NCBI GenBank assembly: GCA_015485665.1
Contig: WFTC01000013.1
Location: 1-64,000 of the forward strand
Direction: 5' to 3'
DNA: 64,000 bases
Source of the DNA: Candidatus Altimarinota bacterium
GTDB lineage: Bacteria > Patescibacteriota > Gracilibacteria > UBA1369 > 2-02-FULL-48-14
Part shown: positions 1 through 64,000 of the stretch, piece by piece
How positions within the stretch are numbered: the first letter of the stretch is position 1
Layout: each line of letters opens with the position of its first letter
Position numbers and translations under genes: made by a program
The notes under the pieces: generated by a model
What the model was told of the DNA's origin: nothing
Seen by the model: only the letters and a program-made list of their open reading frames with translations
Database searches by the model: none

Positions 1-69
1 GGGTGGGATATGCGCCCGTTAGGGCGCAAACTTTCGCTCAAATATGGTTCGAGCAAGGTTCAGCAATTG

Positions 70-219
70 CGACCAAGTTAAACTTTTTTCAAATTGCGCG
101 GAAGGTATGCGCTCGCTTCGCTCGCGCACTGGGGGCATTTTATCCTTATTTTCCGCCAAAATCTGCCATTCTTCCTTCCAGTTCCAGACGACTTTTCTGT
201 CCAGCAGGCGGCGGTTCGT
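70..219 (+). repeat. Left arm of 150-bp perfect inverted repeat
   Basis: These 150 bases are, by direct base-by-base comparison, the exact reverse complement of 1775-1924, the 3' end of the recombinase gene. The arm therefore holds an inverted copy of the recombinase C-terminal codons. Similarity resumes further out: 280-295 matches the reverse complement of 1760-1775, so the left arm is collinear with the right except for about 60 extra bases at 220-279. Beyond 70 there is no match to the tRNA-Pro gene that borders the other arm. Confidence 0.95.
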
Positions 220-406
220 GGTGGCGAAGCCACCGGAGCAAAAACATATCCTTAAAAGAATTATTGAAATGTTTTTGCTTTCCAATTTTTTCCGCCTCTT
301 GCCGAAGGCAAGAGAACAAAGCAAGCTTTAATCCCGCGCTTTACACTGCGCCTCTGGCGCAGTGGCCAAAGGCGACATTATTTATAAACTTAACGAGGCA
401 AACATT
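220..406. other. Palindrome-rich gene-free leader before the recombinase
   Basis: No credible gene is seen in 1-406. This part holds several hairpins: an 11-bp perfect stem (237-247 with 269-279, loop 21), a GGTGGC/GCCACC palindrome near 220-234, CTCTTGCC/GGCAAGAG near 297-314, and CTGCGCC/GGCGCAG near 346-362. The first two make up the 60-base block missing from the opposite repeat arm. It could be a small palindromic insertion or a folded leader of the recombinase mRNA. Confidence 0.55.
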
Positions 407-1930
407 ATGAAAACAAAATTTTTTCTCTACGCTCGCAAATCAACGGAAGATGAAGAACGGCAAGTGATGAGCATTGAAGCCCAGCTTGCGGAGTTGGCAG
501 AGTATGCCAAGCGAAAAAACATAGAAATCATTGAACAGTTTGTAGAAAGCAAAAGCGCAAAGAAGCCGGGCCGAGAGATTTTTAATAAGATGATTGAAAA
601 AATCCACGCCAGTAAAAACCCTGTTGGTATTTTGGCGTGGCACCCTGACCGCCTTGCCCGTAATTCTGTTGACGGCGGACAAATCATTTACCTCATTGAC
701 CAAGGCAAGATCGCTTCTTTGCGCTTTCCTACCTTTTGGTTTGAGCCAACTCCGCAAGGGCTTTTTATGCTTCAGGTCGCCTTTGGCCAAAGTAAATACT
801 ATTCAGATAATTTATCGGAAAATGTAAAGCGCGGGATTCGCCAAAAACTCAGGCGCGGGGAGTGGCCCGGCCTTGCGCCTTTTGGATATGTAAACAATCC
901 CAAAACAAGAAACATTGAACCAGATCCCCTAAAAGCAAAGATAATCAAAAAGGCTTTTAAAGAATTTGCGCAAGGCAGGCACACTCTAAAATCTCTTGGT
1001 GAGCGCATGAGTTTTTGGGGCGTGGTGAGCAAGACCGGAAAACCGCTTTGTAAGGCAACACTGCAAAGAATGCTAACTAACAAAGTTTATCTTGGAATAA
1101 TCGTGCATAATGGCGAAAGCTACGAGGGCGGTTTTCCGGCAATTGTTTCCAGAGCGACTTTTGAAGCCGTCCAAAAAGTATTAAAACAGCGAGCAAGACC
1201 CCGCAAAAGTAAAAAGAGACATAATTTTCCATTTGTCGGATTTTTAACCTGTGGCGAGTGTGGCGGGGCTATTACAGCGCAATACGCGCACGGAAACGGT
1301 GGAACATACCGCTATTACCGATGTACTAAAAAATTTGGCAAATGCACACAAGGATACTTGCGCGAGGACTTGCTCGTTGCCCAGCTTAAAGAAAGGCTGA
1401 AAAAAGTCGCTCTCTGCGAAGACTGGACGCAAAAGATGTTGGCAAAAGTGGAACTGTGGGAAAAAGAAAATGCCCAGTTGTCGCAATCTTTCGCCCAAAA
1501 TCTTGAGGAAAAAATCAAAGAAACCGAGCAAAAGCTGGATAGACTGGTCAACGCCTTTCTGGACGGCACCATTGAAAAAGAAACCTATCTCGTCAAAAAA
1601 GACGAACTTATCAAAACAAAAACAGACCTCAACAAAAGAAAGTCTGATTTTGGGCGAAAGGGAAACAATTGGATCGAACCATTGAGAAATTGGATAAAAG
1701 ACGCTCACCGCGCCGAAAAACTTGCTTTGTCTAAAGATTTTTATGAAATAAAAATCTTTGCGGAAAAAATTGGAACGAACCGCCGCCTGCTGGACAGAAA
1801 AGTCGTCTGGAACTGGAAGGAAGAATGGCAGATTTTGGCGGAAAATAAGGATAAAATGCCCCCAGTGCGCGAGCGAAGCGAGCGCATACCTTCCGCGCAA
1901 TTTGAAAAAAGTTTAACTTGGTCGGAGTAA
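407..1930 (+). CDS. Large serine recombinase (resolvase/invertase family)
   Basis: This is a site-specific DNA recombinase of the large serine class, about 507 aa, of the kind that integrates or excises mobile elements. The N-terminal catalytic domain has the YARKS motif with the nucleophile Ser near residue 12, and HPDRLARN near residue 85. The recombinase domain follows at about 160-260, then a zinc ribbon (CGECGG and later Cys residues, about 283-325), then a charged coiled coil at about 345-430. I chose the ATG at 407, behind a GAGG, over a GTG at 362. The last 50 codons lie inside the perfect inverted repeat, and the stop codon lies inside the antisense tRNA-Pro gene, so the gene end may be shaped by the attachment site. 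The base composition is richer in GC than the neighbours, which suggests transfer. Confidence 0.93.
   Translation: MKTKFFLYARKSTEDEERQVMSIEAQLAELAEYAKRKNIEIIEQFVESKSAKKPGREIFNKMIEKIHASKNPVGILAWHPDRLARNSVDGGQIIYLIDQGKIASLRFPTFWFEPTPQGLFMLQVAFGQSKYYSDNLSENVKRGIRQKLRRGEWPGLAPFGYVNNPKTRNIEPDPLKAKIIKKAFKEFAQGRHTLKSLGERMSFWGVVSKTGKPLCKATLQRMLTNKVYLGIIVHNGESYEGGFPAIVSRATFEAVQKVLKQRARPRKSKKRHNFPFVGFLTCGECGGAITAQYAHGNGGTYRYYRCTKKFGKCTQGYLREDLLVAQLKERLKKVALCEDWTQKMLAKVELWEKENAQLSQSFAQNLEEKIKETEQKLDRLVNAFLDGTIEKETYLVKKDELIKTKTDLNKRKSDFGRKGNNWIEPLRNWIKDAHRAEKLALSKDFYEIKIFAEKIGTNRRLLDRKVVWNWKEEWQILAENKDKMPPVRERSERIPSAQFEKSLTWSE
1775..1924 (-). repeat. Right arm of 150-bp perfect inverted repeat
   Basis: Exact reverse complement of 70-219. 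It covers the last codons of the recombinase and reaches 3 bases into the 3' end of tRNA-Pro (1922-1924). A repeat boundary inside a tRNA 3' end is typical of integration junctions. The attachment-site reading is inference. Confidence 0.95.
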
Positions 1931-1995
1931 CAGGACTTGAACCTGTGACCTCACGCCCCCCAGGCGTGCGCGCTAGCCAACTGCGCCATACCCCG
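1922..1995 (-). tRNA. tRNA-Pro (GGG)
   Basis: A complete 74-nt cloverleaf reads on the minus strand. The acceptor stem is CGGGGTA/TACTCCG with discriminator A, the D stem GCGC/GCGC, the anticodon stem CACGC/GCGTG with loop CTGGGGG (anticodon GGG), and the T stem ACAGG/CCTGT around TTCAAGT. No CCA is encoded. Its 3' end overlaps the end of the recombinase gene on the other strand and the edge of the inverted repeat, so it is the likely insertion target of the element. Confidence 0.95.
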
Positions 1996-2050
1996 ACGCT
2001 GCCATTACTTTTAGCATTTTTTTTTCAAAAGTGAAATGTAAGTGAAAATC

Positions 2051-3427
2051 CTATCTCCACCACTCATGATAGGCGTTATCAGCCAGTACAGCTGCTTCAG
2101 CACGGTTTAAGTCATTGATAGGTCTAAAAGATCTATCTTCATAACCTTCAATAATTCTTTCATCGTATGCGTATGCAATATATTTTGCGAACCAGTCATA
2201 AGGGCTTACATCCCAGAAAGGAGTATCTGTCTTATCAAGATTTGCACCTTGGAATTTATCTTGCAGGCGTACGAGCATTGTTACGGCTTCCGCTCTATTG
2301 ATTTCCACGTCCGGATAAAAATAATAGTCATCATCTATCATTCTGAGCGCAAGTCCCGCTTGTATATAAGGGTAATACCAATCATAACTTGATACATCAC
2401 GAAAATTTTCACTTTCATTATCATAATCTTGAACGTCTATATCTGCACTGAGCAAAATGATTTTTAGAAATTCTGCACGAGTAATGCTATCTGCCGGATA
2501 GTAGTAATAATAGCTTTTCCCTTCCACCACACCTCGTTCGTAAAGATCTTCAATGGCATTTTCCGCCCATTCAAAGTCGTCCAAATCTATAAAAGGCATG
2601 TCGCCATTGCTGCTCAGATAAACATTTCCATTATCCTCACTTTCCAGTCTTATATTGTAGCTGTCTTGAGAAGTATTTAGTGAGCTGATGGTTATTTTTT
2701 CTTCCTGAAAACGTGAATCTTTAACGCTTAGTTTGTAAGAAGTGTCATTTGCTTCAGCGTTTAAAGCTAACCAATATATTCCGTTGCCACGATTTAAGAA
2801 TCCGTAAATCGTATTATTGCTTCCTCCGCTTACGTCAAAATCATTTTTTGTCAGGTCATCAACATCATCGCCTCTGTCATCTTCTACAATTATTTCAAGG
2901 TTGTAAGTTCGTGCTGAAATTTGTTCCACCAAAGCAGCTTTATCCACTTCACCCTCAGGTCTGATGCGAATCCAATATGCAGATTTACCATTGTAAGATT
3001 TTTTATCCCAATCTTTTGGCATATTCCAACTGGCATAGTATGTGCCTTTATCCGTGAAGCCGTCTATGTATGAGTCACTTGCATACAGTTCTTCCCAGTC
3101 TCCGTCTTCGTAATATTCCCATATCAGATTATTCGTATCTTGATATTTGGCTCTTTTTATTATTGTAAAAGTTGCTCTGTCAAAAGGTGATTTTGAGCCC
3201 AAATAAAGATATTGCTTATCTCCGTCGTCGTCAGGGAAGACTTCAACCGGATTTTTATCCATATCCGCTGCTGCGCTGCTGAAATCTCTTGTAATGTCTT
3301 CATCCATGTAAACATAGTCAAAATCAGCATTTCCGCCTTTTAGTAAATTTGGACCGGCTGATGCAAAATCCGGCAGAGAGCTTAAACTTAAAGCAAACAG
3401 CAATATTAATGTGAAGATTTTTTTCAT
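2051..3427 (-). CDS. Secreted protein with three C-terminal SLH domains
   Basis: A 458-aa exported surface protein. It has a signal peptide (MKKIF, a hydrophobic run, ending FASA) and a region of about 250 residues without a family I recognise, rich in Asp, Tyr and Trp. Three S-layer homology repeats follow from about residue 277 to the end, each with the xxDVxxxDWxxPYI and INRAEA-type pattern. SLH domains normally hold proteins to cell-wall polymers, so it is probably part of, or bound to, the surface layer. The gene faces folC divergently, with about 75 bases between them. A second SLH protein lies at 7847, with its SLH repeats at the other end. Confidence 0.88.
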   Translation of the reverse strand: MKKIFTLILLFALSLSSLPDFASAGPNLLKGGNADFDYVYMDEDITRDFSSAAADMDKNPVEVFPDDDGDKQYLYLGSKSPFDRATFTIIKRAKYQDTNNLIWEYYEDGDWEELYASDSYIDGFTDKGTYYASWNMPKDWDKKSYNGKSAYWIRIRPEGEVDKAALVEQISARTYNLEIIVEDDRGDDVDDLTKNDFDVSGGSNNTIYGFLNRGNGIYWLALNAEANDTSYKLSVKDSRFQEEKITISSLNTSQDSYNIRLESEDNGNVYLSSNGDMPFIDLDDFEWAENAIEDLYERGVVEGKSYYYYYPADSITRAEFLKIILLSADIDVQDYDNESENFRDVSSYDWYYPYIQAGLALRMIDDDYYFYPDVEINRAEAVTMLVRLQDKFQGANLDKTDTPFWDVSPYDWFAKYIAYAYDERIIEGYEDRSFRPINDLNRAEAAVLADNAYHEWWR

Positions 3428-3503
3428 GATGTTTTCTATGATTTGAATCTATGGGAGATCAAGGGCTTGTATTTATACCATTTTATAGTCTAAATTGCAA
3501 GAG

Positions 3504-4631
3504 ATGATTTATGCGCAGGAAATTATTGATAGGATCGCCGCTTTCCCACGCTTTCCAAAAGATTCACGTCTTGATAGAATAAGATTTTATTTAACTAAAC
3601 TTGGTTCTCCGGAGAAGCAAGTTAAATTTGTTCATGTTGCCGGAACGAACGGGAAAGGTAGTACATGCGCCATGATTGCATCAGTGCTTCAAGAGGCAGG
3701 ATATAAGGTTGGTTTGTTTACATCGCCACATCTTTTTGATTGGAGAGAGCGTATTCAAATAAACCGCAAAAAAATTTCCGATGCTGCAATATCTTTGCAT
3801 GGAAGAGAACTTTTAGATTTTAATGTCGGTATTTTTGAGGCGTGGTTTTTGATGGCAATGAAGTATTTTTATGCGGAATCTGTGGATATTGTTATTTTAG
3901 AAGCCGGTATAGGTGGTCGTTTGGATGCCACCAATGTTATTCCTTCCCCTGAAGTTGCCATTTTGACAAATGTTGATCTTGAGCATACTAAATTGCTTGG
4001 AAGCACTAAAGAAGCCATAGCTCTTGAGAAATCTGCAATCAAAAAAAATGCAATTTTGCTTACCGGGATTGAGGATGAGGAGATTCTCCATGTTTTGCCT
4101 GAACATCGTGCAGTGCGTGTTTCAGGTTCATTTCAAGAGAAAAATAAAGCCCTTGCAAGAGCTGCAATTCAAGTTTTGCGAGAAAGAGCTTGGGTAATTG
4201 ATGATGCTGCAATTTTGTCCGGTTTAAAAAAGGCTTATTGGCCTTTACGCATGGAGATTTTATCCGAAAAACCTTTCATTTTGGCTGATGTAGGTCATAA
4301 TTTGCATGGGATAAAAGCGCTTAAAGCCTCTTTACCAAGAAAAGATTCAGGTGTCAGATGGCTTTGGCTTGGAATATCCAAAGATAAAGATTACAAAAAT
4401 ATGGCAAGTGTATTGGGGGAGGGAATGGATAAAATTTTGATTTCTGAAGCTGATTATCATGCATGTCCCTCTGATTTATTAAAAAAAGCACTTCCAACAG
4501 CCGATGTGATGCCAAATATCAAAGAAGCAGCTGCTTATTTACAATCTATTCTGCAAAAAGAAGATCAGCTGTTTATTCTGGGAGGTCTTTATTTTGCAGC
4601 TCAAGCTGTGCAAGCTTTGGGCTTGGATTAA
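3504..4631 (+). CDS. folC: Folylpolyglutamate synthase / Mur-ligase family protein
   Basis: An ATP-dependent ligase of about 375 aa in the FolC family, which adds glutamate to folates (and in some bacteria to dihydropteroate). The N-terminus has the family P-loop HVAGTNGKGST near residue 45, then the TSPHL motif near 75, and the central Mur-ligase domain with ILEAGIGGRLDATN near 130. The C-terminal domain contains LADVGHN near 260. I chose the ATG at 3504 over an in-frame TTG at 3495. A TATAGT box at 3484-3489 lies 14 bases upstream, so the mRNA leader is short. The 3' end overlaps the convergent PsiE-like gene by 59 bases. No other folate gene is visible in the window. Confidence 0.88.
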   Translation: MIYAQEIIDRIAAFPRFPKDSRLDRIRFYLTKLGSPEKQVKFVHVAGTNGKGSTCAMIASVLQEAGYKVGLFTSPHLFDWRERIQINRKKISDAAISLHGRELLDFNVGIFEAWFLMAMKYFYAESVDIVILEAGIGGRLDATNVIPSPEVAILTNVDLEHTKLLGSTKEAIALEKSAIKKNAILLTGIEDEEILHVLPEHRAVRVSGSFQEKNKALARAAIQVLRERAWVIDDAAILSGLKKAYWPLRMEILSEKPFILADVGHNLHGIKALKASLPRKDSGVRWLWLGISKDKDYKNMASVLGEGMDKILISEADYHACPSDLLKKALPTADVMPNIKEAAAYLQSILQKEDQLFILGGLYFAAQAVQALGLD

Positions 4632-5040
4632 TCTTGTTTTTTTTACGTTCAAAGTGAATCATTTCTATAACATAAAGCACTCCCAAACTTAGGAAAATCA
4701 CTGCGAAAGCAATTGCGTTTTGCAATTTTAGAGAGTCAATTTGGAAAATAAGTTCTTTCACAGCTGCAACGATACATACGTTTACAATCACACTTATATT
4801 CATGCTGCCTCTGTTTATGAACGATCGTATTGCATAAAAAAGCTCCAATAAAATTACTACAAACAAGGCATCTAAAACAGCTGCATTTGTGTCATTGCTC
4901 AAAATTTGCATGAAAGCTCTGTAAGTTATCATGCCCGCCGCCAATATTAAAATGACACATAAAATCGCAGCAATTACTTCTGTTAGCAAACGCAGCAGAA
5001 ACAATACTTTATCTTTAAAAGCGTCAATATGTTTTTCCAT
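4573..5040 (-). CDS. PsiE-family membrane protein
   Basis: A 155-aa integral membrane protein with four hydrophobic segments (about residues 15-37, 55-75, 82-100, 110-130), an N-terminal charged stretch and a hydrophilic tail. The pattern and the mid-protein AIRSFINRGSMNI stretch resemble the phosphate-starvation-inducible PsiE family, whose molecular role is unknown. It is convergent with folC and overlaps its last 59 bases, and it is divergent from the PEP carboxylase gene. The family assignment is from recall of the motif pattern and is moderate. Confidence 0.7.
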   Translation of the reverse strand: MEKHIDAFKDKVLFLLRLLTEVIAAILCVILILAAGMITYRAFMQILSNDTNAAVLDALFVVILLELFYAIRSFINRGSMNISVIVNVCIVAAVKELIFQIDSLKLQNAIAFAVIFLSLGVLYVIEMIHFERKKNKINPSPKLAQLELQNKDLPE

Positions 5041-5109
5041 GTGTTAATTATATATGAACAATTACTATTCTTCCAGAAATAACTCTTTTATGATATTTTC
5101 AACTTGCTT

Positions 5110-6633
5110 ATGTTTGAAATGCAAGATTACCGTCGGATTCCAAGTTTGATGGCTACTCAACATCCTGATAATGCGAATGCCGCTTTTTGGACAAATCAAG
5201 CAATGATCACTACATCCATGGAGACTGAAGAAATTTATGAATGTTTTTTTACTTTGGGCTGTGATGAATATATGTGGGATTGGGAGGGTAAATTTGCGGA
5301 TGAAGCAATGATTGAAAGATTAATGGCTAGGCATTTGGATACTTTCAAAAAAAATTCTTTGGGGCTGGATAAATTCATAACCTTGCGTATTCCGAATATT
5401 TGGGAAGAACAAAGTTATAAGCTTTCACGGGCTTACATGAGTGTACTTTCAGCTGCGGAGCTTACTCGTGAACTTGCTTTGCACTCTCCTCCGGTTTTTG
5501 AATTTATTTTACCAATGACCAAGAGAGGAGAGCAGCTTATTTATGTGCAAAATACTTTTCGTCAGGTTGCAAATATGCATAGTGAAATTTTTGATGATCA
5601 TGATTTTGGCATGGGTTATATGCATATGATACCACTTATTGAAAGTGTTGAAGATTTCTATGAATCTGCAAAAATCTTGGAAGATTTTATTGCTTTACAT
5701 AAGGAGGTTTTTTCAGTTAAACCTCCTTATTTGCGTCCTTTTATTGCACGTAGCGATCCTGCCCTTAATGCAGGATTTGTTGCCGCTATGATTGGAGTTA
5801 GGATTGCATTGCGAGAATTTTATCGTATTGGGAAACGTCATGTTTTGAATGTTTACCCTATAATTGGTACGGGATCTTTGCCATTCCGTGGTGGAATTAA
5901 TCCGGAAAATATAGTTGCGAGTTTAGAGCATTATAAAGGAGTTAAAACTATTTCCATTCAATCGGCTTTTCGTTATGACTATCCTATGAAGGATGTAAAA
6001 AATGCTTTGAATTATATTCAAAACACTTTGGCTGATTCACAGTCTGTCCAAATTCCCGATAATGAATTTCATGAGTTATATGAGCTTTGTAAGATATTTT
6101 CAGATTATTATCGCAATACAATTGAGCTTGTTGCTCCTCGCATAAATGCAATGGCAAAATTTATTCCTTCTCGTCGTGAGAGAGTGCAGCATATTGGTCT
6201 TTTTGGTTATGGGCGAGAAGTTGGTAAGGTTAATTTGCCAAGAGCCATTAAATTTACTGCGGCTTGTTATTCAATGGGATTTCCTCCTGAATTTGTTGGG
6301 ACGGGTCGTGCTCTTAAAAAGATAAAATCACTTGGCAAGTTGGATCTCTTAAAAAAGCACTTTCCAAGCTTGGGGCATGAGCTTAGGCATGCTGGAAAGT
6401 ATTTAAATAGGAAGAATTTACAAGATTGGGCAAAAAGGGAATCTTGGGCGGAAGATTTGCTGGAAGATATTCTGCTATCAGAAAACATACTTGGCATTGA
6501 TTTTGGTCCAAATAAAAATCATCATTATTTACATGAAATTTTGACTTCAAAAATTAAACTTAAACAAGAAATGGATATTGATTTAAAAGAGGATATTTTA
6601 GAGGCAGCTTTACTTCGTAAAAGTTTAGGATAA
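5110..6633 (+). CDS. ppcA: Archaeal-type phosphoenolpyruvate carboxylase
   Basis: Converts PEP and bicarbonate to oxaloacetate and phosphate. At about 507 aa it has the short length of the archaeal-type family (PEPcase_2) rather than the 870-950 aa of the usual bacterial enzyme. It carries the family's N-terminal MATQHPDNA motif at about residue 12, and later GTGSLPFRGG near 255, IQSAFRYDYP and GLFGYGREVGKVNLPRA. I chose the ATG at 5110; 5119 is also possible. The stop overlaps the start of the aminotransferase by one base. This suggests a coupled pathway from PEP through oxaloacetate to aspartate. Archaeal-type PEPC is known from archaea and scattered bacteria. Confidence 0.93.
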   Translation: MFEMQDYRRIPSLMATQHPDNANAAFWTNQAMITTSMETEEIYECFFTLGCDEYMWDWEGKFADEAMIERLMARHLDTFKKNSLGLDKFITLRIPNIWEEQSYKLSRAYMSVLSAAELTRELALHSPPVFEFILPMTKRGEQLIYVQNTFRQVANMHSEIFDDHDFGMGYMHMIPLIESVEDFYESAKILEDFIALHKEVFSVKPPYLRPFIARSDPALNAGFVAAMIGVRIALREFYRIGKRHVLNVYPIIGTGSLPFRGGINPENIVASLEHYKGVKTISIQSAFRYDYPMKDVKNALNYIQNTLADSQSVQIPDNEFHELYELCKIFSDYYRNTIELVAPRINAMAKFIPSRRERVQHIGLFGYGREVGKVNLPRAIKFTAACYSMGFPPEFVGTGRALKKIKSLGKLDLLKKHFPSLGHELRHAGKYLNRKNLQDWAKRESWAEDLLEDILLSENILGIDFGPNKNHHYLHEILTSKIKLKQEMDIDLKEDILEAALLRKSLG

Positions 6634-7802
6634 TGCTCAATGCATCAGCTCAACAGCTTGTAAGTCCAGCAACCTTTACTATCTCTGCAAGAGCAGCGGA
6701 GCTTAAAGCTGCCGGATATCCTGTGTTAAATTTAAGTATAGGTGAGCCGGATTTTACAGTTCCGGATGCCATTAAAATTGCAGCTCATGCGGCAATTGAT
6801 GAAGATTGCAGTTTTTATACGCCTACAGGCGGTTTGCCTGTTTTAAAAGATGCTTGCATAGCAAAAATGAAAAGGGATTATGCTTTGGACTATTCTTATA
6901 ATGAAATAACTTGCGGTGCGGGAGGGAAGCAAATGTTATTTAATTTTTTTGAAGTTATTTTGGAGAAAGGTGATCAAGTTATACTTACAGATCCGGCTTG
7001 GCTTTCTTATGTGGAGCAAATCAAATGGGCGGGAGGTGTACCTACTTGTGTCCCCACCACTCCGGAAAACAATTTTAATTTGACTGCAGAAGCATTGAAG
7101 GAAGCTTTGAATGCAAAAACAAAAGTCGTGCTTATAAATTCTCCGGGAAATCCAACAGGTGGCGTTATATCGGAGGAAGAACTTGGGAAAATTATGGATG
7201 TTTTGGAAGGTCATCATGCATTAATTCTAAGCGATGACGTTTATGAATTTTTTTCTTATGACGCTCCTCAGGCGCATGTGCTTAGATTGAATCCAAAATG
7301 GAAAGAGCGTGTTGTAACGGTCAATTCTCTTTCCAAAACTTATGCAATGACCGGATGGAGGCTTGGCTTTGCTGCCGGTCCCTCTAAAATCATTGCTGCA
7401 ATGGAGAAAAGGCAAAGTCTTTCCACATCTAACCCATGTTCAATTGTACAAATGGCTGCAGTTTGTGCTCTGAATGGACCGCAAGATAGCGTGCTTGCTA
7501 TGAGGTCAGCTTTCAAGAAGCGTCGTGATTTAGCTGTGGATAAATTGAACAAGTTTGCAAAATTGCCATTTGTCAGACCTCAAGGTGCATTTTATATCTT
7601 AATGGATGTTGGTAGTTTTCTTAAATCCGGAGAATCAGATCTTGACTTTTGCGAGCGCCTTTTGGAGGAGCATTTTGTTGCAATGGTACCCGGAAGTGTG
7701 TTTGGTATGGCAACTCAGGGTTGGATAAGGATGAGCATTGCAAGCAGTGAAGCTGTAATTGATGAAGCTTTGGACCGTCTTTTTAAATTTTTAGATTTCT
7801 GA
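6633..7802 (+). CDS. aspC: Aspartate aminotransferase (class I/II)
   Basis: A PLP-dependent aminotransferase of 389 aa that likely interconverts oxaloacetate/glutamate and aspartate/2-oxoglutarate. Family marks include SIGEPDF at about residue 36, INSPGNPTGG near 168, SDDVYE near 200 and the PLP-lysine motif SLSKTYAMTGWRLGF near 232. A C-terminal Arg that binds the substrate carboxylate is likely within QGWIRMS. The start codon overlaps the PEP carboxylase stop (TAATG), so translation is probably coupled. This neighbour supports aspartate as the substrate over other amino acids. Confidence 0.92.
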   Translation: MLNASAQQLVSPATFTISARAAELKAAGYPVLNLSIGEPDFTVPDAIKIAAHAAIDEDCSFYTPTGGLPVLKDACIAKMKRDYALDYSYNEITCGAGGKQMLFNFFEVILEKGDQVILTDPAWLSYVEQIKWAGGVPTCVPTTPENNFNLTAEALKEALNAKTKVVLINSPGNPTGGVISEEELGKIMDVLEGHHALILSDDVYEFFSYDAPQAHVLRLNPKWKERVVTVNSLSKTYAMTGWRLGFAAGPSKIIAAMEKRQSLSTSNPCSIVQMAAVCALNGPQDSVLAMRSAFKKRRDLAVDKLNKFAKLPFVRPQGAFYILMDVGSFLKSGESDLDFCERLLEEHFVAMVPGSVFGMATQGWIRMSIASSEAVIDEALDRLFKFLDF

Positions 7803-7846
7803 TAAGGTTTTTGTTATTATACCCCAGTCTTAATAAATATTTTTTT

Positions 7847-9655
7847 ATGAAACGCATTATATTTGCAGGGAGTTTAATCGTTTTTTTCCTGTCTTCTTTT
7901 TACTTAAATTCTTTAAGTTTTGCTTCCAATTTTACAGATGTTGATGAGGAAAGTTCAATTTACCTATTTTCTGAATACGCTTATGCAAAAGGTATTTTTG
8001 AAGGTTATCCAGATGGCAGTTTGGGGGTTGATTCTCCTATAAATCGAGCTGAGCTTGCTAAAGTTTTGGTGGCATCTTTGGGTGAACAACCTGATTTGGA
8101 CAGTTATAATAACTGCTTTACGGATGTGAGTGAAGAATGGTTTGCCCCTTGGGTGTGTTATGGCAAAGAAAAAGGATATTGGGAAGGTTACGCAGATGGC
8201 AGTTTTGGTGTTGATCAAGATGTGAATACGGCTGAATTTATTAAAATGCTTACTACAACGCAAGGTATTTCTATTCCGGATGAATTGAATATTCCTTATG
8301 ATGATGTTGTGACTGATGCTTGGTATGCACCATATGTGGCAGCTTTGGTGGAAGCCAATGTTTTGGGTGAAAGAGGTGAAAATTTGGGAGTCTCATCTGC
8401 ACGTCTTCGTGGAGATGTTACTGAAAATATGGCTAAAGCCGTAATGTTGAGAGAGGCAGAGGAATCGGTTTTTAATGCACAAGTTTTAGAAAGCTCTATG
8501 GCGGAAGCTGGCCTTTCGGATTTAATTCCGGATGCAATACTGTATATTGCTGATTCTTACACTATTGAAGGAGATGTTTTGGTAACTGATGATTTCGAGA
8601 TAGATCCAGATGGTGCATTTAGCAGCGATTCATATATTCAAGCAAATATGCTGGTTTCCAGTGATTTTGAACTGGATGGAGGTCGTATTATTGCTGATAA
8701 TTATGAGCTTGATAACGGAGAGGTTAGCGTGTGGGAATACGGTGGTCAGGATATTGTGGTATTTATTCTTGATGATAATGACTATGCTTCTTTAGGTGAA
8801 AATACTGCAGATGAAAATCTTGGAGATGAAATCACTATTCAAATTGAAGAAGATTATGAAATTGCACCCAGCACTATCAGCACCTTTGATTTAGACCCAA
8901 CCAATAGTGGCTACTGTTCTTATTGGGAGGGTAGGCCAGATACAACCTGTACAGAAGATTTCTTTTATGGATGGGCGAGCACTACTTATAGTGAGCAGAG
9001 AGAAGAAAACTATGATAATGCCTTAGATGGCATTACGGAGTTTAAAGAAGATGAACGATCAAATCTTATTTTTGTTGCTTCTTTCCGTAGTCAAACGGTA
9101 ACAATTGCAGGTACCGCAACAACTATTTATTTCTTGGAAGATTTATATGCAATGGGTGAGTACATGTATTATTCTGAAAACATTGTTAATGGAGGAGAAC
9201 GTGCAAATTATCAAAGTATTGAACCTGTTACAAGCAGTGCTCGTATGATTTTTGATGATGCAGTCATGACCTCTTATGATGAAGATGGAGATACTGTTTT
9301 GACTCTTTTTTACAGTCCGACATCTCTTATGGAGGCAGTTGCGAATACTTATTATTCAGATTATCAATTTGGTAAAACAACTGAAGAGTATGGGACAACT
9401 ACGGTTTCATATTTAACAGATATATCCATTAGTGGTGATCCTCAGTCCGGTAATATTAGTGGTGAATCAACAGAAGGATTTTATACAACTGAGTGGAATT
9501 TCGCCAGTATTTATGATGATCAAGGTGTTCTTTTTAATCCTGTCAATTTTAGTGAAAGCGATGTCTTTACAGATGCGCAAGGAGCAGAAGAGATAAATAC
9601 ATGGTTTTTTGAATCTATGCAGGGTGTGATTAATACAATGGTGGAAAGATTTTAA
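7847..9655 (+). CDS. Secreted protein with N-terminal SLH repeats
   Basis: A 602-aa exported protein. The signal peptide (MKRIIFAG with a long hydrophobic core) is followed by about three S-layer homology repeats (about residues 28-200), seen as FTDVDEESS, FEGYPDGSLGVDSPINRAEL, WEGYADGSFGVD and DDVVTDAWYAPYV. The remaining 400 residues are acidic and rich in Asp, Tyr, Thr and Ser, with no family I recognise. SLH at the N-terminus would anchor this acidic part outside the cell. I chose the ATG at 7847 over an upstream TTG because the signal peptide begins there. It stands alone between aspC and a convergent HAD gene. Confidence 0.87.
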   Translation: MKRIIFAGSLIVFFLSSFYLNSLSFASNFTDVDEESSIYLFSEYAYAKGIFEGYPDGSLGVDSPINRAELAKVLVASLGEQPDLDSYNNCFTDVSEEWFAPWVCYGKEKGYWEGYADGSFGVDQDVNTAEFIKMLTTTQGISIPDELNIPYDDVVTDAWYAPYVAALVEANVLGERGENLGVSSARLRGDVTENMAKAVMLREAEESVFNAQVLESSMAEAGLSDLIPDAILYIADSYTIEGDVLVTDDFEIDPDGAFSSDSYIQANMLVSSDFELDGGRIIADNYELDNGEVSVWEYGGQDIVVFILDDNDYASLGENTADENLGDEITIQIEEDYEIAPSTISTFDLDPTNSGYCSYWEGRPDTTCTEDFFYGWASTTYSEQREENYDNALDGITEFKEDERSNLIFVASFRSQTVTIAGTATTIYFLEDLYAMGEYMYYSENIVNGGERANYQSIEPVTSSARMIFDDAVMTSYDEDGDTVLTLFYSPTSLMEAVANTYYSDYQFGKTTEEYGTTTVSYLTDISISGDPQSGNISGESTEGFYTTEWNFASIYDDQGVLFNPVNFSESDVFTDAQGAEEINTWFFESMQGVINTMVERF

Positions 9656-9667
9656 AGTCGTATTAAG

Positions 9668-10312
9668 TCAATTGAAATTAAAAAAAGGCAGGATTTCGCT
9701 AACATCTTTGATGACTTTATCAGCCATAGAAAAATCATTTGTTTCTGAAAGTTGATTCGGGCAAGCAAAGCAAGTTAGTCCTGCTTTTTTTGCTGCTTTT
9801 ACTCCTCTTTCAGTGTCTTCAATTACCAAGCATTCTTCTTTTGAAAAACCACTTTTCTTCAATGCCTTCAAGTAGCTTTCCGGATGGGGCTTTTCATGTA
9901 TTACATCTTCATTGCAAATAAAGAAATCGAAATAAATTGCAAGGTTTGTAGAGTCCATAATTATATTAAAATGTTCCCGTAAACTCATTGTTACAACTCC
10001 CATATTTATTTTTCCGTGTAACTTTTGTAAAGTTTCTATGACTTGATTGCATATTTCCACTTTATTAGAGAGTTTTTTTGAATATAAATCATTTCTTTTT
10101 TTCCTAAGGATTTTGATTGTTTCAGGGTCTATCCCTTTTTCATAAGCCAATTCGAATGCACTGCGATTTTTCTTAAGTGCTTCTTGGCTATTCCATTCGT
10201 ATGTTAATTCCACTCCCACATCCGCCAATATTTTTTGAGTAGCTTCAAAAAACAAAGGTTCCGTATTTACAAGCGTCCCATCGCTATCCCAGAATATTGC
10301 TTTAAATGCCAT
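9668..10312 (-). CDS. HAD-superfamily hydrolase (phosphoglucomutase/phosphatase type)
   Basis: A 214-aa HAD phosphatase or phosphomutase. Motif I is FWDSDGTLVN at residues 7-16, with the nucleophile Asp 9 and general acid Asp 11. Motif II is the TMS within GVVTMS near 106. The lysine of motif III is probably in EKPHPESY near 140, and motif IV is VIEDTERGVKAA near 162. The helical cap between motifs I and II puts it with the beta-phosphoglucomutase-like or phosphoglycolate phosphatase-like group. The substrate cannot be told from sequence. I chose the ATG at 10312, where the conserved beta strand begins, over an upstream start at 10351. Confidence 0.88.
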   Translation of the reverse strand: MAFKAIFWDSDGTLVNTEPLFFEATQKILADVGVELTYEWNSQEALKKNRSAFELAYEKGIDPETIKILRKKRNDLYSKKLSNKVEICNQVIETLQKLHGKINMGVVTMSLREHFNIIMDSTNLAIYFDFFICNEDVIHEKPHPESYLKALKKSGFSKEECLVIEDTERGVKAAKKAGLTCFACPNQLSETNDFSMADKVIKDVSEILPFFNFN

Positions 10313-10440
10313 GCGGAAATTATACTTTAATAAGTTTAATAGTCTAGCCAAGTTCGTTATGTAGCCTATGCCACTTGTTAAGAAATTCTTTCATGTTAGG
10401 CTGAAGCTCGCATATAGATTTACTTTTTAATTTCAAAGAT

Positions 10441-11313
10441 ATGAGCAAAAAAATACTTATTGCAAGCACTCTCGGAATACTTCTTTTTGCGGGCTGCACT
10501 TCCATTAATTCCAATACTTCAGATTCTTCAAAAAAAAATCTTTCAGAAGAAGATACAGTAATTGATACAGTTTCAACTGCATCTGCTTCCGGTATTGCAA
10601 TCTGGCAATATCCAGATAAGAGAGAATTGGATCCGGATTTGTTTGGTACGCCGGATAATCCACTTAATGTGGATTTACTACCTTTGGAGGATAGACTTAC
10701 GAATGAGGCAGGAACTGAGTATACAACTATTGCCAATCCATCCATGTTTTCCAATGTGATTGAAGAGATAGAGGGTTCCATTAATATTTGGGTGAATGAT
10801 CGAACATATAGAGATGATCCAGATTCTCAAGATGAAGCTAAAATAGAAGCGATTTTTACCGGTCCAAACGGGCAAGAGTTTAAGATACTTTTAAATAAAG
10901 TTATTCCTGTTGGGCCAAGTCATCAATTTTTTGGTGGAGTTGCGACCAATGTGGTGATGCATGGAGACACGGGGATTGGAACGCCTTTGGTAACTAAGGA
11001 ATTGTCTTATATTACTTTATGGGGAGTGGGTGACTTATATATTGATGGTGAGCTTGCGGATAGTAATAGAATTGTTCATATGATGGTGAGTGAGAGAACT
11101 AGAGATGAAGATTTTAAGGTAGGATTTGATGTTGCTCAGCCGGATGAGCTTGAAATTCATTTGGCATTGCCTCCTCAAAAGGCAAGCAGTGATGGTCCTG
11201 TTGACAGCCCCGTTCCTACGGGTGTGATTTTGGAAAATGGTCAAGAACAGCCATTTATTCATGTGAATTTTTATGGGAATCTGAACTTAGATGGGGAACA
11301 ATTTGATATTTAG
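10441..11313 (+). CDS. Predicted lipoprotein of unknown function
   Basis: A 290-aa exported protein. The N-terminus is a lipoprotein signal peptide with lipobox LFAGC, so Cys 19 would be lipidated. A Ser/Thr/Lys-rich linker is followed by a mostly beta-predicted domain without a family I recognise. The gene is single, with a strong intrinsic terminator just after its stop (11322-11356). An opposing 145-codon reading frame (10344-10781) overlaps it but looks like a shadow. Confidence 0.8.
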   Translation: MSKKILIASTLGILLFAGCTSINSNTSDSSKKNLSEEDTVIDTVSTASASGIAIWQYPDKRELDPDLFGTPDNPLNVDLLPLEDRLTNEAGTEYTTIANPSMFSNVIEEIEGSINIWVNDRTYRDDPDSQDEAKIEAIFTGPNGQEFKILLNKVIPVGPSHQFFGGVATNVVMHGDTGIGTPLVTKELSYITLWGVGDLYIDGELADSNRIVHMMVSERTRDEDFKVGFDVAQPDELEIHLALPPQKASSDGPVDSPVPTGVILENGQEQPFIHVNFYGNLNLDGEQFDI

Positions 11314-11321
11314 TTAGGACC

Positions 11322-11356
11322 ACCCCTGATAATGGCAAGCTTATCAGGGGTTTTTA
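11322..11356 (+). terminator. Rho-independent terminator after the lipoprotein gene
   Basis: A perfect 11-bp stem (11322-11332 with 11341-11351, ACCCCTGATAA and its complement) closes an 8-base loop and is followed by a T-rich run. It lies 9 bases after the lipoprotein stop codon. Confidence 0.93.
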
Positions 11357-11361
11357 TTGTT

Positions 11362-11396
11362 TTGTGATAATAAGATTATTTATATATAATACTTTT
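11362..11396 (+). promoter_or_regulatory. Sigma70-type promoter, likely leaderless start of the Crp/Fnr gene
   Basis: TTGTGA at 11362-11367, a 17-base spacer and a perfect TATAAT at 11385-11390. The ATG at 11397 begins only 6 bases after the -10 box, which is where transcription should start. The mRNA is therefore predicted to be leaderless, and no Shine-Dalgarno sequence is present. Confidence 0.75.
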
Positions 11397-12053
11397 ATGA
11401 ATGAAAAAGTGGAGAAACTTTGGTACTTGAAGAATTTAGATATTTTTGAGGGTGTGCCGGATGATGAAATAATGCAGCTTGCTGGCAAGGTAAGAGAATG
11501 CACTTACAATAAAGGAGAAATGATTTACTCTCATTATGAGAGTTTGAATTGTATTTATGTGTTGAAGCGAGGAGAGGTGAGGTTATTTCATAGTAAAAAT
11601 GGTAAACGTATGGTATTTGATGTGCTGGGTCCGGGAAGTTTATTTGGAGGTCTTGTTTTTACTTCCGATAAGAGCACTCATTTTGCTCAAGCAACACATC
11701 CAAGCAGACTTTGTATTTTTTCCGAGGATGATTTTTTATCTATTTTGCAAAGAAAACCAGACATTATGATGAGATTTATCAAGAAAATGACGCAAAAAAT
11801 TCAAGAGTATGAACACAGTTTGAGTATGAGAAATGATTCTGCAGATGAGCTTATTTTAACTGAATTAAGCAAATTACATGAAAAGCGTGGACGTTCTTTG
11901 TTTGGGGTTTGGAAGCCAAGTAGTATTCACATTACACATGAAGAATTGGCGGAATTAACAGGTTTAAACAGAGTTACTGTTACAAGAGCTTTAAAGCGTT
12001 TGAAAAAAGCATCAAAAATTCAAATTGATAAAAACGGTATTTCAATTTTGTAG
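11397..12053 (+). CDS. Crp/Fnr-family transcription regulator
   Basis: A 218-aa regulator with an N-terminal cyclic-nucleotide-binding-type beta-roll (about residues 8-120, with GEMIYSHYE and PGSLFGG) and a C-terminal Crp-type winged helix-turn-helix (about 145-215). The recognition segment is ITHEELAELTGLNRVTVTRA. It lacks the N-terminal cysteine cluster of Fnr, so it is probably not an Fe-S oxygen sensor, and its ligand is unknown. The ATG at 11397 sits directly behind a perfect TATAAT, which fits a leaderless mRNA. Confidence 0.9.
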   Translation: MNEKVEKLWYLKNLDIFEGVPDDEIMQLAGKVRECTYNKGEMIYSHYESLNCIYVLKRGEVRLFHSKNGKRMVFDVLGPGSLFGGLVFTSDKSTHFAQATHPSRLCIFSEDDFLSILQRKPDIMMRFIKKMTQKIQEYEHSLSMRNDSADELILTELSKLHEKRGRSLFGVWKPSSIHITHEELAELTGLNRVTVTRALKRLKKASKIQIDKNGISIL

Positions 12054-12060
12054 AATTTGA

Positions 12061-12165
12061 TGTGAATTAAGGTTTTTAAATTTGTGGAGGGCCGACTAAA
12101 TGTTTGAGTGAAAATAAAGTTGGCTCCCCATACCTTTGTTTTGTTCAAACCGTTCTAACTGTAAC
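12061..12165 (+). other. Possible 3' hairpin in a gene-free gap
   Basis: The gap 12054-12304 has no credible gene. At about 12087-12138 there is an imperfect hairpin of about ten pairs, GGAGGGCCGAC against GTTGGCTCCCC, with a loop of about 22 bases. The bases downstream are only moderately T-rich. It may end transcription of the Crp/Fnr gene. I see nothing else there. Confidence 0.35.
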
Positions 12166-12304
12166 TGGAATCATTGAAAAACCTCTGATTCATATTTTTA
12201 ACCTAACGACTTGGGCGTAAGAAGTTAAGAAGATACAAGATGAGGGAATGTGTGTTTAATAATTGTAGTCACTTTGTAAAAGAACCAGTACATACAAATG
12301 ATTT

Positions 12305-13036
12305 CTAAAGTGCTCCGAAGTTTAAGCGGGGGATGGCAAGTTCGGATTTAATTTGAGCTGCAATATCTTTAATTTGAGAGTCTAGTCCTTCCATGCTAGC
12401 TCTGCCTTCGTCAATTCCGTCCAAGTATGCTTTTTTCCACTTTCCTCTCAAAGGCATCCTAGAGGTTACAGCGTCTTGCATGACACGATTTTCTCTTGTT
12501 ACTTCAGATGGCAAAGCTTTTTGTGAATTTTCTACGTCAATTACTCCAAGTGTACTAGCTGTAACTGAATAAAGTAGATGACGAAGTTGAAAATCTCCAT
12601 GAACAATACCTTCCAGTTCTTTTAAAGCAAAAAGGCGACCTAATCTAACCATAAAATCTCTACATGCTTCTTTTCTTTGTAATCTTGTTAATCCTGTTTC
12701 ACGAGGAAAACCTCTTGAAGCTACTACACCAGCAGTCACACCAGGGACGAAGGACATGTAAATTTTCCCCCCTTGATCAATTGCGATCGGCTTTGGTGAT
12801 ACAATGGCAAGGTTTGGATTTGCATGAGCTTTAAGAACTCTATCCCAAACCAACAGTGCAAAGAATTCTCTCAAAGAATTGCTCTTGTTTCTTTCGGGTT
12901 TATCTTTTCTAACAATTCCGCCTGTAGGGAGCAGTGTTACATCAGAACTCCGATCTTTGTGAAAGCCTGTATAAGTTGCAAATTTTGCATCAACGACGTA
13001 TGGTGGTAAACCAATTGCTTTTATATTTGTTGGCAT
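12305..13036 (-). CDS. Kinase-fold (APH/RIO/Kdo-kinase-like) protein
   Basis: A 243-aa protein with the catalytic core pattern of small-molecule and atypical protein kinases. It has VHGDFQLRHLL near residue 145 (HGD with the catalytic Asp, then Gln/Arg/His positions) and, about 18 residues later, GVIDVENS at the position of the metal-binding DFG/DFE motif. The N-terminal lobe is short, with SPKPIAIDQGGKIYMSFVPG near the hinge. Known relatives phosphorylate sugars, aminoglycosides, lipopolysaccharide or proteins; the substrate here is unknown. The gene is single, with a good promoter immediately upstream. Confidence 0.6.
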   Translation of the reverse strand: MPTNIKAIGLPPYVVDAKFATYTGFHKDRSSDVTLLPTGGIVRKDKPERNKSNSLREFFALLVWDRVLKAHANPNLAIVSPKPIAIDQGGKIYMSFVPGVTAGVVASRGFPRETGLTRLQRKEACRDFMVRLGRLFALKELEGIVHGDFQLRHLLYSVTASTLGVIDVENSQKALPSEVTRENRVMQDAVTSRMPLRGKWKKAYLDGIDEGRASMEGLDSQIKDIAAQIKSELAIPRLNFGAL

Positions 13037-13077
13037 TAAATTGACGTTATTATAAATAAAATGCGGATTTTATCAAT
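13037..13077 (-). promoter_or_regulatory. Promoter of the kinase-like gene
   Basis: On the minus strand TTGATA, a 16-base spacer and TATAAT precede the ATG at 13036 by 12 bases. The predicted leader is only about 5 bases, again close to leaderless. Confidence 0.65.
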
Positions 13078-13110
13078 GGCTAAACCTGTTCAAAGGATGG
13101 TTCTCGACCA

Positions 13111-13233
13111 ATGTACAGTCAATATATCAGAATTATATGCTTTTTTCTGAGTGTTTTATTGTTAGCTCCATGGGTTACTAAGATAAAATTATTTGGCATT
13201 GAGTTTGAAAATGATAAAAGCGCCAAAAAGTAA
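13111..13233 (+). CDS. Possible 40-aa single-pass membrane protein
   Basis: A short open frame from ATG to TAA. It encodes 40 residues: a hydrophobic helix (about residues 8-24, FFLSVLLLAPWV) followed by a charged tail (TKIKLFGIEFENDKSAKK). The composition is that of a real membrane peptide rather than random sequence. There is a weak purine-rich stretch (AAAGGATGG) upstream. Its last codons form one arm of a 16-bp inverted repeat with the next gene's start. It could be an independent small protein or a remnant of a longer gene. Confidence 0.4.
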   Translation: MYSQYIRIICFFLSVLLLAPWVTKIKLFGIEFENDKSAKK

Positions 13234-13282
13234 AAAGATTCTTAGCAGTTTTACATGAAAAAAGTGTTTTTACTTTTTGGCG
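13221..13282. repeat. 16-bp perfect inverted repeat
   Basis: CGCCAAAAAGTAAAAA at 13221-13236 pairs perfectly with 13267-13282, with a 30-base loop. The left arm covers the stop of the 40-aa ORF and the right arm covers codons 5-10 of the interrupted gene, so the start codon of that gene would lie in the loop. No T-run follows, so it is not a standard terminator. Confidence 0.85.
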
Positions 13283-13689
13283 GGAGAGAAAACACTGAGC
13301 TTAAAAAGAAGCTTTCTCTTTCGGAAGAATTTGAAATATGGAATTTATCTTCATTTTCTTAAGAGGAGTTGTGTGCTGATTTAAGAGATGAGATTTTTAT
13401 TCTTGAACACATAAAAGAGAAAAATGACAAAGATTTATTCCCGTTTGATTTGAGTGCAGAGCAACCGTCTAGATGTGGAATGCTGATCGGAGAATCATTA
13501 TTTAACACGCTTGAGATTGCAGAAATAAGAGGGTTGCTGAATTTATATTCAGATATATTTTTAGATCCGCTTTATAAGGTAGATCGCTTTGGTAGTGAGC
13601 ATATAGTTTCATTGGAGAAAGCTTTGTTTGATATGTTTGAATATTGGAGGCAAGATAAAGTTCTCTTTTTGCTAACAAAAGATTTTTGA
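13255..13689 (+). pseudogene. Interrupted gene of unknown function
   Basis: An ATG at 13255 opens a frame that reads 35 codons (MKKVFLLFGG start), meets TAA at 13360-13362, then continues in the same frame for another 108 codons with good coding character to 13689. The simplest reading is one gene of about 144 codons broken by a nonsense mutation. The downstream part could also start at the rare TTG/GTG codons near 13366-13369. I recognise no family. The stop overlaps the possible TTG start of the next frame (TTGA). Nearby sequence is also loose, which fits a decaying segment. Confidence 0.6.
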
Positions 13690-14027
13690 AATTTTGTGAA
13701 TGTATGCAAGGGCAAGCTGATTTTACTATTTTTAATGCACTTTATGTTAAAGATTGGTTAGCTGTTAAGCCTGACTCTAAAAAACAGAACTATTTCCGTC
13801 TTTTCCTTGCGTATTCTTTATCCTTGGAGTTGAAACGATTTCAAAGAGGCAAATTGATTGTCACTTTTCTGCGTGAATCTGCTGCAAACATAGAATTGCA
13901 AAGGGAGACCATAAATAAAGCGTCATTAGGCTATCTGAACTTTGGACAGAAAGGGGATAAATCTACAGATCTGAATTTAAGTAAAGAGGAGAAATTAGAT
14001 ATTGCGGAGAAAAATAGAGCTTATTGA
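13686..14027 (+). CDS. Hypothetical protein, possibly part of the decayed gene
   Basis: A 113-codon frame, helical and charged, with no family I recognise. A TTG start would overlap the upstream stop by four bases (TTGA); the first ATG is at 13704. It may be a separate coupled gene, or the 3' part of the interrupted gene after a frameshift at about 13686. Comparison with an intact relative would separate the two. It ends 123 bases before the tRNA-Asn. Confidence 0.45.
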   Translation: MKFCECMQGQADFTIFNALYVKDWLAVKPDSKKQNYFRLFLAYSLSLELKRFQRGKLIVTFLRESAANIELQRETINKASLGYLNFGQKGDKSTDLNLSKEEKLDIAEKNRAY

Positions 14028-14152
14028 GGGGCAGATTGGAAAAAGGACAGATTATATTGAATACACCTTATGATGCACTCTATAAACAGGCAATTGACAA
14101 AAGAAGCGGCGGAGTTGGTCCAACCGCTTGTTTTGAGAAATGTTCAATTTGG

Positions 14153-14224
14153 CTCCCCCGATTGGATTCGAACCAATGACCCACTGGTTAACAGCCAGTT
14201 GCTCTACCACTGAGCTACAGGGGA
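14153..14224 (-). tRNA. tRNA-Asn (GTT)
   Basis: A complete cloverleaf on the minus strand. The acceptor stem is TCCCCTG/CGGGGGA with discriminator G, the D stem GCTC/GAGC, the anticodon stem ACTGG/CCAGT with loop CTGTTAA (anticodon GTT), and the T stem ATTGG/CCAAT around TTCGAAT. The CCA end is encoded in DNA at 14150-14152, unlike in tRNA-Pro. A GC-rich AAGCGG/CCGCTT hairpin with T residues lies just downstream at about 14102-14132. Confidence 0.96.
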
Positions 14225-14326
14225 ACGCATGAGCGTGCATATGTGGTAATACCGAAAATGCGCATGGATTATAGCGAGGACATTTAAGCAGGTAAAGCTT
14301 TTTTATTTAAAATATCACTTTATATT

Positions 14327-15493
14327 TTATCCTATAATAACTTTCCAAATTTCTCTTCCTACAACTTGATTTTTGCGCTCATAAAATAGGGAAGGGCGTT
14401 CATGTGATGACAAGTGAATAATTTTTGTATTCAATCTCAGTATTTCAGGTAAATTAGGCAGGAAGTGCCGTTCTGTTTTATACTTATGGTAAGGTGCTGT
14501 GAATACTAAGCTTATAGGGAAGCTTACAATCTTTTTTAAGTTTTCAAAAAAAGATCTGTACAAATCCTCAATTTCACGTTGAACTTTGGGAAGTTCCAAA
14601 GGAGAGGGACAAGTCTTTAGCAATGGTCCAAGCCAAGTTTCACTTACAATTGTGAAATTTTCATCTGGAAGCTGATTTGAAGTCAGACTTCTTGCGTCAG
14701 CTTGATTGAGTGAATAGTTATAATCTTTTCCTGTTATCTTTGACAGCCATTCCATATTGATTTTTGCATCTTTCACCATTTCCTTTGAAATATCCGTACC
14801 ACTTGAGTTTAATCCCATGAGTACAGCTTCTTGCAATACAGTTCCACTACCACAGAAAGGGTCAAAAACATGCTTTTCAGCTCCGGAAATATTTATTAGA
14901 ATTTGAGCTAATTTAGGAGGAAACATGCCATTTTTGGCTGATTTTGCAGGTCTGTCATAGTCACGCTTTGAGTACCATGTGAAGTTTTGAATGGCAGATG
15001 TTTTGCACAAGTACCACTTTTTTTCACTCTTAAAAAGATGCAGTTCAATACCTTTTGTTTTTAAAAGCCCTTCGTGCCATGCTTGTACTGAAGACAGATT
15101 TTGAAAATCTTTATTTACAAACCTTATATTTCCTAATGTTTTTTTTAGATATTTTTTAGAGCCGATTAAGATTTTTTTCAGGATTTTTTCAGACTTGGGG
15201 TGCATGCTTAGACCATAGCGGAATTTACCGCTTTTTCCTTCAAAGGCATCGGTCAAGGCTTGGATCACCCAGGACTCAAAATTCAGAGGCATAGATGCAG
15301 GGCCTGATTGAATAACCTCGGTGATCCGTACGATGCCACCCATTCTGTCAATAAGAGCATTTGCATTAAAAGCATTACAATTAATTACAAAACCATCATA
15401 AACTTCCTCTTTTATGCATTCACCAAGCAGAGCTTCAATCTCCTTACGTGCGAGACCTTTACCATGACCTGTTTGAAAAATGAAACTGTTCAC
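14327..15493 (-). CDS. Trm11/THUMP-type RNA methyltransferase-like protein
   Basis: A 388-aa protein resembling the Trm11/TrmG10 family of SAM-dependent tRNA guanine N2-methyltransferases. The N-terminal half (about 1-170) fits a THUMP-like RNA-binding region. The C-terminal Rossmann domain starts with FDPFCGSGTVLQEA near residue 215, followed by GTDIS and an ADAR segment. The catalytic motif IV, normally (D/N)PPY, reads SETWLGP near 285 here. The enzyme may therefore use a changed active site or act on another target. Expected location is the cytoplasm. A tRNA gene is adjacent, but that need not be functional. Confidence 0.75.
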   Translation of the reverse strand: MNSFIFQTGHGKGLARKEIEALLGECIKEEVYDGFVINCNAFNANALIDRMGGIVRITEVIQSGPASMPLNFESWVIQALTDAFEGKSGKFRYGLSMHPKSEKILKKILIGSKKYLKKTLGNIRFVNKDFQNLSSVQAWHEGLLKTKGIELHLFKSEKKWYLCKTSAIQNFTWYSKRDYDRPAKSAKNGMFPPKLAQILINISGAEKHVFDPFCGSGTVLQEAVLMGLNSSGTDISKEMVKDAKINMEWLSKITGKDYNYSLNQADARSLTSNQLPDENFTIVSETWLGPLLKTCPSPLELPKVQREIEDLYRSFFENLKKIVSFPISLVFTAPYHKYKTERHFLPNLPEILRLNTKIIHLSSHERPSLFYERKNQVVGREIWKVIIG

Positions 15494-15654
15494 AATAATT
15501 TTGATTTTTTTATCTCTCCTGATTGGAGGCTTATATCTTAAAGCAATAATAGACTATCACAATAGACCAAGCTTGGAAGTGCTTTCTTCATAAACTGCAC
15601 TTGCCCTATGTGCATCTTGGGTATTAGAGTGTAACTCACTTAATCACAGGACTC

Positions 15655-16128
15655 ATGTACTCACTAAACAGATCACAGCTCATTGGCAATGTTACCAGAG
15701 ATCCGGAAGTTAGGCAGACTTCAACGGGTCAAGTTGTGGCTTCTTTTTCTATTGCCACTAATCGTGTTTGGACTGATAAAATGGGACAAAGACAAGAGAA
15801 AGCAGATTTTCACAATGTTGTTGTGTGGGGTCGTTTGGCGGAGATTTGCCAACAGTATGTTAAAAAGGGACGTAAAATTTATGTTGAAGGACGTATGCAA
15901 ACACGTGATTGGGAAGGTGAAGATGGAGTAAGGCGTTATAGAACGGAAGTAGTGGTGGAAAATATGATACTTCTTGACAGGAGCGGCATGCCGACTGGAG
16001 AAAATAGAAATTTTCAGACTTCAAGTGCTGCACCTTCAGCGGAACAGGTTTCAAGTCCTCAGCCTAAAACACCGAGCGTTCCTTCAGATAAGGAAGAAGA
16101 AATGAGCTTGGATGATCTTCCATTTTAA
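15655..16128 (+). CDS. ssb: Single-stranded DNA-binding protein
   Basis: A 157-aa SSB that coats single-stranded DNA in replication and repair. The OB fold spans residues 1-108 (MYSLNRSQLIGNVTRDPE start, then FHNVVVWG and IYVEGRMQTRDW). A flexible Ser/Pro/Gln linker follows, then the canonical acidic tip MSLDDLPF, which recruits partner proteins. Length and architecture are usual for bacterial SSB. It stands alone, divergent from the methyltransferase gene, with a long structured gap after it. Confidence 0.97.
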   Translation: MYSLNRSQLIGNVTRDPEVRQTSTGQVVASFSIATNRVWTDKMGQRQEKADFHNVVVWGRLAEICQQYVKKGRKIYVEGRMQTRDWEGEDGVRRYRTEVVVENMILLDRSGMPTGENRNFQTSSAAPSAEQVSSPQPKTPSVPSDKEEEMSLDDLPF

Positions 16129-16134
16129 GCAAGT

Positions 16135-16546
16135 CAAAGACTCGGGTCGAGGGTACGTATCATTATGTTGATAGAGGTATGTCCCGAGTCTTTGCATAGG
16201 CAAGATTATAGATATCCATTCCGTTAATCTGCAGTTATTACTGAAGGCAGATTAGAGAAAGGTATTTATAATTTTGCACTTTCTCTCCATTTTTACTCCT
16301 TTTTAATTTTGTTTTTGTTTTTATGCTTTTTTGTGTAGATTTGCTGTGAAGCATAGACTACATTTTATAGGCGAGAAAATGTGGAGTATAGAGAGAGAAT
16401 GAGATATATATTTCTTACTGAGAATTTTTGAAAGATTTTTTTCTTGGAAGGATATATATCTCGGTCCCTTTCTAACTCTTTCTAAGCTGCTCTGGTTTTC
16501 AATGTGCCAATGCTCTAAAATCTTTGAGCTATCGTATGATTCTATC
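16135..16546 (+). other. Structured gene-free region between ssb and gmk
   Basis: A 400-base gap without a credible gene. It holds a 12-bp perfect inverted repeat (CAAAGACTCGGG at 16135-16146 with 16183-16194, loop 36) just after ssb, which may act as its terminator. Further stems are TAATCTGC/GCAGATTA near 16227-16254, GAGAAAG/CTTTCTC near 16256-16287, and an 11-bp GAGATATATAT/ATATATATCTC pair near 16400-16461. It ends in TATGAT at 16535-16540, six bases before the gmk ATG. It matches no RNA family I can name (not RNase P, tmRNA or SRP RNA by motif). Confidence 0.5.
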
Positions 16547-17137
16547 ATGGATAAAGAAAAAAGTCAAAGGCATGGAAAACTTTTTTTAATACTTGGACCT
16601 TCTGGATCCGGTAAAGGTACCGTATTGCGTTATTTGCGAGAGAAGTATCCAAATGCGGTCTTTCCTTTATCTTGCACTACTCGTCAGCCCAGAGAAGGTG
16701 AAAAAGAAGGGGAGGTTTATTTGTTTGTATCCAAATCTGAGTTTAAAGAGCGCATTGCTCATGGTGATTTTTTGGAATATGCAATTGTTCATGGAGATAA
16801 TTATTATGGCACTTTGAAAGAGAGTATTATGAAGCCTTTGCAAGAAGGTAAAATTGTTATCCGTGAGGTAGATGTTCAAGGTTTGCGCAGCATAAGAGAG
16901 TTAATGCCGGATAATCAATTAATTTCAATCTTCTTGACTGTGGATTCTTGGGACACTTTAAAGAAGCGTATCATTGCCAGAGCTGAAATTTCCAGTGAAG
17001 AGCTTGAACGTCGCAGACAAAGCTTTCTTCTTGAAATGGAATGGGCTGATGAAGTTGATTATGTAGTTGTTAATCAAGATGGCAAAATAGAAGATACCTT
17101 TTCTCAATTGGATCTTATTTTAGAGGAAGCTCAATAA
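16547..17137 (+). CDS. gmk: Guanylate kinase
   Basis: Phosphorylates GMP to GDP with ATP. The protein is 196 aa, the usual length. The P-loop GPSGSGKGT is near residue 16. The GMP-binding segment follows: SCTTRQPREGE near 42, with Tyr in VYLFVS, then AIVHGDNYYGT near 80. The lid region REVDVQG is near 103. I chose the ATG at 16547; an upstream in-frame TTG/ATG at 16502 would add residues not seen in the family. TATGAT ends six bases before this ATG, which suggests a leaderless mRNA. Its 3' end overlaps the convergent dehydratase gene by 18 bases. Confidence 0.96.
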   Translation: MDKEKSQRHGKLFLILGPSGSGKGTVLRYLREKYPNAVFPLSCTTRQPREGEKEGEVYLFVSKSEFKERIAHGDFLEYAIVHGDNYYGTLKESIMKPLQEGKIVIREVDVQGLRSIRELMPDNQLISIFLTVDSWDTLKKRIIARAEISSEELERRRQSFLLEMEWADEVDYVVVNQDGKIEDTFSQLDLILEEAQ

Positions 17138-17905
17138 GTCGCTTGCCATGAGTGCCGCACCTTTTTCTTCTGCGACTGTATCACCTGCTTGACCGACTTT
17201 CTGTGCTGCCTTGTTGGCTGCATTAAAAGGATCCATTTTTTGCGCCAGTAAAGCTACAGTTACGCCGGCTAAGATATCTCCGGTTCCATTCACTGTCATA
17301 AAAGGATTCCCATTTATATTATTTGCAGTGCGAACTCCATCTGAAATTATATCAATGTGACCTTTTGTCAAAAGTGTTACACCCAATTGATTTGCCCAGT
17401 ATTTAACTTGATTTTCTCTTTCTTTCATATTTTGACTAAGTATGTCATTTGTCAGTGATTTAAATTCACCGGCGTGTGGAGTGAGAAGCAAGGTTTTTTC
17501 ATCAAATTCAAAAAGCTCAGAGCCTATTGCATGAATTGCTGCCGCATCCAGTACCATTGGGACTTCAATTTTAGATACTAAATTACGAATTGCCGGAAAG
17601 CTGAAAGATGAAAGTCCACTACCAATCAATACCGCATCTGCATGTAAAGATTCCTCCAGAATGTCTGGGATTAAATACTCTTCCAATTCTCCTTTCAGAG
17701 CTATTGTGATAAGGTCAGGACAATGAGCTGATGCTGTGTTCATTGCTCTTTCATGACCAATTATAGTTACTGTATCTGCACCACTGCGCAAAGCCGCCAT
17801 ACCTGCCAAACAAGGTGCGCCCGTAGAGCGAGCACTTCCACCGATTATCAATACTCGGCCGAAATCTCCTTTGTGAGACCAAGGTGGGCGTGGAAGAATA
17901 ATCAT
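17120..17905 (-). CDS. nnrD: ADP/ATP-dependent NAD(P)H-hydrate dehydratase
   Basis: Repairs damaged (hydrated) NADH and NADPH at the cost of ADP or ATP. The 261-aa protein is the dehydratase (YjeF C-terminal) domain alone, without the epimerase domain found fused in E. coli YjeF. Ribokinase-like marks include GRVLIIGGS near residue 17, TGAPCLAG and ALRSGAD near 28-42, LTPHAGEF near 137 and the nucleotide/catalytic motif NGTGDILAG near 208. It lies one base after gpmA in the ppa-gpmA-nnrD minus-strand operon. Confidence 0.9.
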   Translation of the reverse strand: MIILPRPPWSHKGDFGRVLIIGGSARSTGAPCLAGMAALRSGADTVTIIGHERAMNTASAHCPDLITIALKGELEEYLIPDILEESLHADAVLIGSGLSSFSFPAIRNLVSKIEVPMVLDAAAIHAIGSELFEFDEKTLLLTPHAGEFKSLTNDILSQNMKERENQVKYWANQLGVTLLTKGHIDIISDGVRTANNINGNPFMTVNGTGDILAGVTVALLAQKMDPFNAANKAAQKVGQAGDTVAEEKGAALMASDLLSFL

Positions 17906-18598
17906 TTAATTTTCAAGGTAGTAAGATCTGATAGGCGTGAGATCTTTATTTAATTCATAAACTAAAGGTACTCCCGTGGGAATATTTAGATTTGGGATTG
18001 CTTCGTCTGAAATGTTATCCAAATGTTTAATTAATGCTCTGAGACTGTTGCCGTGGGCTGTAATTATTACTTTTTTGCCGGCTTGTAAATCCGGAACTAT
18101 ACTTTCCTTCCAATAAGGTAAGAAACGTTCAATTGTATCTTTTAAAGATTCGCATGATGGTAATTCTTGCAATGACAGTGAAGAGTAGCGTGGATCGTAA
18201 CGAGGATGTCTTTTGTCATTTTCATCAAGCGGTGGTGGGGGAATATCAAAGCTGCGGCGCCAAATATGAACTTGCTTTTCACCAACTTCTTCAGCTTTTT
18301 CTTTCTTATTGAGCCCTTGCAGAGCTCCATAATGCCGTTCATTGAGTCGCCAAGATTTTTTTACAGGCATCCAAAGCATATCCATTTCCTCTTGAAGCAA
18401 ATGAAGCGTTTTAATTGCTCTTTTCAGGTAGGAAGTATAAGCAATATCAAAAATAAAACCTGCTTTTTTCAAACGATGACCAGCTTCCTTGGCTTCATCA
18501 ATTCCTTTTTGTGAAAGGTCTACATCAGTCCATCCTGTGAATAAATTTTCTTTATTCCAAATGCTTTGACCATGACGAATCAGAACTAACTCAATCAT
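17906..18598 (-). CDS. gpmA: 2,3-bisphosphoglycerate-dependent phosphoglycerate mutase
   Basis: Interconverts 3- and 2-phosphoglycerate in glycolysis. It is 230 aa with the histidine-phosphatase motif [10 protein letters not shown] at residues 5-14 (phospho-His 8), then [10 protein letters not shown], the [12 protein letters not shown] segment near 85 and the second catalytic His in [10 protein letters not shown] near 180. I chose the ATG at 18598 because the first beta strand begins there; the TTG at 18613 would overlap ppa. It sits 11 bases after ppa and one base before nnrD. Confidence 0.95.
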
Positions 18599-18609
18599 AA
18601 TTTTAATTG

Positions 18610-19152
18610 TCAAATTTCTTTATTTGGAGCACTTTTTTTGTATAAGCTAATGCTGTCTTCAATAACTGCCATTGCCGCTCTTTTATCTTTAAATGCATGT
18701 ATTGTTACTTTTTTATTTTCAAGTTTCTTATAATACTCGAAAAAATGTTCAATTTCATTTATTTGATGCTGTGAAAGATCGGATAAGTCTTGGACATGAT
18801 CCACTTTCATATCTCCTTCCGCAATTGCTATGATTTTATCATCATTTTCTCCTCCGTCTTCCATGTGCATAACGCCAATTACACGTGCATTTACCAAGCA
18901 AAGAGGCTTAATGTTTACTTGTGAAATAACCAATATATCCAGAGGATCTCCGTCATCGCAGTAAGTTTTTGGAATAAATCCGTAATTTGCAGGATAATGC
19001 ATCGCAGGATACAAAACTCGGTCCATTATCAAATGACCGCTTTCTTTGTCCAATTCATATTTTGCTCTTGAACCTGCCGGAATCTCAATGACGGCGCGAA
19101 CCACTTGAGGTGCAGAATCTCCAATGCTTACTTCATGCCACAGATGTGTCAT
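18610..19152 (-). CDS. ppa: Inorganic pyrophosphatase
   Basis: Hydrolyses pyrophosphate to phosphate, pulling biosynthetic reactions forward. The 180-aa protein is a soluble family I enzyme. The signature [10 protein letters not shown] at about residues 66-75 provides the metal-binding aspartates, with upstream [11 protein letters not shown] and [10 protein letters not shown] typical of the family. It is first in the minus-strand ppa-gpmA-nnrD operon and divergent from the sugar-nucleotide reductase gene. Confidence 0.97.
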
Positions 19153-19262
19153 AATTTTATTTTAAATTACCGCTATAATTTATGTGATTTTTCACTGTTT
19201 GGCAATGAAAACTCGCTTTTTGGAAGTTTTTTTTGCTAATATATATGTAGGTTATTGATTTT

Positions 19263-20087
19263 ATGAAGATTTTAATTTTTGGAAAAGGCTATCTTGCTCA
19301 TCATTTTGCCGATTTTTATGGAGATATGGCGCTTATTTCAGATTTGCGCATTTTGGATTACTCCGCATTGCTTGCCGAGCTTTCAAATCATAAGCCCGAT
19401 GTAATTATAAATTGTGCCGGCAAAACGGGTAGACCTAATGTAGATTGGTGTGAGGACCATAAAATGGATACACTTGACTCTAATTTGCTTGTTCCTTTGC
19501 TTTTAGCTAAGGCTTGTGAAGAAATGGGTATTTATATGGTGCATGTTGGAAGCGGTTGCGTGTATGAGGGAGATAAAGATGGCAGTGGATTTTCAGAAGA
19601 AGATGCACCTAATTTTGATGGCAGTTTTTATTCAAGAACAAAGGCTTTGAGTGAAGCTGCCCTTTCTGAACTTCCGATTTTACAGCTTCGTTTGCGCATG
19701 CCTTTGGACTCTAAGCCCGGTCCTCGTAATTTCATAACAAAAATCACGTCTTATAAAAAAGTAATCAATGTGCCAAACTCAATAAGTGTTATGGAAGATT
19801 TTTTAAAAGCTGCGGAGCAGCTTATAGAAAAAGGTGTGACAGGAATTTATAATATGACTAATCCTGGTAGTATTGATCATGTGGGGATTTTGGAGCTTTA
19901 TAAGGAATTGGTGGATCCTGATTTCACTTATGAGGTTTTTACTTTGAAAGAAATGGAGCAAATCACAAAAGCTCGCAGATCAAACTGTATGCTTTCGTCT
20001 AAAAAGCTTGAAAGTGAAGGTATTTATATGCGTCCGGTTACAGATGCGGTGCGAGCTACTTTGAAAGAATACGCAAAAAATCTGTAA
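19263..20087 (+). CDS. NAD(P)-dependent sugar-nucleotide reductase/epimerase (RmlD-like SDR)
   Basis: A 274-aa extended short-chain dehydrogenase. A Rossmann motif ILIFGKGYLAHHF opens the protein. INCAGKTGRPNVDWCE near residue 55 and the catalytic YSRTK near 122 follow, with VGSGCVYEGD carrying the Ser/Thr before it. The sequence is closest in pattern to dTDP-4-dehydrorhamnose reductase (RmlD) and related epimerases. No other rhamnose gene is in the window, so the substrate is uncertain. It is divergent from ppa and followed at 54 bases by the AI-2E family transporter. Confidence 0.82.
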   Translation: MKILIFGKGYLAHHFADFYGDMALISDLRILDYSALLAELSNHKPDVIINCAGKTGRPNVDWCEDHKMDTLDSNLLVPLLLAKACEEMGIYMVHVGSGCVYEGDKDGSGFSEEDAPNFDGSFYSRTKALSEAALSELPILQLRLRMPLDSKPGPRNFITKITSYKKVINVPNSISVMEDFLKAAEQLIEKGVTGIYNMTNPGSIDHVGILELYKELVDPDFTYEVFTLKEMEQITKARRSNCMLSSKKLESEGIYMRPVTDAVRATLKEYAKNL

Positions 20088-20141
20088 TTTTGTTACAATC
20101 AAATTGTAATTGCCACTCTAATTAACGTTTAATTCATCTTT

Positions 20142-21281
20142 ATGCCAGATTTGAAAAAAAGGATTAAAAAAGTTAAACACTCAAGCGATGCAAAGCTTGC
20201 TTTACAGAATTTTCCACGGTATTTTTTCAGTTTTGCAATGATAGGAGTATGCATTTTGTTTTTGTGGGTGATTTCGCCCTTTTTTGACACTTTGATCTTT
20301 GCTTCGCTTGTTGCCGTTATTTTTTATCCTATGCAAAAATGGTTGATGAAGTTAATGAATGGCAGGCGTGGCATTCCGGCTTTTATTACAACTCTTTCAG
20401 TATTACTTATTTTATTGGCACCTTTGGTTTTACTTTCCATATATACTGCTCAAGAAGCAATAGAGGCATTTATTGTACTTGAGTACAAATTAAATGCTTT
20501 TGATTTTTCCACACTTAAAAAAATTACAGATATTCCTTATCTTGGTGTATGGCTTGATAATTTGAGCCAAGAGTATGGCTTTCAAGCTTTACTTCCCACA
20601 GAGGAGTTTGACTTTATTACTGCAATAAAAGATCTGGCTGAAAGTATCACCGGCTTCATTGTTAATCAAGCCGGTGCAATTTTCAGAGGTGTTAGTGATT
20701 GGGTGGTGCAGCTTTTTATATTTCTTATAACAGTTTATTATTTCTTCAGAGATGGGGATAAAGTGAGTGCATATATGAAGAAGATCAGTCCTTTACCGGA
20801 GCAATATGAAGATGAGATTGAATCTAAACTTAGAGACAGCACCTATGCAGTTGTGGTCGGTAATTTTGGCACGGGTCTTATTCAAGGTCTTGCAGGTGGC
20901 ATTGGTTTTGCAATCGCAGGTATTGAACAAGCTATTCTTTGGGGGACTATGATGGCTTTTGCTTCACTTATCCCCTATGTTGGTGCAACTGTAATTTGGA
21001 TTCCCGCAGCATTGTCTTTATTGTTTGTGGGCAATATTTTTTGGGGAGTGTTTCTAACAATTTGGGGGTTTGTTGTTGTTGCATCTCTTGACAATATAGT
21101 GAGGCCTTTTTTGATTGGAGGTCAGGCTAAGATGCACTCGCTGGCAACTTTTTTGGTTGTTTTAGGAGCTTTGATTATTTTTGGTATTAAAGGGATTGTA
21201 TACGGACCTTTAATACTAAGCCTGACAATAACCGTGGTACATATTTATGAAAAAGAATACAAAGAAATACTTGAATCTTAA
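20142..21281 (+). CDS. AI-2E family (PF01594-type) membrane transporter
   Basis: A 379-aa polytopic protein with about eight hydrophobic helices: a pair at about residues 25-65, one near 75-100, and the rest after 160. The C-terminal region has the family pattern GLIQGLAGGIGFAIAGI and LIPYVGATVIWIPAA, then DNIVRPFLIGG. The family includes TqsA and various permeases; the solute is unknown and the AI-2 name does not prove a signal role. It is convergent with pepA and overlaps it by four bases. Confidence 0.88.
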   Translation: MPDLKKRIKKVKHSSDAKLALQNFPRYFFSFAMIGVCILFLWVISPFFDTLIFASLVAVIFYPMQKWLMKLMNGRRGIPAFITTLSVLLILLAPLVLLSIYTAQEAIEAFIVLEYKLNAFDFSTLKKITDIPYLGVWLDNLSQEYGFQALLPTEEFDFITAIKDLAESITGFIVNQAGAIFRGVSDWVVQLFIFLITVYYFFRDGDKVSAYMKKISPLPEQYEDEIESKLRDSTYAVVVGNFGTGLIQGLAGGIGFAIAGIEQAILWGTMMAFASLIPYVGATVIWIPAALSLLFVGNIFWGVFLTIWGFVVVASLDNIVRPFLIGGQAKMHSLATFLVVLGALIIFGIKGIVYGPLILSLTITVVHIYEKEYKEILES

Positions 21282-22726
21282 CCTTGGTGTTGATCTGCAA
21301 GTTTAAACAAAGTTCTAAGTGCTACACCAGTTGCTCCGTATTTTGTGGTGGAACTTGTTTTTTCAGCCCAAGCAGTTCCTCCAATATCAAAATGTACCCA
21401 CGGTGTATCTTTTGTGACAAAATTACTCAAGAATGCACCACCCATACTTGAGCCAGCACGCACTCCGTTTGTAGAGTTTTTTAAATCTGTAAAGTCACCT
21501 TTTGTGGCTTTAATGAAATCTGCATCCAGTGGGAGAGGCCAAGCACGTTCGCCGGCAGCCGAAGCAGCTTTCAGAACTTGATCAAGAAATTTTTCATTAT
21601 TTCCCATTACTCCTGTTATGAAATATCCGAGGGCAACGCTGACAGCACCTGTTAAAGTTGCAATATCCACTATCTTTTTAGGTTTAAATTTTGCTTCTGT
21701 ATAGGAAAGTGCATCAGCAAGACACAGACGCCCTTCCGCATCAGTATTGCTTATTTCAATGCTTTTCCCATTGAATGCCCTTACAACATCACCTGGACGT
21801 TGAGCTCTATCGGACACAGCATTTTCAGCACAAGCCAATACCCCAAGATAATGTCCTTTAAGTTTTGCTTCAGCTATAGCTTTCATTGTTCCAAGCACTG
21901 TGGCGGCTCCAGCCATATCTTGTTTCATTGTTTCAATATATCCTGTTGGTTTCAAATTCAGACCTCCTGTATCAAAAACGACTCCCTTACCAATGAACGC
22001 AAGATTTGGAACTTTTGATTTTGAAGCTTTTTTATACTGTAGAAAGATAAGTTTGGATGTTTCTTTTGCACCTTGTCCAACCCCTAAAATAGCGCCGCAA
22101 CCAGCTTTTTTGAGTTGAGCTTCATTCATGACAATAATCTTCATCCCATATTTTTTTGCCAATTTACGAGCTTCATTTACCATGTCTTTCGTGGATAAAT
22201 CACCTGCAGGAATATTAACAAGGTCACGAGTAAGTGGTGAAGTAAGTGAGAAAATCTCAGCTTCTTCCATGATTTCTTTATTCTTTTTATTTTTTGTAGC
22301 CAGAAAAATAACTTCTTTAAGTTGTATTTTTTTAGCATCTTTTTTCTTGTATTTATCAAACTCATAAGCGCCTAGCACAATTCCATTTGCAATATCGGAT
22401 AAATAATCTTCTTTCACCATAATGGCAACACTTTCAGACTTCATTTTTTTTGCAATGCTTGCAATTTTTCCGCCAAGTTGTTCCATAGCTTGGGGTAGAG
22501 AGCTTTTAAGATCTCCCATGCCGAGAAGCACGATGTTTTTTTTGCCGTATAAAATTATTGTTTCTCCTTCTTCTCCCTCAAAATCTTTTGCCTTAATACG
22601 TTTTTTAGCTTCTTCCGCCAAACTTCCCAATGTTTTTCTTGTAGCTGCTGATAATTTTTCTCCTTTTTCAAGTAAAAGAACAAGTATGTCCGCTTTTGCT
22701 GCGTTTGAGTTTAAATAAAATTTCAT
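21278..22726 (-). CDS. pepA: Leucyl (cytosol) aminopeptidase, M17 family
   Basis: Removes N-terminal amino acids from peptides using two metal ions. The 482-aa protein has the expected N-terminal M17 domain and a catalytic C-terminal half. The latter carries FIGKGVVFDTGGLNLKP near residue 250 (metal Lys and Asp), the signature NTDAEGRLCLADAL near 328 and GAVSVALG near 365. I chose the ATG at 22726; the longer frame to 22750 adds a stretch not typical of the family. The peroxiredoxin gene ends 29 bases upstream and may share a transcript. Confidence 0.94.
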   Translation of the reverse strand: MKFYLNSNAAKADILVLLLEKGEKLSAATRKTLGSLAEEAKKRIKAKDFEGEEGETIILYGKKNIVLLGMGDLKSSLPQAMEQLGGKIASIAKKMKSESVAIMVKEDYLSDIANGIVLGAYEFDKYKKKDAKKIQLKEVIFLATKNKKNKEIMEEAEIFSLTSPLTRDLVNIPAGDLSTKDMVNEARKLAKKYGMKIIVMNEAQLKKAGCGAILGVGQGAKETSKLIFLQYKKASKSKVPNLAFIGKGVVFDTGGLNLKPTGYIETMKQDMAGAATVLGTMKAIAEAKLKGHYLGVLACAENAVSDRAQRPGDVVRAFNGKSIEISNTDAEGRLCLADALSYTEAKFKPKKIVDIATLTGAVSVALGYFITGVMGNNEKFLDQVLKAASAAGERAWPLPLDADFIKATKGDFTDLKNSTNGVRAGSSMGGAFLSNFVTKDTPWVHFDIGGTAWAEKTSSTTKYGATGVALRTLFKLADQHQG

Positions 22727-22755
22727 GGGTGTGGATTTAAAAATTTGCAATTAAA

Positions 22756-23205
22756 TTACCCGAGTTCACGCAAGGTCTCAAGAACTTCTTTCACATGATT
22801 TGTAACTTTTACTTTGCGCCACTCTTTAACTACTTTTCCTTCAGGATTTATTAGGAAAGTGCTGCGTTCAATCCCCAAAAAAGTTCTTCCATACATGCTT
22901 TTTTCTTTCCATACTTTGAAAGCTTTTAAGAGTTCAAAATTTTCATCTGATAGAAGTTCAAATGGCAATTCATATTTTGCTATAAATTTTTCATGTTTTT
23001 TTAAAGGATCTTTACTTACTCCTATTATTACTGCATTGAGGTCGCTAAAATCATCATGAGAATCTCTAAATCCACAAGCTTCTTTGGTGCAACCTGGAGT
23101 ATCATCTTTAGGATAGAAGTAAAGTACAATCCATTTTCCTTTATAGTCTCGCAGTGAAACTTCTGATCCTCTGGAAGAGGGGAGTTTTATGTCCGGTACT
23201 TGCAT
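22756..23205 (-). CDS. bcp: Thiol peroxidase of the Bcp/PrxQ type
   Basis: Reduces hydrogen and organic peroxides through cysteine. It is 149 aa, the usual size. The active site PGCTKEACGFRD has the peroxidatic Cys 39 and the resolving Cys 44 five residues later, the atypical two-cysteine PrxQ arrangement. The thioredoxin-fold core reads WIVLYFYPKDDTPGC. It would be recycled by thioredoxin, and trxB lies nearby. It is divergent from the SOD gene, with a Fur-like palindrome in the 75-base gap. Confidence 0.95.
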   Translation of the reverse strand: MQVPDIKLPSSRGSEVSLRDYKGKWIVLYFYPKDDTPGCTKEACGFRDSHDDFSDLNAVIIGVSKDPLKKHEKFIAKYELPFELLSDENFELLKAFKVWKEKSMYGRTFLGIERSTFLINPEGKVVKEWRKVKVTNHVKEVLETLRELG

Positions 23206-23250
23206 ATAATAAAGGGTTATTTTTTATCTGCGTCTATGATAGCATGTAAT

Positions 23251-23265
23251 TGAGAATTATTATCA
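23251..23265. promoter_or_regulatory. Fur-like 7-1-7 operator between bcp and sod
   Basis: TGAGAATTATTATCA matches the classic 7-1-7 Fur box (TGATAAT-N-ATTATCA) at 14 of the 14 half-site positions except one (G for T). It lies 16-30 bases before the SOD start and 46 bases from the bcp start. Fur or PerR control of peroxide and superoxide defence genes is well known. No Fur gene is visible in the window, so use of this site is inference. Confidence 0.6.
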
Positions 23266-23280
23266 ATAAAACAATTCACT

Positions 23281-23868
23281 ATGATGCATTCATCTGTCAA
23301 TTTCATGCCTTTACTCGGTACTCTTAAAGGCATATCCGATCCTCAACTTGAGGCACATTTTGCTCTTTATGAAGGTTATGTTAAAAAGTTGAATGAAATT
23401 GAAGATAAACTAAAGACTGTAGATAGATCTGCAAGTAACTATTCTTTTGGAGAATATAGTGAATTAAAGCGCAGAGAAGCAGTTGCTTTCAATGGAGCTT
23501 ATTTACATCAACTTTATTTTGAAAATTTATCAGGTGAAGAATCAAAACCTTGCTCTGGATTGTTTTCAGAGATAGAAAGAGCTTTTGGTTCAATGGAAAC
23601 TTGGGAGGCTGACCTTCGCGCTTCTGCGGCTTCCACACCGGGTTGGGTATTGCTCACTTATAATAAAATTGATAAGACTCTGCATAATTATGTTTTATAT
23701 GAGCACCACATAGCTTTGCCGGTTCATCAAGAAATTCTATTGGCACTGGATTGTTGGGAGCATGCTTTTATGATAGATTTCGGTACAAAAAAAGCGGAGT
23801 ATTTAAGCGCTTTTATTCAAAATGTAAATTGGAACAAAGTGAGCGAGCGTTTTGAAAATTGCATTTGA
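23281..23868 (+). CDS. sodB: Superoxide dismutase, Fe/Mn family
   Basis: Dismutates superoxide to oxygen and peroxide. The 195-aa protein has the four expected metal ligands: His in EAHFALYEGYV near residue 25, His in NGAYLHQLYFENL near 79, and the Asp and His of ALDCWEHAFMIDFG near 155-159. That C-terminal motif has Cys for the usual Val. Whether iron or manganese is used cannot be told. It starts at 23281 or the adjacent ATG at 23284 and shares its upstream region with the peroxiredoxin gene. Confidence 0.92.
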   Translation: MMHSSVNFMPLLGTLKGISDPQLEAHFALYEGYVKKLNEIEDKLKTVDRSASNYSFGEYSELKRREAVAFNGAYLHQLYFENLSGEESKPCSGLFSEIERAFGSMETWEADLRASAASTPGWVLLTYNKIDKTLHNYVLYEHHIALPVHQEILLALDCWEHAFMIDFGTKKAEYLSAFIQNVNWNKVSERFENCI

Positions 23869-23911
23869 TGTATTAGCCAACGCAAAGCTAAGTGTCGCAT
23901 TTTGGGTCAGT

Positions 23912-24889
23912 TTACATAACTGTCCAGTTTCTTTTTTCTTCCAAACGACCCGGAATTGTGAAGCCTGCCGCTTTTTTATGCCCTCCTCCTCCGAGGAAGC
24001 CGGCAATTTTTGATAGATTTATATCTTCACGTTCCGTGCGTAGTGATCCTTTTATGTTTCCTTTCATATCTTCGGTAATTAACATCGTGAATTTTGTATC
24101 AGGTACCATATTTAAGTAATATATCAGTCCGGATAGATCTTCAAATTTGGAATTTGTAGCTTTGTAATCTTCATTTTTCACTGCGGAGATAAGACCACCA
24201 TCTGCATTGATTTGTATTCTTTCAAGCACACGCCCCCACAGCCTTAACTGGTTGAGTTTCTTACTTTTAAATAAAGTTTTTACACATTTTTCATGTTTTC
24301 CACCAAGTGCTTTGAGCCTTCCTGCGATCCTTAAAGTATCAGCGTCTGTATTTGAATGCATGAAGGAGCCTGTATCATAATACAGTCCATGAAACATTGC
24401 GGTCGCCATGTTCGGACTTATATCCCAAGCGCAATAATTAAAGAATAAATATAAAATGAAGCAAGTAGATGGGCTTTTCTCCATTACAATGTTTACAAGG
24501 CCAAAGTTGTCATTACTTGGATGATGATCGAAATTAATGAGTAGAGTTTTATTTGGATCTAAAAGTTCAGGATGTTTTTCATGGAATCCGAGTAATTTAT
24601 GTCCACCGCAATCTACACTTATTATGAGTTCATATTGAAATGGATTTATCTCTCTCAAGTAACTATCACTTCCTGATAGAAAAGTGCAATTTTCAGGTAT
24701 TGGATCTATGCATGCTGAATCTACTTTTTTTCCTAGTTTTTCCAAAATTTCTCTCAGTGCAAGATTTGCTCCTATGCTGTCAGCATCTGGATTTTTATGC
24801 GAGATTATTAAAATACTCTTTGCTTTGAGCATCATGATTTTTGCTTGATCAAAGGCTTTGAAGTGAATGTGAGTCTTGATTTTCTCCAT
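23912..24889 (-). CDS. DHH-family phosphoesterase (NrnA-like)
   Basis: A 325-aa phosphoesterase of the DHH/DHHA1 family. Family members degrade nanoRNA, pAp or cyclic dinucleotides. Motifs in order are ISHKNPDADSIGANLAL near residue 30, SVDCGG near 90, the FDHHPSN motif near 119 and the C-terminal DHHA1 motif GGGGHKKAAGF near 303. Length and layout match bifunctional oligoribonuclease/pAp phosphatase NrnA. It lies between the SOD (convergent) and trxB (same strand, 90 bases), and probably acts in the cytoplasm. Confidence 0.88.
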   Translation of the reverse strand: MEKIKTHIHFKAFDQAKIMMLKAKSILIISHKNPDADSIGANLALREILEKLGKKVDSACIDPIPENCTFLSGSDSYLREINPFQYELIISVDCGGHKLLGFHEKHPELLDPNKTLLINFDHHPSNDNFGLVNIVMEKSPSTCFILYLFFNYCAWDISPNMATAMFHGLYYDTGSFMHSNTDADTLRIAGRLKALGGKHEKCVKTLFKSKKLNQLRLWGRVLERIQINADGGLISAVKNEDYKATNSKFEDLSGLIYYLNMVPDTKFTMLITEDMKGNIKGSLRTEREDINLSKIAGFLGGGGHKKAAGFTIPGRLEEKRNWTVM

Positions 24890-24979
24890 AAAATGTTCCG
24901 ATTGAGGCGAAACATAATGCCATCATTTCATGCAAGAAAATAGCGACTATTATAGACCATTTTTCACTTTCTTGTATAA

Positions 24980-25897
24980 TTAAGCTTTTTGGGCAGATAC
25001 GAACTCAAAGGCGCTGTAAGCCGCTTTACATCCTTCGGCAACACCTACTATTGCTTGCTTCCAAGCAGTATCAGTCACATCTCCTGCAGCATAAAAACCT
25101 GGAACATTACTTTCGCTCATGTCATTGATAATGATTTCACCTTTCTTGTTTTTTTTCACTCCCAACTCATCAATCATTTTTGTTAGTGGAATTCTGCCTA
25201 TTTCAATAAATACCCCATCTGTTTCCATTTCACTGCCATCATCAAATTTCACTTTTTCAACGACTTTGTCGCCCAAAATTTCAACAATATTCGTATTGAG
25301 TCTAAGTTTAATGTTTTTCGTGGCTTCCATTCTTTTCATATTGATAGGTTCAGCTTTACTGATTTTCTCACCACGATAGACAATCGTTACCTCACGTGCA
25401 TGTTCTGCCAAGATAAGCGATTCTTTCACTGCACTGTCTCCGCCACCAACCATTATGGTTTTTTTCTCTTTAAAGAAGGCGCCATCACAAGTCGCGCAAT
25501 AAGAAACTCCTTTAGCTGCGAACTCTTCTTCACCGGGCACGCCAAGCTTGCGATATGTGGTTCCAGTGGCAAGCAATACTGTACGAGCTGTGAAGTTTTC
25601 TTCACCGAACTGAACATTGAAAATTTGACCTTCTTTTGTAATTTTATTTACGCGCTTTCCCCATTTTATCTCAACATCGTTAGCTTTTGCGTGAGCTATC
25701 AAATTATCTGCCAACTCTTGACCACTTAGGGATGTGAAGCCAGGGTAGTTTTCAACCAAATGAGTACTTGTAATTGTTCCGCCAATCCCTTCAGTAAGTA
25801 TAATAATATTCATGTTAAACCTTTTGGCGTAAATAGAAGCTGCTAAGCCTGAACAGCCTCCGCCAACAATGATCATATCAAAGCATTCCTTATTCAT
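24980..25897 (-). CDS. trxB: Thioredoxin reductase-like flavoprotein with altered pyridine-nucleotide site
   Basis: A 305-aa FAD-disulfide oxidoreductase. The FAD motif GGGCSG is at residues 12-17 and the redox pair CATC at 134-137, as in low-Mr thioredoxin reductases. The second nucleotide motif GGGDSA is present, but the following phosphate-binding HRRxxxR element is replaced by YRGEKISKAEP, so NADPH binding may be weak or lost. The start overlaps the end of the 2Fe-2S protein gene by eight bases. Together these suggest an electron donor other than NADPH, possibly that protein. This is inference. Confidence 0.88.
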   Translation of the reverse strand: MNKECFDMIIVGGGCSGLAASIYAKRFNMNIIILTEGIGGTITSTHLVENYPGFTSLSGQELADNLIAHAKANDVEIKWGKRVNKITKEGQIFNVQFGEENFTARTVLLATGTTYRKLGVPGEEEFAAKGVSYCATCDGAFFKEKKTIMVGGGDSAVKESLILAEHAREVTIVYRGEKISKAEPINMKRMEATKNIKLRLNTNIVEILGDKVVEKVKFDDGSEMETDGVFIEIGRIPLTKMIDELGVKKNKKGEIIINDMSESNVPGFYAAGDVTDTAWKQAIVGVAEGCKAAYSAFEFVSAQKA

Positions 25898-26192
25898 GGT
25901 ATTTTGAGTTAATAAAAGTTAATTTTTTAAGTTTTTCTTCCAGTTTGTTCGGCAAGATATGTTTTTCCACTTTCCCGTCATTTATTAGCATGGAAATAGG
26001 GCTAGCCTCACCGAAATATACATTAGGCGCATGTTCACAATGACCCAAACATCCGGAGTTTTCAAGCTGAATAGATCCTTTCAATTTATTTTCACCCGCT
26101 TTTATGCCGAGAATTTTCTCCGCACGTTTAAGATTTTCATCTCCAAAATTTCTTTTACAAGCAACTCCGGTACAAACTTTTATAATATGCAT
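25890..26192 (-). CDS. Thioredoxin-like [2Fe-2S] ferredoxin
   Basis: A 100-aa protein with the four-cysteine pattern of thioredoxin-fold 2Fe-2S ferredoxins (as in the NuoE C-terminal domain). Cys 7 and Cys 12 are in KVCTGVACKR, and Cys 48 and Cys 52 in SGCLGHCEHAP. The rest, VYFGEASPISMLINDGKV, fits the fold. It overlaps trxB by eight bases and the upstream 551-codon gene by one base, so the three are probably one transcript. The likely role is electron transfer to or from the flavoprotein. Confidence 0.9.
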   Translation of the reverse strand: MHIIKVCTGVACKRNFGDENLKRAEKILGIKAGENKLKGSIQLENSGCLGHCEHAPNVYFGEASPISMLINDGKVEKHILPNKLEEKLKKLTFINSKYHE

Positions 26193-27847
26193 TATGCAGC
26201 GGTCTCTAAAGTAGATGAATGTTCTTTCTGTAAGAACTGTTGTGCCAATTCCTTTAATCTTCTTTGATTGGTGCCTGTTGTCAGGCTATTTGACAGCATG
26301 CTTATGTCATGACCTGTAATGTCAAGTCTTCTTGCAATTTCTTCCATCATTTTTCTAGCTAAATCAGCTACAAGATCTTCAAATAAGTTTATGCCATATT
26401 GGTCTAATGCTCTCTGTTCTGCTCTTGCCGCATGCAGTATATCTTGCATTTCTGATTCTGCATGTTCACCATGAAGTAATGACGTTATTTCATGAATATT
26501 TTCATCGGTAAGTCTATCTTGCACACTTTGCTTTTCTGCAAGATACGTGAAGGCATCTGCACCTTCTAACTCTTTAAGTTTTTCACGAGCATCAAACAAC
26601 ATTTGCTCACGTGATAGTGCATTTGCTCTTAAAAACGCTTCATCATTTCTTACTTTTTCAGGTAAAGCTTTATAGTCTTTTATGATTTTCTTTCTGTCTG
26701 CAATATTTATACGCTCCACAGCCAATACTTGTTTTTGTTCTTTCAGTTTAAGCTTTTTAAATCTGGCAGACAAACTCTTTCGTTCAATTTCTGTGTAAAG
26801 AGCTATGTGCGCATGATGTGCAGAGATAAGTTCTCCTTCATATTCAGCAACAATCAAGCCTCCACTGCGCAAAGCAGGCTCAAGTATATTTTTACGGTAA
26901 GCTTTTCTTTCACTCAAGCCAAGTTTGCCAATAATGAGTTTAAATCGCTTTGCTTTCTTTTCATCCATTCCTTGCAGTAATTCATTGATTTTTTCATGCT
27001 CTTTTCTTCTTTCTGCTATGTAATTTGGAAGCACATGCAATGCATAGCGCATTTTTGCAAAGCTACTTTGATCACGAAACCACTCCACAAACTCTTTTGC
27101 GCTGTCTCCTCCAAAATATATTGCGTTTTTTTTGATTTGTATTTCATAGCTTTGAGCCATTGCTTCGTACTCTTTTATCAGTTTTGCTTTCAAAACTTTA
27201 AGTTCATCTGCATTTCCTATTTTTTTTGCACGTTTCATAAATTCACTTTGTATTGCTTGTGGCGAACTTTCCAAATCTCCAACAATTTTTAAAACATCAT
27301 CCAAAAGTTTTTCTTTGCTGGCTATAAAACCAAGTGAATTCATTGCTTGTTCATATAATTCTATAACAAGCGGGCTTTGCTTTTTGTATCTTTTTACAAA
27401 CTTGGCTTTGGCATTAAGCAAATCATTCATGCTGATTAAGAGAGCGAATTTATTGAAGGGACCATCCAAGAGATCTTGTTTTTGGAAAGCTTCATGCAGT
27501 TCACACATTTCTTTGCGCAGTAAAATTCCCAGTTTGCCAGGGGCATGAAATGCCTCGTGATTTGCGGCGCGCCGCAACCATTCTTTGTCAGCCACTCTAT
27601 CCAATTTTGCTTTGAATTTTTTGAGTGATTGCGGGTCATTTCCTCTTTTGAGTAATTTTGCTCTAAATTCGGATGTATTTGTTCCCGCTTGTTCATCATA
27701 TGCCTCAAGCAATTTGATAATCTTATCACGTTGCTGAATGTTTCTTTCATCTTCAACAGTGCCAAGTTCGTCTGTAAGATGTTTACTCCTTTCATTTGGA
27801 TGATTCTCATCATCCTCACAAAGTCTGAGACTGGATTCAAGTACCAT
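26192..27847 (-). CDS. Large charged helical protein of unknown function
   Basis: A 551-aa protein with no signal peptide or membrane helix. It is rich in Lys, Glu, Ala and Leu and predicted almost wholly helical, with long stretches that could form coiled coils. I recognise no domain. An HEAFHAPGK segment near residue 98 resembles no metalloprotease motif fully. The stop codon overlaps the ferredoxin start (TAATG), so translation is likely coupled to that gene and trxB. The role is unknown; it may be a cytoplasmic structural or scaffold protein. Confidence 0.8.
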   Translation of the reverse strand: MVLESSLRLCEDDENHPNERSKHLTDELGTVEDERNIQQRDKIIKLLEAYDEQAGTNTSEFRAKLLKRGNDPQSLKKFKAKLDRVADKEWLRRAANHEAFHAPGKLGILLRKEMCELHEAFQKQDLLDGPFNKFALLISMNDLLNAKAKFVKRYKKQSPLVIELYEQAMNSLGFIASKEKLLDDVLKIVGDLESSPQAIQSEFMKRAKKIGNADELKVLKAKLIKEYEAMAQSYEIQIKKNAIYFGGDSAKEFVEWFRDQSSFAKMRYALHVLPNYIAERRKEHEKINELLQGMDEKKAKRFKLIIGKLGLSERKAYRKNILEPALRSGGLIVAEYEGELISAHHAHIALYTEIERKSLSARFKKLKLKEQKQVLAVERINIADRKKIIKDYKALPEKVRNDEAFLRANALSREQMLFDAREKLKELEGADAFTYLAEKQSVQDRLTDENIHEITSLLHGEHAESEMQDILHAARAEQRALDQYGINLFEDLVADLARKMMEEIARRLDITGHDISMLSNSLTTGTNQRRLKELAQQFLQKEHSSTLETAA

Positions 27848-27895
27848 TGATTTATTTCTTTTAGGGTTTTCATACTATGCGTTTTTTATAGAAAT

Positions 27896-29524
27896 TCAAG
27901 TAAGTTTAGGCTGTGTGAATATCATTTTATTTTGTTGATATTTTCGCCATTCATATATCATTGTCCCGCTCCCAAGAATAAAGATTAGTAGCCAGCTCCA
28001 CGGAAAAGATGAGCTTGCAGATTGTACTTGCTCAAGTATTTCAGCTCTTATCAGAGTATATGTGTTGCTGTTGTTAATTTTGGCTTGTAGTAGAAGAGTG
28101 TTGCCAGATTGAAAGAAAAGATTGCCAAATTCATTGTTGTTTACTTCAAAGGAAATTTCCCTTTCTCCTTGCAGTATAGTTAGTCTTCCTTCTTCAAAGC
28201 TTTTGACTGTTCCAATAAATTCTTTCCATTTCGGGTTTGCCGTTCCAGGACTTGGATCTGTCCACTCCCAGATGGTTTTACTTCTAAGTCCCATGAAATT
28301 AGTGCTTGCTTGCAGATTTTTTGCTTCTTCTAATTCTATTTTTGCGTAAGATTGTCCTTCTTGAGTTGATTCATAGCTTATTTCATCAATTATTTCACCT
28401 GTAAAGTCGCTTAGGCGCACACTATCTCTTGAGTTGTTTAGTGCTATGCCAGTATCCGCTCTTTCAAGCACTATGCTTTCTCCTGGATTTATAATTGTTC
28501 CTTCCGGTATTAGATAAGGTTCTGATCCCTTTGGACCGTCATCTATGGTCCAATTTCCAAGGTCCACAATTTCATCACCTCCATTTGTTATTTCTATCCA
28601 TTCTTCAGTTGTATCACTACCTTTTGGATCCGGATAAATTTCGCTTATTTCAATATCATCCGACAGCTGTCCCTGTATTTCATCACTTTTGTTTGCTTCG
28701 CCAGGAGTTGCTTTGGTCCATTCATAACTTTCATTAATCCATGAGTAACTTAGGCCTTCTTGTACTTCGTTATAAGATACTGACCATAAGATTTCATCTT
28801 CCCAGAGCAAGCGTATTTCATCCGTACTGTTATTCAAGGTGATGTTACTGTCTTCAATGGAAATTAGTAGGTAAGAATATCCTTCCATGCTACCACTCAA
28901 AGCATAAGGGCTGCTGCCACCTTCTTGGTCGTCCAATTTTAGAGTTTCCAAAGAAATACTTTCACTATAAGGATTGAATAACTCTATCCATTCTTCAGTT
29001 GCATCGCTACCTTCAGGGTTTGGTAGGGCTTCGGAGAATTGTGGAAATTTCTCAGGCTTAATCGTGGATTTTTCTTCTTCCTTTAAGCTTTCTGCTTCAA
29101 CTGTGGAATCCTTTTTTTCTTCTTCATCATCTGTACTTTTATCTTCAGTTATAGTTAAAATTTCTCCGGCTATGCTTGAATCATAATTGAATACATCAAC
29201 CAGTTGTCCATCTAAAGTCATAAGACTGAGTTCATCACTATTATTATTCAGCTGAAAAATCAAATCGTTTATTTGAATTGATTCACCACTTGATAGCTTG
29301 CCTGTAAGCTCCATTTTTTTACCTGTTGCATCTTCAAGAGTATAATAATGCAGATCCACTTCATCTTCTCCCGTATTTTTAATTTTAACCCACTCAGATT
29401 CTCCATCAAGAGGATTTGGATAAACGCTTGTTATTTCAAGAGTGAGCGGAGTTGATTCTACAAGGCAAGCATAGGCTGGGAAAGGTATGATTAAGGACAA
29501 AATCAGCATTATGATTTTTTTCAT
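27896..29524 (-). CDS. Surface protein with lamin-tail domains and C-terminal anchor
   Basis: A 542-aa exported protein with signal peptide MKKIIMLILSLIIPFPAYAC. Three repeats of the lamin-tail (LTD) type follow, each with an (I)YPNP/LPNPEGSD start, an EWI(E/K)(I/L) strand and a D(G)TP(G)EAN-like end (about residues 28-115, 160-275 and 290-420). An OB-like stretch and a C-terminal transmembrane helix (SSFPWSWLLIFILGSG, near 515) come last, then a basic tail. LTD repeats occur in bacterial cell-surface proteins and nucleases; no nuclease domain is seen here. An 8-bp hairpin lies just before the start codon. Confidence 0.85.
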   Translation of the reverse strand: MKKIIMLILSLIIPFPAYACLVESTPLTLEITSVYPNPLDGESEWVKIKNTGEDEVDLHYYTLEDATGKKMELTGKLSSGESIQINDLIFQLNNNSDELSLMTLDGQLVDVFNYDSSIAGEILTITEDKSTDDEEEKKDSTVEAESLKEEEKSTIKPEKFPQFSEALPNPEGSDATEEWIELFNPYSESISLETLKLDDQEGGSSPYALSGSMEGYSYLLISIEDSNITLNNSTDEIRLLWEDEILWSVSYNEVQEGLSYSWINESYEWTKATPGEANKSDEIQGQLSDDIEISEIYPDPKGSDTTEEWIEITNGGDEIVDLGNWTIDDGPKGSEPYLIPEGTIINPGESIVLERADTGIALNNSRDSVRLSDFTGEIIDEISYESTQEGQSYAKIELEEAKNLQASTNFMGLRSKTIWEWTDPSPGTANPKWKEFIGTVKSFEEGRLTILQGEREISFEVNNNEFGNLFFQSGNTLLLQAKINNSNTYTLIRAEILEQVQSASSSFPWSWLLIFILGSGTMIYEWRKYQQNKMIFTQPKLT

Positions 29525-29815
29525 GGCATTGAATGGTTATTGAGCGTGCATAACCATGCCAGAGAGACCTTTTCAAAAAGATGAAATTTTTCTTGCAAAA
29601 ATTGTAATGATTCGCTCTTGCCAATGATAAATCGGCTCTGTAATGTGTAAATCGATCTTTTATATTTCACTCCGGACCTTAAAAACTTTTGAACAAAGAG
29701 AAAAAATCTTTGTGTAAAACATCGATGAAAAAGAATAAAAAAATTCAATTAACAGATTGAAAATTCGTAACTGATCCGAAGGTTTTTTTGAGTGCGGGCT
29801 TAACCCCTTCCATTT
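29525..29815. other. Divergent intergenic region between the LTD protein and rny
   Basis: No gene is seen in these 291 bases. ATGGTTAT at 29533-29540 pairs with 29550-29557, a hairpin nine bases before the LTD start on the minus strand that could lie in its mRNA leader or be an operator. The rest is A/T-rich and probably holds both promoters. An AAAGA/TCTTT stem near 29696-29712 is weak. Confidence 0.5.
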
Positions 29816-31342
29816 ATGAGCACCCTGCAAGTGGTACTGCTCTTGATTGCTTTGGTTCTTGGTGGCAGTTTTGGATTTTTTATCCGAAGCAAGCAATTCA
29901 AAGAAGAAGAGCATAAGAAGCGTAAGGAGCAAGAAAAAGCACTCCAAGATGCAAAAAATAAAGCCGGTGAAATTATTCTCAAAGCTGAGAATGATGCTAT
30001 TGAAGCTCATCGTGAGCTACAAAAAACAGAAAGAGAAAAGAGGCGAAAACTGCAAGAAGCCGAAGAAAGGCTTTTGAAAAAAGAGCAAAATCTTGATGAT
30101 AAAATTGAGGCTCTGGATAAACTGAAGCTGCAGCTTGAAGAAAAAGCTGAAGCTTTAAAGGAGGATAGGGAGAATGCTAAGAAAGCCCTTGCCGAGCAAG
30201 AAAGTAAATTGCAAGAAATTGCTTCTCTTACGCCTGATCAAGCGAAAGAACTTCTTTTAAAGCAAATTGAATCTGAGTTTCAAGAGGATTTGGTGAGTTA
30301 CGCAAGACAACTTGAAGCTCAGGTAAAGGCTGAAGTAGATGAAAAAGCAAAGACCATTTTAGCGGAAGCAATTCAGCGTTACGCCTCTGAAACAACCGTT
30401 GAATCTACAACAACTTCCGTGAGCTTGCCTTCCGATGACATGAAAGGGCGAATTATAGGTAGAGAAGGGCGTAATATCAATGCATTTGAAACAACTACTG
30501 GTGTTGATGTAATTGTAGATGATACCCCCGGAAATATTATTATTAGTGGCTTTGATCCCATTCGTCGTTATATTGCAAAAATTACTTTGGAGAGATTGGT
30601 TGAAGATGGACGTATTCATCCTGCCAGGATTGAAGAAACTTATGCAAAAGCAAAAGAGGAAGTAAATATGCTGATAAAAGAACTTGGTGAGAAGACGGCT
30701 TTTGAGGTTGGTGTGGCTGGTTTGCAGCCTAATCTTTTGAAAATTCTGGGGCGACTTCGTTTCCGTATTGCTTATGGACAAAATGTCTTAAAGCATAGTC
30801 GTGAAGTGGCGTTTTTGGCAGCTGAATTGGCTGGGTTATTGGGCGCCAATGTTGATATTTGTAAAAAGGCCGGATTATTGCATGATTTGGGTAAAGCGGT
30901 TGATCATGAAGTTCAAGGAAAGCATGCTTTTATAGGTCGGGATATTTTGAAGAAATTTGGACTTTCCAATGAAGTACTACATTGTGTTGAAGCAAATGAG
31001 GCGGATGTGGAGGCTAAAACTCTGGAAGCTAAAATTGTTCAAGTGGCAAATCTGATTTCCGTTTCAAGACCGGGGGCAAATAAGGAAAATTTGGATCAAT
31101 TCATAAAGCGTTTGTCTGAGATTGAACATCTGGCGAAAGATTTTGAAGGTGTAAATTCCGCTTTTGCCGTGCAAGCCGGACGTGAGCTTCGCGTATTTGT
31201 TGATCCTGAACAAGTGGATGATTTGGCAGCAATTAAAATGTCTCATGCAATTGCTCGTAAAATTGAGAAGCAATTGCAGTACCCCGGGAAAATTAAGGTT
31301 GAAGTTCTTAGAGAATGCAGAGTTGAAGCTTTTGCTGAATAA
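29816..31342 (+). CDS. rny: Ribonuclease Y
   Basis: A membrane-anchored endoribonuclease that starts mRNA decay in many bacteria. It is 508 aa. An N-terminal transmembrane helix (VVLLLIALVLGGSFGFFI) is followed by a long charged coiled coil (about 25-180), a KH RNA-binding domain with GRIIGREGRNINAFE near 207, and an HD domain with LLHDLGKAVDHE near 355 that binds the catalytic metals. Length and order match Bacillus RNase Y. It is the probable partner of the NrnA-like enzyme in RNA turnover. groES follows after a CIRCE promoter. Confidence 0.97.
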   Translation: MSTLQVVLLLIALVLGGSFGFFIRSKQFKEEEHKKRKEQEKALQDAKNKAGEIILKAENDAIEAHRELQKTEREKRRKLQEAEERLLKKEQNLDDKIEALDKLKLQLEEKAEALKEDRENAKKALAEQESKLQEIASLTPDQAKELLLKQIESEFQEDLVSYARQLEAQVKAEVDEKAKTILAEAIQRYASETTVESTTTSVSLPSDDMKGRIIGREGRNINAFETTTGVDVIVDDTPGNIIISGFDPIRRYIAKITLERLVEDGRIHPARIEETYAKAKEEVNMLIKELGEKTAFEVGVAGLQPNLLKILGRLRFRIAYGQNVLKHSREVAFLAAELAGLLGANVDICKKAGLLHDLGKAVDHEVQGKHAFIGRDILKKFGLSNEVLHCVEANEADVEAKTLEAKIVQVANLISVSRPGANKENLDQFIKRLSEIEHLAKDFEGVNSAFAVQAGRELRVFVDPEQVDDLAAIKMSHAIARKIEKQLQYPGKIKVEVLRECRVEAFAE

Positions 31343-31345
31343 GTC

Positions 31346-31373
31346 TTGACTTTTAATTTAATCTCAATAAAAT
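31346..31373 (+). promoter_or_regulatory. groES-groEL promoter
   Basis: TTGACT at 31346-31351, a 16-base spacer and TAAAAT at 31368-31373, directly abutting the CIRCE operator. This is the usual layout for repression by HrcA. Confidence 0.8.
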
Positions 31374-31399
31374 TAGCACTAGCAAATAATGAGTGCTAA
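31373..31399. promoter_or_regulatory. CIRCE operator (HrcA binding site)
   Basis: TTAGCACTA, nine bases, GAGTGCTAA. This matches the consensus TTAGCACTC-N9-GAGTGCTAA at 17 of 18 positions, the exception being A for C at the ninth base. It lies between the promoter and groES. No hrcA gene is in the window, so the repressor must be elsewhere. Confidence 0.93.
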
Positions 31400-31423
31400 T
31401 TTTATTCTTAACCCAGTATATAT

Positions 31424-31699
31424 ATGGCATCTATCAAGCCTTTAGCCGGATATGTGGTTGTGAAGCGCATGGAAGAAGCGTCTAAAACCGCTTCCGGTAT
31501 AATTTTAACAGATTCCGCTAAGGAAAAACCTCAACGTGGAGAAGTGCTTGCGGTAGGACCCGGTAAAGAAGGGGCTGAACCTCAAGTATCGGTAGGACAA
31601 ACCGTTTTGTTTAAAAAATACGGTCCAACCGAATTGGATGTTGATGGAGAAACAGTTCTTTTACTTGAAGAAAGCGATATTTTCGCAATTGTTGAATAA
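31424..31699 (+). CDS. groES: Co-chaperonin GroES
   Basis: The 91-aa lid of the GroEL chamber. It shows the usual start IKPLAGYVVVKRMEEASKTASGIIL, which contains the mobile loop near residues 17-32, then GEVLAVGPG and VLFKKYGPTELDVDGE. Length is normal. Preceded by a promoter with a CIRCE operator and followed 19 bases later by groEL, so the two form a heat-shock operon. Confidence 0.98.
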   Translation: MASIKPLAGYVVVKRMEEASKTASGIILTDSAKEKPQRGEVLAVGPGKEGAEPQVSVGQTVLFKKYGPTELDVDGETVLLLEESDIFAIVE

Positions 31700-31715
31700 T
31701 TTTAACCCCTACTAA

Positions 31716-33344
<1,629 letters not shown>

Positions 33345-33370
33345 CTTTAAAATGCTGAATAAAATTTGTA

Positions 33371-33403
33371 TTCAAAAAGCGCCTTTAGTAGGCGCTTTTT
33401 GAA
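33371..33403 (+). terminator. Terminator after groEL
   Basis: A perfect 13-bp stem (33371-33383 with 33391-33403, TTCAAAAAGCGCC and its complement) with a 7-base loop. The T-run is within the 3' arm. The stem starts 26 bases after the groEL stop. Confidence 0.9.
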
Positions 33404-33485
33404 ATTGAGCTTTGCATGTAAGAGCTTGAATCTAAACCTTATGTATGCTATGATTGCAAGAAGGCTTAAAACATATAGGTATAAA

Positions 33486-33788
33486 ATGAAAATAATGAAT
33501 AAAAATTTTGTTCAAAAGGTGGAGGAGGCGGCTGATTTAGCTACCGGAAGCATTGCTATGCGAGAGGTACTCAGCCTTAAATATGAGCAGTGGATTGCTG
33601 TTTTTGCCGAATTGGATGAAAAAAAAATAGATGAGCTACTATTTGTTTTAAAAGAAGAAATGGATGGCTACAAAGAGATTGAGAAAAAAAGACAACGTCG
33701 TCACGCTATTAATAAGACACGTTACTTTCATCGTTTGGAACGTTTGAAAATAGATATGGCTAAAATAAAATCAAAATTTAATGTCTAA
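33486..33788 (+). CDS. Small hypothetical protein upstream of pilT
   Basis: A 100-aa, lysine- and glutamate-rich helical protein with no family I recognise and no signal peptide. Starts at 33486 or 33495 are both possible; an AGG lies eight bases before the first. The stop overlaps the start of the next gene by eight bases. This begins a tightly packed run of four genes through pilT and a cyclic-nucleotide sensor, so a role linked to pili is suggested only by position. Confidence 0.7.
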   Translation: MKIMNKNFVQKVEEAADLATGSIAMREVLSLKYEQWIAVFAELDEKKIDELLFVLKEEMDGYKEIEKKRQRRHAINKTRYFHRLERLKIDMAKIKSKFNV

Positions 33789-34737
33789 AAGCAAGCATGA
33801 AATTGATGTTGAAAATCCTTTAATAAATCCTGCGGATTACTTATTTGATATCGCTTCAAGCTTTGATAAAGCTGTTTTAGAGATGCCGGAAATGAGAGAA
33901 TCCGTAAAGAAGCTCTTGCTTGTCAAGAAAAATATTGAAGCCGATTTTATTAAAATGGATGGTTCCATTGATTTGGATGCTTTGAGAGAACACTTTGATT
34001 TAAAAGAAAGAATTAAGCTTTATTTAAAAGCTTTTGTGTCAGATACGCTTAGTTATAAGATTGTGGATATTGTAAATGAAAGAAATCCAAGTATTGGAAG
34101 CTCTTTGCTTAAAAGCACACCGAATATTGAAAGTTATGCACAAGATGAATTGCAAAGAGGTATAGCAAAAGTTTATCCCCACAATAATATTGTTGTACCT
34201 GAATCTATGTACAGAATAAATCAAATTGCACGTTTTTTTGAGTTTTTATCAGATTCCTTTGAAAAAGAATCCGAAGTGGCAGTACCTGAAATTAAGTTGT
34301 GGCCTTTTGTTAGAGGGGCGACTTTTGTTGTTTCAGAAAAGGAGATGAAGAGTTTAATGCAATACACCGGAGGGCTTACTGCTAAAAAATTCATTGAATC
34401 TGCCGGTCTTTCAGTAAGCTTTTACAGTCCTAATGAAAGAGCAGTCTTGGAATCTGTTGGAGAAGATGAAATAAGTTTTGTTTATTTGCCTTCTTCTTTG
34501 CCGAAAATAAATGGCAAGGTTGACCTTTCTTTTATTGATAATTTTCTTACTTTGTATGAGCGTGGCAATACTGTATGGCACAGGCATGATATTTTGGCGG
34601 CGGTTTTTGTTAGGAAAGGTTTTTCTGTTGAGAAAGCTATTTCTTTGGCTGGACTTGTGCCGAGCGGTATAGATCCTGAGCAACAGGAGAGCTTTAAAGC
34701 TCTTATTGCAGATTTAAAAACTATTCCTAAAGCTTGA
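33781..34737 (+). CDS. Hypothetical protein directly upstream of pilT
   Basis: A 318-aa soluble protein of mixed helix and strand. Nothing in it resembles a known family to me; notable stretches are IKLWPFVRGATFVVSEKE and VYLPSSLPKINGKVDLSFI. It overlaps the preceding gene by eight bases, and its TGA lies two bases before the pilT ATG. The tight arrangement implies co-translation with pilT and a possible role in type IV pilus retraction or its control. This is inference. Confidence 0.75.
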   Translation: MSKSKHEIDVENPLINPADYLFDIASSFDKAVLEMPEMRESVKKLLLVKKNIEADFIKMDGSIDLDALREHFDLKERIKLYLKAFVSDTLSYKIVDIVNERNPSIGSSLLKSTPNIESYAQDELQRGIAKVYPHNNIVVPESMYRINQIARFFEFLSDSFEKESEVAVPEIKLWPFVRGATFVVSEKEMKSLMQYTGGLTAKKFIESAGLSVSFYSPNERAVLESVGEDEISFVYLPSSLPKINGKVDLSFIDNFLTLYERGNTVWHRHDILAAVFVRKGFSVEKAISLAGLVPSGIDPEQQESFKALIADLKTIPKA

Positions 34738-34739
34738 TT

Positions 34740-35801
34740 ATGGATATAAACAATTACCTTAAAGAAGTTATTAAAAGCCAATCTCCTGATTTGCATTTAA
34801 AGGTTGGTCGGGTTCCGATTGTACGTTTGCCAAATGGAGAGCTTTATGAAATGGAGAATTCTGAGATTTTGACGGAAACAATGATGGAAGAAGTGCTGAA
34901 ACAAGTTTTGGGAGAAGAAAAATATGCTTTACTTTGTGAAAAGGCTGAAGTGGATGCTTCATATTCTTTGCTTGGAGGCGGACGGTTTAGAGTGAATGCT
35001 TATAAGGAGAATGATGGATGCGCTATTGCTTTTCGCAGTATTCCACCCAAAATTCCAACAATGAATGAACTTGGACTGCCTTTGGTATTAAAGAATTTTA
35101 CAGATAAAGCAAAAGGTCTTTTGGTTGTAACCGGACCTACTGGTTCCGGAAAATCTACCACTTTGGCGGCTATGGTGAATGAAATTAATGAAAAACAGCG
35201 TTGTCATATTATAACTGTGGAAGATCCTGTTGAGTTTATTCATACTTCCAAAATGGCTCTTGTCACTCAGAGAGAAGTTGGGCAACATACCAAGTCTTTC
35301 CCAAATGCAATTCGTTCGGCAATGCGTCAAGATCCGGATGTGATTTTGGTTGGAGAAATGAGGGATTTGGAAACAATTTCAGCTGCGATTACACTTGCAG
35401 AAACCGGACATTTGGTTTTTGCAACTTTGCACACTCAAGATGCCGCTCAGACCGTTGATCGTATGATTGATGTTTTCCCACCTCATCAACAAGCTCAAGT
35501 ACGCACGCAGCTTTCCACTACTTTAATAGCTGTTGTTTCTCAAAGGTTGATTCCAAGGATTGATCAAAATGGGCGAGTTATGGCGATTGAAGTTTTGGTT
35601 CGCAATGATGCAATAACAAACTGTATTAAGGAAGGAAATACTCATCAGATATACTCTATGATGCAGATCGGTAAAGAAGATGGAATGATAACTTTAGATT
35701 CTTCTTTGGTGGAATTATTTAAACGAGGATATATATCTGAAGAAGACATGCTTACAATTGCTCATGATCCCGAGTTTATCGCTAACATGATAGAATCATG
35801 A
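34740..35801 (+). CDS. pilT: Type IV pilus retraction ATPase PilT
   Basis: A hexameric ATPase at the pilus base that drives retraction, and in some bacteria twitching and DNA uptake. The 353-aa protein has an N-terminal PAS-like domain, Walker A GPTGSGKST near residue 130, the Asp box VEDPVEF, Walker B ILVGEMRD near 200 and the His box AETGHLVFATLHT near 220, followed by VDRMIDVFPP. The PilT-type AIRNLL-like C-terminal motif is not obvious. I chose the ATG at 34740. It overlaps the following cNMP-sensor gene by four bases (ATGA). Confidence 0.95.
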   Translation: MDINNYLKEVIKSQSPDLHLKVGRVPIVRLPNGELYEMENSEILTETMMEEVLKQVLGEEKYALLCEKAEVDASYSLLGGGRFRVNAYKENDGCAIAFRSIPPKIPTMNELGLPLVLKNFTDKAKGLLVVTGPTGSGKSTTLAAMVNEINEKQRCHIITVEDPVEFIHTSKMALVTQREVGQHTKSFPNAIRSAMRQDPDVILVGEMRDLETISAAITLAETGHLVFATLHTQDAAQTVDRMIDVFPPHQQAQVRTQLSTTLIAVVSQRLIPRIDQNGRVMAIEVLVRNDAITNCIKEGNTHQIYSMMQIGKEDGMITLDSSLVELFKRGYISEEDMLTIAHDPEFIANMIES

Positions 35802-36607
35802 CTCATTTTTTACATTCTTTTATAAATTTGGCTGATCCGATGATTTTCAATTCCTTTGGAGGAGATGAGTATTGGGAAAAGCTTGAGGTTGATTCCGGCT
35901 TTAGAATCCTTAATGAAGGAGAAGAAAGTCGGGATTTTTATTATATTCTTTCCGGTACAGTGGATGTTATAAAAGCCTTGGAAGATGGGAAGGGGCATCA
36001 AAAAGTTTTGGCAAGGCTCCAGTCCGGTGATATCTTCGGGGAAGGATCTTTGCTTTCAGATAAAGGGAGAGGTGCAAGTGTGGTTGCCGCATCACATTCT
36101 GTTTTATTAAAGCTCAGTAAAAAGAAATTTGATCGTTTGGTTTTGTCAGATCCTCAGGCGGCAGTCGGTATAACTTTAGGTATTGTAAAGGTGCAAAATG
36201 GGCGTTTGGCTAATGTGAATACACGCTTGTTGGCAATGTATAAGCTATCTAAGCTGATTGTTGAAACGCATGCTGAATTGGAGTCGCTTTTACCGGCTGC
36301 ACTTAATGAGGTGAAGCGGGTTTTACCCGGTGATTTTGCGCTTTTTAATATGGAAGGTTTACTTGTTGCAGCATCACAATCCGCTCAAGTTGAGAGTTTG
36401 CAGCTTAAAATTCCGGACTTTGCTAACAGATTGGCTGCAAAGTCTGCACCTTCTTTCTTGATTGATGATTCTATTGTCTTTATCTCTTTGAGTACGATTG
36501 AAGGAAGACTGTCCGCCATTTTAGCTGCTTCAGTTGAGGAGCCGCTTGGTGATGAAGATTTGCAATTTTTAACATCATTTACGGAGTTGCTAGGTCACTT
36601 ATTCTAG
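35798..36607 (+). CDS. Cyclic-nucleotide-binding protein with a C-terminal GAF-like region
   Basis: A 269-aa protein. The N-terminal cNMP-binding beta-roll (about residues 30-135) has ILNEGEESRDFYYILSGTVDV and the phosphate-cassette-like SGDIFGEGSLLSDKGRGASVVA, with the Arg in the right place to bind cyclic nucleotide. The C-terminal 130 residues look like a GAF-type sensor fold. There is no DNA-binding helix-turn-helix. The start overlaps the pilT stop (ATGA), so it probably tunes PilT or the pilus in response to a nucleotide signal. That role is inferred from position. Confidence 0.8.
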   Translation: MTHFLHSFINLADPMIFNSFGGDEYWEKLEVDSGFRILNEGEESRDFYYILSGTVDVIKALEDGKGHQKVLARLQSGDIFGEGSLLSDKGRGASVVAASHSVLLKLSKKKFDRLVLSDPQAAVGITLGIVKVQNGRLANVNTRLLAMYKLSKLIVETHAELESLLPAALNEVKRVLPGDFALFNMEGLLVAASQSAQVESLQLKIPDFANRLAAKSAPSFLIDDSIVFISLSTIEGRLSAILAASVEEPLGDEDLQFLTSFTELLGHLF

Positions 36608-36637
36608 AGTAGAATCGTTTTGAGCTTATTTGCGATT

Positions 36638-36991
36638 ATGAATGATGATATATTTTTACCGGATGAAAGTGAGGTGGAAGCCGAAGATTTTGATTTTGAA
36701 CAAAAACCGATAGATGCTCCAAAAACGGATATTGGTGATGAGCTCTCTGGAGTAAAGGCTTCAAATTTTGTTAAAATAAGCTTTGGGCGTTTTGTGACTT
36801 TGGTTGCCAATCACAGTTTTTCCGAAGTGGTTGACGAAAATAAAGATGAAGAGATTATTATAAGTACAAACTTACTTATGGATCTTGCAAATGCTCGCCG
36901 TTTTATACCTGCCGCGCGCGTGCCTCTTATGATTGTAAGCGGGATTTTGATTGGGATTTTATTTGGTTATTTTATTTTCAATGGCGCCTAG
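36638..36991 (+). CDS. Small acidic tail-anchored membrane protein
   Basis: A 117-aa protein with a very acidic N-terminus (MNDDIFLPDESEVEAEDFDF) and one transmembrane helix near the C-terminus (VPLMIVSGILIGILFGYFIF), so the body should face the cytoplasm. No family is recognised. It lies 30 bases after the pilT-sensor operon and overlaps pyrH by 11 bases. It could belong to either transcript. Confidence 0.75.
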   Translation: MNDDIFLPDESEVEAEDFDFEQKPIDAPKTDIGDELSGVKASNFVKISFGRFVTLVANHSFSEVVDENKDEEIIISTNLLMDLANARRFIPAARVPLMIVSGILIGILFGYFIFNGA

Positions 36992-37709
36992 AATTTTATT
37001 AAAAATTTCAGGAGAAGTGCTTGGAGGCAAAGATGGAGTAGGTGCGGATGGAGATGCACTGGAGCGCATAGCTTTGCAAATTAAAGCTGTACGAAAGAAA
37101 GACATTGAGCTTGCCGTGGTTGTTGGAGGTGGAAATTTTTGGCGTTATCGTGACAATGCTTCATTAAATATTCCTAGAACAGCTTCTGATGCTCTTGGAA
37201 TGATGGCTGCAACTATGAATGCACGTCTTTTATCTGAAGCTCTTATGGTTGTGGGGCTGAAGGCTCGGACTATGGCGGCGCATGGCAATTTTTATTTTGC
37301 ACAGCCTTATACCCCCAGTTTGGGAGTGGAAGCAATTGAGCAAGGAAATGTGCTTGTTTTGGGTGGAGGAACCGGCAATCCTTTTTTTACTACGGATACA
37401 ACCGGAGTATTGCGAGCTCTTGAACTCTCTTGTGATGAAATGATGAAGGCTACGAAAGTGGATGGAATTTATGATTCTGATCCTATTCTTAATAAAGATG
37501 CTCGTTTTTTTAAACATATTACTTATGATGAAGTATTGCAGCGAGCCTTGGCGGTTATGGATTTATCAGCCGTGATATTAAGTAAAGAAAATAATCTCAG
37601 GGTGAGAGTCTTTAATATTTATGAGGATGATGCTATTTTGAGGGCCGCTTCAGGAGAAGCTATAGGATCTTTAATCACTTCAAATAATGACACAAGACAT
37701 ACTCGGTAA
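36981..37709 (+). CDS. pyrH: Uridylate kinase (UMP kinase)
   Basis: Phosphorylates UMP to UDP. The 242-aa protein is of the bacterial amino-acid-kinase type. It opens with ILLKISGEVLGG (Lys binds phosphate), then VVVGGGNFWR near 50, GGGTGNPFFTTDTT near 135 and KVDGIYDSDP near 165. I chose the ATG at 36981; this overlaps the previous gene by 11 bases and fits the first strand. It overlaps frr by 23 bases, the common pyrH-frr pairing. Confidence 0.96.
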   Translation: MAPRILLKISGEVLGGKDGVGADGDALERIALQIKAVRKKDIELAVVVGGGNFWRYRDNASLNIPRTASDALGMMAATMNARLLSEALMVVGLKARTMAAHGNFYFAQPYTPSLGVEAIEQGNVLVLGGGTGNPFFTTDTTGVLRALELSCDEMMKATKVDGIYDSDPILNKDARFFKHITYDEVLQRALAVMDLSAVILSKENNLRVRVFNIYEDDAILRAASGEAIGSLITSNNDTRHTR

Positions 37710-38244
37710 GGCTCAATTACAATTTGATAAAGCCTTGGAACATTTGAAAAAAGAATACATGGGTCTTCAGACAGGACGTGCTTCTTCATCTTTGGTTGAA
37801 AGCATTAAGGTGGATTCTTACGGTGTAACCCAGCCTCTTAAAGCTGTGGCAAGCATCAGTGTTCCGGATGCCCGTATGATTTCAATTCAACCTTGGGATA
37901 AAGCTTTACTTGGACCTATTGAAAAAGCGATTCAAAATTCGGATCTTAATTTGAATCCCAGCAATAATGGTACGGCTGTAATTTTGAATATTCCACAACT
38001 TACCGAGGAGCGCAGGCGAGATATTGTCAAAATTGTTAAGCGTTTGGCGGAAGAGGCAAGAATTTCTGTAAGAAATGCACGTCAAGAGGCTATGACAATT
38101 TTTAAACGTCAAGAGCATGAAGGTGAAATAAGAGAAGATGAGCGTAAAGCTGCAGAGAAAAAACTTCAAGATAAAGTGGATATTGCAAACGCAGCAATAG
38201 CTGATATGGCGAAAAGCAAAGAAGAGCAAATTATGACGGTCTGA
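37687..38244 (+). CDS. frr: Ribosome recycling factor
   Basis: Splits post-termination ribosomes together with EF-G. It is 185 aa, the normal length, with a three-helix bundle containing LQTGRASSSLVESIKVDSYG near residue 27 and the conserved LTEERRRDIVKIVKRLAEEARISVRN near 105. It overlaps the 3' end of pyrH by 23 bases, so the two are likely cotranslated. A convergent hairpin follows. Confidence 0.97.
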   Translation: MTQDILGKAQLQFDKALEHLKKEYMGLQTGRASSSLVESIKVDSYGVTQPLKAVASISVPDARMISIQPWDKALLGPIEKAIQNSDLNLNPSNNGTAVILNIPQLTEERRRDIVKIVKRLAEEARISVRNARQEAMTIFKRQEHEGEIREDERKAAEKKLQDKVDIANAAIADMAKSKEEQIMTV

Positions 38245-38251
38245 AAATTCT

Positions 38252-38279
38252 CACTTTTAAAAAGCTCTATTTAAAAGTG
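38252..38279. terminator. Bidirectional terminator between frr and the nitroreductase
   Basis: A perfect 10-bp stem (CACTTTTAAA at 38252-38261 with 38270-38279) and an 8-base loop. It is A/T-rich on both sides and lies between convergent genes, overlapping the nitroreductase stop codon. Confidence 0.75.
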
Positions 38280-38885
38280 TTCCCAGTATATCATTTCTTC
38301 AATGCTTTTTCTTGGTAATCTTTGTAATTCTTTCCCTTTATCTTCATATCCTATAGCTACCAATAAAGCCAAACATCTGTCTTTTGGCATTTTTATAAAT
38401 TCTTCCATTTGCCATTGAGAAAAGCCCATAATTGGACAAGTTGCATATCCCATGTTTTCAGCGGCAAAGATTAAAGTCATGCAAGCCAACATACTGTTTC
38501 TAAGTGCCATTTGTTTTCTTTTTTCTGGGCTGCGAACTTTTGCTATGGAATTTCTGTAGACTGGAACTTCTTCTTTTGTGCAATAGCCAAGTTTGACCCA
38601 ATCTTCAAGAATTGTATCTACATTTCTTCCTATATTCATGTCTCCCAAAACTATAATAAGAGCGGATGCATCTGCTACATGAGCTTGATTGAAAGCTATC
38701 TCGGCGGCTTTTGAAATATTATTTTTTTCACGAATTATCACAAATTCCCAAGGTTGAGCATTGTAACCTGATGGGCTCATTGCAGCTATTTCAATTATTT
38801 TAATTAAATCCTTATCATCTATGCTCATTTCAGGTATGAAATGATGGCAAGCACGTCGCTTTTGGATCAGTTTTAAAAATTCCAT
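38271..38885 (-). CDS. Nitroreductase-family FMN oxidoreductase
   Basis: A 204-aa member of the nitroreductase family, which uses FMN and NAD(P)H to reduce nitro compounds, quinones or flavins. The N-terminal (Q)KRRACHHF segment holds the FMN-phosphate-binding arginines. MSPSGYNAQPWEFVII near residue 37 is the typical flavin-binding motif, and IGYEDKGKELQRLPRKSIEEMI closes the protein. I chose the ATG at 38885, where the first family helix begins. It is divergent from rseP, with 42 bases between them. Natural substrate unknown. Confidence 0.9.
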   Translation of the reverse strand: MEFLKLIQKRRACHHFIPEMSIDDKDLIKIIEIAAMSPSGYNAQPWEFVIIREKNNISKAAEIAFNQAHVADASALIIVLGDMNIGRNVDTILEDWVKLGYCTKEEVPVYRNSIAKVRSPEKRKQMALRNSMLACMTLIFAAENMGYATCPIMGFSQWQMEEFIKMPKDRCLALLVAIGYEDKGKELQRLPRKSIEEMIYWEHF

Positions 38886-38927
38886 AGATAAGATATACAC
38901 TCATGGTATACTACGCCCACCTTAAAG

Positions 38928-40349
38928 ATGCCAATGCAAATTTTAATTACAATTTTTGTTTTCCTTATTATTTTTTCATTTCTTATCCTTATTCATGAAT
39001 GGGGGCATTTTATGGCTGCAAGACGTTCCGGAGTTAAGGTTGAAGAATTTGGTATGGGCTTGCCACCTCGTATTTGGGGCATAAAAAAAGGAGAAACTCT
39101 TTACTCTATAAATGCCATCCCCTTCGGTGGATTTGTTCGTATGCTTGGAGAAGATGGGAAAAAATCAAAGAGTAAAAAGAGTTTTGAACATAAAAGTCCA
39201 GGTGCTCAACTTTTTATAGTAAGTGCCGGTGTTTTGATGAATTTTTTGCTTGCTTTTCTTCTTTTGACTTTGGGCTTTGTTATAGGGATTGATCCTCTTA
39301 TTACAAGTCAGGAAGATCTTTATGATGCGGTTCGCAATGAGCAAATTTTAGCTGTGCCAACTCTTTTGGAGGAGGGAAGTGGTGAAATGTCGAGTGACAT
39401 TATATATTTGCCACGTTTACGTTATGTTGAGAATACTGAATCAATTTTTTATTCAATATTGGAAGATGGAGACATTATAACCGCTGTCAACGGTAAAGAA
39501 ATTTTAAGTGAACAAGACCTGTACGGTGCATTTGCAAAATCTAAACTTGCGAATATTGAGGTGTTTCGTGAAGGTGATGGAACTATTGTTTACATTGATT
39601 TAAACTTACCAACAAATCCTCCTTTGATTGATTATGTTATTGAAGGCAGTCCCGCTGCAGATGCCGGCATAGAAAATGGAGACTTTCTTGTGAGTGTTGG
39701 AGGTGTTTTCTTAAGTGCCGCTGATCAAGCAGCAATGTTGAATCAAAGTGTTCAGTCAGATAATGGCTTTGTAAGTTACATGGTTGAACGTGATGGCAAT
39801 TTATATACTTATGATATTACTCCCGATGAAAATGGTCTGATTGGAGTTGCTTTGGTGGATCGTATTGATTATTACGGGGAACTTTCTCTTTATCCAAGTT
39901 ATACGGCTCATAGCTTGACTGATGTAATTCCTCAGCAATATGGCTTTAAAGCTCCTTTGGTTGCATTGCGAGAGATGTGGAGGCTTGGCAAGACAACGGC
40001 TTTTATGTTTTTGGATGTTTTCAGTAATTTTATAGGCTTTAACGAAGTGCCTGCAGGGGTTGCGGGTCCGGTTGGCATAGCTCAGATGACTTTCACGGTT
40101 GTACAGGATGGGTTTGGTGCGATTATTCGTTTTGTGGCAATGTTGTCTTTGAGCCTTGGTGTGGTTAATATTTTGCCTATTCCAGCTTTGGATGGAGGTC
40201 GTGCAGTATTTATTTTATATAGGGGTTTTACCGGAAGGAAGCCGGACGCTCGTATTGAACATTTCATTCACATGATCGGCTTTTTCTTGCTTATGACTTT
40301 TATAGTTTATATCACTTTCAACGATATTTTGAATTTGTGGGCTTTTTGA
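38928..40349 (+). CDS. rseP: Site-2-type membrane zinc metalloprotease
   Basis: An M50 intramembrane protease of 473 aa, which in other bacteria cleaves anti-sigma factors or remnant signal peptides. The zinc site HEWGH is in the first transmembrane helix (LIHEWGHFMAARRSGVK near residue 22). A PDZ-like region spans about 150-300. The second motif LPIPALDGGRAVF near 418 gives the third ligand Asp. Helices at about 3-22, 98-120, 380-400 and 445-465 fit the family. TATACT at 38907-38912 lies 15 bases before the ATG. Confidence 0.94.
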   Translation: MPMQILITIFVFLIIFSFLILIHEWGHFMAARRSGVKVEEFGMGLPPRIWGIKKGETLYSINAIPFGGFVRMLGEDGKKSKSKKSFEHKSPGAQLFIVSAGVLMNFLLAFLLLTLGFVIGIDPLITSQEDLYDAVRNEQILAVPTLLEEGSGEMSSDIIYLPRLRYVENTESIFYSILEDGDIITAVNGKEILSEQDLYGAFAKSKLANIEVFREGDGTIVYIDLNLPTNPPLIDYVIEGSPAADAGIENGDFLVSVGGVFLSAADQAAMLNQSVQSDNGFVSYMVERDGNLYTYDITPDENGLIGVALVDRIDYYGELSLYPSYTAHSLTDVIPQQYGFKAPLVALREMWRLGKTTAFMFLDVFSNFIGFNEVPAGVAGPVGIAQMTFTVVQDGFGAIIRFVAMLSLSLGVVNILPIPALDGGRAVFILYRGFTGRKPDARIEHFIHMIGFFLLMTFIVYITFNDILNLWAF

Positions 40350-40433
40350 TTTTTGAATTTATTGTGTGTGAATTGCATTTCAACTACTGCTTATTGTGTT
40401 TGAAGTCTTAAATCTTGTTTTATCAAAATTCTT

Positions 40434-40461
40434 TGTGTATATCGTCAATTACTTTTCCACA
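40434..40461. promoter_or_regulatory. DnaA-box-like sites upstream of dnaA
   Basis: TTTTCCACA at 40453-40461 matches the DnaA box consensus TTWTNCACA. TGTGTATAT at 40434-40442 is, on the minus strand, ATATACACA, one base off TTATACACA. They lie 70-100 bases before dnaA and may serve autoregulation or, less surely, an origin. The gene-free gap runs from 40350 to 40532. Confidence 0.55.
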
Positions 40462-40532
40462 ATTGCGCCTTGAGCTAAGTTATATGGCGTCCTAGAATAA
40501 GGCTCCATTTACACACGGCGAAACCTATTTAT

Positions 40533-41981
40533 ATGCCAACTGCTTCCATTGCAAAATCCGGTAACCATGATTTATGGCTTCAAATTTTAAAAGAGGTTGA
40601 ACCAAGTGTGAAACGACCTCATTTTCTTACATGGTTTCAAAATACTGCTATTTTATCTGTAGGTAAGAAGTCAATAGTTATTGGTGTGCCAAATATTTTT
40701 GCCAAGGATTGGCTTGAACATAAGATCAATACAGATTTACTTGAAGCCGTGCAGAGAGTTTGTCCTGCAGTTGAAGAGCTGATTTTTGAAGTTGACTCAA
40801 ATTTGGCTTTGCCAAATGACAGCAGAGCTTTAAATGTTAACCGTCATTTTGCAAAAAATGCTAAGAAAGTACGGAAGCTTGCCGGACGTAGAGAGGTGAA
40901 ATTGGTTGAAGGCGTATCCAGTAAATGTTTGAATCCAAAATATACTCTCAAAAAATTTGTTGTCGGACCAAATAATCGATTGGCTCATGCGGCCTGTTCA
41001 GCTGTAGCAAAAGCACCCGGAGCTCTTTATAATCCTCTTTTTATTTATGGAGGTGTTGGGCTTGGCAAGACACATCTTTTGCAGGCGATAGGCAATGAAA
41101 TACTTAAGAATGATAGTGATCAAGTGGTGGTTTATATGACCAGCGAGCGTTTTACTAGTGAGATTGTGGAAGCAATAGGGAAGAGAAACTCCAAGGCTTT
41201 TAAAGATCGTTATAGGAAAGTTGATTGTCTGATAATTGATGATATTCAATTTCTAGCCAACAAAGACAGAACTCAGGAGGAATTTTTCCATACTTTCAAT
41301 GAACTTTATGATCACAATAAGCAGATTATAATAAGTTCTGACAGACCTCCGAAAGAGTTGTCCGGTTTGCAAGATCGTTTGGTTAGCCGATTTGAAATGG
41401 GCATGATTGTAGATGTTTCTTTGCCGGACTATGAGACACGTTTGGCTATTTTACATGCTAAATGTCGTGAACATGAAGTTCTCATTCACGCTGAAGTTTT
41501 GGAATTTATAGCGATGAATGTTCATGAATCGGTGCGTGAATTGGAGGGAGTTCTTTTACAGGCAATAGCACAAGCTCAGTTGGAACATAGCACACCAACT
41601 GTTCGCAGTGTCGCTAAGATTGTTAAAAAATTGGGTAGAAGCAAAGAAGTAAGAGGTTTGATTGAATCTGCTGTAGAAACTTCAGGTATTGAAATTAAAA
41701 GTGCGGAAGATATTATTGAAGTTGTATCATCTCATTTTAGAATTGCTTCAGATGATATATTGGGAAATTCGCGTAAAAAACATATTATTTTGCCTCGTCA
41801 AATTTCCATGTATTTAATTCGCACCGAGCTAAAGCAAGCTTATGAACAGATAGGAGAAAGTTTTGGAGGGAAGAATCATACAACCGTTATGCATGCGGTT
41901 GAAAAAATTGAAGATCTTCTGAAGACCGATAAACGCTTGCTTGGAGATATCAATTCAATTAAAAAAGAAATGGGTCTTTAA
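40533..41981 (+). CDS. dnaA: Chromosomal replication initiator DnaA
   Basis: Opens the replication origin in its ATP form. The 482-aa protein has N-terminal domain I with LTWFQNTAI near residue 32, a variable linker, and the AAA+ domain with Walker A GGVGLGKTH near 175 and Walker B CLIIDDIQFLANK near 235. C-terminal domain IV has the DnaA signature IGESFGGKNHTTVMHAVEKI near 445. Domain II is short and basic. Here dnaA is flanked by rseP and a FecR-like gene rather than by dnaN, recF or rpmH. Confidence 0.97.
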   Translation: MPTASIAKSGNHDLWLQILKEVEPSVKRPHFLTWFQNTAILSVGKKSIVIGVPNIFAKDWLEHKINTDLLEAVQRVCPAVEELIFEVDSNLALPNDSRALNVNRHFAKNAKKVRKLAGRREVKLVEGVSSKCLNPKYTLKKFVVGPNNRLAHAACSAVAKAPGALYNPLFIYGGVGLGKTHLLQAIGNEILKNDSDQVVVYMTSERFTSEIVEAIGKRNSKAFKDRYRKVDCLIIDDIQFLANKDRTQEEFFHTFNELYDHNKQIIISSDRPPKELSGLQDRLVSRFEMGMIVDVSLPDYETRLAILHAKCREHEVLIHAEVLEFIAMNVHESVRELEGVLLQAIAQAQLEHSTPTVRSVAKIVKKLGRSKEVRGLIESAVETSGIEIKSAEDIIEVVSSHFRIASDDILGNSRKKHIILPRQISMYLIRTELKQAYEQIGESFGGKNHTTVMHAVEKIEDLLKTDKRLLGDINSIKKEMGL

Positions 41982-41995
41982 TCGCCTAAAGAGCG

Positions 41996-43138
41996 ATGAA
42001 TTATACTTACTATAGACGCTATCAGAAACCATCACGGCGAAGAAAACGAAGTCAATTTTCTTCCTTTTTGTGTCTACTTGTTTTTTTGGTTTTGATAGCT
42101 TTAATTTTGAAGCTTGTTTTATCAATATTTACTTCTATTTCTGAGGAGAAGCGAGATGATATTCTTATCTCTGTAGAAAAAGGTACTGGAGAAATTTTAC
42201 CTTTCGGACAATCTGAGTGGGAGGCAGCGCCTGACCTAGGTATACTTTTGGAGGGGGATAGTATTCAGAGTGGTGAAGGTGGATATCTTTTGCTTAGTCT
42301 TTATGACGGTTCCAACATAAGGATGAATGAAAATAGCTACTTGAGTTTTGATAAAGTTGAAAATTTTGAAGATGGTAGTTCAATTATTTATTTGACTTTG
42401 AATGATGGGCAGATTTGGTATGAAAATGAAAAAGATAGCCTTACTCAAGTTGTTATTCATACCGATAATATGGATGTTGTTGGAGGGCGTCGTTTTTTGC
42501 TTTCAAATAAATCAGACAATGAATCTATCTATGTTTTTGAAGGAAATGTAAATGTTGATTATGTGGATAGAGGTATTAATGATCTTATACTTGAGAGTGC
42601 TACTTTAAGTTCTAATTATAAGAGTATTGTTAATGATGAGGTAGAACAGGCTTTGATTAATCGTGAAGCTGTTACACTTGTAACTGCAATGCAAGAGGAT
42701 GAACTTGCTGCAAATGAATTTCTGATGTGGAGCTTGGGTGAGAATCGTTTTGTTGATAGTGAGTCTGATACTAAGGATAACGTTGATATTACAAATGATA
42801 TTACAGATCAGGCGCCCGATGAAGCCGCAGTAGTTCAAGAAAGATTGCTGATAGAAGTTACGTCTCCTGTTTCAGGCTATAAAACTGCAGATAGCGCAAT
42901 TGCGATTGAAGGTGTAATTGCAAGTGGAAGCGCATCCAATGTATATGTCCAGTGGTCCGGTAATGATGAATCTTATCCTTTGGGACTTTTTCAACCGGGT
43001 GATATTAACTTTCGTTATGTTGCCGATATTAATTATTCAAATTTTAGTTCCGGGAAAAATGTTTATACTATCATAGCTTATGATGAAGAAGGTAATCCAA
43101 GCAACAGTGTGAGTGTGGAAATTTTTGGTGATTTTTAA
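41996..43138 (+). CDS. Membrane-anchored FecR-like protein
   Basis: A 380-aa protein. A short, very basic N-terminus (RRYQKPSRRRKRSQ) precedes one transmembrane helix (about 24-45), so the rest is outside the cell. About residues 55-210 fit a FecR-type beta domain (VEKGTGEILPFGQ, LLEGDSIQSGEGGYLLLSL, DNMDVVGGRRFLLS, VFEGNVNVDY). The C-terminus (about 285-375) is Ig-like, starting LLIEVTSPVSGYKTADS. It likely acts as a surface or periplasm-like structural factor. It follows dnaA by 14 bases and may be cotranscribed with it. Confidence 0.78.
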   Translation: MNYTYYRRYQKPSRRRKRSQFSSFLCLLVFLVLIALILKLVLSIFTSISEEKRDDILISVEKGTGEILPFGQSEWEAAPDLGILLEGDSIQSGEGGYLLLSLYDGSNIRMNENSYLSFDKVENFEDGSSIIYLTLNDGQIWYENEKDSLTQVVIHTDNMDVVGGRRFLLSNKSDNESIYVFEGNVNVDYVDRGINDLILESATLSSNYKSIVNDEVEQALINREAVTLVTAMQEDELAANEFLMWSLGENRFVDSESDTKDNVDITNDITDQAPDEAAVVQERLLIEVTSPVSGYKTADSAIAIEGVIASGSASNVYVQWSGNDESYPLGLFQPGDINFRYVADINYSNFSSGKNVYTIIAYDEEGNPSNSVSVEIFGDF

Positions 43139-43141
43139 TCT

Positions 43142-43175
43142 ATAAAGAAAAATATCTAAAGATATTTTTCTTTAT
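43142..43175. terminator. Bidirectional terminator between the FecR-like gene and mltG
   Basis: A perfect 16-bp palindromic stem (43142-43157 with 43160-43175, rich in A on one side and T on the other). It lies between two convergent genes, starts just after the FecR-like stop and overlaps the last codons of mltG. Confidence 0.85.
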
Positions 43176-44154
43176 TTGCTTCATGTTCTTCATTATTTCT
43201 TGCATATATAACTTCACCCGTATCAGCTTTGGTCAGATAAAACCAATATTCACTTTCTTCAGGAAATATAGCTCCTTTCAGGCTGGCAAGACCCGGATTT
43301 GATATTGAACTTGGTGGCAGACCTGTTTCTATCCTTGTATTATAAGGAGAGTCCATAGCAAGGTCCTCTGCAGTGAGTACATTGTCTTCTTGCACATAAA
43401 GTAGGGTTGCATCAATACCCAATGTCCAATTATTGTCTAAACGTTTCCATATAATGCCAGCAACTATGGGTATATCTTTTTCGGTAAAAACTTCCTTTTC
43501 AAGCATGGAAGCAACAATTACAACTTCATCTAAGCTGCGGCCTGACTCTTCAATGGCGTATTTCATTTCATCACTGAGCTTTGACTCAAAATTACTCAGT
43601 AGTTGATTTATGAATTTTTCCACAGAGAATGTGGATTCATCTATAAAATAAGTATCCGGAAACAGATAACCCTCCAGTCCTGAAGCTCCTTTTAGGAAAT
43701 CATAATCAAATTTACAATTTTCCACGCATAATTCAAAATCTCCATCCTGAATCAAACCCAATTCAAAAAGATAATCATCTATTTCAGAAATGTTCCATCC
43801 TTCAATAAGCCTAACAACCATTTCACCTGTGCCCTCAGATGTGAGTGTGCTTATAACTTCTCTTAAAGTCATGCTGGGACTGAGTCTGTAACTTCCGTAT
43901 TGAAGTGAACTTTCTAAATCCTCTTCATTTAATGCTTTCAAGAAACTTTTTTCATCTATAATTAGACCGGCTTCGTTAAGATCTTTAGCTATTGAAGTGG
44001 CATATGCTCCTTTTTTAACTTCAAAAGTAATCTTTTCATTGTCATGCGGATTGGCTGCTTCATTCAAATCAAAACGCCACAAAGGATCCCATTTATTCCA
44101 TATGAATCCAAGAATAAAAATTCCTAAAATAATTTGAAGTAATCGTTTTTCCAT
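43156..44154 (-). CDS. mltG: Endolytic murein transglycosylase MltG (YceG family)
   Basis: Cuts nascent peptidoglycan strands and limits their length. The 332-aa protein has an N-terminal membrane anchor (about 4-22), a LysM-like region around residues 45-110 (FEVKKGAYATSIAKDL), then the catalytic domain with LEGYLFPDTY near 158, the catalytic Glu in ASMLEKEV near 214, and DSPYNTRIETGLPPSSISNPG near 265. Length is normal for the family. It follows the YbaB-type gene by zero bases, so the two form a minus-strand operon. Confidence 0.95.
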   Translation of the reverse strand: MEKRLLQIILGIFILGFIWNKWDPLWRFDLNEAANPHDNEKITFEVKKGAYATSIAKDLNEAGLIIDEKSFLKALNEEDLESSLQYGSYRLSPSMTLREVISTLTSEGTGEMVVRLIEGWNISEIDDYLFELGLIQDGDFELCVENCKFDYDFLKGASGLEGYLFPDTYFIDESTFSVEKFINQLLSNFESKLSDEMKYAIEESGRSLDEVVIVASMLEKEVFTEKDIPIVAGIIWKRLDNNWTLGIDATLLYVQEDNVLTAEDLAMDSPYNTRIETGLPPSSISNPGLASLKGAIFPEESEYWFYLTKADTGEVIYARNNEEHEANKEKYL

Positions 44155-44466
44155 TTAGCTTTCCAAATTAGGCATGTCCATGCCAAGACCTCCCATAAGA
44201 TCTTTCATCTCATTGGCAGCAACTTCTTGAGATTTTTTAATTCCTTTATTGAAAGCCTCTTTAAGCTGCTCTTGCAGTTTTGTACGATTCTCAATCTTCA
44301 TCATTTTTTCTTCAATGTTTACTTCGATTACCTCTTGTTCTGCACTTATTAAAATTATTACACCTTCTACCTTGGCTTCTATGTGTAGATTTTTAAGTTT
44401 CTTTTTGATCTCTTTTGCTTGTTTTTGCAATTTGTAAAGATCTTTGGCTTGACCGAATATGCTCAT
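44155..44466 (-). CDS. YbaB/EbfC-family nucleoid-associated protein
   Basis: A 103-aa small DNA-binding protein of the YbaB family. It has the typical layout of an N-terminal helix (AKDLYKLQKQAKEIKKKL), a short beta hairpin (VEGVIILISAEQEVIEVNIEE) and a C-terminal helix ending MKDLMGGLGMDMP. In most bacteria ybaB sits with dnaX and recR; here it stands directly before mltG, with adjacent coordinates and likely a common transcript. Confidence 0.88.
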   Translation of the reverse strand: MSIFGQAKDLYKLQKQAKEIKKKLKNLHIEAKVEGVIILISAEQEVIEVNIEEKMMKIENRTKLQEQLKEAFNKGIKKSQEVAANEMKDLMGGLGMDMPNLES

Positions 44467-44520
44467 GATTTTTTTAGGTTAATTTGAGTTTTGAATCAGT
44501 TCTTTCGGATTATATATAAT

Positions 44521-46605
44521 TTATTCCAAAACATCCAATAATTCCTTCAGGCTTGTTGGAGGGTATTTATCTCTATTTGCATCAATATATGCCAGCGTTG
44601 CTTCATAAAGATCCCATTGTTCTTGTTGAGCCGGCAATGGTAGGAAATCTTTTCCATCTTCATAACAAAGGTCAAGATCATAAGGAGGTGTATATGGTAT
44701 GCTCTTTTCATTGTCTTCCCACATGCAAGGTGCAAAAGGGGTGCCTGTCAAATAAAAATTATTTTCATGATACTTAATTCCTATGATCTGAGGGCCTGTA
44801 TCTGCCTTTTGAAGGCCTTGAGTGGCTTCTTCTAAAATTTCTTCAATGCTTTTCCCAAGCTTACTATATTTTTTTGCTTGTTCGTAAAGTTTAAGGTCAT
44901 AGTGTTCTGGTCTAATGTAAAGATCGCCTTCCATATCACCTAAATCCACACCATTTCTTCCAACTGTAAAAACTGCACCTAGGTCATAATAAAGTTTAGT
45001 TAGAGTTTGACGAATAGGTCCGTAAGACGATCCTATTGCTGCTATAATTGGTGCTTCACCAAGAGTATCCGTAATGAATTTGAATCCACCCGGTTTATTA
45101 CTTGGTAAACCTGTTTCAAGATCTAAAGCTCTCGTTTCATACTCCAAAAATTTTTCATAACGATCTTCTTCATTCAAGCTTGCCAAATCATTAATGTCAA
45201 ATCCATTGTAAGCAGGATAAGGTGGTCTGAAGTGATATCCAATTTCAACAACGTCTGATGTAGCAAGTCTATCTACAAGAGTGTCATTCATTTCAACGTA
45301 ATTTTGAAAACTTGGATCGGTTAGATAAATTCCGATTGGAATATCATATTTTTCATGAAGATCTATTACCCGATTTATGGTTTTGGCGCTTTCTTCAGGG
45401 TTTACCCAGTCATGCACGTTGAGAGAAAACAGTGTGTAAAGAGAAGACTCTTTATCTGCATTCACTGGTTCAAGTGAATCTTCTGAATCTTCAGGTAAGA
45501 CTGCATTTTCAGTTGTACTACTATCTATAGTTGAGCTTTCTTGCTTATTATTTTCTTTGTCGTTCAAATATGCCAATACCGCATCTCTTTGAGATGACCA
45601 TTGAATTACGCCTTCATTTTCCAATCTTTGCATTTCACTAAAAAAGTAACGCAATACTTCCTCATTTTTTTCAATAAAAATAGGGGTAGGGAAATATAGA
45701 GATAATTTTGCATATTTCGAGCGATCTCTTTTGGCATCCAATTCCATGATTTTTTCCACCCAAAGATCCACGTCATTTTTTTCAAAAGCGCAATCTCCTT
45801 TGCCTGGATCCATTCCAGTTCCGCAAACACCAATGCCTCCTTCAGACATATAGTCAATACGTCCAAATTCGCCGTTGCTTATAACTATGCCTTCACCGTC
45901 ATCCTCCCAAGCATCCAAGTCTTTAAGTTGCATGAAGTTAATACGAGACAGTGGGTCTTGAGGCACACTGAAGTGATAAGTTTCATTGTAAATTTTTTGG
46001 TCGTCCCAAGGTTCAACTCTATTTTCTTCATCAAAAGCTAAGAGATGAAAGCCCACCAGACCGTCTATATAAGTAAAGCCTGCGTCTAGAGCTGCTTGAA
46101 CCCAGTTATTCGGACCTCCGGCTCCACTGCAACCCATATTGTTTTCCGCGCCTACTAAATCGTCCACTAACTGTTTATTTTCTTTTAATTGGTTTACAAA
46201 TTCATCGTAGTCCAGTTTTTCTCTTCCTCCAATGTCGCAATGAGTTCCTACGCCATGACCTCGTTCCAAAGCTTCTGCCATCAAATTGTCATCCCATTTT
46301 GTGTTTGCCCTTGCAAAAGGTTTTTCACTTTCAATTGTTAGAATTGCGCCATATTCTTCAGCAAGATCCATTCCGTAGCGCAGTTCTTTAACACGTTTTT
46401 TGAATATGGCTTCAATTTGGTCATCTTTATAGTTACTTTCCATGTGAGTCATTGTTGTCATGAACATGGGTTTTTCCACATCTGAAATTTCATCATTGAT
46501 ATTGATTGTATTTTCTGTATTTCCATATCCAATCAAATTGTATACTCCAAATGTAAGCAAGCTAAACAATAAGATACTTGAAACTATTGTGATTACAGTT
46601 TTCAT
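44521..46605 (-). CDS. Exported protein with two polysaccharide-deacetylase-like domains
   Basis: A 694-aa protein with an N-terminal signal anchor (about 4-25). Two related halves (about residues 40-345 and 390-690) follow, separated by an acidic Ser/Thr linker. The first half has TIESEKPFARAN, GHGVGTHCDIGG and GCSGAGGPNNWVQAALDAGF, which resemble the NodB/carbohydrate-esterase 4 fold. The second half has IGIYLTDPS and EIGYHFRPPYPAYNG. Neither has the full set of deacetylase metal motifs as I know them, so activity is uncertain. It probably acts on surface glycans. A tandem 10-bp repeat lies in its promoter region. Confidence 0.65.
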   Translation of the reverse strand: MKTVITIVSSILLFSLLTFGVYNLIGYGNTENTININDEISDVEKPMFMTTMTHMESNYKDDQIEAIFKKRVKELRYGMDLAEEYGAILTIESEKPFARANTKWDDNLMAEALERGHGVGTHCDIGGREKLDYDEFVNQLKENKQLVDDLVGAENNMGCSGAGGPNNWVQAALDAGFTYIDGLVGFHLLAFDEENRVEPWDDQKIYNETYHFSVPQDPLSRINFMQLKDLDAWEDDGEGIVISNGEFGRIDYMSEGGIGVCGTGMDPGKGDCAFEKNDVDLWVEKIMELDAKRDRSKYAKLSLYFPTPIFIEKNEEVLRYFFSEMQRLENEGVIQWSSQRDAVLAYLNDKENNKQESSTIDSSTTENAVLPEDSEDSLEPVNADKESSLYTLFSLNVHDWVNPEESAKTINRVIDLHEKYDIPIGIYLTDPSFQNYVEMNDTLVDRLATSDVVEIGYHFRPPYPAYNGFDINDLASLNEEDRYEKFLEYETRALDLETGLPSNKPGGFKFITDTLGEAPIIAAIGSSYGPIRQTLTKLYYDLGAVFTVGRNGVDLGDMEGDLYIRPEHYDLKLYEQAKKYSKLGKSIEEILEEATQGLQKADTGPQIIGIKYHENNFYLTGTPFAPCMWEDNEKSIPYTPPYDLDLCYEDGKDFLPLPAQQEQWDLYEATLAYIDANRDKYPPTSLKELLDVLE

Positions 46606-46615
46606 TTTTTACAGT

Positions 46616-46635
46616 TCGGTTATATTCGGTTATAT
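46616..46635. repeat. Tandem 10-bp repeat upstream of the deacetylase-like gene
   Basis: TCGGTTATAT occurs twice head to tail (46616-46625 and 46626-46635), beginning 11 bases before the start codon on the minus strand. The period of one helical turn suggests a repeated protein site or a duplicated -10 element. Confidence 0.8.
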
Positions 46636-46721
46636 ATGAGCTGATTTTAGCATATTTCTTTTTCTCTTGCCATTTATCATAGACAGGGGTAAAATCCCTC
46701 AGCATTTACTCAAGAGAATCT

Positions 46722-47351
46722 ATGGATCAAGTTACACTTAAAGTTCAAATGCGAGACGCTGAAACAAAAGCAAAGGCGCTTCGTCGTAAGGGTTTACTAC
46801 CAGCCGAATATTACGGTAAAGGGGTGAAAAACCTCAGTATTCAGATGGATTATCAGAGTTTTCGCCGGATGTATCGTCATGCGGGAGATAATACCCTTAT
46901 AGATATGGATATAGAAGGGCAGGGGAAGAAGAAAGTTTTGGTTCAAAACGTTGATTATGATCCGGTTTCAGGTGAATTCATTCATGTTGACTTCATTAAT
47001 GTAGACATGGATGTGAAAGTTACTGCGAATGTTCCGGTTGTCCTTGAAGGAACTGCACCTGCGGTTAAGGAGCAAGGCGGGATTCTGACACAAAATCTTG
47101 ATGAAATTGAAATAAGATGTCTGCCTGCTAATTTGATTCATGAAGTGAAGCTAAGCGTCGAGTCTCTTGTTGATTTTCATTCTGCAATACATGTTTCCGA
47201 TATTAAACTTGATGATAAGATTGAAATTCTTACCGATCCTTCAATTACGATTGCTACGGTTAGCGCTCCAAGGTCGGAAGAAGTGGAGAGTGGTGAAGAT
47301 GTAGATGTTAGCGCTGTGGAAGTACCTAGTGCATCAAAAGAGGGAGAATAG
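46722..47351 (+). CDS. rplY: 50S ribosomal protein L25/CTC family
   Basis: Binds 5S rRNA in the large subunit. The 209-aa protein is the long (CTC) form. The N-terminal L25 domain (about 1-92) has RKGLLPAEYYGKG and VQNVDYDPVSGEFIHVDF. A C-terminal beta domain (about 93-185) follows, with VPVVLEGTAPAVKEQGG and EIEIRCLPANLIHEV, then a short acidic tail. TAAAAT near 46690 may be the -10 box. Confidence 0.96.
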   Translation: MDQVTLKVQMRDAETKAKALRRKGLLPAEYYGKGVKNLSIQMDYQSFRRMYRHAGDNTLIDMDIEGQGKKKVLVQNVDYDPVSGEFIHVDFINVDMDVKVTANVPVVLEGTAPAVKEQGGILTQNLDEIEIRCLPANLIHEVKLSVESLVDFHSAIHVSDIKLDDKIEILTDPSITIATVSAPRSEEVESGEDVDVSAVEVPSASKEGE

Positions 47352-47377
47352 TTCTTTTAGAAACAGTAGACTTGCTT

Positions 47378-47887
47378 ATGAGGCCGGTAGATATATTTAC
47401 AGATTCGGTTAATGTGTTAAAGCTTAGAAAAACTGCATTTGAGAATGTTATGAGAGCACCTTTTTCTCATTCTTTTTTTGTTTTGGCTTTAGTATCTTTT
47501 TTTGGGGCTTTAGGTTATTGGATTTTTCCTTCAAGTCCTTTTGAAGCTTTGACTTATAGGCCTGATTTTTTTTGGATTTTGGCTCGTAGCTTAAGCAATT
47601 TTCTTTTTTATGCTTTTTCTTTTGCTTTCATTGGTTTTTTGGCAAACTTTCAATTTAAATCAAAATTGACAACTGGAGATTTTTTTAAAGTTATGTCACA
47701 TGCCAGTATTTCAGGTTTATTGCTTTTGTTGCCGGTTTTATGGCCGGCTTTTATTTTGTCTTTGCTTTTTGTAGCCTATGAAGTCTTAACGAGATGGGGA
47801 GGTATAGGTGGAAGAGCTGTTTTGATGCTTATTTTTATACAATTTGTATTTACGATTTTATCTGCTTATCAATTTGAGCCTTTTTAG
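47378..47887 (+). CDS. Yip1-like multi-pass membrane protein
   Basis: A 169-aa protein with four or five hydrophobic helices (about residues 30-50, 65-90, 108-140, 145-165). Its N-terminus (MRPVDIFTDSVNVLKLRKTAFENV) resembles the start of Yip1-domain proteins. No function is known in bacteria. It follows rplY by 26 bases, and a start at 47372 (TTG) is less likely than the ATG at 47378. The family call is tentative. Confidence 0.6.
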   Translation: MRPVDIFTDSVNVLKLRKTAFENVMRAPFSHSFFVLALVSFFGALGYWIFPSSPFEALTYRPDFFWILARSLSNFLFYAFSFAFIGFLANFQFKSKLTTGDFFKVMSHASISGLLLLLPVLWPAFILSLLFVAYEVLTRWGGIGGRAVLMLIFIQFVFTILSAYQFEPF

Positions 47888-47975
47888 TTTGTCATTTACA
47901 AGACCTATGCTTGATGTGGCAAAAATAGCTTAAATCAGCTATAATTATAAGATAATATTGATATAAGTTTCATTT

Positions 47976-49085
47976 ATGCTTGATGCAGAGAAAAGCAATT
48001 CGGAGATTAAGGCTAAAGGTGCATCTAAAGCTAAGGGCGCAGATTTTTCAGAACCTTTAAAAGTGGATGTACCCCAGATGAGTGATAAACTTGGACAATT
48101 GGAGGTGCAGCGAGTTGAAGCAAGTGATGAGCTTGAAAAAATTCGCAAACAAAGTTCTACTCAGGTGCATTCTCAAACCTCAAACTTATCTGAGTCTGAT
48201 GTGAAATCAAACTTTGAGAAGGGTGATGGTGGGTTTTTAGATTTGTTGGAGGAAGCTAATCTTTCTATAAAGCATTTAAAATTTTGTTGTGGTGGCATAT
48301 TTATTTTATTTATTGTCATAACTTTGATTTATGGTGCTGTTAGATGGGTGCCCACTTGGAAGATATGGTCTAATAAAGATTACAATGTTGATATTGTTGA
48401 AAATAATGTAAATGAGTTTGAAGATATTTATAAAGAGGAAAATGAAGATACACCTTTCATGGAAGTAAGTGAGTCTCAAAGTGGAACTATTTATGCCGGA
48501 TTACTTCTTGGTATGAATGAATCTGAGCCTGATCCAGCTATTGATGCAGGAGTAAATTTGGGTGGAGTTGCAAGTGAAAACAGCATGACGGATTCTATTC
48601 GTTTATTTGCTCGTTTGTACGAATCTATGCAAGTTGATGTTCAGGATCTTTTGGATCAATCTAAAGATAGAAGGGCGACTCTTTCCGATTATGCTGATGA
48701 ATTGAGGTATCTTTATTCTAAAGGTGAAAGAGAGTTGAAAGAGCTTCGTGCAAAGACGGATAATCTTGTGAGTCAGTTTACTCAGGTTGAGAATGAGAAA
48801 GATATTATGGAAGATCGTTTTTTTGATAAACTTGGAAATTTGGATGCCTATGGAGCTGATGCTGCTTTGGAGGCTTTTATTATTAGAGGGGAAGAAGTTG
48901 TAAGTCTTCGTGCTCGTTATTTGGCATATAAAAAACTCATTGAGTATTATGACATTCTTCTTGCAGATATAGACAGGCGTATTTTTGATATTGATCTGAA
49001 TGAGGAGGCATTGGTAAAAGGCATTCAAGTTGTGGATATTCAAGGTTCAGATCTTGATTTGATTATTCAGGAGTCTGAGCTGTGA
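47976..49085 (+). CDS. Single-pass membrane protein of unknown function
   Basis: A 369-aa protein with a hydrophilic, Lys/Ser-rich N-terminus (1-105), one transmembrane helix (about 106-128, CCGGIFILFIVITLIYGAV), and an extracytoplasmic part of about 240 residues dominated by helices that could form a coiled coil (about 205-345). Two Cys stand at the membrane edge. I recognise no domain. It is 43 bases upstream of the Rel/SpoT gene on the same strand. The function is unknown. Confidence 0.75.
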   Translation: MLDAEKSNSEIKAKGASKAKGADFSEPLKVDVPQMSDKLGQLEVQRVEASDELEKIRKQSSTQVHSQTSNLSESDVKSNFEKGDGGFLDLLEEANLSIKHLKFCCGGIFILFIVITLIYGAVRWVPTWKIWSNKDYNVDIVENNVNEFEDIYKEENEDTPFMEVSESQSGTIYAGLLLGMNESEPDPAIDAGVNLGGVASENSMTDSIRLFARLYESMQVDVQDLLDQSKDRRATLSDYADELRYLYSKGERELKELRAKTDNLVSQFTQVENEKDIMEDRFFDKLGNLDAYGADAALEAFIIRGEEVVSLRARYLAYKKLIEYYDILLADIDRRIFDIDLNEEALVKGIQVVDIQGSDLDLIIQESEL

Positions 49086-49128
49086 TTGACAATTGCTATA
49101 TGCGTCATTTTGATTTAGTATTGGGAAC

Positions 49129-51267
49129 ATGGATTACAGCATTTTACGTAAACGTATTGAGAGGGAGCGTCCCGACCTTGATATTAAGGCTATAGATGCA
49201 GCTTATGAATGTGCTTATGCGGCTCATTCCGGTCAGTTTCGTTATTCCGGAGAGCCTTATATTACTCATCCTGTTGCAGCTACAGCCTTGCTTTTAGCTT
49301 TGAATCCGGATCTTGTATCCATTCAAGCATGTCTCTTGCATGATGTGACGGAAGATACTTTTTTAACTTCCGAAGATATTGAACAAAAATTTTGTTCAGA
49401 TGTGGCAACTTTGGTTGAGGGTATGGAGAAGTTATCCGTTGTAAAAATATCTTCAGAATCAGATCAAAGTGAAGAATGGAGGAATATGTTTTTGGCTATG
49501 GCAAAGGATATTCGTATTGTATTTATAAAATTGGCTGATCGTTTACATAATATGCAAACTTTGGATTTTGTTCCCAAGTCTAAACAAGAACGTATAGCCA
49601 GAGAATCTTTAATGTTGCATGCGGCGATTGCTTCACGTTTGGGAATTTATCAATTTAAGAGTGAACTTGAAGATTTATGTTTTAAGTATTTGGAAAAGGA
49701 AGCCTTTTATTCTTTATTGCATAAACTGTCTGAATATAGGCGACAAAGTGATAGCTATATCAATCTTGTAAGAGATGAAGTGGTAGAACTTTTGCAGCGT
49801 TCTGGAGTGGATTTTTTGGAGGTTCAAGGTAGAATGAAGCATTTGTGGAGTATTTATCAAAAAATGCAACGTAAAGACACGGAAAATGTGGATGATATTC
49901 AAGATCTTTTTGCTCTGCGTGTGATTTTACCAGATATGATTTGCAATAATGAAGAGAAGGTTGCTCATTTATATACTGCTCTCGGTATTATTCATGCACA
50001 TACTGTGCCCTTGCAAGATCGTTTTAAAGATTATGTTGCCGTACCTAAGCCAAATGGCTACAGGAGCTTGCATACAACAGTTTTAGGTTTGGGTGTACAG
50101 CTCTATGAAAGACCTACGGAAATTCAAATTCGTACTGAGCGTATGCATAGGGAATCTGAAATTGGAATTGCCTCTCATACAAATTACAAATTGGGTAAAA
50201 AAATTGTTCGAACTTTTGATTTAAATAGGCATAAAGCTCTTCAATCATCAATGAAAAAGGTGAAAGCAATTGTAAAAAGATTTCCTGAGCTTGAGGGAAT
50301 TGTAAAAGATTGGGTGGAGCGTTATCAGCATATTTTCCCTGAAGATAGGAGTAAAGTGGAAAAGATATTATTAGATTATGGATTGAGCAGTGAAGATTTA
50401 GACAATATTAGAAAAGGTCGGAGTCAGGAGAATCTTAAATTGGAACCTAAGCTTGAAACTCAGATGGCTTGGCTTAGAGGATTGGCAGAAAAAGAAGAAG
50501 GGATGGAGATAGATTTATTTCCGGATAAAATTTTTGTTCTTACACCGAATCGTGATGTGATAGAGCTTCCAAGAGGTGCAACGCCGATTGACTTTGCTTA
50601 TGCCGTACATACGGAAGTGGGTCACAAAATGGCACATGCTAAAGTAAATGGTCGCATAGTGCCTTTGGATTATGTTTTAACGAATGGTCAACAGGTTGAA
50701 ATTGGCACACGCAGCAATGCTTCTCCTAATCGTTATTGGTTAAGTATCGCCAAGACATCTTACGCTCAGGCGAAAATTAAAAATTGGTTTAATAGGCAAG
50801 ATCGTGATTCAAATGTGGCTTCTGGACGTGATATTTTAAATAAAGAACTTGATAAGCTTGGAGAGAAACTTTTGGATGAAAGATTAACTTTGCTTAAAGA
50901 TTATGCCGGTAAGCAGAGAGATTTTTCCGAGCGTGAACAAATTTTAGAGTCAATTGCTTTAGGTTCCATTACAATCGGGCAAGTTATAAAGACTCTTTTT
51001 GGAACTATGCCGATAAAGTCGAATAAAAAAAATGTTCAAAAAAAGTGTGATGTTAAAGATCCTAGTCATTTGGTTATTGTGACAGGGGAGGAAAAACTTC
51101 CGACTTTATTAAGCGCTTGTTGTAAACCTGTTTTTGGTGTGCCGATTATAGGCTATGTTACTCGTGGAAGGAATATACGTATTCACAGAAGCAGTTGTAA
51201 AGATCTCAAAGGCTTGGAAGGTGAGCGTTTTGTTAGCGCTCATTGGCAAGATAGAAGTGAGATTTAA
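49129..51267 (+). CDS. relA: Bifunctional (p)ppGpp synthetase/hydrolase (Rel/SpoT)
   Basis: Makes and degrades the stringent-response alarmone. The 712-aa protein has an HD hydrolase domain with HSGQFRYSGEPYITHP near residue 33 and LLHDVTEDT near 70, so hydrolysis is likely kept. The synthetase domain has FKDYVAVPKPNGYRSLHTTV near 302. A TGS domain (about 460-525) has DKIFVLTPNRDVIELPRGAT. The C-terminal zinc-finger-like part has LLSACCKPVFGVPIIGYVTRG near 661. The ACT domain that normally follows is absent, so the C-terminus is shorter than in typical Rel. Confidence 0.95.
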   Translation: MDYSILRKRIERERPDLDIKAIDAAYECAYAAHSGQFRYSGEPYITHPVAATALLLALNPDLVSIQACLLHDVTEDTFLTSEDIEQKFCSDVATLVEGMEKLSVVKISSESDQSEEWRNMFLAMAKDIRIVFIKLADRLHNMQTLDFVPKSKQERIARESLMLHAAIASRLGIYQFKSELEDLCFKYLEKEAFYSLLHKLSEYRRQSDSYINLVRDEVVELLQRSGVDFLEVQGRMKHLWSIYQKMQRKDTENVDDIQDLFALRVILPDMICNNEEKVAHLYTALGIIHAHTVPLQDRFKDYVAVPKPNGYRSLHTTVLGLGVQLYERPTEIQIRTERMHRESEIGIASHTNYKLGKKIVRTFDLNRHKALQSSMKKVKAIVKRFPELEGIVKDWVERYQHIFPEDRSKVEKILLDYGLSSEDLDNIRKGRSQENLKLEPKLETQMAWLRGLAEKEEGMEIDLFPDKIFVLTPNRDVIELPRGATPIDFAYAVHTEVGHKMAHAKVNGRIVPLDYVLTNGQQVEIGTRSNASPNRYWLSIAKTSYAQAKIKNWFNRQDRDSNVASGRDILNKELDKLGEKLLDERLTLLKDYAGKQRDFSEREQILESIALGSITIGQVIKTLFGTMPIKSNKKNVQKKCDVKDPSHLVIVTGEEKLPTLLSACCKPVFGVPIIGYVTRGRNIRIHRSSCKDLKGLEGERFVSAHWQDRSEI

Positions 51268-51278
51268 ACTGAAAAAGA

Positions 51279-51998
51279 TTAGAAAGACAAAGTTTTTAAA
51301 GGCTTTTGTAGATGAGCTTCAAAGAGTTGATAAGTAAGTTTGCGTATTTCTTGTTGTTCTTCAAAGCTCAGTTTTACTTTATTTGCCTGTGAGACATGTC
51401 TCATGCGAAAGAACTCCATTGCTTTTCTGTATTTTAGTTGAAGCGGTTTTTGTGAAGGGCTGCAATTTTCACAATGTAATGTACCTTGTTTCATATCCCA
51501 GTGTAGATGTCGTTCTTTTTGATCTTCATGACATTGGCTGCATTCACGAAAATTTGGAAGAAAGCCTAAATGATTAGCTAATTGAACTAAACTCATATCA
51601 AGCAAGTGAGTTTGAACATTTTTTTTATTCAATTCTGTAAAGCTGGACAAAAGTAAGTCAAAAATTTCCGGATGAGGATCATTTGTAAGTACGCTCAGTT
51701 CCGTTAGTTGAAGTAGCAAGCCGGCTTCTATGATTTTATCTAAATCTTCTTTTAGGTGTATAAAGCTTTCTTGGCACTCAACTTCTTGTAAAAAATATTT
51801 ATTTTTACCTTTATATAAGCTGCCTTTAATCAGATTCATTGCTTCCAGATGGGCACTTCTTAGGGATTTGCCATAACCTGCACCTTTTGCAATTACTTCA
51901 ATGCGCTTTCCTTTTTTATCCAATAAAACCAGTGATAGATCCCTTTCAAAAACATGTCTTTTTTTAAGTATGATGGCTGTGAAATTATTATGCTTCAT
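51279..51998 (-). CDS. recO: DNA repair protein RecO
   Basis: Helps load RecA onto gapped, SSB-coated DNA. The 239-aa protein has the N-terminal OB fold (TAIILKKRHVFERDLSLVLL, IEVIAKGAGYGKS) and a helical C-terminal part with a zinc finger (CSQCHEDQ near residue 155 and LHCENCSP near 173). Length is normal. It overlaps ftsX by four bases on the minus strand. The pairing of recO and ftsX is not a standard operon, so the grouping may be incidental. Confidence 0.93.
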   Translation of the reverse strand: MKHNNFTAIILKKRHVFERDLSLVLLDKKGKRIEVIAKGAGYGKSLRSAHLEAMNLIKGSLYKGKNKYFLQEVECQESFIHLKEDLDKIIEAGLLLQLTELSVLTNDPHPEIFDLLLSSFTELNKKNVQTHLLDMSLVQLANHLGFLPNFRECSQCHEDQKERHLHWDMKQGTLHCENCSPSQKPLQLKYRKAMEFFRMRHVSQANKVKLSFEEQQEIRKLTYQLFEAHLQKPLKTLSF

Positions 51999-52909
51999 TT
52001 TTCTAAATCAAAATTTCTTTTTAGGTAAAAATTAATTGCGACTAAGCTTGAGCCAAGTCCTATAAGCAGACCGGTACCCATCTGCGTGCTTAAAAGTAAT
52101 ATGATTTGCAAGTCGTTTTTGAAACTGAGAAGATCTTTAAGTCCCGTTCCAAGCATGAATAAATATAGCAATATAAAGCTGAACAATACTGAGGTTAAGC
52201 TGTATATGGCACCTTCAATCAAAAAAGGTAGGCGAATCATATCAGGGTGCGCACCCACCATCTGCATAATTTGAATTTCTTTTTTTCTTGTAAAAATGCT
52301 CAAATGTATGGCATTTACAACAATTACCACTGATCCAGCTGTGAATGCAAGCATGATACCAAAAATAAGTGTTTTGCTGATATTTTTTACTTTTATAAGT
52401 CTTTCCATGATAGTTTTATTTTCATTCATGCTTTCAACATCAAGCATGTAAGGGGCGTAAGGAGATTCTTTCAGATATTGAAGTATTTTTTCATGGTCTT
52501 GAGCTGAATTTGCAGTTATACGAAAATTGCCAGGTAGAGGGTTTGCTAGACCGTAATCTGTAAACAGTGATTCTTTTTCCGGGTATAATTTTAGGAAGGT
52601 CTTTAATGCTTCTTCTTTGCTTGTGTAGCTTACCTCCAAAACTTCTGATAATCCTTCAATTGCATTTTGCATATCGGTTATATCATAGAGCGAAGTGTCA
52701 TCACTGATATAAACAATAAGATCCACTTTACTTTCCAGTTCATTCAAGCTTTTTTGTGTAAGTGCGTTTAAAGACCATGCGACATTGAAAACAAATAAAA
52801 TCAAAGCCATCATCACCGTTGTGGTGATGCTTATATAAGCATTGCGAGTAATATTCGCATGTGCAAGCTTTAAGAGTCTTTTGAATTTGTGCTTGTAAGT
52901 GGGGCGCAT
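51995..52909 (-). CDS. ftsX: Cell-division permease-like protein FtsX
   Basis: The membrane partner of the ATPase FtsE, which couples septal wall hydrolysis to division. The 304-aa protein has the FtsX layout: a cytoplasmic N-terminus, a first helix (about 28-50), an outside loop with the DISDDTS-like region and KEEALKTFLKLYPEKESL (about 60-165), then three helices (about 185-210, 230-255, 265-295) with IQIMQMVGAHPDMIRLPFLIEG between. FtsE is not in the window. It overlaps recO by four bases and the upstream nucleotidyltransferase gene by 40. Confidence 0.93.
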   Translation of the reverse strand: MRPTYKHKFKRLLKLAHANITRNAYISITTTVMMALILFVFNVAWSLNALTQKSLNELESKVDLIVYISDDTSLYDITDMQNAIEGLSEVLEVSYTSKEEALKTFLKLYPEKESLFTDYGLANPLPGNFRITANSAQDHEKILQYLKESPYAPYMLDVESMNENKTIMERLIKVKNISKTLIFGIMLAFTAGSVVIVVNAIHLSIFTRKKEIQIMQMVGAHPDMIRLPFLIEGAIYSLTSVLFSFILLYLFMLGTGLKDLLSFKNDLQIILLLSTQMGTGLLIGLGSSLVAINFYLKRNFDLEK

Positions 52910-53346
52910 TTTTTGTGGGTGGAGAGAGTCTTTTGAATTATTGAACTCTTGAAATTTTGAGGTTGAAAAGCCTTTAAGCGAACAATTTTTGTATTCATTT
53001 TTTCTTTTATGAAAAGTTGTCTAAGTCCGTAAGTGAAAACAAATTGATCATATCCTAGTGCAATTATGTCAGGTTTTATTTTTTTTAGCACTTTATATTT
53101 ATCATCGTTATAACCGAGAATAGCTTTATCAACATAATTGCAGCGGCTTACATCTCTAAGACGTTTGCGTTCTGAATACATCGGGCTTTTCCCTTTTACT
53201 TTTTTTACTGTTTCATCTCTTGCAATTACAACAATCAATTCATCTCCCAAAGTCTTAGCTTGTTTAAGATAGTCTTCATGTCCCGCATGAAAATAGTCAA
53301 AAGTGCCAAAGGCCATGACCGATATTTTTTTATTGGATGGTTGCAT
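52870..53346 (-). CDS. Cytidylyltransferase-like nucleotidyltransferase (RibL-type)
   Basis: A 158-aa enzyme of the HxGH nucleotidyltransferase superfamily. GTFDYFHAGHEDYLKQAK near residue 13 holds the ATP/CTP-binding HAGH. RDETVKKVKGKSP and ALGYDQ follow. The pattern is closest to archaeal FAD synthase RibL or glycerol-3-phosphate cytidylyltransferase; TagD-like proteins usually have an RTEGISTT motif, which is absent. Its last 40 bases overlap the start of ftsX, and it overlaps the preceding membrane-protein gene by 17, so the whole minus-strand run is very compact. Confidence 0.85.
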   Translation of the reverse strand: MQPSNKKISVMAFGTFDYFHAGHEDYLKQAKTLGDELIVVIARDETVKKVKGKSPMYSERKRLRDVSRCNYVDKAILGYNDDKYKVLKKIKPDIIALGYDQFVFTYGLRQLFIKEKMNTKIVRLKAFQPQNFKSSIIQKTLSTHKKCAPLTSTNSKDS

Positions 53347-53644
53347 CGGGCAGCATGAAATTAATATATAAGGCTAAGATAAATAACACACCTGCCAATC
53401 CTGCGCAAAGATAAGCCGGCTTTTTTGAGTTGCCGGTTATATTTCCTATATGTAGGCTCAGTCGACTGGATCCATATGTGAGGCCTGCAAATAAAAATGG
53501 CAAATCCAGAGTTTTTAGTATTAGCATTATCAAGTTTTCTTTTGCACCTTGCATAACAAGCATGGTTGCACCTATCTGCAAGATTCCGAAAGCAAGAAAG
53601 AAAAAGAATGAAACTTTGCTGATTGTACGAAGGCTTTTTTCCAT
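53330..53644 (-). CDS. Small multi-pass membrane protein
   Basis: A 104-aa protein with three hydrophobic segments (about residues 8-32, 38-60, 77-97) and no family I recognise. It overlaps the nucleotidyltransferase gene by 17 bases and is probably first in that minus-strand operon (membrane protein, nucleotidyltransferase, ftsX, recO). No catalytic residues are evident. Confidence 0.7.
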   Translation of the reverse strand: MEKSLRTISKVSFFFFLAFGILQIGATMLVMQGAKENLIMLILKTLDLPFLFAGLTYGSSRLSLHIGNITGNSKKPAYLCAGLAGVLFILALYINFMLPDATIQ

Positions 53645-53776
53645 AAAAAACAGGCTACGGATGTATTATAGCTAAATGGCAAAAGATGCGCCACATTCAT
53701 TATGTATTGGACTAATACAAAGGCTTTTAATATTAAATTTACACTGCTACAATCACGCTGCTAAAAATTTTTTTGT

Positions 53777-54067
53777 ATGAAGCTTAGTAAAGATGATGTT
53801 AAAAAAATTGCTCACTTGGCACGGCTGAGGCTTAGTGATGAAGAGCTTGACCGTTTTTTACCTCAGCTTACTGAAATTCTAAGCTATGTTGAAATGCTCC
53901 AAGAAGTAAATACAAAAGGAGTGTTGGAAACTTGTCAGGTTGCCGGTCTTGAGAATATAATGAGAGAAGACATAGTTGATCATTCTTTGGCAACAGCCGA
54001 TGATTTACTATCCACTGCCGCTTTGCCTGTTGTGGATCACCAAATACGGATTAATAGAATAATGTAG
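53777..54067 (+). CDS. gatC: Glutamyl/aspartyl-tRNA amidotransferase subunit C
   Basis: The small subunit of GatCAB, which converts Glu-tRNA(Gln) (and Asp-tRNA(Asn)) to the amide form. It is 96 aa with the family opening LSKDDVKKIAHLARLRLSDEEL and the segment TEILSYVEMLQEVNT, then a C-terminal extended region with REDIVDHSL. Its stop overlaps the GTG start of gatA by one base. GatB is not in the window. Confidence 0.95.
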   Translation: MKLSKDDVKKIAHLARLRLSDEELDRFLPQLTEILSYVEMLQEVNTKGVLETCQVAGLENIMREDIVDHSLATADDLLSTAALPVVDHQIRINRIM

Positions 54068-55530
54068 TGCTTGATTTTAATAACATGACAATTACGGATG
54101 CGCATGAAGGGCTTAAAGCCGGTGCTTTTAGCGTGCAGGATTTACTTGATGCATCTTTGCATCGCATTGAGGAGAGTAAAGATTTGAATTCTTTCATCAG
54201 CATTACGAAAGAATATGCTACGGAACGTGCCGCTTTGCTTGATGCAAAAATATCCAATGGCGATGATATTCCTATTTTAGCCGGCATTCCCCTAGCTTTG
54301 AAAGATCTTTTCAATATGAAAGGAAGTTTTACAACTTCCGGCAGTTTGATGCTTGCAAATTACAAATCTCCTTATGACGCAAGTGTTGTGACTAAGCTTA
54401 AAGAAGTGGATGCTCTTATTGTAGGTAAAAATAATATGGACGAATTTGCTTGCGGAGTATCAAATGAAACTTCTTATTTTGGTCCTGTGTTAAATCCTTG
54501 GGATAAAACAAGGGTGCCTGGCGGTTCCTCAGGTGGATCTGCAGCAGCCGTTGCCGCCGGACAAGTCTTTTATGCACTTGGAACAGATACCGGTGGATCA
54601 ATTCGGCAACCTGCATCATTGTGTGGAGTGGTCGGTTTCAAGCCAAGTTATGGCAGAGTGAGTCGTTTCGGAGTAAATGCAATGGCATCAAGTTGGGATC
54701 ATGTGGGACCTATTACCAGAACCGTTAAGGATGCCGCCCTTGTAATGAATGTTATTGCAGGTAAGGATCCATATGATGCAACCATGCCTGACAGACCGGT
54801 TTTAGATTATACCGCTGAGCTTGATGATGGCATCAGTGGTATGACTATAGGAGTTCCAAAAGAATTTTTTGAAGAAGGGGTTGATGAAGAAGTGCAAGAT
54901 ATAGTGAGATCCGCTCTTAAAGAGTGTGAAGCTTTGGGCGCCACTCTTAAAGAAGTGAGTTTGCCAATGATGAAGTATGGGGTGGCTATTTATTATGTGA
55001 CAACGCCCGGAGAATTATCCACTAATTTGGCTCGTTTGGATGGTGTACGTTTTGGTTATAAGCCGGAAGGTGAATTTAAAAATATTCACGAATATTATGC
55101 TGCTTCAAGAGGAGATAGCTTCGGAGATGAAATTAAGAGGCGCACCATGATTGGAACTTTTGTTCTTTCGGCAGGTTATGCTGATGCTTATTATAAGCAA
55201 GCTCAACGTGTTCGCACTTTGGTGATTGAGGATTTTGCAAGAGTTTTTAAAGAAGTTGATGTTTTAATGGCACCTTCTTCTCCAACTGTTGCTTTCAAGA
55301 TAGGAGAGAAGTTGGACGATCCGCTTGCAATGTATATGTGTGACGTTCTTACAATTCCAGCAAATGCAGCTGGAATTCCGGCAATTTCCATTCCTTGCGG
55401 TTTCAATTCGGAAGGTCTTCCTGTTGGCTTGCAAATTATGGGACCTCAATTTGAGGAATCGCTAGTCCTGAAAGTTGCTTATACTTATGAACAAGCAACA
55501 AAATGGCATAAATTGCATCCTGAAATTTAA
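54067..55530 (+). CDS. gatA: Glutamyl/aspartyl-tRNA amidotransferase subunit A
   Basis: The glutaminase subunit of GatCAB; its ammonia is passed to GatB. The 487-aa protein is an amidase-signature enzyme. The catalytic Lys 79 is in IPLALKDLF, the cis-Ser in PGGSSGGSAAAVAAG near 155, and the nucleophile Ser in GTDTGGSIRQPA near 178. Length is normal. It starts at GTG 54067, overlapping the gatC stop, and is convergent with the TrmB-type regulator, overlapping it by four bases. Confidence 0.96.
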   Translation: MLDFNNMTITDAHEGLKAGAFSVQDLLDASLHRIEESKDLNSFISITKEYATERAALLDAKISNGDDIPILAGIPLALKDLFNMKGSFTTSGSLMLANYKSPYDASVVTKLKEVDALIVGKNNMDEFACGVSNETSYFGPVLNPWDKTRVPGGSSGGSAAAVAAGQVFYALGTDTGGSIRQPASLCGVVGFKPSYGRVSRFGVNAMASSWDHVGPITRTVKDAALVMNVIAGKDPYDATMPDRPVLDYTAELDDGISGMTIGVPKEFFEEGVDEEVQDIVRSALKECEALGATLKEVSLPMMKYGVAIYYVTTPGELSTNLARLDGVRFGYKPEGEFKNIHEYYAASRGDSFGDEIKRRTMIGTFVLSAGYADAYYKQAQRVRTLVIEDFARVFKEVDVLMAPSSPTVAFKIGEKLDDPLAMYMCDVLTIPANAAGIPAISIPCGFNSEGLPVGLQIMGPQFEESLVLKVAYTYEQATKWHKLHPEI

Positions 55531-56270
55531 TTTTCATATGTGTTGCTTGCAAATGCCCAAGCCATTTTAAAAATTGCTCTTTGAGTATCTGCAATTTCTT
55601 GACTCTGAATTATCATGCCAAGCACTTCATCTTTTCCGAATGAAACAATTGCCACTTTATCATTGTAAATATTAATTTCATTGCAAAAAGGGAAGCGCTT
55701 ACTTTCTACCAGCCTGATTTCTCTGTAAGAAGATTTATCTTTGGCTGCGACCGCTTTGCCGTATTCATCTTTTGGTGCAATTCCTCTCAGGTAAATTTTC
55801 CTTTTTACACGCTCCGCTACATATTCTCTATCATACTCAGGCCAAAATTGGCGAAGTAATCTTGAGTCGGCATAGTTAAGTATTTCACTTGTAGATTGTA
55901 ATGTATCTGAATAAATTTTTTTAACGGCCTTTGTTCCTTCATAGTATTTGATGTGCGGATGTTGGGTACTGCCATTTATGCGTCTTAGCTCCGGCAGTGC
56001 CGATTTTAAATTTATATAACGTTGCCGCATGTCATGTTTAATCATGTCCGGTTCTGTTGCAGAAAAATGCTTAGTTCCGTTTTGATTGACTTCACTTACA
56101 TAGCCGCGATGCAGTAATTTTTTCAATATGTCATAAGTGCTTACTCTATTTAGTTTCGCTCCTAATGCAATTTTAGAAACAGGAGAAGGTCCAAGTTCCA
56201 AGCAGGAAAGGTAAATTTTAGCTTCTTTTTCACTCAATCCTATCCCTGTGAGAATTTTTTCCAAGTCCAT
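55527..56270 (-). CDS. TrmB-family transcription regulator
   Basis: A 247-aa regulator. The N-terminal winged helix (about 1-75) fits the TrmB type: GLSEKEAKIYLSCLELGPSPVSKIALGAKLNRVSTYDILKKL. The C-terminal ligand-binding region (about 105-235) resembles the phospholipase D-like sensor found in TrmB proteins. TrmB relatives respond to sugars in archaea; the ligand here is unknown. It is divergent from glnA, with 190 bases between the starts, so control of glnA is possible. Confidence 0.85.
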   Translation of the reverse strand: MDLEKILTGIGLSEKEAKIYLSCLELGPSPVSKIALGAKLNRVSTYDILKKLLHRGYVSEVNQNGTKHFSATEPDMIKHDMRQRYINLKSALPELRRINGSTQHPHIKYYEGTKAVKKIYSDTLQSTSEILNYADSRLLRQFWPEYDREYVAERVKRKIYLRGIAPKDEYGKAVAAKDKSSYREIRLVESKRFPFCNEINIYNDKVAIVSFGKDEVLGMIIQSQEIADTQRAIFKMAWAFASNTYEN

Positions 56271-56461
56271 TTTATTAGCAAGATGTCAAGTGTAAAATCC
56301 TTGTAGAAAATTTCGACAAACTTACTCTAGCTAACTTTTTTTAACGGGGCAATACTTTATTGTAGCTTTTAAAAACATGACTTTTTTTTAAAAAAAACTT
56401 GCTTGTTCAAGTCTTTGTAAGTCGTTATCAATTGTATGTATTCTCTTTAACCCATTTAACA

Positions 56462-57895
56462 ATGAATTACCTTGCCGATGCCACTAAGGCTGATACAAAG
56501 GATGCGCTTCGTGCAAAAAGACGTGCGCATGTTTTTGCTCAGTTTCCAAAATCCGGAACAAGTAAGGAACAAATTTTGGAACTGTGTGAAGAATATGCTG
56601 TGCAGTTTGTAGATATGCAATTTACAGATATGTTTGGTGTTTTAAAGGCCGTAACTATCCCAGTGCATAAACTTGAGGACGCCATTGACCATAATGTATG
56701 GTTTGATGGGTCATCTATAGATGGATTTACAAGAATTATGGAGGCTGATATGTATCTTAGGCCGGATTTGAATACTTTTTCAGTACTTCCTTGGACTAAA
56801 AACGGAGAAGATGTGACAGCCAGATTGATTTGTGATGTATTTTTACCTGATGGATCACCTTTTGAAGGTTGTCCACGCTATATTTTAAAGAAACAATTAA
56901 AGAGAGCAGCAGACCTTGGATTTACTTTCAATATAGGACCTGAATTGGAATTTTTTCTCTTCACAAAGGATGAATCAGGTAAAATTGCCCCTCTTCCACA
57001 TGATACTGCAGGTTATTTTGATCAAACAAGCGATTTAGCTTTGCAAATAAGAAGGCATATGGCTTTTGCGCTTGAAGAAATGGGAATTGAAGTTGAGGCA
57101 CTTCATCATGAAGTTGCACCAGGGCAACATGAAATTAATTTCAAGTTTAGTGATGCACTTAGAACGGCTGATAATGCTCAATCATTGAAGCTTACTTTAA
57201 AGGCGGTTGCTCACCGTATGGGTCTGCATGCAACTTTCATGCCAAAACCTTTTTTTGGTCAAAACGGTAGTGGAATGCATGTTCATCAATCTCTTGCCTC
57301 AATTGAGGATGCTACAAATAAATTTTATAGGGAAGGGGGGACTTATAATTTATCAGAATTGGCTGAACAGTTTATTGCCGGACAATTTGCTCATATTAAA
57401 GCTATGAATGCACTTATAAATCCGACTGTCAATTCTTATAAACGTCTTGTTGTAGGTTATGAAGCACCTGTAAATGTTGCATGGGGTCAGCAAAATCGTT
57501 CGGCATTGGTGCGTGTACCTCGCCTTAGTCCATCTCAGGCTGTGAAAGGTGCTCGCATTGAGCTTAGATGTGCTGATCCTTCTGCAAATCCTTACTTGGC
57601 TTTTGCAGCTATGCTTGCAGCAGGATTGGATGGTATTGAGAGAGAGCTTAAAGCTCCAAAACCTATTGAAGAAAATATTTGGGAGCTTTCTAAGGAAGAA
57701 ATGGAAAAGCAAGGTATTGATACCGTTGCGATAAATCTTGGTGAAGCAATAGATGCACTTGATTCGGATGAAGTAATTAAAGATATGCTTGGTTCTCATA
57801 CCGCTAAACTTTATATAGAAGCAAAACGTAGCGAATGGGAAGAATTCAACATCAGAGTTACAGATTGGGAGATTGATCGTTATATGGATTGCTAA
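56462..57895 (+). CDS. glnA: Glutamine synthetase, type I
   Basis: Makes glutamine from glutamate, ammonia and ATP. The 477-aa protein has the N-terminal beta-grasp with FVDMQFTDMFGVLK near residue 50, the SIDGF motif near 84, NIGPELEFFLF near 160, the ATP-binding KPFFGQNGSGMHVHQS near 262 and NPTVNSYKRL near 320. The tyrosine loop that is adenylylated in type I-beta enzymes (NLYDLP) reads NIWELS here, so that control is probably absent. I chose the ATG at 56462; the longer frame adds atypical residues. A terminator follows. Confidence 0.96.
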   Translation: MNYLADATKADTKDALRAKRRAHVFAQFPKSGTSKEQILELCEEYAVQFVDMQFTDMFGVLKAVTIPVHKLEDAIDHNVWFDGSSIDGFTRIMEADMYLRPDLNTFSVLPWTKNGEDVTARLICDVFLPDGSPFEGCPRYILKKQLKRAADLGFTFNIGPELEFFLFTKDESGKIAPLPHDTAGYFDQTSDLALQIRRHMAFALEEMGIEVEALHHEVAPGQHEINFKFSDALRTADNAQSLKLTLKAVAHRMGLHATFMPKPFFGQNGSGMHVHQSLASIEDATNKFYREGGTYNLSELAEQFIAGQFAHIKAMNALINPTVNSYKRLVVGYEAPVNVAWGQQNRSALVRVPRLSPSQAVKGARIELRCADPSANPYLAFAAMLAAGLDGIERELKAPKPIEENIWELSKEEMEKQGIDTVAINLGEAIDALDSDEVIKDMLGSHTAKLYIEAKRSEWEEFNIRVTDWEIDRYMDC

Positions 57896-57921
57896 TTTGT
57901 ATCTATATTGTCAATACGGCG

Positions 57922-57955
57922 AAAACTCCATTACTTTGTGTGGTGGAGTTTTTTA
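57922..57955 (+). terminator. Terminator after glnA
   Basis: A 9-bp stem (AAAACTCCA at 57922-57930 with 57944-57952) and a 13-base loop, followed by further T residues. It lies 27 bases after the glnA stop. Confidence 0.8.
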
Positions 57956-58121
57956 GAAGCTACCTTAAAACTGTCTGCCTAAGCTTGCGTTAGTTTATAA
58001 AAGTCAAGTAAAACATGTCATTCAAGATCTGATAACAACTTTTTAAGCTGTTGATAGAATCATATTTTTGAATTTGCATTTTTTTAAATTAGTCTTTTTG
58101 ATGCTTTAATTTATTTATGCA

Positions 58122-58784
58122 ATGCAAAGCATCATTTTAAGTTCTCAACCCTTGCAAGTTAATTCTTTGCATCAAGCTCTAAAACGTTTGAATATTGAAT
58201 CAATATGTGCACGGATACGGGCATTGTCAGAATGGAGACCAGATACCGATGCAGTTATTTTTACAGAGAATACGCCGCCGATTTTTTTTGATTTGCTTGA
58301 AAGATTTATAGATGAATTGCCATCTAAAACACCATTATTTTTTCTTTTGCCTCAAACAAAAGAGTTTCGTTTTTATTTTAGATCCATATTGGACAGATGT
58401 ATTTTTATTGGAAATTCCGTTCATGTTGATGAAGCAGCAAATATAATTTGTGAAATTATGATTGAAAGTTATGATACATGTAGTGAAGAACTGATCTGCG
58501 GTCCCATTGTTATGAACAGGCAGTTCAGATACTTTGCGATTGCTGGTCATAGCATCCCTCTTACCCGTAAAGAATATTGTCTTATGGAACTTTTAACCAG
58601 AAACTATGGGAAAATAATTACAAGAGAACGTATTAAAGATTATGTTTGGGATCATCGTCGTTTTGTTTCTCAAAATACCATTGATGTATATATAAGTCGT
58701 TTGCGTAAAAAATTGCCGAATATGGAGAACGGACCTATTATAAAAACCGTTCCATGTATGGGCTATTCGCTTCATCTACATTAA
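58122..58784 (+). CDS. OmpR-type winged-helix regulator with degenerate receiver
   Basis: A 220-aa protein. The C-terminal winged helix (about 125-218) is of the OmpR/PhoB type, with LTRKEYCLMELLTRNYGKIITRE and the recognition segment SQNTIDVYISRLRKKL, ending TVPCMGYSLHLH. The N-terminal 115 residues have receiver-like strands, but I see no phosphoacceptor Asp with the usual acidic pair and Lys. It is therefore probably not a standard response regulator. No sensor kinase is adjacent. It precedes the cassette-like region. Confidence 0.8.
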   Translation: MQSIILSSQPLQVNSLHQALKRLNIESICARIRALSEWRPDTDAVIFTENTPPIFFDLLERFIDELPSKTPLFFLLPQTKEFRFYFRSILDRCIFIGNSVHVDEAANIICEIMIESYDTCSEELICGPIVMNRQFRYFAIAGHSIPLTRKEYCLMELLTRNYGKIITRERIKDYVWDHRRFVSQNTIDVYISRLRKKLPNMENGPIIKTVPCMGYSLHLH

Positions 58785-58905
58785 GTCATATCATTATCCC
58801 CAAGCCACAAAACAAGCTTCCATTCATAGTAAGAGTAATTTATATGATTTATGTAGTGAGGTAAGGAAAGAGTTTAGGTGAATTTAGTTGTATAATAAGC
58901 GGTTT

Positions 58906-59625
58906 TTATTTTGGCAGATTCTTTTTGAAATATTTTGATGCGTTTTGTAAACTTTCTCTGGAAAAATGCTTTTTATTTTTATTGATAAAATCAATTACAA
59001 TTTTCTCATTCGTTTTTGATAGCTCCCTCAATATCCAACCAACGCCAGTTTTTGCAAAACGTTCTTCTCTTCTAATCAAGATTGAGCAAGATTGCAGAAG
59101 CAATGGGGTAAATTCTTTTTCTTTGCTTAAATTAGCAAATGCAACAACTGAACATCTTGCTTGCCAAACATTTTTAGCATTATTCCATTTTGAAATTGCT
59201 TTTGCACAAGGCATACCGTTTTCTTTTATGATATGTCCCAAAACCTTTACACAAAACCAATCGCATATATTCCAATCATAAATAAATCCACTTTCAAAAA
59301 TTGATTCAAACTTTGAGAGTAAAATTTTATAATCAAATTTACTGTAAAGATAAATTTGCAAAAACAAAATTCCGGCAAGTTTATCTTCGGCGTATTCTTC
59401 AGCAAAAAAAGACATTGCTAAATTTAATTGTTTATTGAGCGGCAATTCATTTACATGTTCTTTTTTATACCACTCTTTCAATTCTTGCCTAATCTTTGAC
59501 ATGCCAACACCACGAAATTTAGTGTTATGTTTAACATAATTTTCCCACCATAACTTTGTTTTTTTATCTGAAAGTTTGTTAATTTGTGATTGTAGTTTTT
59601 CTTTCAGTCTGTTTGTATCAGTCAT
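58906..59625 (-). CDS. AlkD-like DNA alkylation repair protein
   Basis: A 239-aa, all-helical HEAT-repeat protein of the AlkD family (DNA alkylation repair, PF08713-type), which removes alkylated bases without base flipping. Supporting segments are WWENYVKHNTKFRGVGMSKIR near residue 27, the DWNICDWFCVKVLG stretch near 115 and WVGWILRELSK-like TGVGWILRELSKTN near 190. It is the last gene of the minus-strand array and is preceded on its strand by the degenerate repeat A at about 59750-59864. Solitary DNA-repair genes are common cassette cargo. Confidence 0.85.
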   Translation of the reverse strand: MTDTNRLKEKLQSQINKLSDKKTKLWWENYVKHNTKFRGVGMSKIRQELKEWYKKEHVNELPLNKQLNLAMSFFAEEYAEDKLAGILFLQIYLYSKFDYKILLSKFESIFESGFIYDWNICDWFCVKVLGHIIKENGMPCAKAISKWNNAKNVWQARCSVVAFANLSKEKEFTPLLLQSCSILIRREERFAKTGVGWILRELSKTNEKIVIDFINKNKKHFSRESLQNASKYFKKNLPK

Positions 59626-59749
59626 AGCTTAATGTGCTTTATAAGGCATGGGGTATATGGCTTTACAATTGTAGTTTTTATACAAATTTTCCTCATTTGG
59701 ATATAGAAAATGTGCTTAAATGGCTTTCATGACAGTTGGATGGTTATAA

Positions 59750-59864
59750 ACTAACACGGAGTGTGACAACTGCCAAAGTTGAGGCTCTGCAAGAGCCAAA
59801 CCTCATATATGCTGTTATGTGAGGGTGAGCGAGGAACGAGTGAAAGTGCAATGTCCCCTTGAGT
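59750..59864 (-). repeat. attC-like repeat A (right half)
   Basis: Lies between csaA and the AlkD-like gene. Its end (59799-59864, 66 bases) matches 61724-61789 at about 58 of 66 positions. It has GTTATG where the intact element C has GTTAGGC, a GGCTCTTGC-type small palindrome near 59783-59797, and no clear left partner. It is interpreted as a degenerate or half recombination site. Confidence 0.5.
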
Positions 59865-59877
59865 AGACAAATAAATT

Positions 59878-60216
59878 TTACGCCAATTTGGAACCATTAA
59901 CGGATTTCTTATCTGGAACTGCTAAAATTACTGCTCCATCTTCTTGAACAAACCCTGTCACCAAAAATTCAGACATAAACGGACCAATTTGTTTTGGTGG
60001 GAAATTAACAACCCCTATTATTTGTTTATTCAATAATTCTTCTTTTGAATATAGAACTGTAATTTTAGCACTAGATTTTTTCACACCAATTTCTCCGCCA
60101 AAATCAGCAGTAATTTTATAAGCAGGAATTCTTGCTTCAGGAAAGTCTTGAACATCTATAATAGTTCCAACTCTTAACTCTACACTTTGGAAATCGTCCC
60201 ATGTAATTTGTTTCAT
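59878..60216 (-). CDS. csaA: CsaA-like tRNA-binding-domain protein
   Basis: A 112-aa protein made of one tRNA-binding OB fold, as in CsaA (a chaperone linked to export in Bacillus) and the C-terminal domain of methionyl-tRNA synthetase. Typical segments are DFQSVELRVGTIIDVQDFPEARIPAYK near residue 9, NKQIIGVVNFPPKQIGPFMSEFLV near 65 and the closing GAVILAVPD. It is a single gene on the minus strand between repeats A and B, that is, in cassette-like position. Confidence 0.92.
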   Translation of the reverse strand: MKQITWDDFQSVELRVGTIIDVQDFPEARIPAYKITADFGGEIGVKKSSAKITVLYSKEELLNKQIIGVVNFPPKQIGPFMSEFLVTGFVQEDGAVILAVPDKKSVNGSKLA

Positions 60217-60253
60217 AATTATTTTTAAATTATTATATCAGTTTTTCCTTTTT

Positions 60254-60358
60254 CGTACAACGTCCGAGACTATGAGAAGTTTTGCCGCGGTACAATGTGC
60301 GCGTTAGCGCTTACCGCGGCAAAATTTGGGAGAGCGAATGGAGCGTAGCGGAGTGAGT
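60254..60358 (-). repeat. attC-like repeat B
   Basis: On the plus strand it reads GTACAACGTCC, then GAAGTT and a perfect 13-bp stem (TTTTGCCGCGGTA at 60280-60292 with TACCGCGGCAAAA), then AATTTGGG and a GAGCGAATGGAGCG tail. It shares the AAC, GAAGTT and AATTTGGG boxes with C, D and E. The outer right half is not recognisable. It lies 38 bases before the csaA start. Confidence 0.6.
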
Positions 60359-60445
60359 TCAAAAAATATTTTTCGTTTTCATTAATCAGATAGGCTTTCC
60401 TCATTAATTATAAATTTCATTTTTCAAAAATTTATTTTTTTGTAA

Positions 60446-61513
60446 TTACCAATCAGAACGAATACCATATGCTTCTTTATATCTTTTTTTTAAATCAAAA
60501 TACCTTTCTTTATAATTATTCCAGAACATTTCGTAATCTTTTTTTGAAATTAAATTTTTATACATATATTCCATTTGATCTTTTAATTTTTCTTGAGAAT
60601 TATAATAATCCAGCCTCCTTTTATTCTCATAAGTTACCTCGCACAACTCTCTTACTCTATTTTTTTTACTACCTTTGTCTTTGTACATCCCATTATATGG
60701 TGGAGGTACCCTAAACTTATTACTTACAACAACCTTAAGATTATTTTTTAATATAATTTTTCTTGAGAAAATAAGTTCGCCATATTTTGCTAAAAATTTG
60801 TATAAAATATCTCTTATTACATTAAAAAATTCTTCACTTTCGTTACCAATAGAAATATAGCCAATATCATTATGAATGTAATTTCCTTCAAAATTTACAT
60901 CGCCAAAAAGAAAAGCATGAGAAAGGGCATATTTGATAGCTCTTGATAAGTCAATTTCATCAATCCTCCTTTTTTCTTTAGAAAGTGTTCTAAATTCTGT
61001 TTTATTAAATTCTTTAGGGTAAATAAAACGAGCGAGATGATACTTTGCTTTTAACATTTCGTCCGATCTGTCCTCAGATAAAAAAGCAGAAACTATATCT
61101 ATTTCTTTTTTTGTAATTTTTAAAATATCTTGCGATACTACAATTTCAATTAAAGAAAATGTTTTTGTAAAAAAACGATCAAAAAAATTCCTTAAAAAAT
61201 CAATTTTGATTGAGTTATTTGCAAGCATTATCTTTTTTTCCTCTTCGTTGTGAGCATTCCAAAGTAATGCCATATTAATGGCACTCACAATAAAAAGTCT
61301 TGGTCTTTTTTTCATGACTCTTGCAATATCTACTGCTGGTAAAAAATGAGTAATAAATCTTGCATTTAATTTTGAATCTAAATCATAGATATTTTTTCTC
61401 TTGGATGAAATCTTAAACTCCGGTTCATTAAACCCCACAAAAACATCCCTTCCATTTATTAGTTCCGGATTAATGTTTTTTAATTTACTTCTATCTAAAA
61501 CTAATTGTTTCAT
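60446..61513 (-). CDS. Orphan protein in cassette position
   Basis: A 355-aa, Lys/Phe/Asn-rich protein with no signal peptide and no family I recognise. The C-terminal 80 residues are dominated by charged helix (ERYFDLKKRYKEAYG). HNDIGYISIG near residue 213 stands out in the central part. Very A/T-rich codon use sets it apart from nearby core genes. It lies between repeats B and C in the minus-strand array, which fits captured cargo of unknown function. Confidence 0.7.
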   Translation of the reverse strand: MKQLVLDRSKLKNINPELINGRDVFVGFNEPEFKISSKRKNIYDLDSKLNARFITHFLPAVDIARVMKKRPRLFIVSAINMALLWNAHNEEEKKIMLANNSIKIDFLRNFFDRFFTKTFSLIEIVVSQDILKITKKEIDIVSAFLSEDRSDEMLKAKYHLARFIYPKEFNKTEFRTLSKEKRRIDEIDLSRAIKYALSHAFLFGDVNFEGNYIHNDIGYISIGNESEEFFNVIRDILYKFLAKYGELIFSRKIILKNNLKVVVSNKFRVPPPYNGMYKDKGSKKNRVRELCEVTYENKRRLDYYNSQEKLKDQMEYMYKNLISKKDYEMFWNNYKERYFDLKKRYKEAYGIRSDW

Positions 61514-61649
61514 ATTCTTATGTAATTATTTAAAACTTTATAAATAATTCGGTTTCTGTAGCGAAGCGGAAGAAAACACAACATTGTCCCCCTCTTTTTT
61601 TAGAAAGCATATAATCATTTTAACTCTTAAACAAATATTTTTTGAATTG

Positions 61650-61789
61650 CGTATAACGTTTGTGTATATGCGACGTTGCGACCAACGGGAGCAATTTGGG
61701 TAGAGAAGTCTGCAAGACTTCGTAACCTCATATACTGTGTTAGGCGAGGGTGAGCGAGGTACGAGCGAAAGTGCAACGTCCCCTTGAGT
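61650..61789 (-). repeat. attC-like repeat C (complete)
   Basis: Outer boxes are GTATAAC at 61651 and GTTAGGC at about 61738-61744 (GTTRRRY type). Inner arms GTATATG and CATATAC pair over seven bases, then GTTGCG and CGTAAC. The centre has AATTTGGG and an AAGTCTGCAAGACTT palindrome. The tail (to 61789) is shared with repeat A. This is the layout of an attC site: imperfect inverted repeat, conserved ends, variable middle. Confidence 0.65.
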
Positions 61790-61806
61790 TGAGAATTTGT
61801 CTATCA

Positions 61807-62964
61807 TTATTCCTTAACGAAATAACTGTCGCTAACTTCTTTCCTCATTTTCCCCTCTGCAAATCTATTGTATCTAAATGATTCTAACAGTTTCGGAGTT
61901 TTGCCCATTATCAATTCTGCCATGAGCTTACCAATCATAGGAAAGAGTTTGAAGCCTGTCCCACTAAAACCAGTAGCACAATAATAATTTGGTACCTCAT
62001 CGATTTCGCTAAGGATAGTGTAATAGTCTGGAGTAACATCTATACAAGAGTTGAAACCGCCAATCGAAGATGATTTTTTCAACTCGGGAATCCTCTCTGA
62101 TATATCTTCTAAATACTCTGTGACAACATCATGAGAGAAATCGAAATCGTGCGTATCTGGGTCAATCTCTCTATTAAGATCAAGAGCTATAGAACTTACA
62201 TCAATGAATGATTCGTGAGGAATTATGTAAAAATGATTAACAAAATCAGCAATGGCTATTAGGTGTCTGTTAGGGCCAAGTGGCGCTCTATAAAAAGCAT
62301 TATCAATGTTGATAGCTTTTACATCAAGCTTGATATCGAAAAATTTATTGATTTTGTTTGAAAACGCAGCGGTGGCATTAAAAACTTTGTCTGCAAGAAA
62401 TGTTTCATTGTTGGTTGAAACAATAAATTGACTGCCTTTTCTTTGAATATTGGTTACTTCTGTGTTTTCAAAGATATCAACACCTGACTTTTTGCATAAT
62501 TCCGCCAGATAATTAGCTATCGTTGCAGGATTGATATATCCTGCCTCTTGATCGAGACAGGCGCAAACATTTTCCGTCTTTAAAAATGGATGAACTTTTT
62601 GCAACTCTTCTCCTTCAAGATATTTCGCCTTAATGCCGAGTGAATTTAATAATTCAACATTTTCCTTTATGTTGTTTGCATTATTAATACTGTCAATAAC
62701 TAAGAGACCTTTTGTTTCATATGTCAGATCTGGAGACTCTCGGCATAATTTCTTGATATACTTTAAACTATCAAATGCCATTTGGGCCATTTCTTTAGAA
62801 TTGTAAAAAGTTCTAACAAAACCACAACATTGCCCAGTTTGACCAGAACCTACATATTTTTTATCCACAAGACAAACATTTTTAACTCAAGACTGTGATA
62901 AGTTGAGTGCTGTTGAAATTCCTGTTGATCCTGCTCCAATAATTAAAATCGAAACTGTCTTCAT
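61807..62964 (-). pseudogene. FAD-dependent amino-acid oxidase with an in-frame TGA at a glycine position
   Basis: A DAO-family FAD oxidoreductase (sarcosine oxidase or D-amino-acid dehydrogenase type), about 385 codons. From the ATG at 62964 the Rossmann FAD motif ILIIGAGSTGISTALNLSQS reads well, then codon 26 is TGA (62887-62889), and the frame continues VKNVCLVDKKYVGSGQTGQ without further breaks to 61807. The family pattern at the TGA is (K/Q)SG-V, so glycine is expected. Either a GGA to TGA mutation has disabled the gene, or it comes from a UGA=Gly lineage, or a short form starts at the GTG at 62868 without the FAD motif. The later part includes GYINPATIANYLAE, TGFSGTGFKLFPMIGKLMAEL and C-terminal family motifs. 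Confidence 0.8.
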
Positions 62965-63003
62965 ATTTTCTTAGATTTAATGGCTAAAGATAAATTCTCA
63001 ATT

Positions 63004-63081
63004 TCGCCTAACGTTTGCGAATAAGCGAAGTTTGACGGGTGTAAAATACGCCGATAGGCATACACCCGTCAAATTTTGGCA
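63004..63081 (-). repeat. attC-like repeat E (left half and central stem)
   Basis: Plus strand: GCCTAAC, a perfect RYYYAAC box, then GTTTGCGAATAAGCGAAG, then a 13-bp perfect stem (TTTGACGGGTGTA with TACACCCGTCAAA), then TTTTGGCAG. The expected right outer box is missing; the tRNA-Thr gene follows instead. It lies about 40 bases before the oxidase start. Confidence 0.65.
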
Positions 63082-63112
63082 GTTTTTTGTATTTTTACAC
63101 TTAAGTGCTTGG

Positions 63113-63185
63113 TGGAGCCGACGAGATTCGAACTCGCATCTACTGGGTGACCAACCAAGTTATTTTACCGTTAAACTACGACCCC
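63113..63185 (-). tRNA. Atypical tRNA-Thr (GGT)
   Basis: A cloverleaf on the minus strand. The acceptor stem is GGGGTCG/CGGCTCC with discriminator A, and CCA is encoded at 63110-63112. The D stem is GTTT/AAAT, the anticodon stem CTTGG/CCCAG with one T-C mismatch, the loop TTGGTCA (anticodon GGT), and the T stem GCGAG/CTCGT around TTCGAAT. The mismatch and one extra base in the arm make it less regular than the other two tRNAs, as in many phage or plasmid tRNAs. Parts of it are repeated in inverted form upstream on its own strand (63244-63280). Confidence 0.7.
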
Positions 63186-63215
63186 ATGGCTCCCCAAGCT
63201 GAGCCATAATACAGA

Positions 63216-63237
63216 AAAACCCTTCCGTTTGGAAGAG
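63216..63237 (-). terminator. Minus-strand terminator-like hairpin before tRNA-Thr
   Basis: Minus strand: CTCTTCC, AAAC, GGAAGGG, then TTTTT. Seven pairs (one G-U) and a T-run, as in an intrinsic terminator. It would end transcription from the small membrane-protein gene before the tRNA. Confidence 0.7.
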
Positions 63238-63243
63238 CTTCTG

Positions 63244-63280
63244 TGGTCACCCAGTTGGGCCGTTATTAACGGTAACTTGG
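63244..63280. repeat. Inverted fragments of the tRNA-Thr D and anticodon arms
   Basis: TGGTCACCCAGT at 63244-63255 is the exact reverse complement of 63142-63153 (tRNA anticodon arm). TAACGGTAACTTGG at 63267-63280 matches the reverse complement of 63155-63173 (D arm to anticodon stem) with five bases missing. Order is swapped relative to the tRNA. On the minus strand these fragments are antisense to the tRNA and precede it. Confidence 0.7.
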
Positions 63281-63374
63281 CTACTTATATGATAGCAGAT
63301 ATGTGTAGAAATACAAGCAAAAATACAAAAAATTGCCGTTTAGCCGCTGTTGTACGATGTAAATTTGCGCCCGT

Positions 63375-63641
63375 TCATTTGCGAAAATTTTTAAGCCACC
63401 ATTTCTTGAATAATGGCACAGTCAAGGTTGAAAGTACAAACGCAACTGAAGGCACAACCGCATTCGTAAATGGTTCGGGTAATTTTGCAATGAGGAAAAA
63501 TATTACGATTACAAAATAAGTAAGAACCAAAATAATCAATTTGCGAGTCCAGCTTGTTTCCCATGCTTTATCAGCTTCGACACGCTTGTTGCGAGCTTTG
63601 ATTTCATCGAGTTCCTTTTTGAGTTTTTCAATATTAGTCAT
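63375..63641 (-). CDS. Small two-helix membrane protein in cassette position
   Basis: An 88-aa protein with an N-terminal charged helix (MTNIEKLKKELDEIKARNKRVEADKAWETSWTRK in pattern: Lys/Glu heptads ending in Trp-Glu-Thr-Ser-Trp), two transmembrane helices (about 33-53 and 60-77) and a basic end (FKKWWLKNFRK). No enzyme motif. Such small membrane proteins are typical cargo of gene-cassette arrays. It is preceded, 44 bases upstream on its own strand, by repeat D. Confidence 0.75.
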   Translation of the reverse strand: MTNIEKLKKELDEIKARNKRVEADKAWETSWTRKLIILVLTYFVIVIFFLIAKLPEPFTNAVVPSVAFVLSTLTVPLFKKWWLKNFRK

Positions 63642-63684
63642 ATTTTTCCGAGTTTGCTTTTAGTTTAAGGCGCAAATTTATTTC

Positions 63685-63855
63685 GTACAACGTTCATGAA
63701 TATCTGAAGTTGCGCTCATTGTTTTTTAGCTAAACTTAGATTATCAACTTACTTGAGTTATATTACTAAACTTATATTATTACAAGGCGCAATTTGGGTG
63801 AACGAATGGAGCAAAGCGGAATGAGTGAACCAGTTATTCATTGTTATATGATGTA
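63685..63855 (-). repeat. attC-like repeat D (complete, long)
   Basis: Plus-strand left side: GTACAACGTTCATGAATATCTGAAGTTGCGC. Right side: GGCGCAATTTGGG, a GAACGAATGGAGC tail, then CAGTTATTCATTGTTATATG. The ATGAATA/TATTCAT and GTACAAC/GTTATAT arms are complementary with small bulges, as in attC sites. The centre (about 63715-63785) is variable and A/T-rich. It lies between the partial gene and the small membrane-protein gene. Confidence 0.65.
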
Positions 63856-63860
63856 TTGTG

Positions 63861-64000
63861 TCATCTTTTTTTTATCTCCAATCCTCTGGAATTTGTTAAT
63901 CGGCGCCAATTTTTTATATCGATTTTCGTATTTTTGTCTGTTTCAGGATCATAAATATGAAAACGTTGAGGACGTCCTTTTTTTAAATATACTCCATTGA
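63861..64000 (-). CDS. Partial gene running off the window
   Basis: On the minus strand an open frame enters at the window edge and ends at TGA (63861-63863) after 45 codons. The visible C-terminus reads NGVYLKKGRPQRFHIYDPET, then a Lys/Asn/Arg-rich stretch. It is too short to assign. Its stop lies just before repeat D, the gene-then-site order expected of a cassette. An overlapping plus-strand frame (63794-64000) looks like a shadow of it. Confidence 0.6.
   Translation of the reverse strand, partial: NGVYLKKGRPQRFHIYDPETDKNTKIDIKNWRRLTNSRGLEIKKR

Follow-up and report, generated by a model that had tools for sequence, protein, structure and literature searches.

A gene for a FAD-dependent oxidoreductase of the DAO/sarcosine-oxidase family was interrupted by one in-frame TGA at codon 26. 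A single recent nonsense substitution probably inactivated this gene, a horizontally acquired cassette in a standard-code host with a small genome. The TGA itself would then be ordinary, the mark of a freshly broken cassette gene, and in this group recoding does not necessarily follow from an in-frame TGA where the family has glycine. "The window" denotes the whole stretch of DNA analysed (64,000 nucleotides).

The oxidase gene and its in-frame TGA

The features of the gene were as follows:

61807..62964, (-) strand: gene for a DAO/sarcosine-oxidase-family FAD-dependent oxidoreductase, 385 codons with one in-frame TGA, ending in TAA
62887..62889, (-) strand: in-frame TGA, codon 26, at the glycine that closes Rossmann helix alpha-1
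61807..62868, (-) strand: GTG-initiated frame 3' of the TGA, 353 codons, which as read from the sequence would lack the GxGxxG FAD-binding motif

The frame opened with an ATG (62964-62962, reverse strand), reached the TGA at 62889-62887, continued through 359 sense codons and was closed by TAA TGA TAG, beginning at 61809. The description in the earlier note (ATG at 62964, an intact Rossmann motif, TGA as codon 26 and a clean frame after it) was thus accurate, and a whole-genome search, which placed the frame on contig 13, found exactly one internal stop in it, a TGA. With the TGA read as glycine, the product matched the PF01266 profile over its full length (179.4 bits vs. a curated cut-off of 27.9, E = 1.9e-52), and its best solved relative was a sarcosine oxidase (PDB 1y56_B, 1.2e-31). 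It shared with the DAO family (the sarcosine oxidase beta, monomeric sarcosine oxidase and glycine oxidase group) the GxGxxG motif, the C-terminal GFSGxGF and an equal length, but was only about 25-28% identical to its members, fell far below every NCBIfam equivalog cut-off among the matches listed and carried the in-frame TGA. The GxGxxG motif (IIGAGSTG, codons 10-15) lies 5' of the TGA and is cut off from the remainder of the protein unless the TGA is decoded.

UGA is a stop codon in the host genome

The host genome (859,673 bases in a draft of 23 contigs, 100% completeness) encoded release factor 2 (prfB, 471 bits, over the cut-off), and TGA terminated 137 of its 527 long open reading frames. 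Aragorn detected 31 tRNAs, with TCC and GCC as the only glycine anticodons; no UCA-anticodon tRNA, tRNA-Gly(UCA) or tRNA-Sec was found among them. A genome-wide scan for coding segments on both sides of one stop yielded 24 cases; most resembled neighbouring genes sharing a frame by chance, and none of the 4 with TGA was convincing as an interrupted gene. In this genome, then, UGA is a stop, since release factor 2 is present, TGA ends reading frames, no tRNA reading UGA was found and no second convincing interrupted gene was seen; the earlier note had concluded the same for the resident genes. The release factor and tRNA results bear on the present host and not on a donor. By its size (0.86 Mb), by relatives that are mostly 0.4-2 Mb and by the Roizmanbacteria homologue described below, the host most likely belongs to the Patescibacteria/CPR.

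In genetic code 25, the Gracilibacteria and Absconditabacteria decode UGA as glycine. The oxidase resembled such genes in having UGA at a family glycine position, but UGA was not repeatedly used for glycine in its frame (1 UGA and 22 GGN at 23 glycine positions), the present host has release factor 2 and lacks tRNA-Gly(UCA), and the closest relative of the gene belongs to a standard-code genome.

Relatives and origin of the gene

The only close relative found was an intact gene of 391 residues in Candidatus Roizmanbacteria GW2011_GWC1_37_12 (L064), 55% identical over the whole length, in a genome that carries release factor 2. The nearest homologue, which the earlier note proposed to seek with TGA translated as glycine, lies in a genome with release factor 2 and not in one reading UGA as glycine. 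Both copies contained GSGQTGQCCGFVRTFYN and had similar C-termini (DSYFVKK/DSYFVKE); the Roizmanbacteria gene differed in standing in a tight operon with no attC seen, in being stop-free and in having Asn (AAT) at codon 26. Its operon comprised three genes (L064:2001-5737), the other two encoding proteins of 319 and 531 aa with no Pfam family at normal thresholds, and is possibly a small biosynthetic cluster.

A search of 58 close relatives did not find the gene; only the host matched in a phylum-wide sample of 380 genomes, and likewise among 353 genomes of its class. In the order of the Roizmanbacteria relative (83 genomes) there was one further match beyond the known genome, a distant one. 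Acquisition by horizontal transfer is most likely, because none of the 352 other class genomes had the gene and the relative's order gave that single distant further match. No intact close relative of the window cassette itself was found. A scan of a genome collection with six peptides gave no close relative, and no copy closer than that of Roizmanbacteria in any genome; five of the six peptides contained no glycine and were therefore unaffected by UGA coding. Three scans of viral contigs gave no close relative, tblastn against plasmids and phages gave distant matches only (up to about 28% identity, plus one partial match at 33%), and a plasmid search at the DNA level gave no match. Code-25 genomes were also sought across the phylum by in-frame TGAs in rpoB, with none among the matches listed. 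As prfB was present in 375 of the 380 genomes, the phylum sample seems to contain no code-25 lineages, and these were therefore covered through the collection scans.

Conservation of codon 26 and of the remaining frame

In a 49-row alignment, the codon 26 column held glycine in 45 of 47 distant homologues, with D in one and S in one, and Asn in the Roizmanbacteria homologue (NLAKF-N-ENEI). The claim that this is a family glycine position consequently held for the distant homologues, but not for the closest one, where the Asn indicates that the nearest relative does not require glycine here. Another 44 codons of the frame were one substitution away from TGA (5 GGA, 7 AGA, 1 CGA, 11 TCA, 11 TTA, 6 TGT and 3 TGC), so that, even with codon 26 formerly GGA, about 13% of random TGA nonsense mutations would strike a glycine. 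The coincidence of the TGA with a glycine is weak evidence for recoding because this much is expected by chance.

No further decay was seen across the 385 codons. The window copy kept 25 of 30 near-invariant family residues (vs. 24 of 30 in the intact Roizmanbacteria relative), and 43 of 47 outgroups were nearer to it than to the Roizmanbacteria gene; differences between the two genes were concentrated at third codon positions (132, 87 and 217 at positions 1, 2 and 3 respectively). As there is no sign of long decay, either the stop is recent, or the base wrong, or the codon read. The earlier note had held that closest homologues in standard-code genomes, with glycine at the site and other decay in this copy, would speak against its reading: the closest homologue did come from a standard-code genome, but had Asn at the site, and no other decay accompanied the TGA.

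A probable recent nonsense mutation and its alternatives

According to the explanation that we favour, a cassette with an intact oxidase gene, related to that of Roizmanbacteria, would have been captured horizontally, and codon 26 would then have become TGA in one step, GGA being the simplest ancestor. The time since that mutation would have been too short for further decay. Because the host terminates at TGA with release factor 2, the product would end after 25 residues, presumably with loss of activity; were translation to resume at the next in-frame GTG, the resulting protein would lack the FAD-binding motif. The earlier note had leaned to a simple mutation, and this is supported by a frame that is open but for one TGA and matches its family over the full length, by the release factor, stop usage and tRNAs of the host and by the intact relative in a standard-code genome. 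Against a nonsense mutation stand the lack of a second lesion, as would also be expected if the codon had a sense reading, the position of the TGA exactly where 45 of 47 distant homologues have glycine, and the fact that the searches gave no intact close relative of this cassette to show its ancestral codon.

An error in the consensus or assembly, with a sense codon at 62887-62889 and an intact gene in the cell, is considered unlikely. The lack of any other lesion and the retention of conserved residues would fit it, as would the draft state of the genome and an apparent frameshift at an A8 homopolymer elsewhere in the array; substitution errors are, however, rare in a polished consensus, and the TGA lies outside homopolymers and repeats.

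Arrival of the cassette through an integron-like array from a bacterium that reads UGA as glycine, leaving it untranslatable in the standard-code host, is very unlikely given the glycine codon count combined with the standard-code relative. The horizontal mobility of the gene and the glycine at this site in the distant homologues both suit such an import. The count is tolerable if UGA is a minor glycine codon: the probability of no more than one UGA among 23 glycines is about 0.18 at 13% UGA usage, a rough estimate of the UGA share that assumes about 0.9 glycines per peptide and derives from a study in which 97 of 820 peptides needed UGA as glycine (PMC4032931). At 20% and 30% usage the count becomes improbable (0.04 and 0.003). 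The earlier note had taken a lone TGA among many glycines as favouring mutation; at 13% usage the count alone is not decisive. Clear code-25 phages are described as dense in in-frame TGA (PMC10746230), and the oxidase has one; CGA is read as Trp in Absconditabacteria (PMC8629427), and the lone CGA codon of the oxidase aligns with Lys and gives no hint of such a reading. Two neighbouring cassettes end in TGA, the closest relative has Asn at the site, and the collection scan with mostly glycine-free peptides gave no relative. The import that the earlier note had kept open was thus not supported, the sole close relative found lying in a genome with release factor 2. If true, it would mean that a gene had passed the code barrier in cassette form and was left untranslatable in a relative that uses the standard code.

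Still less probable is useful read-through of the TGA, by near-cognate suppression or an unseen suppressor, with the gene remaining functional. Retention of conserved residues over the whole frame is what such a reading predicts, but the host has release factor 2, neither a tRNA-Sec nor a UCA-anticodon tRNA was found in it, and its genome holds no other convincing interrupted gene. The base after the TGA is G, which is not known as a favourable context for read-through.

The least probable alternative is that the TGA is harmless and the real product (353 aa) begins downstream at the in-frame GTG at 62868. No evident Shine-Dalgarno sequence precedes this codon, and the beta1-alpha1 Rossmann unit with its GxGxxG, kept by the Roizmanbacteria relative and nearly all homologues, would be missing from the shortened protein; this protein is unlikely to be an active enzyme, as judged from its sequence, because the FAD-binding motif is missing. 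A reading of UGA as Trp was ruled out by the Gly/Asn at the site, selenocysteine by the lack of a tRNA-Sec and a programmed frameshift by the unchanged frame across the TGA.

The cassette array

The oxidase gene lay between attC-like sites, in agreement with its description as a cassette in the earlier note, and belonged to a row of same-strand open reading frames with such sites between them. The elements of the array within the window were the following:

63685..63849, (-) strand: attC-like site preceding the 88-aa cassette ORF on its upstream side, ATATAAC ... GTTGTAC, R' core at 63685-63691
63375..63641, (-) strand: 88-aa cassette ORF with hydrophobic stretches, ending in TGA (a standard-code stop)
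63110..63185, (-) strand: tRNA-Thr(GGT)-like element with encoded CCA, within the array
63006..63012, (-) strand: attC R' core GTTAGGC (AACGTTAGGC), immediately upstream of the oxidase cassette, where the cassette before it ends
61651..61745, (-) strand: attC-like site at the end of the oxidase cassette, with cores R'' GCCTAAC ... R' AAC-GTTATAC, R' core at 61651-61657
60446..61513, (-) strand: 355-aa cassette ORF of no known family, downstream neighbour of the oxidase
60255..60261, (-) strand: attC-like R' core, GTTGTAC, recognised by eye and following the 355-aa cassette
59878..60216, (-) strand: tRNA-binding-domain protein (PF01588), likely the next cassette

Two further R' cores were located past the window (contig 13, positions 65221-65227 and 66715-66721). 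Neighbouring cassettes encoded a kinase-like ATPase, a C39-like peptidase, receiver-domain proteins and proteins of no assigned function. The gene for one receiver-domain protein, also past the window (contig 13, 66939-67639, reverse strand), had its likely ATG one frame off, across the A8 run, for which decay, slippage during transcription and a homopolymer error are the candidate causes; with this apparent frameshift in a second cassette, broken cassette genes are not unique to the oxidase in the array.

The better sites of the array could be aligned with attC-like sites elsewhere in the genome, on contigs 9 and 18. Such sites were located on contig 9 (L020) at 750, 6282-6349 and 6870-6965 and on contig 18 (L028) at 855-954. 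A radical-SAM-like ORF and a Xer-like recombinase stood in divergent orientation near the contig 18 site, an arrangement that may be a diverged integron platform. Of 333 genomes of the class, 17 contained a 22-base attC signature, whereas a reversed-pattern control matched none; in several of the 17 an AACGTT core followed 84-125 bases further on. By the signature, such a cassette system seems to be shared within the class of the host. A relaxed genome-wide attC scan gave 16 sites (vs. 18-33 in shuffles), and R/L arm pairing was obtained in two of three sites folded as single strands (z -1.4, -2.5 and -0.2). The case for an attC array is therefore built on clustering, alignability and the signature search, because the genome-wide scan did not rise above shuffles and the folds were only partly convincing.

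No integron integrase (TIGR02249) scored over the cut-off on the available contigs, contig 13 itself being cut at 69,030; two Xer-like recombinases reached 195 and 163 bits (vs. 265). The tyrosine recombinases on contigs 5 and 18 were not accepted as proven integron integrases. The array is like a CALIN, an attC cluster lacking an integron integrase, in its same-orientation ORFs, in the attC-like sites with R''/R' cores between them and in the lack of an integrase over the cut-off; it differs in occurring in an apparently Patescibacteria genome. No description of integrons in Patescibacteria was found in the literature searched, from which subscription papers were mostly absent. This integron-like array and its signature are a more useful by-product of the analysis than the stop codon, and a shared attC signature would allow tests of whether CPR lineages exchange cassettes, also across the code-25 boundary.

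The tRNA-Thr(GGT)-like element, considered with 63190-63300 upstream of it, was only about half identical to the other tRNA-Thr(GGT) of the genome, and its best Rfam clan match was tmRNA (29 bits, below gathering). Twelve bases of its anticodon region were complementary to sequence lying some 70-90 bases upstream, and the 196-base RNA folded far better than shuffles (z -5.4).
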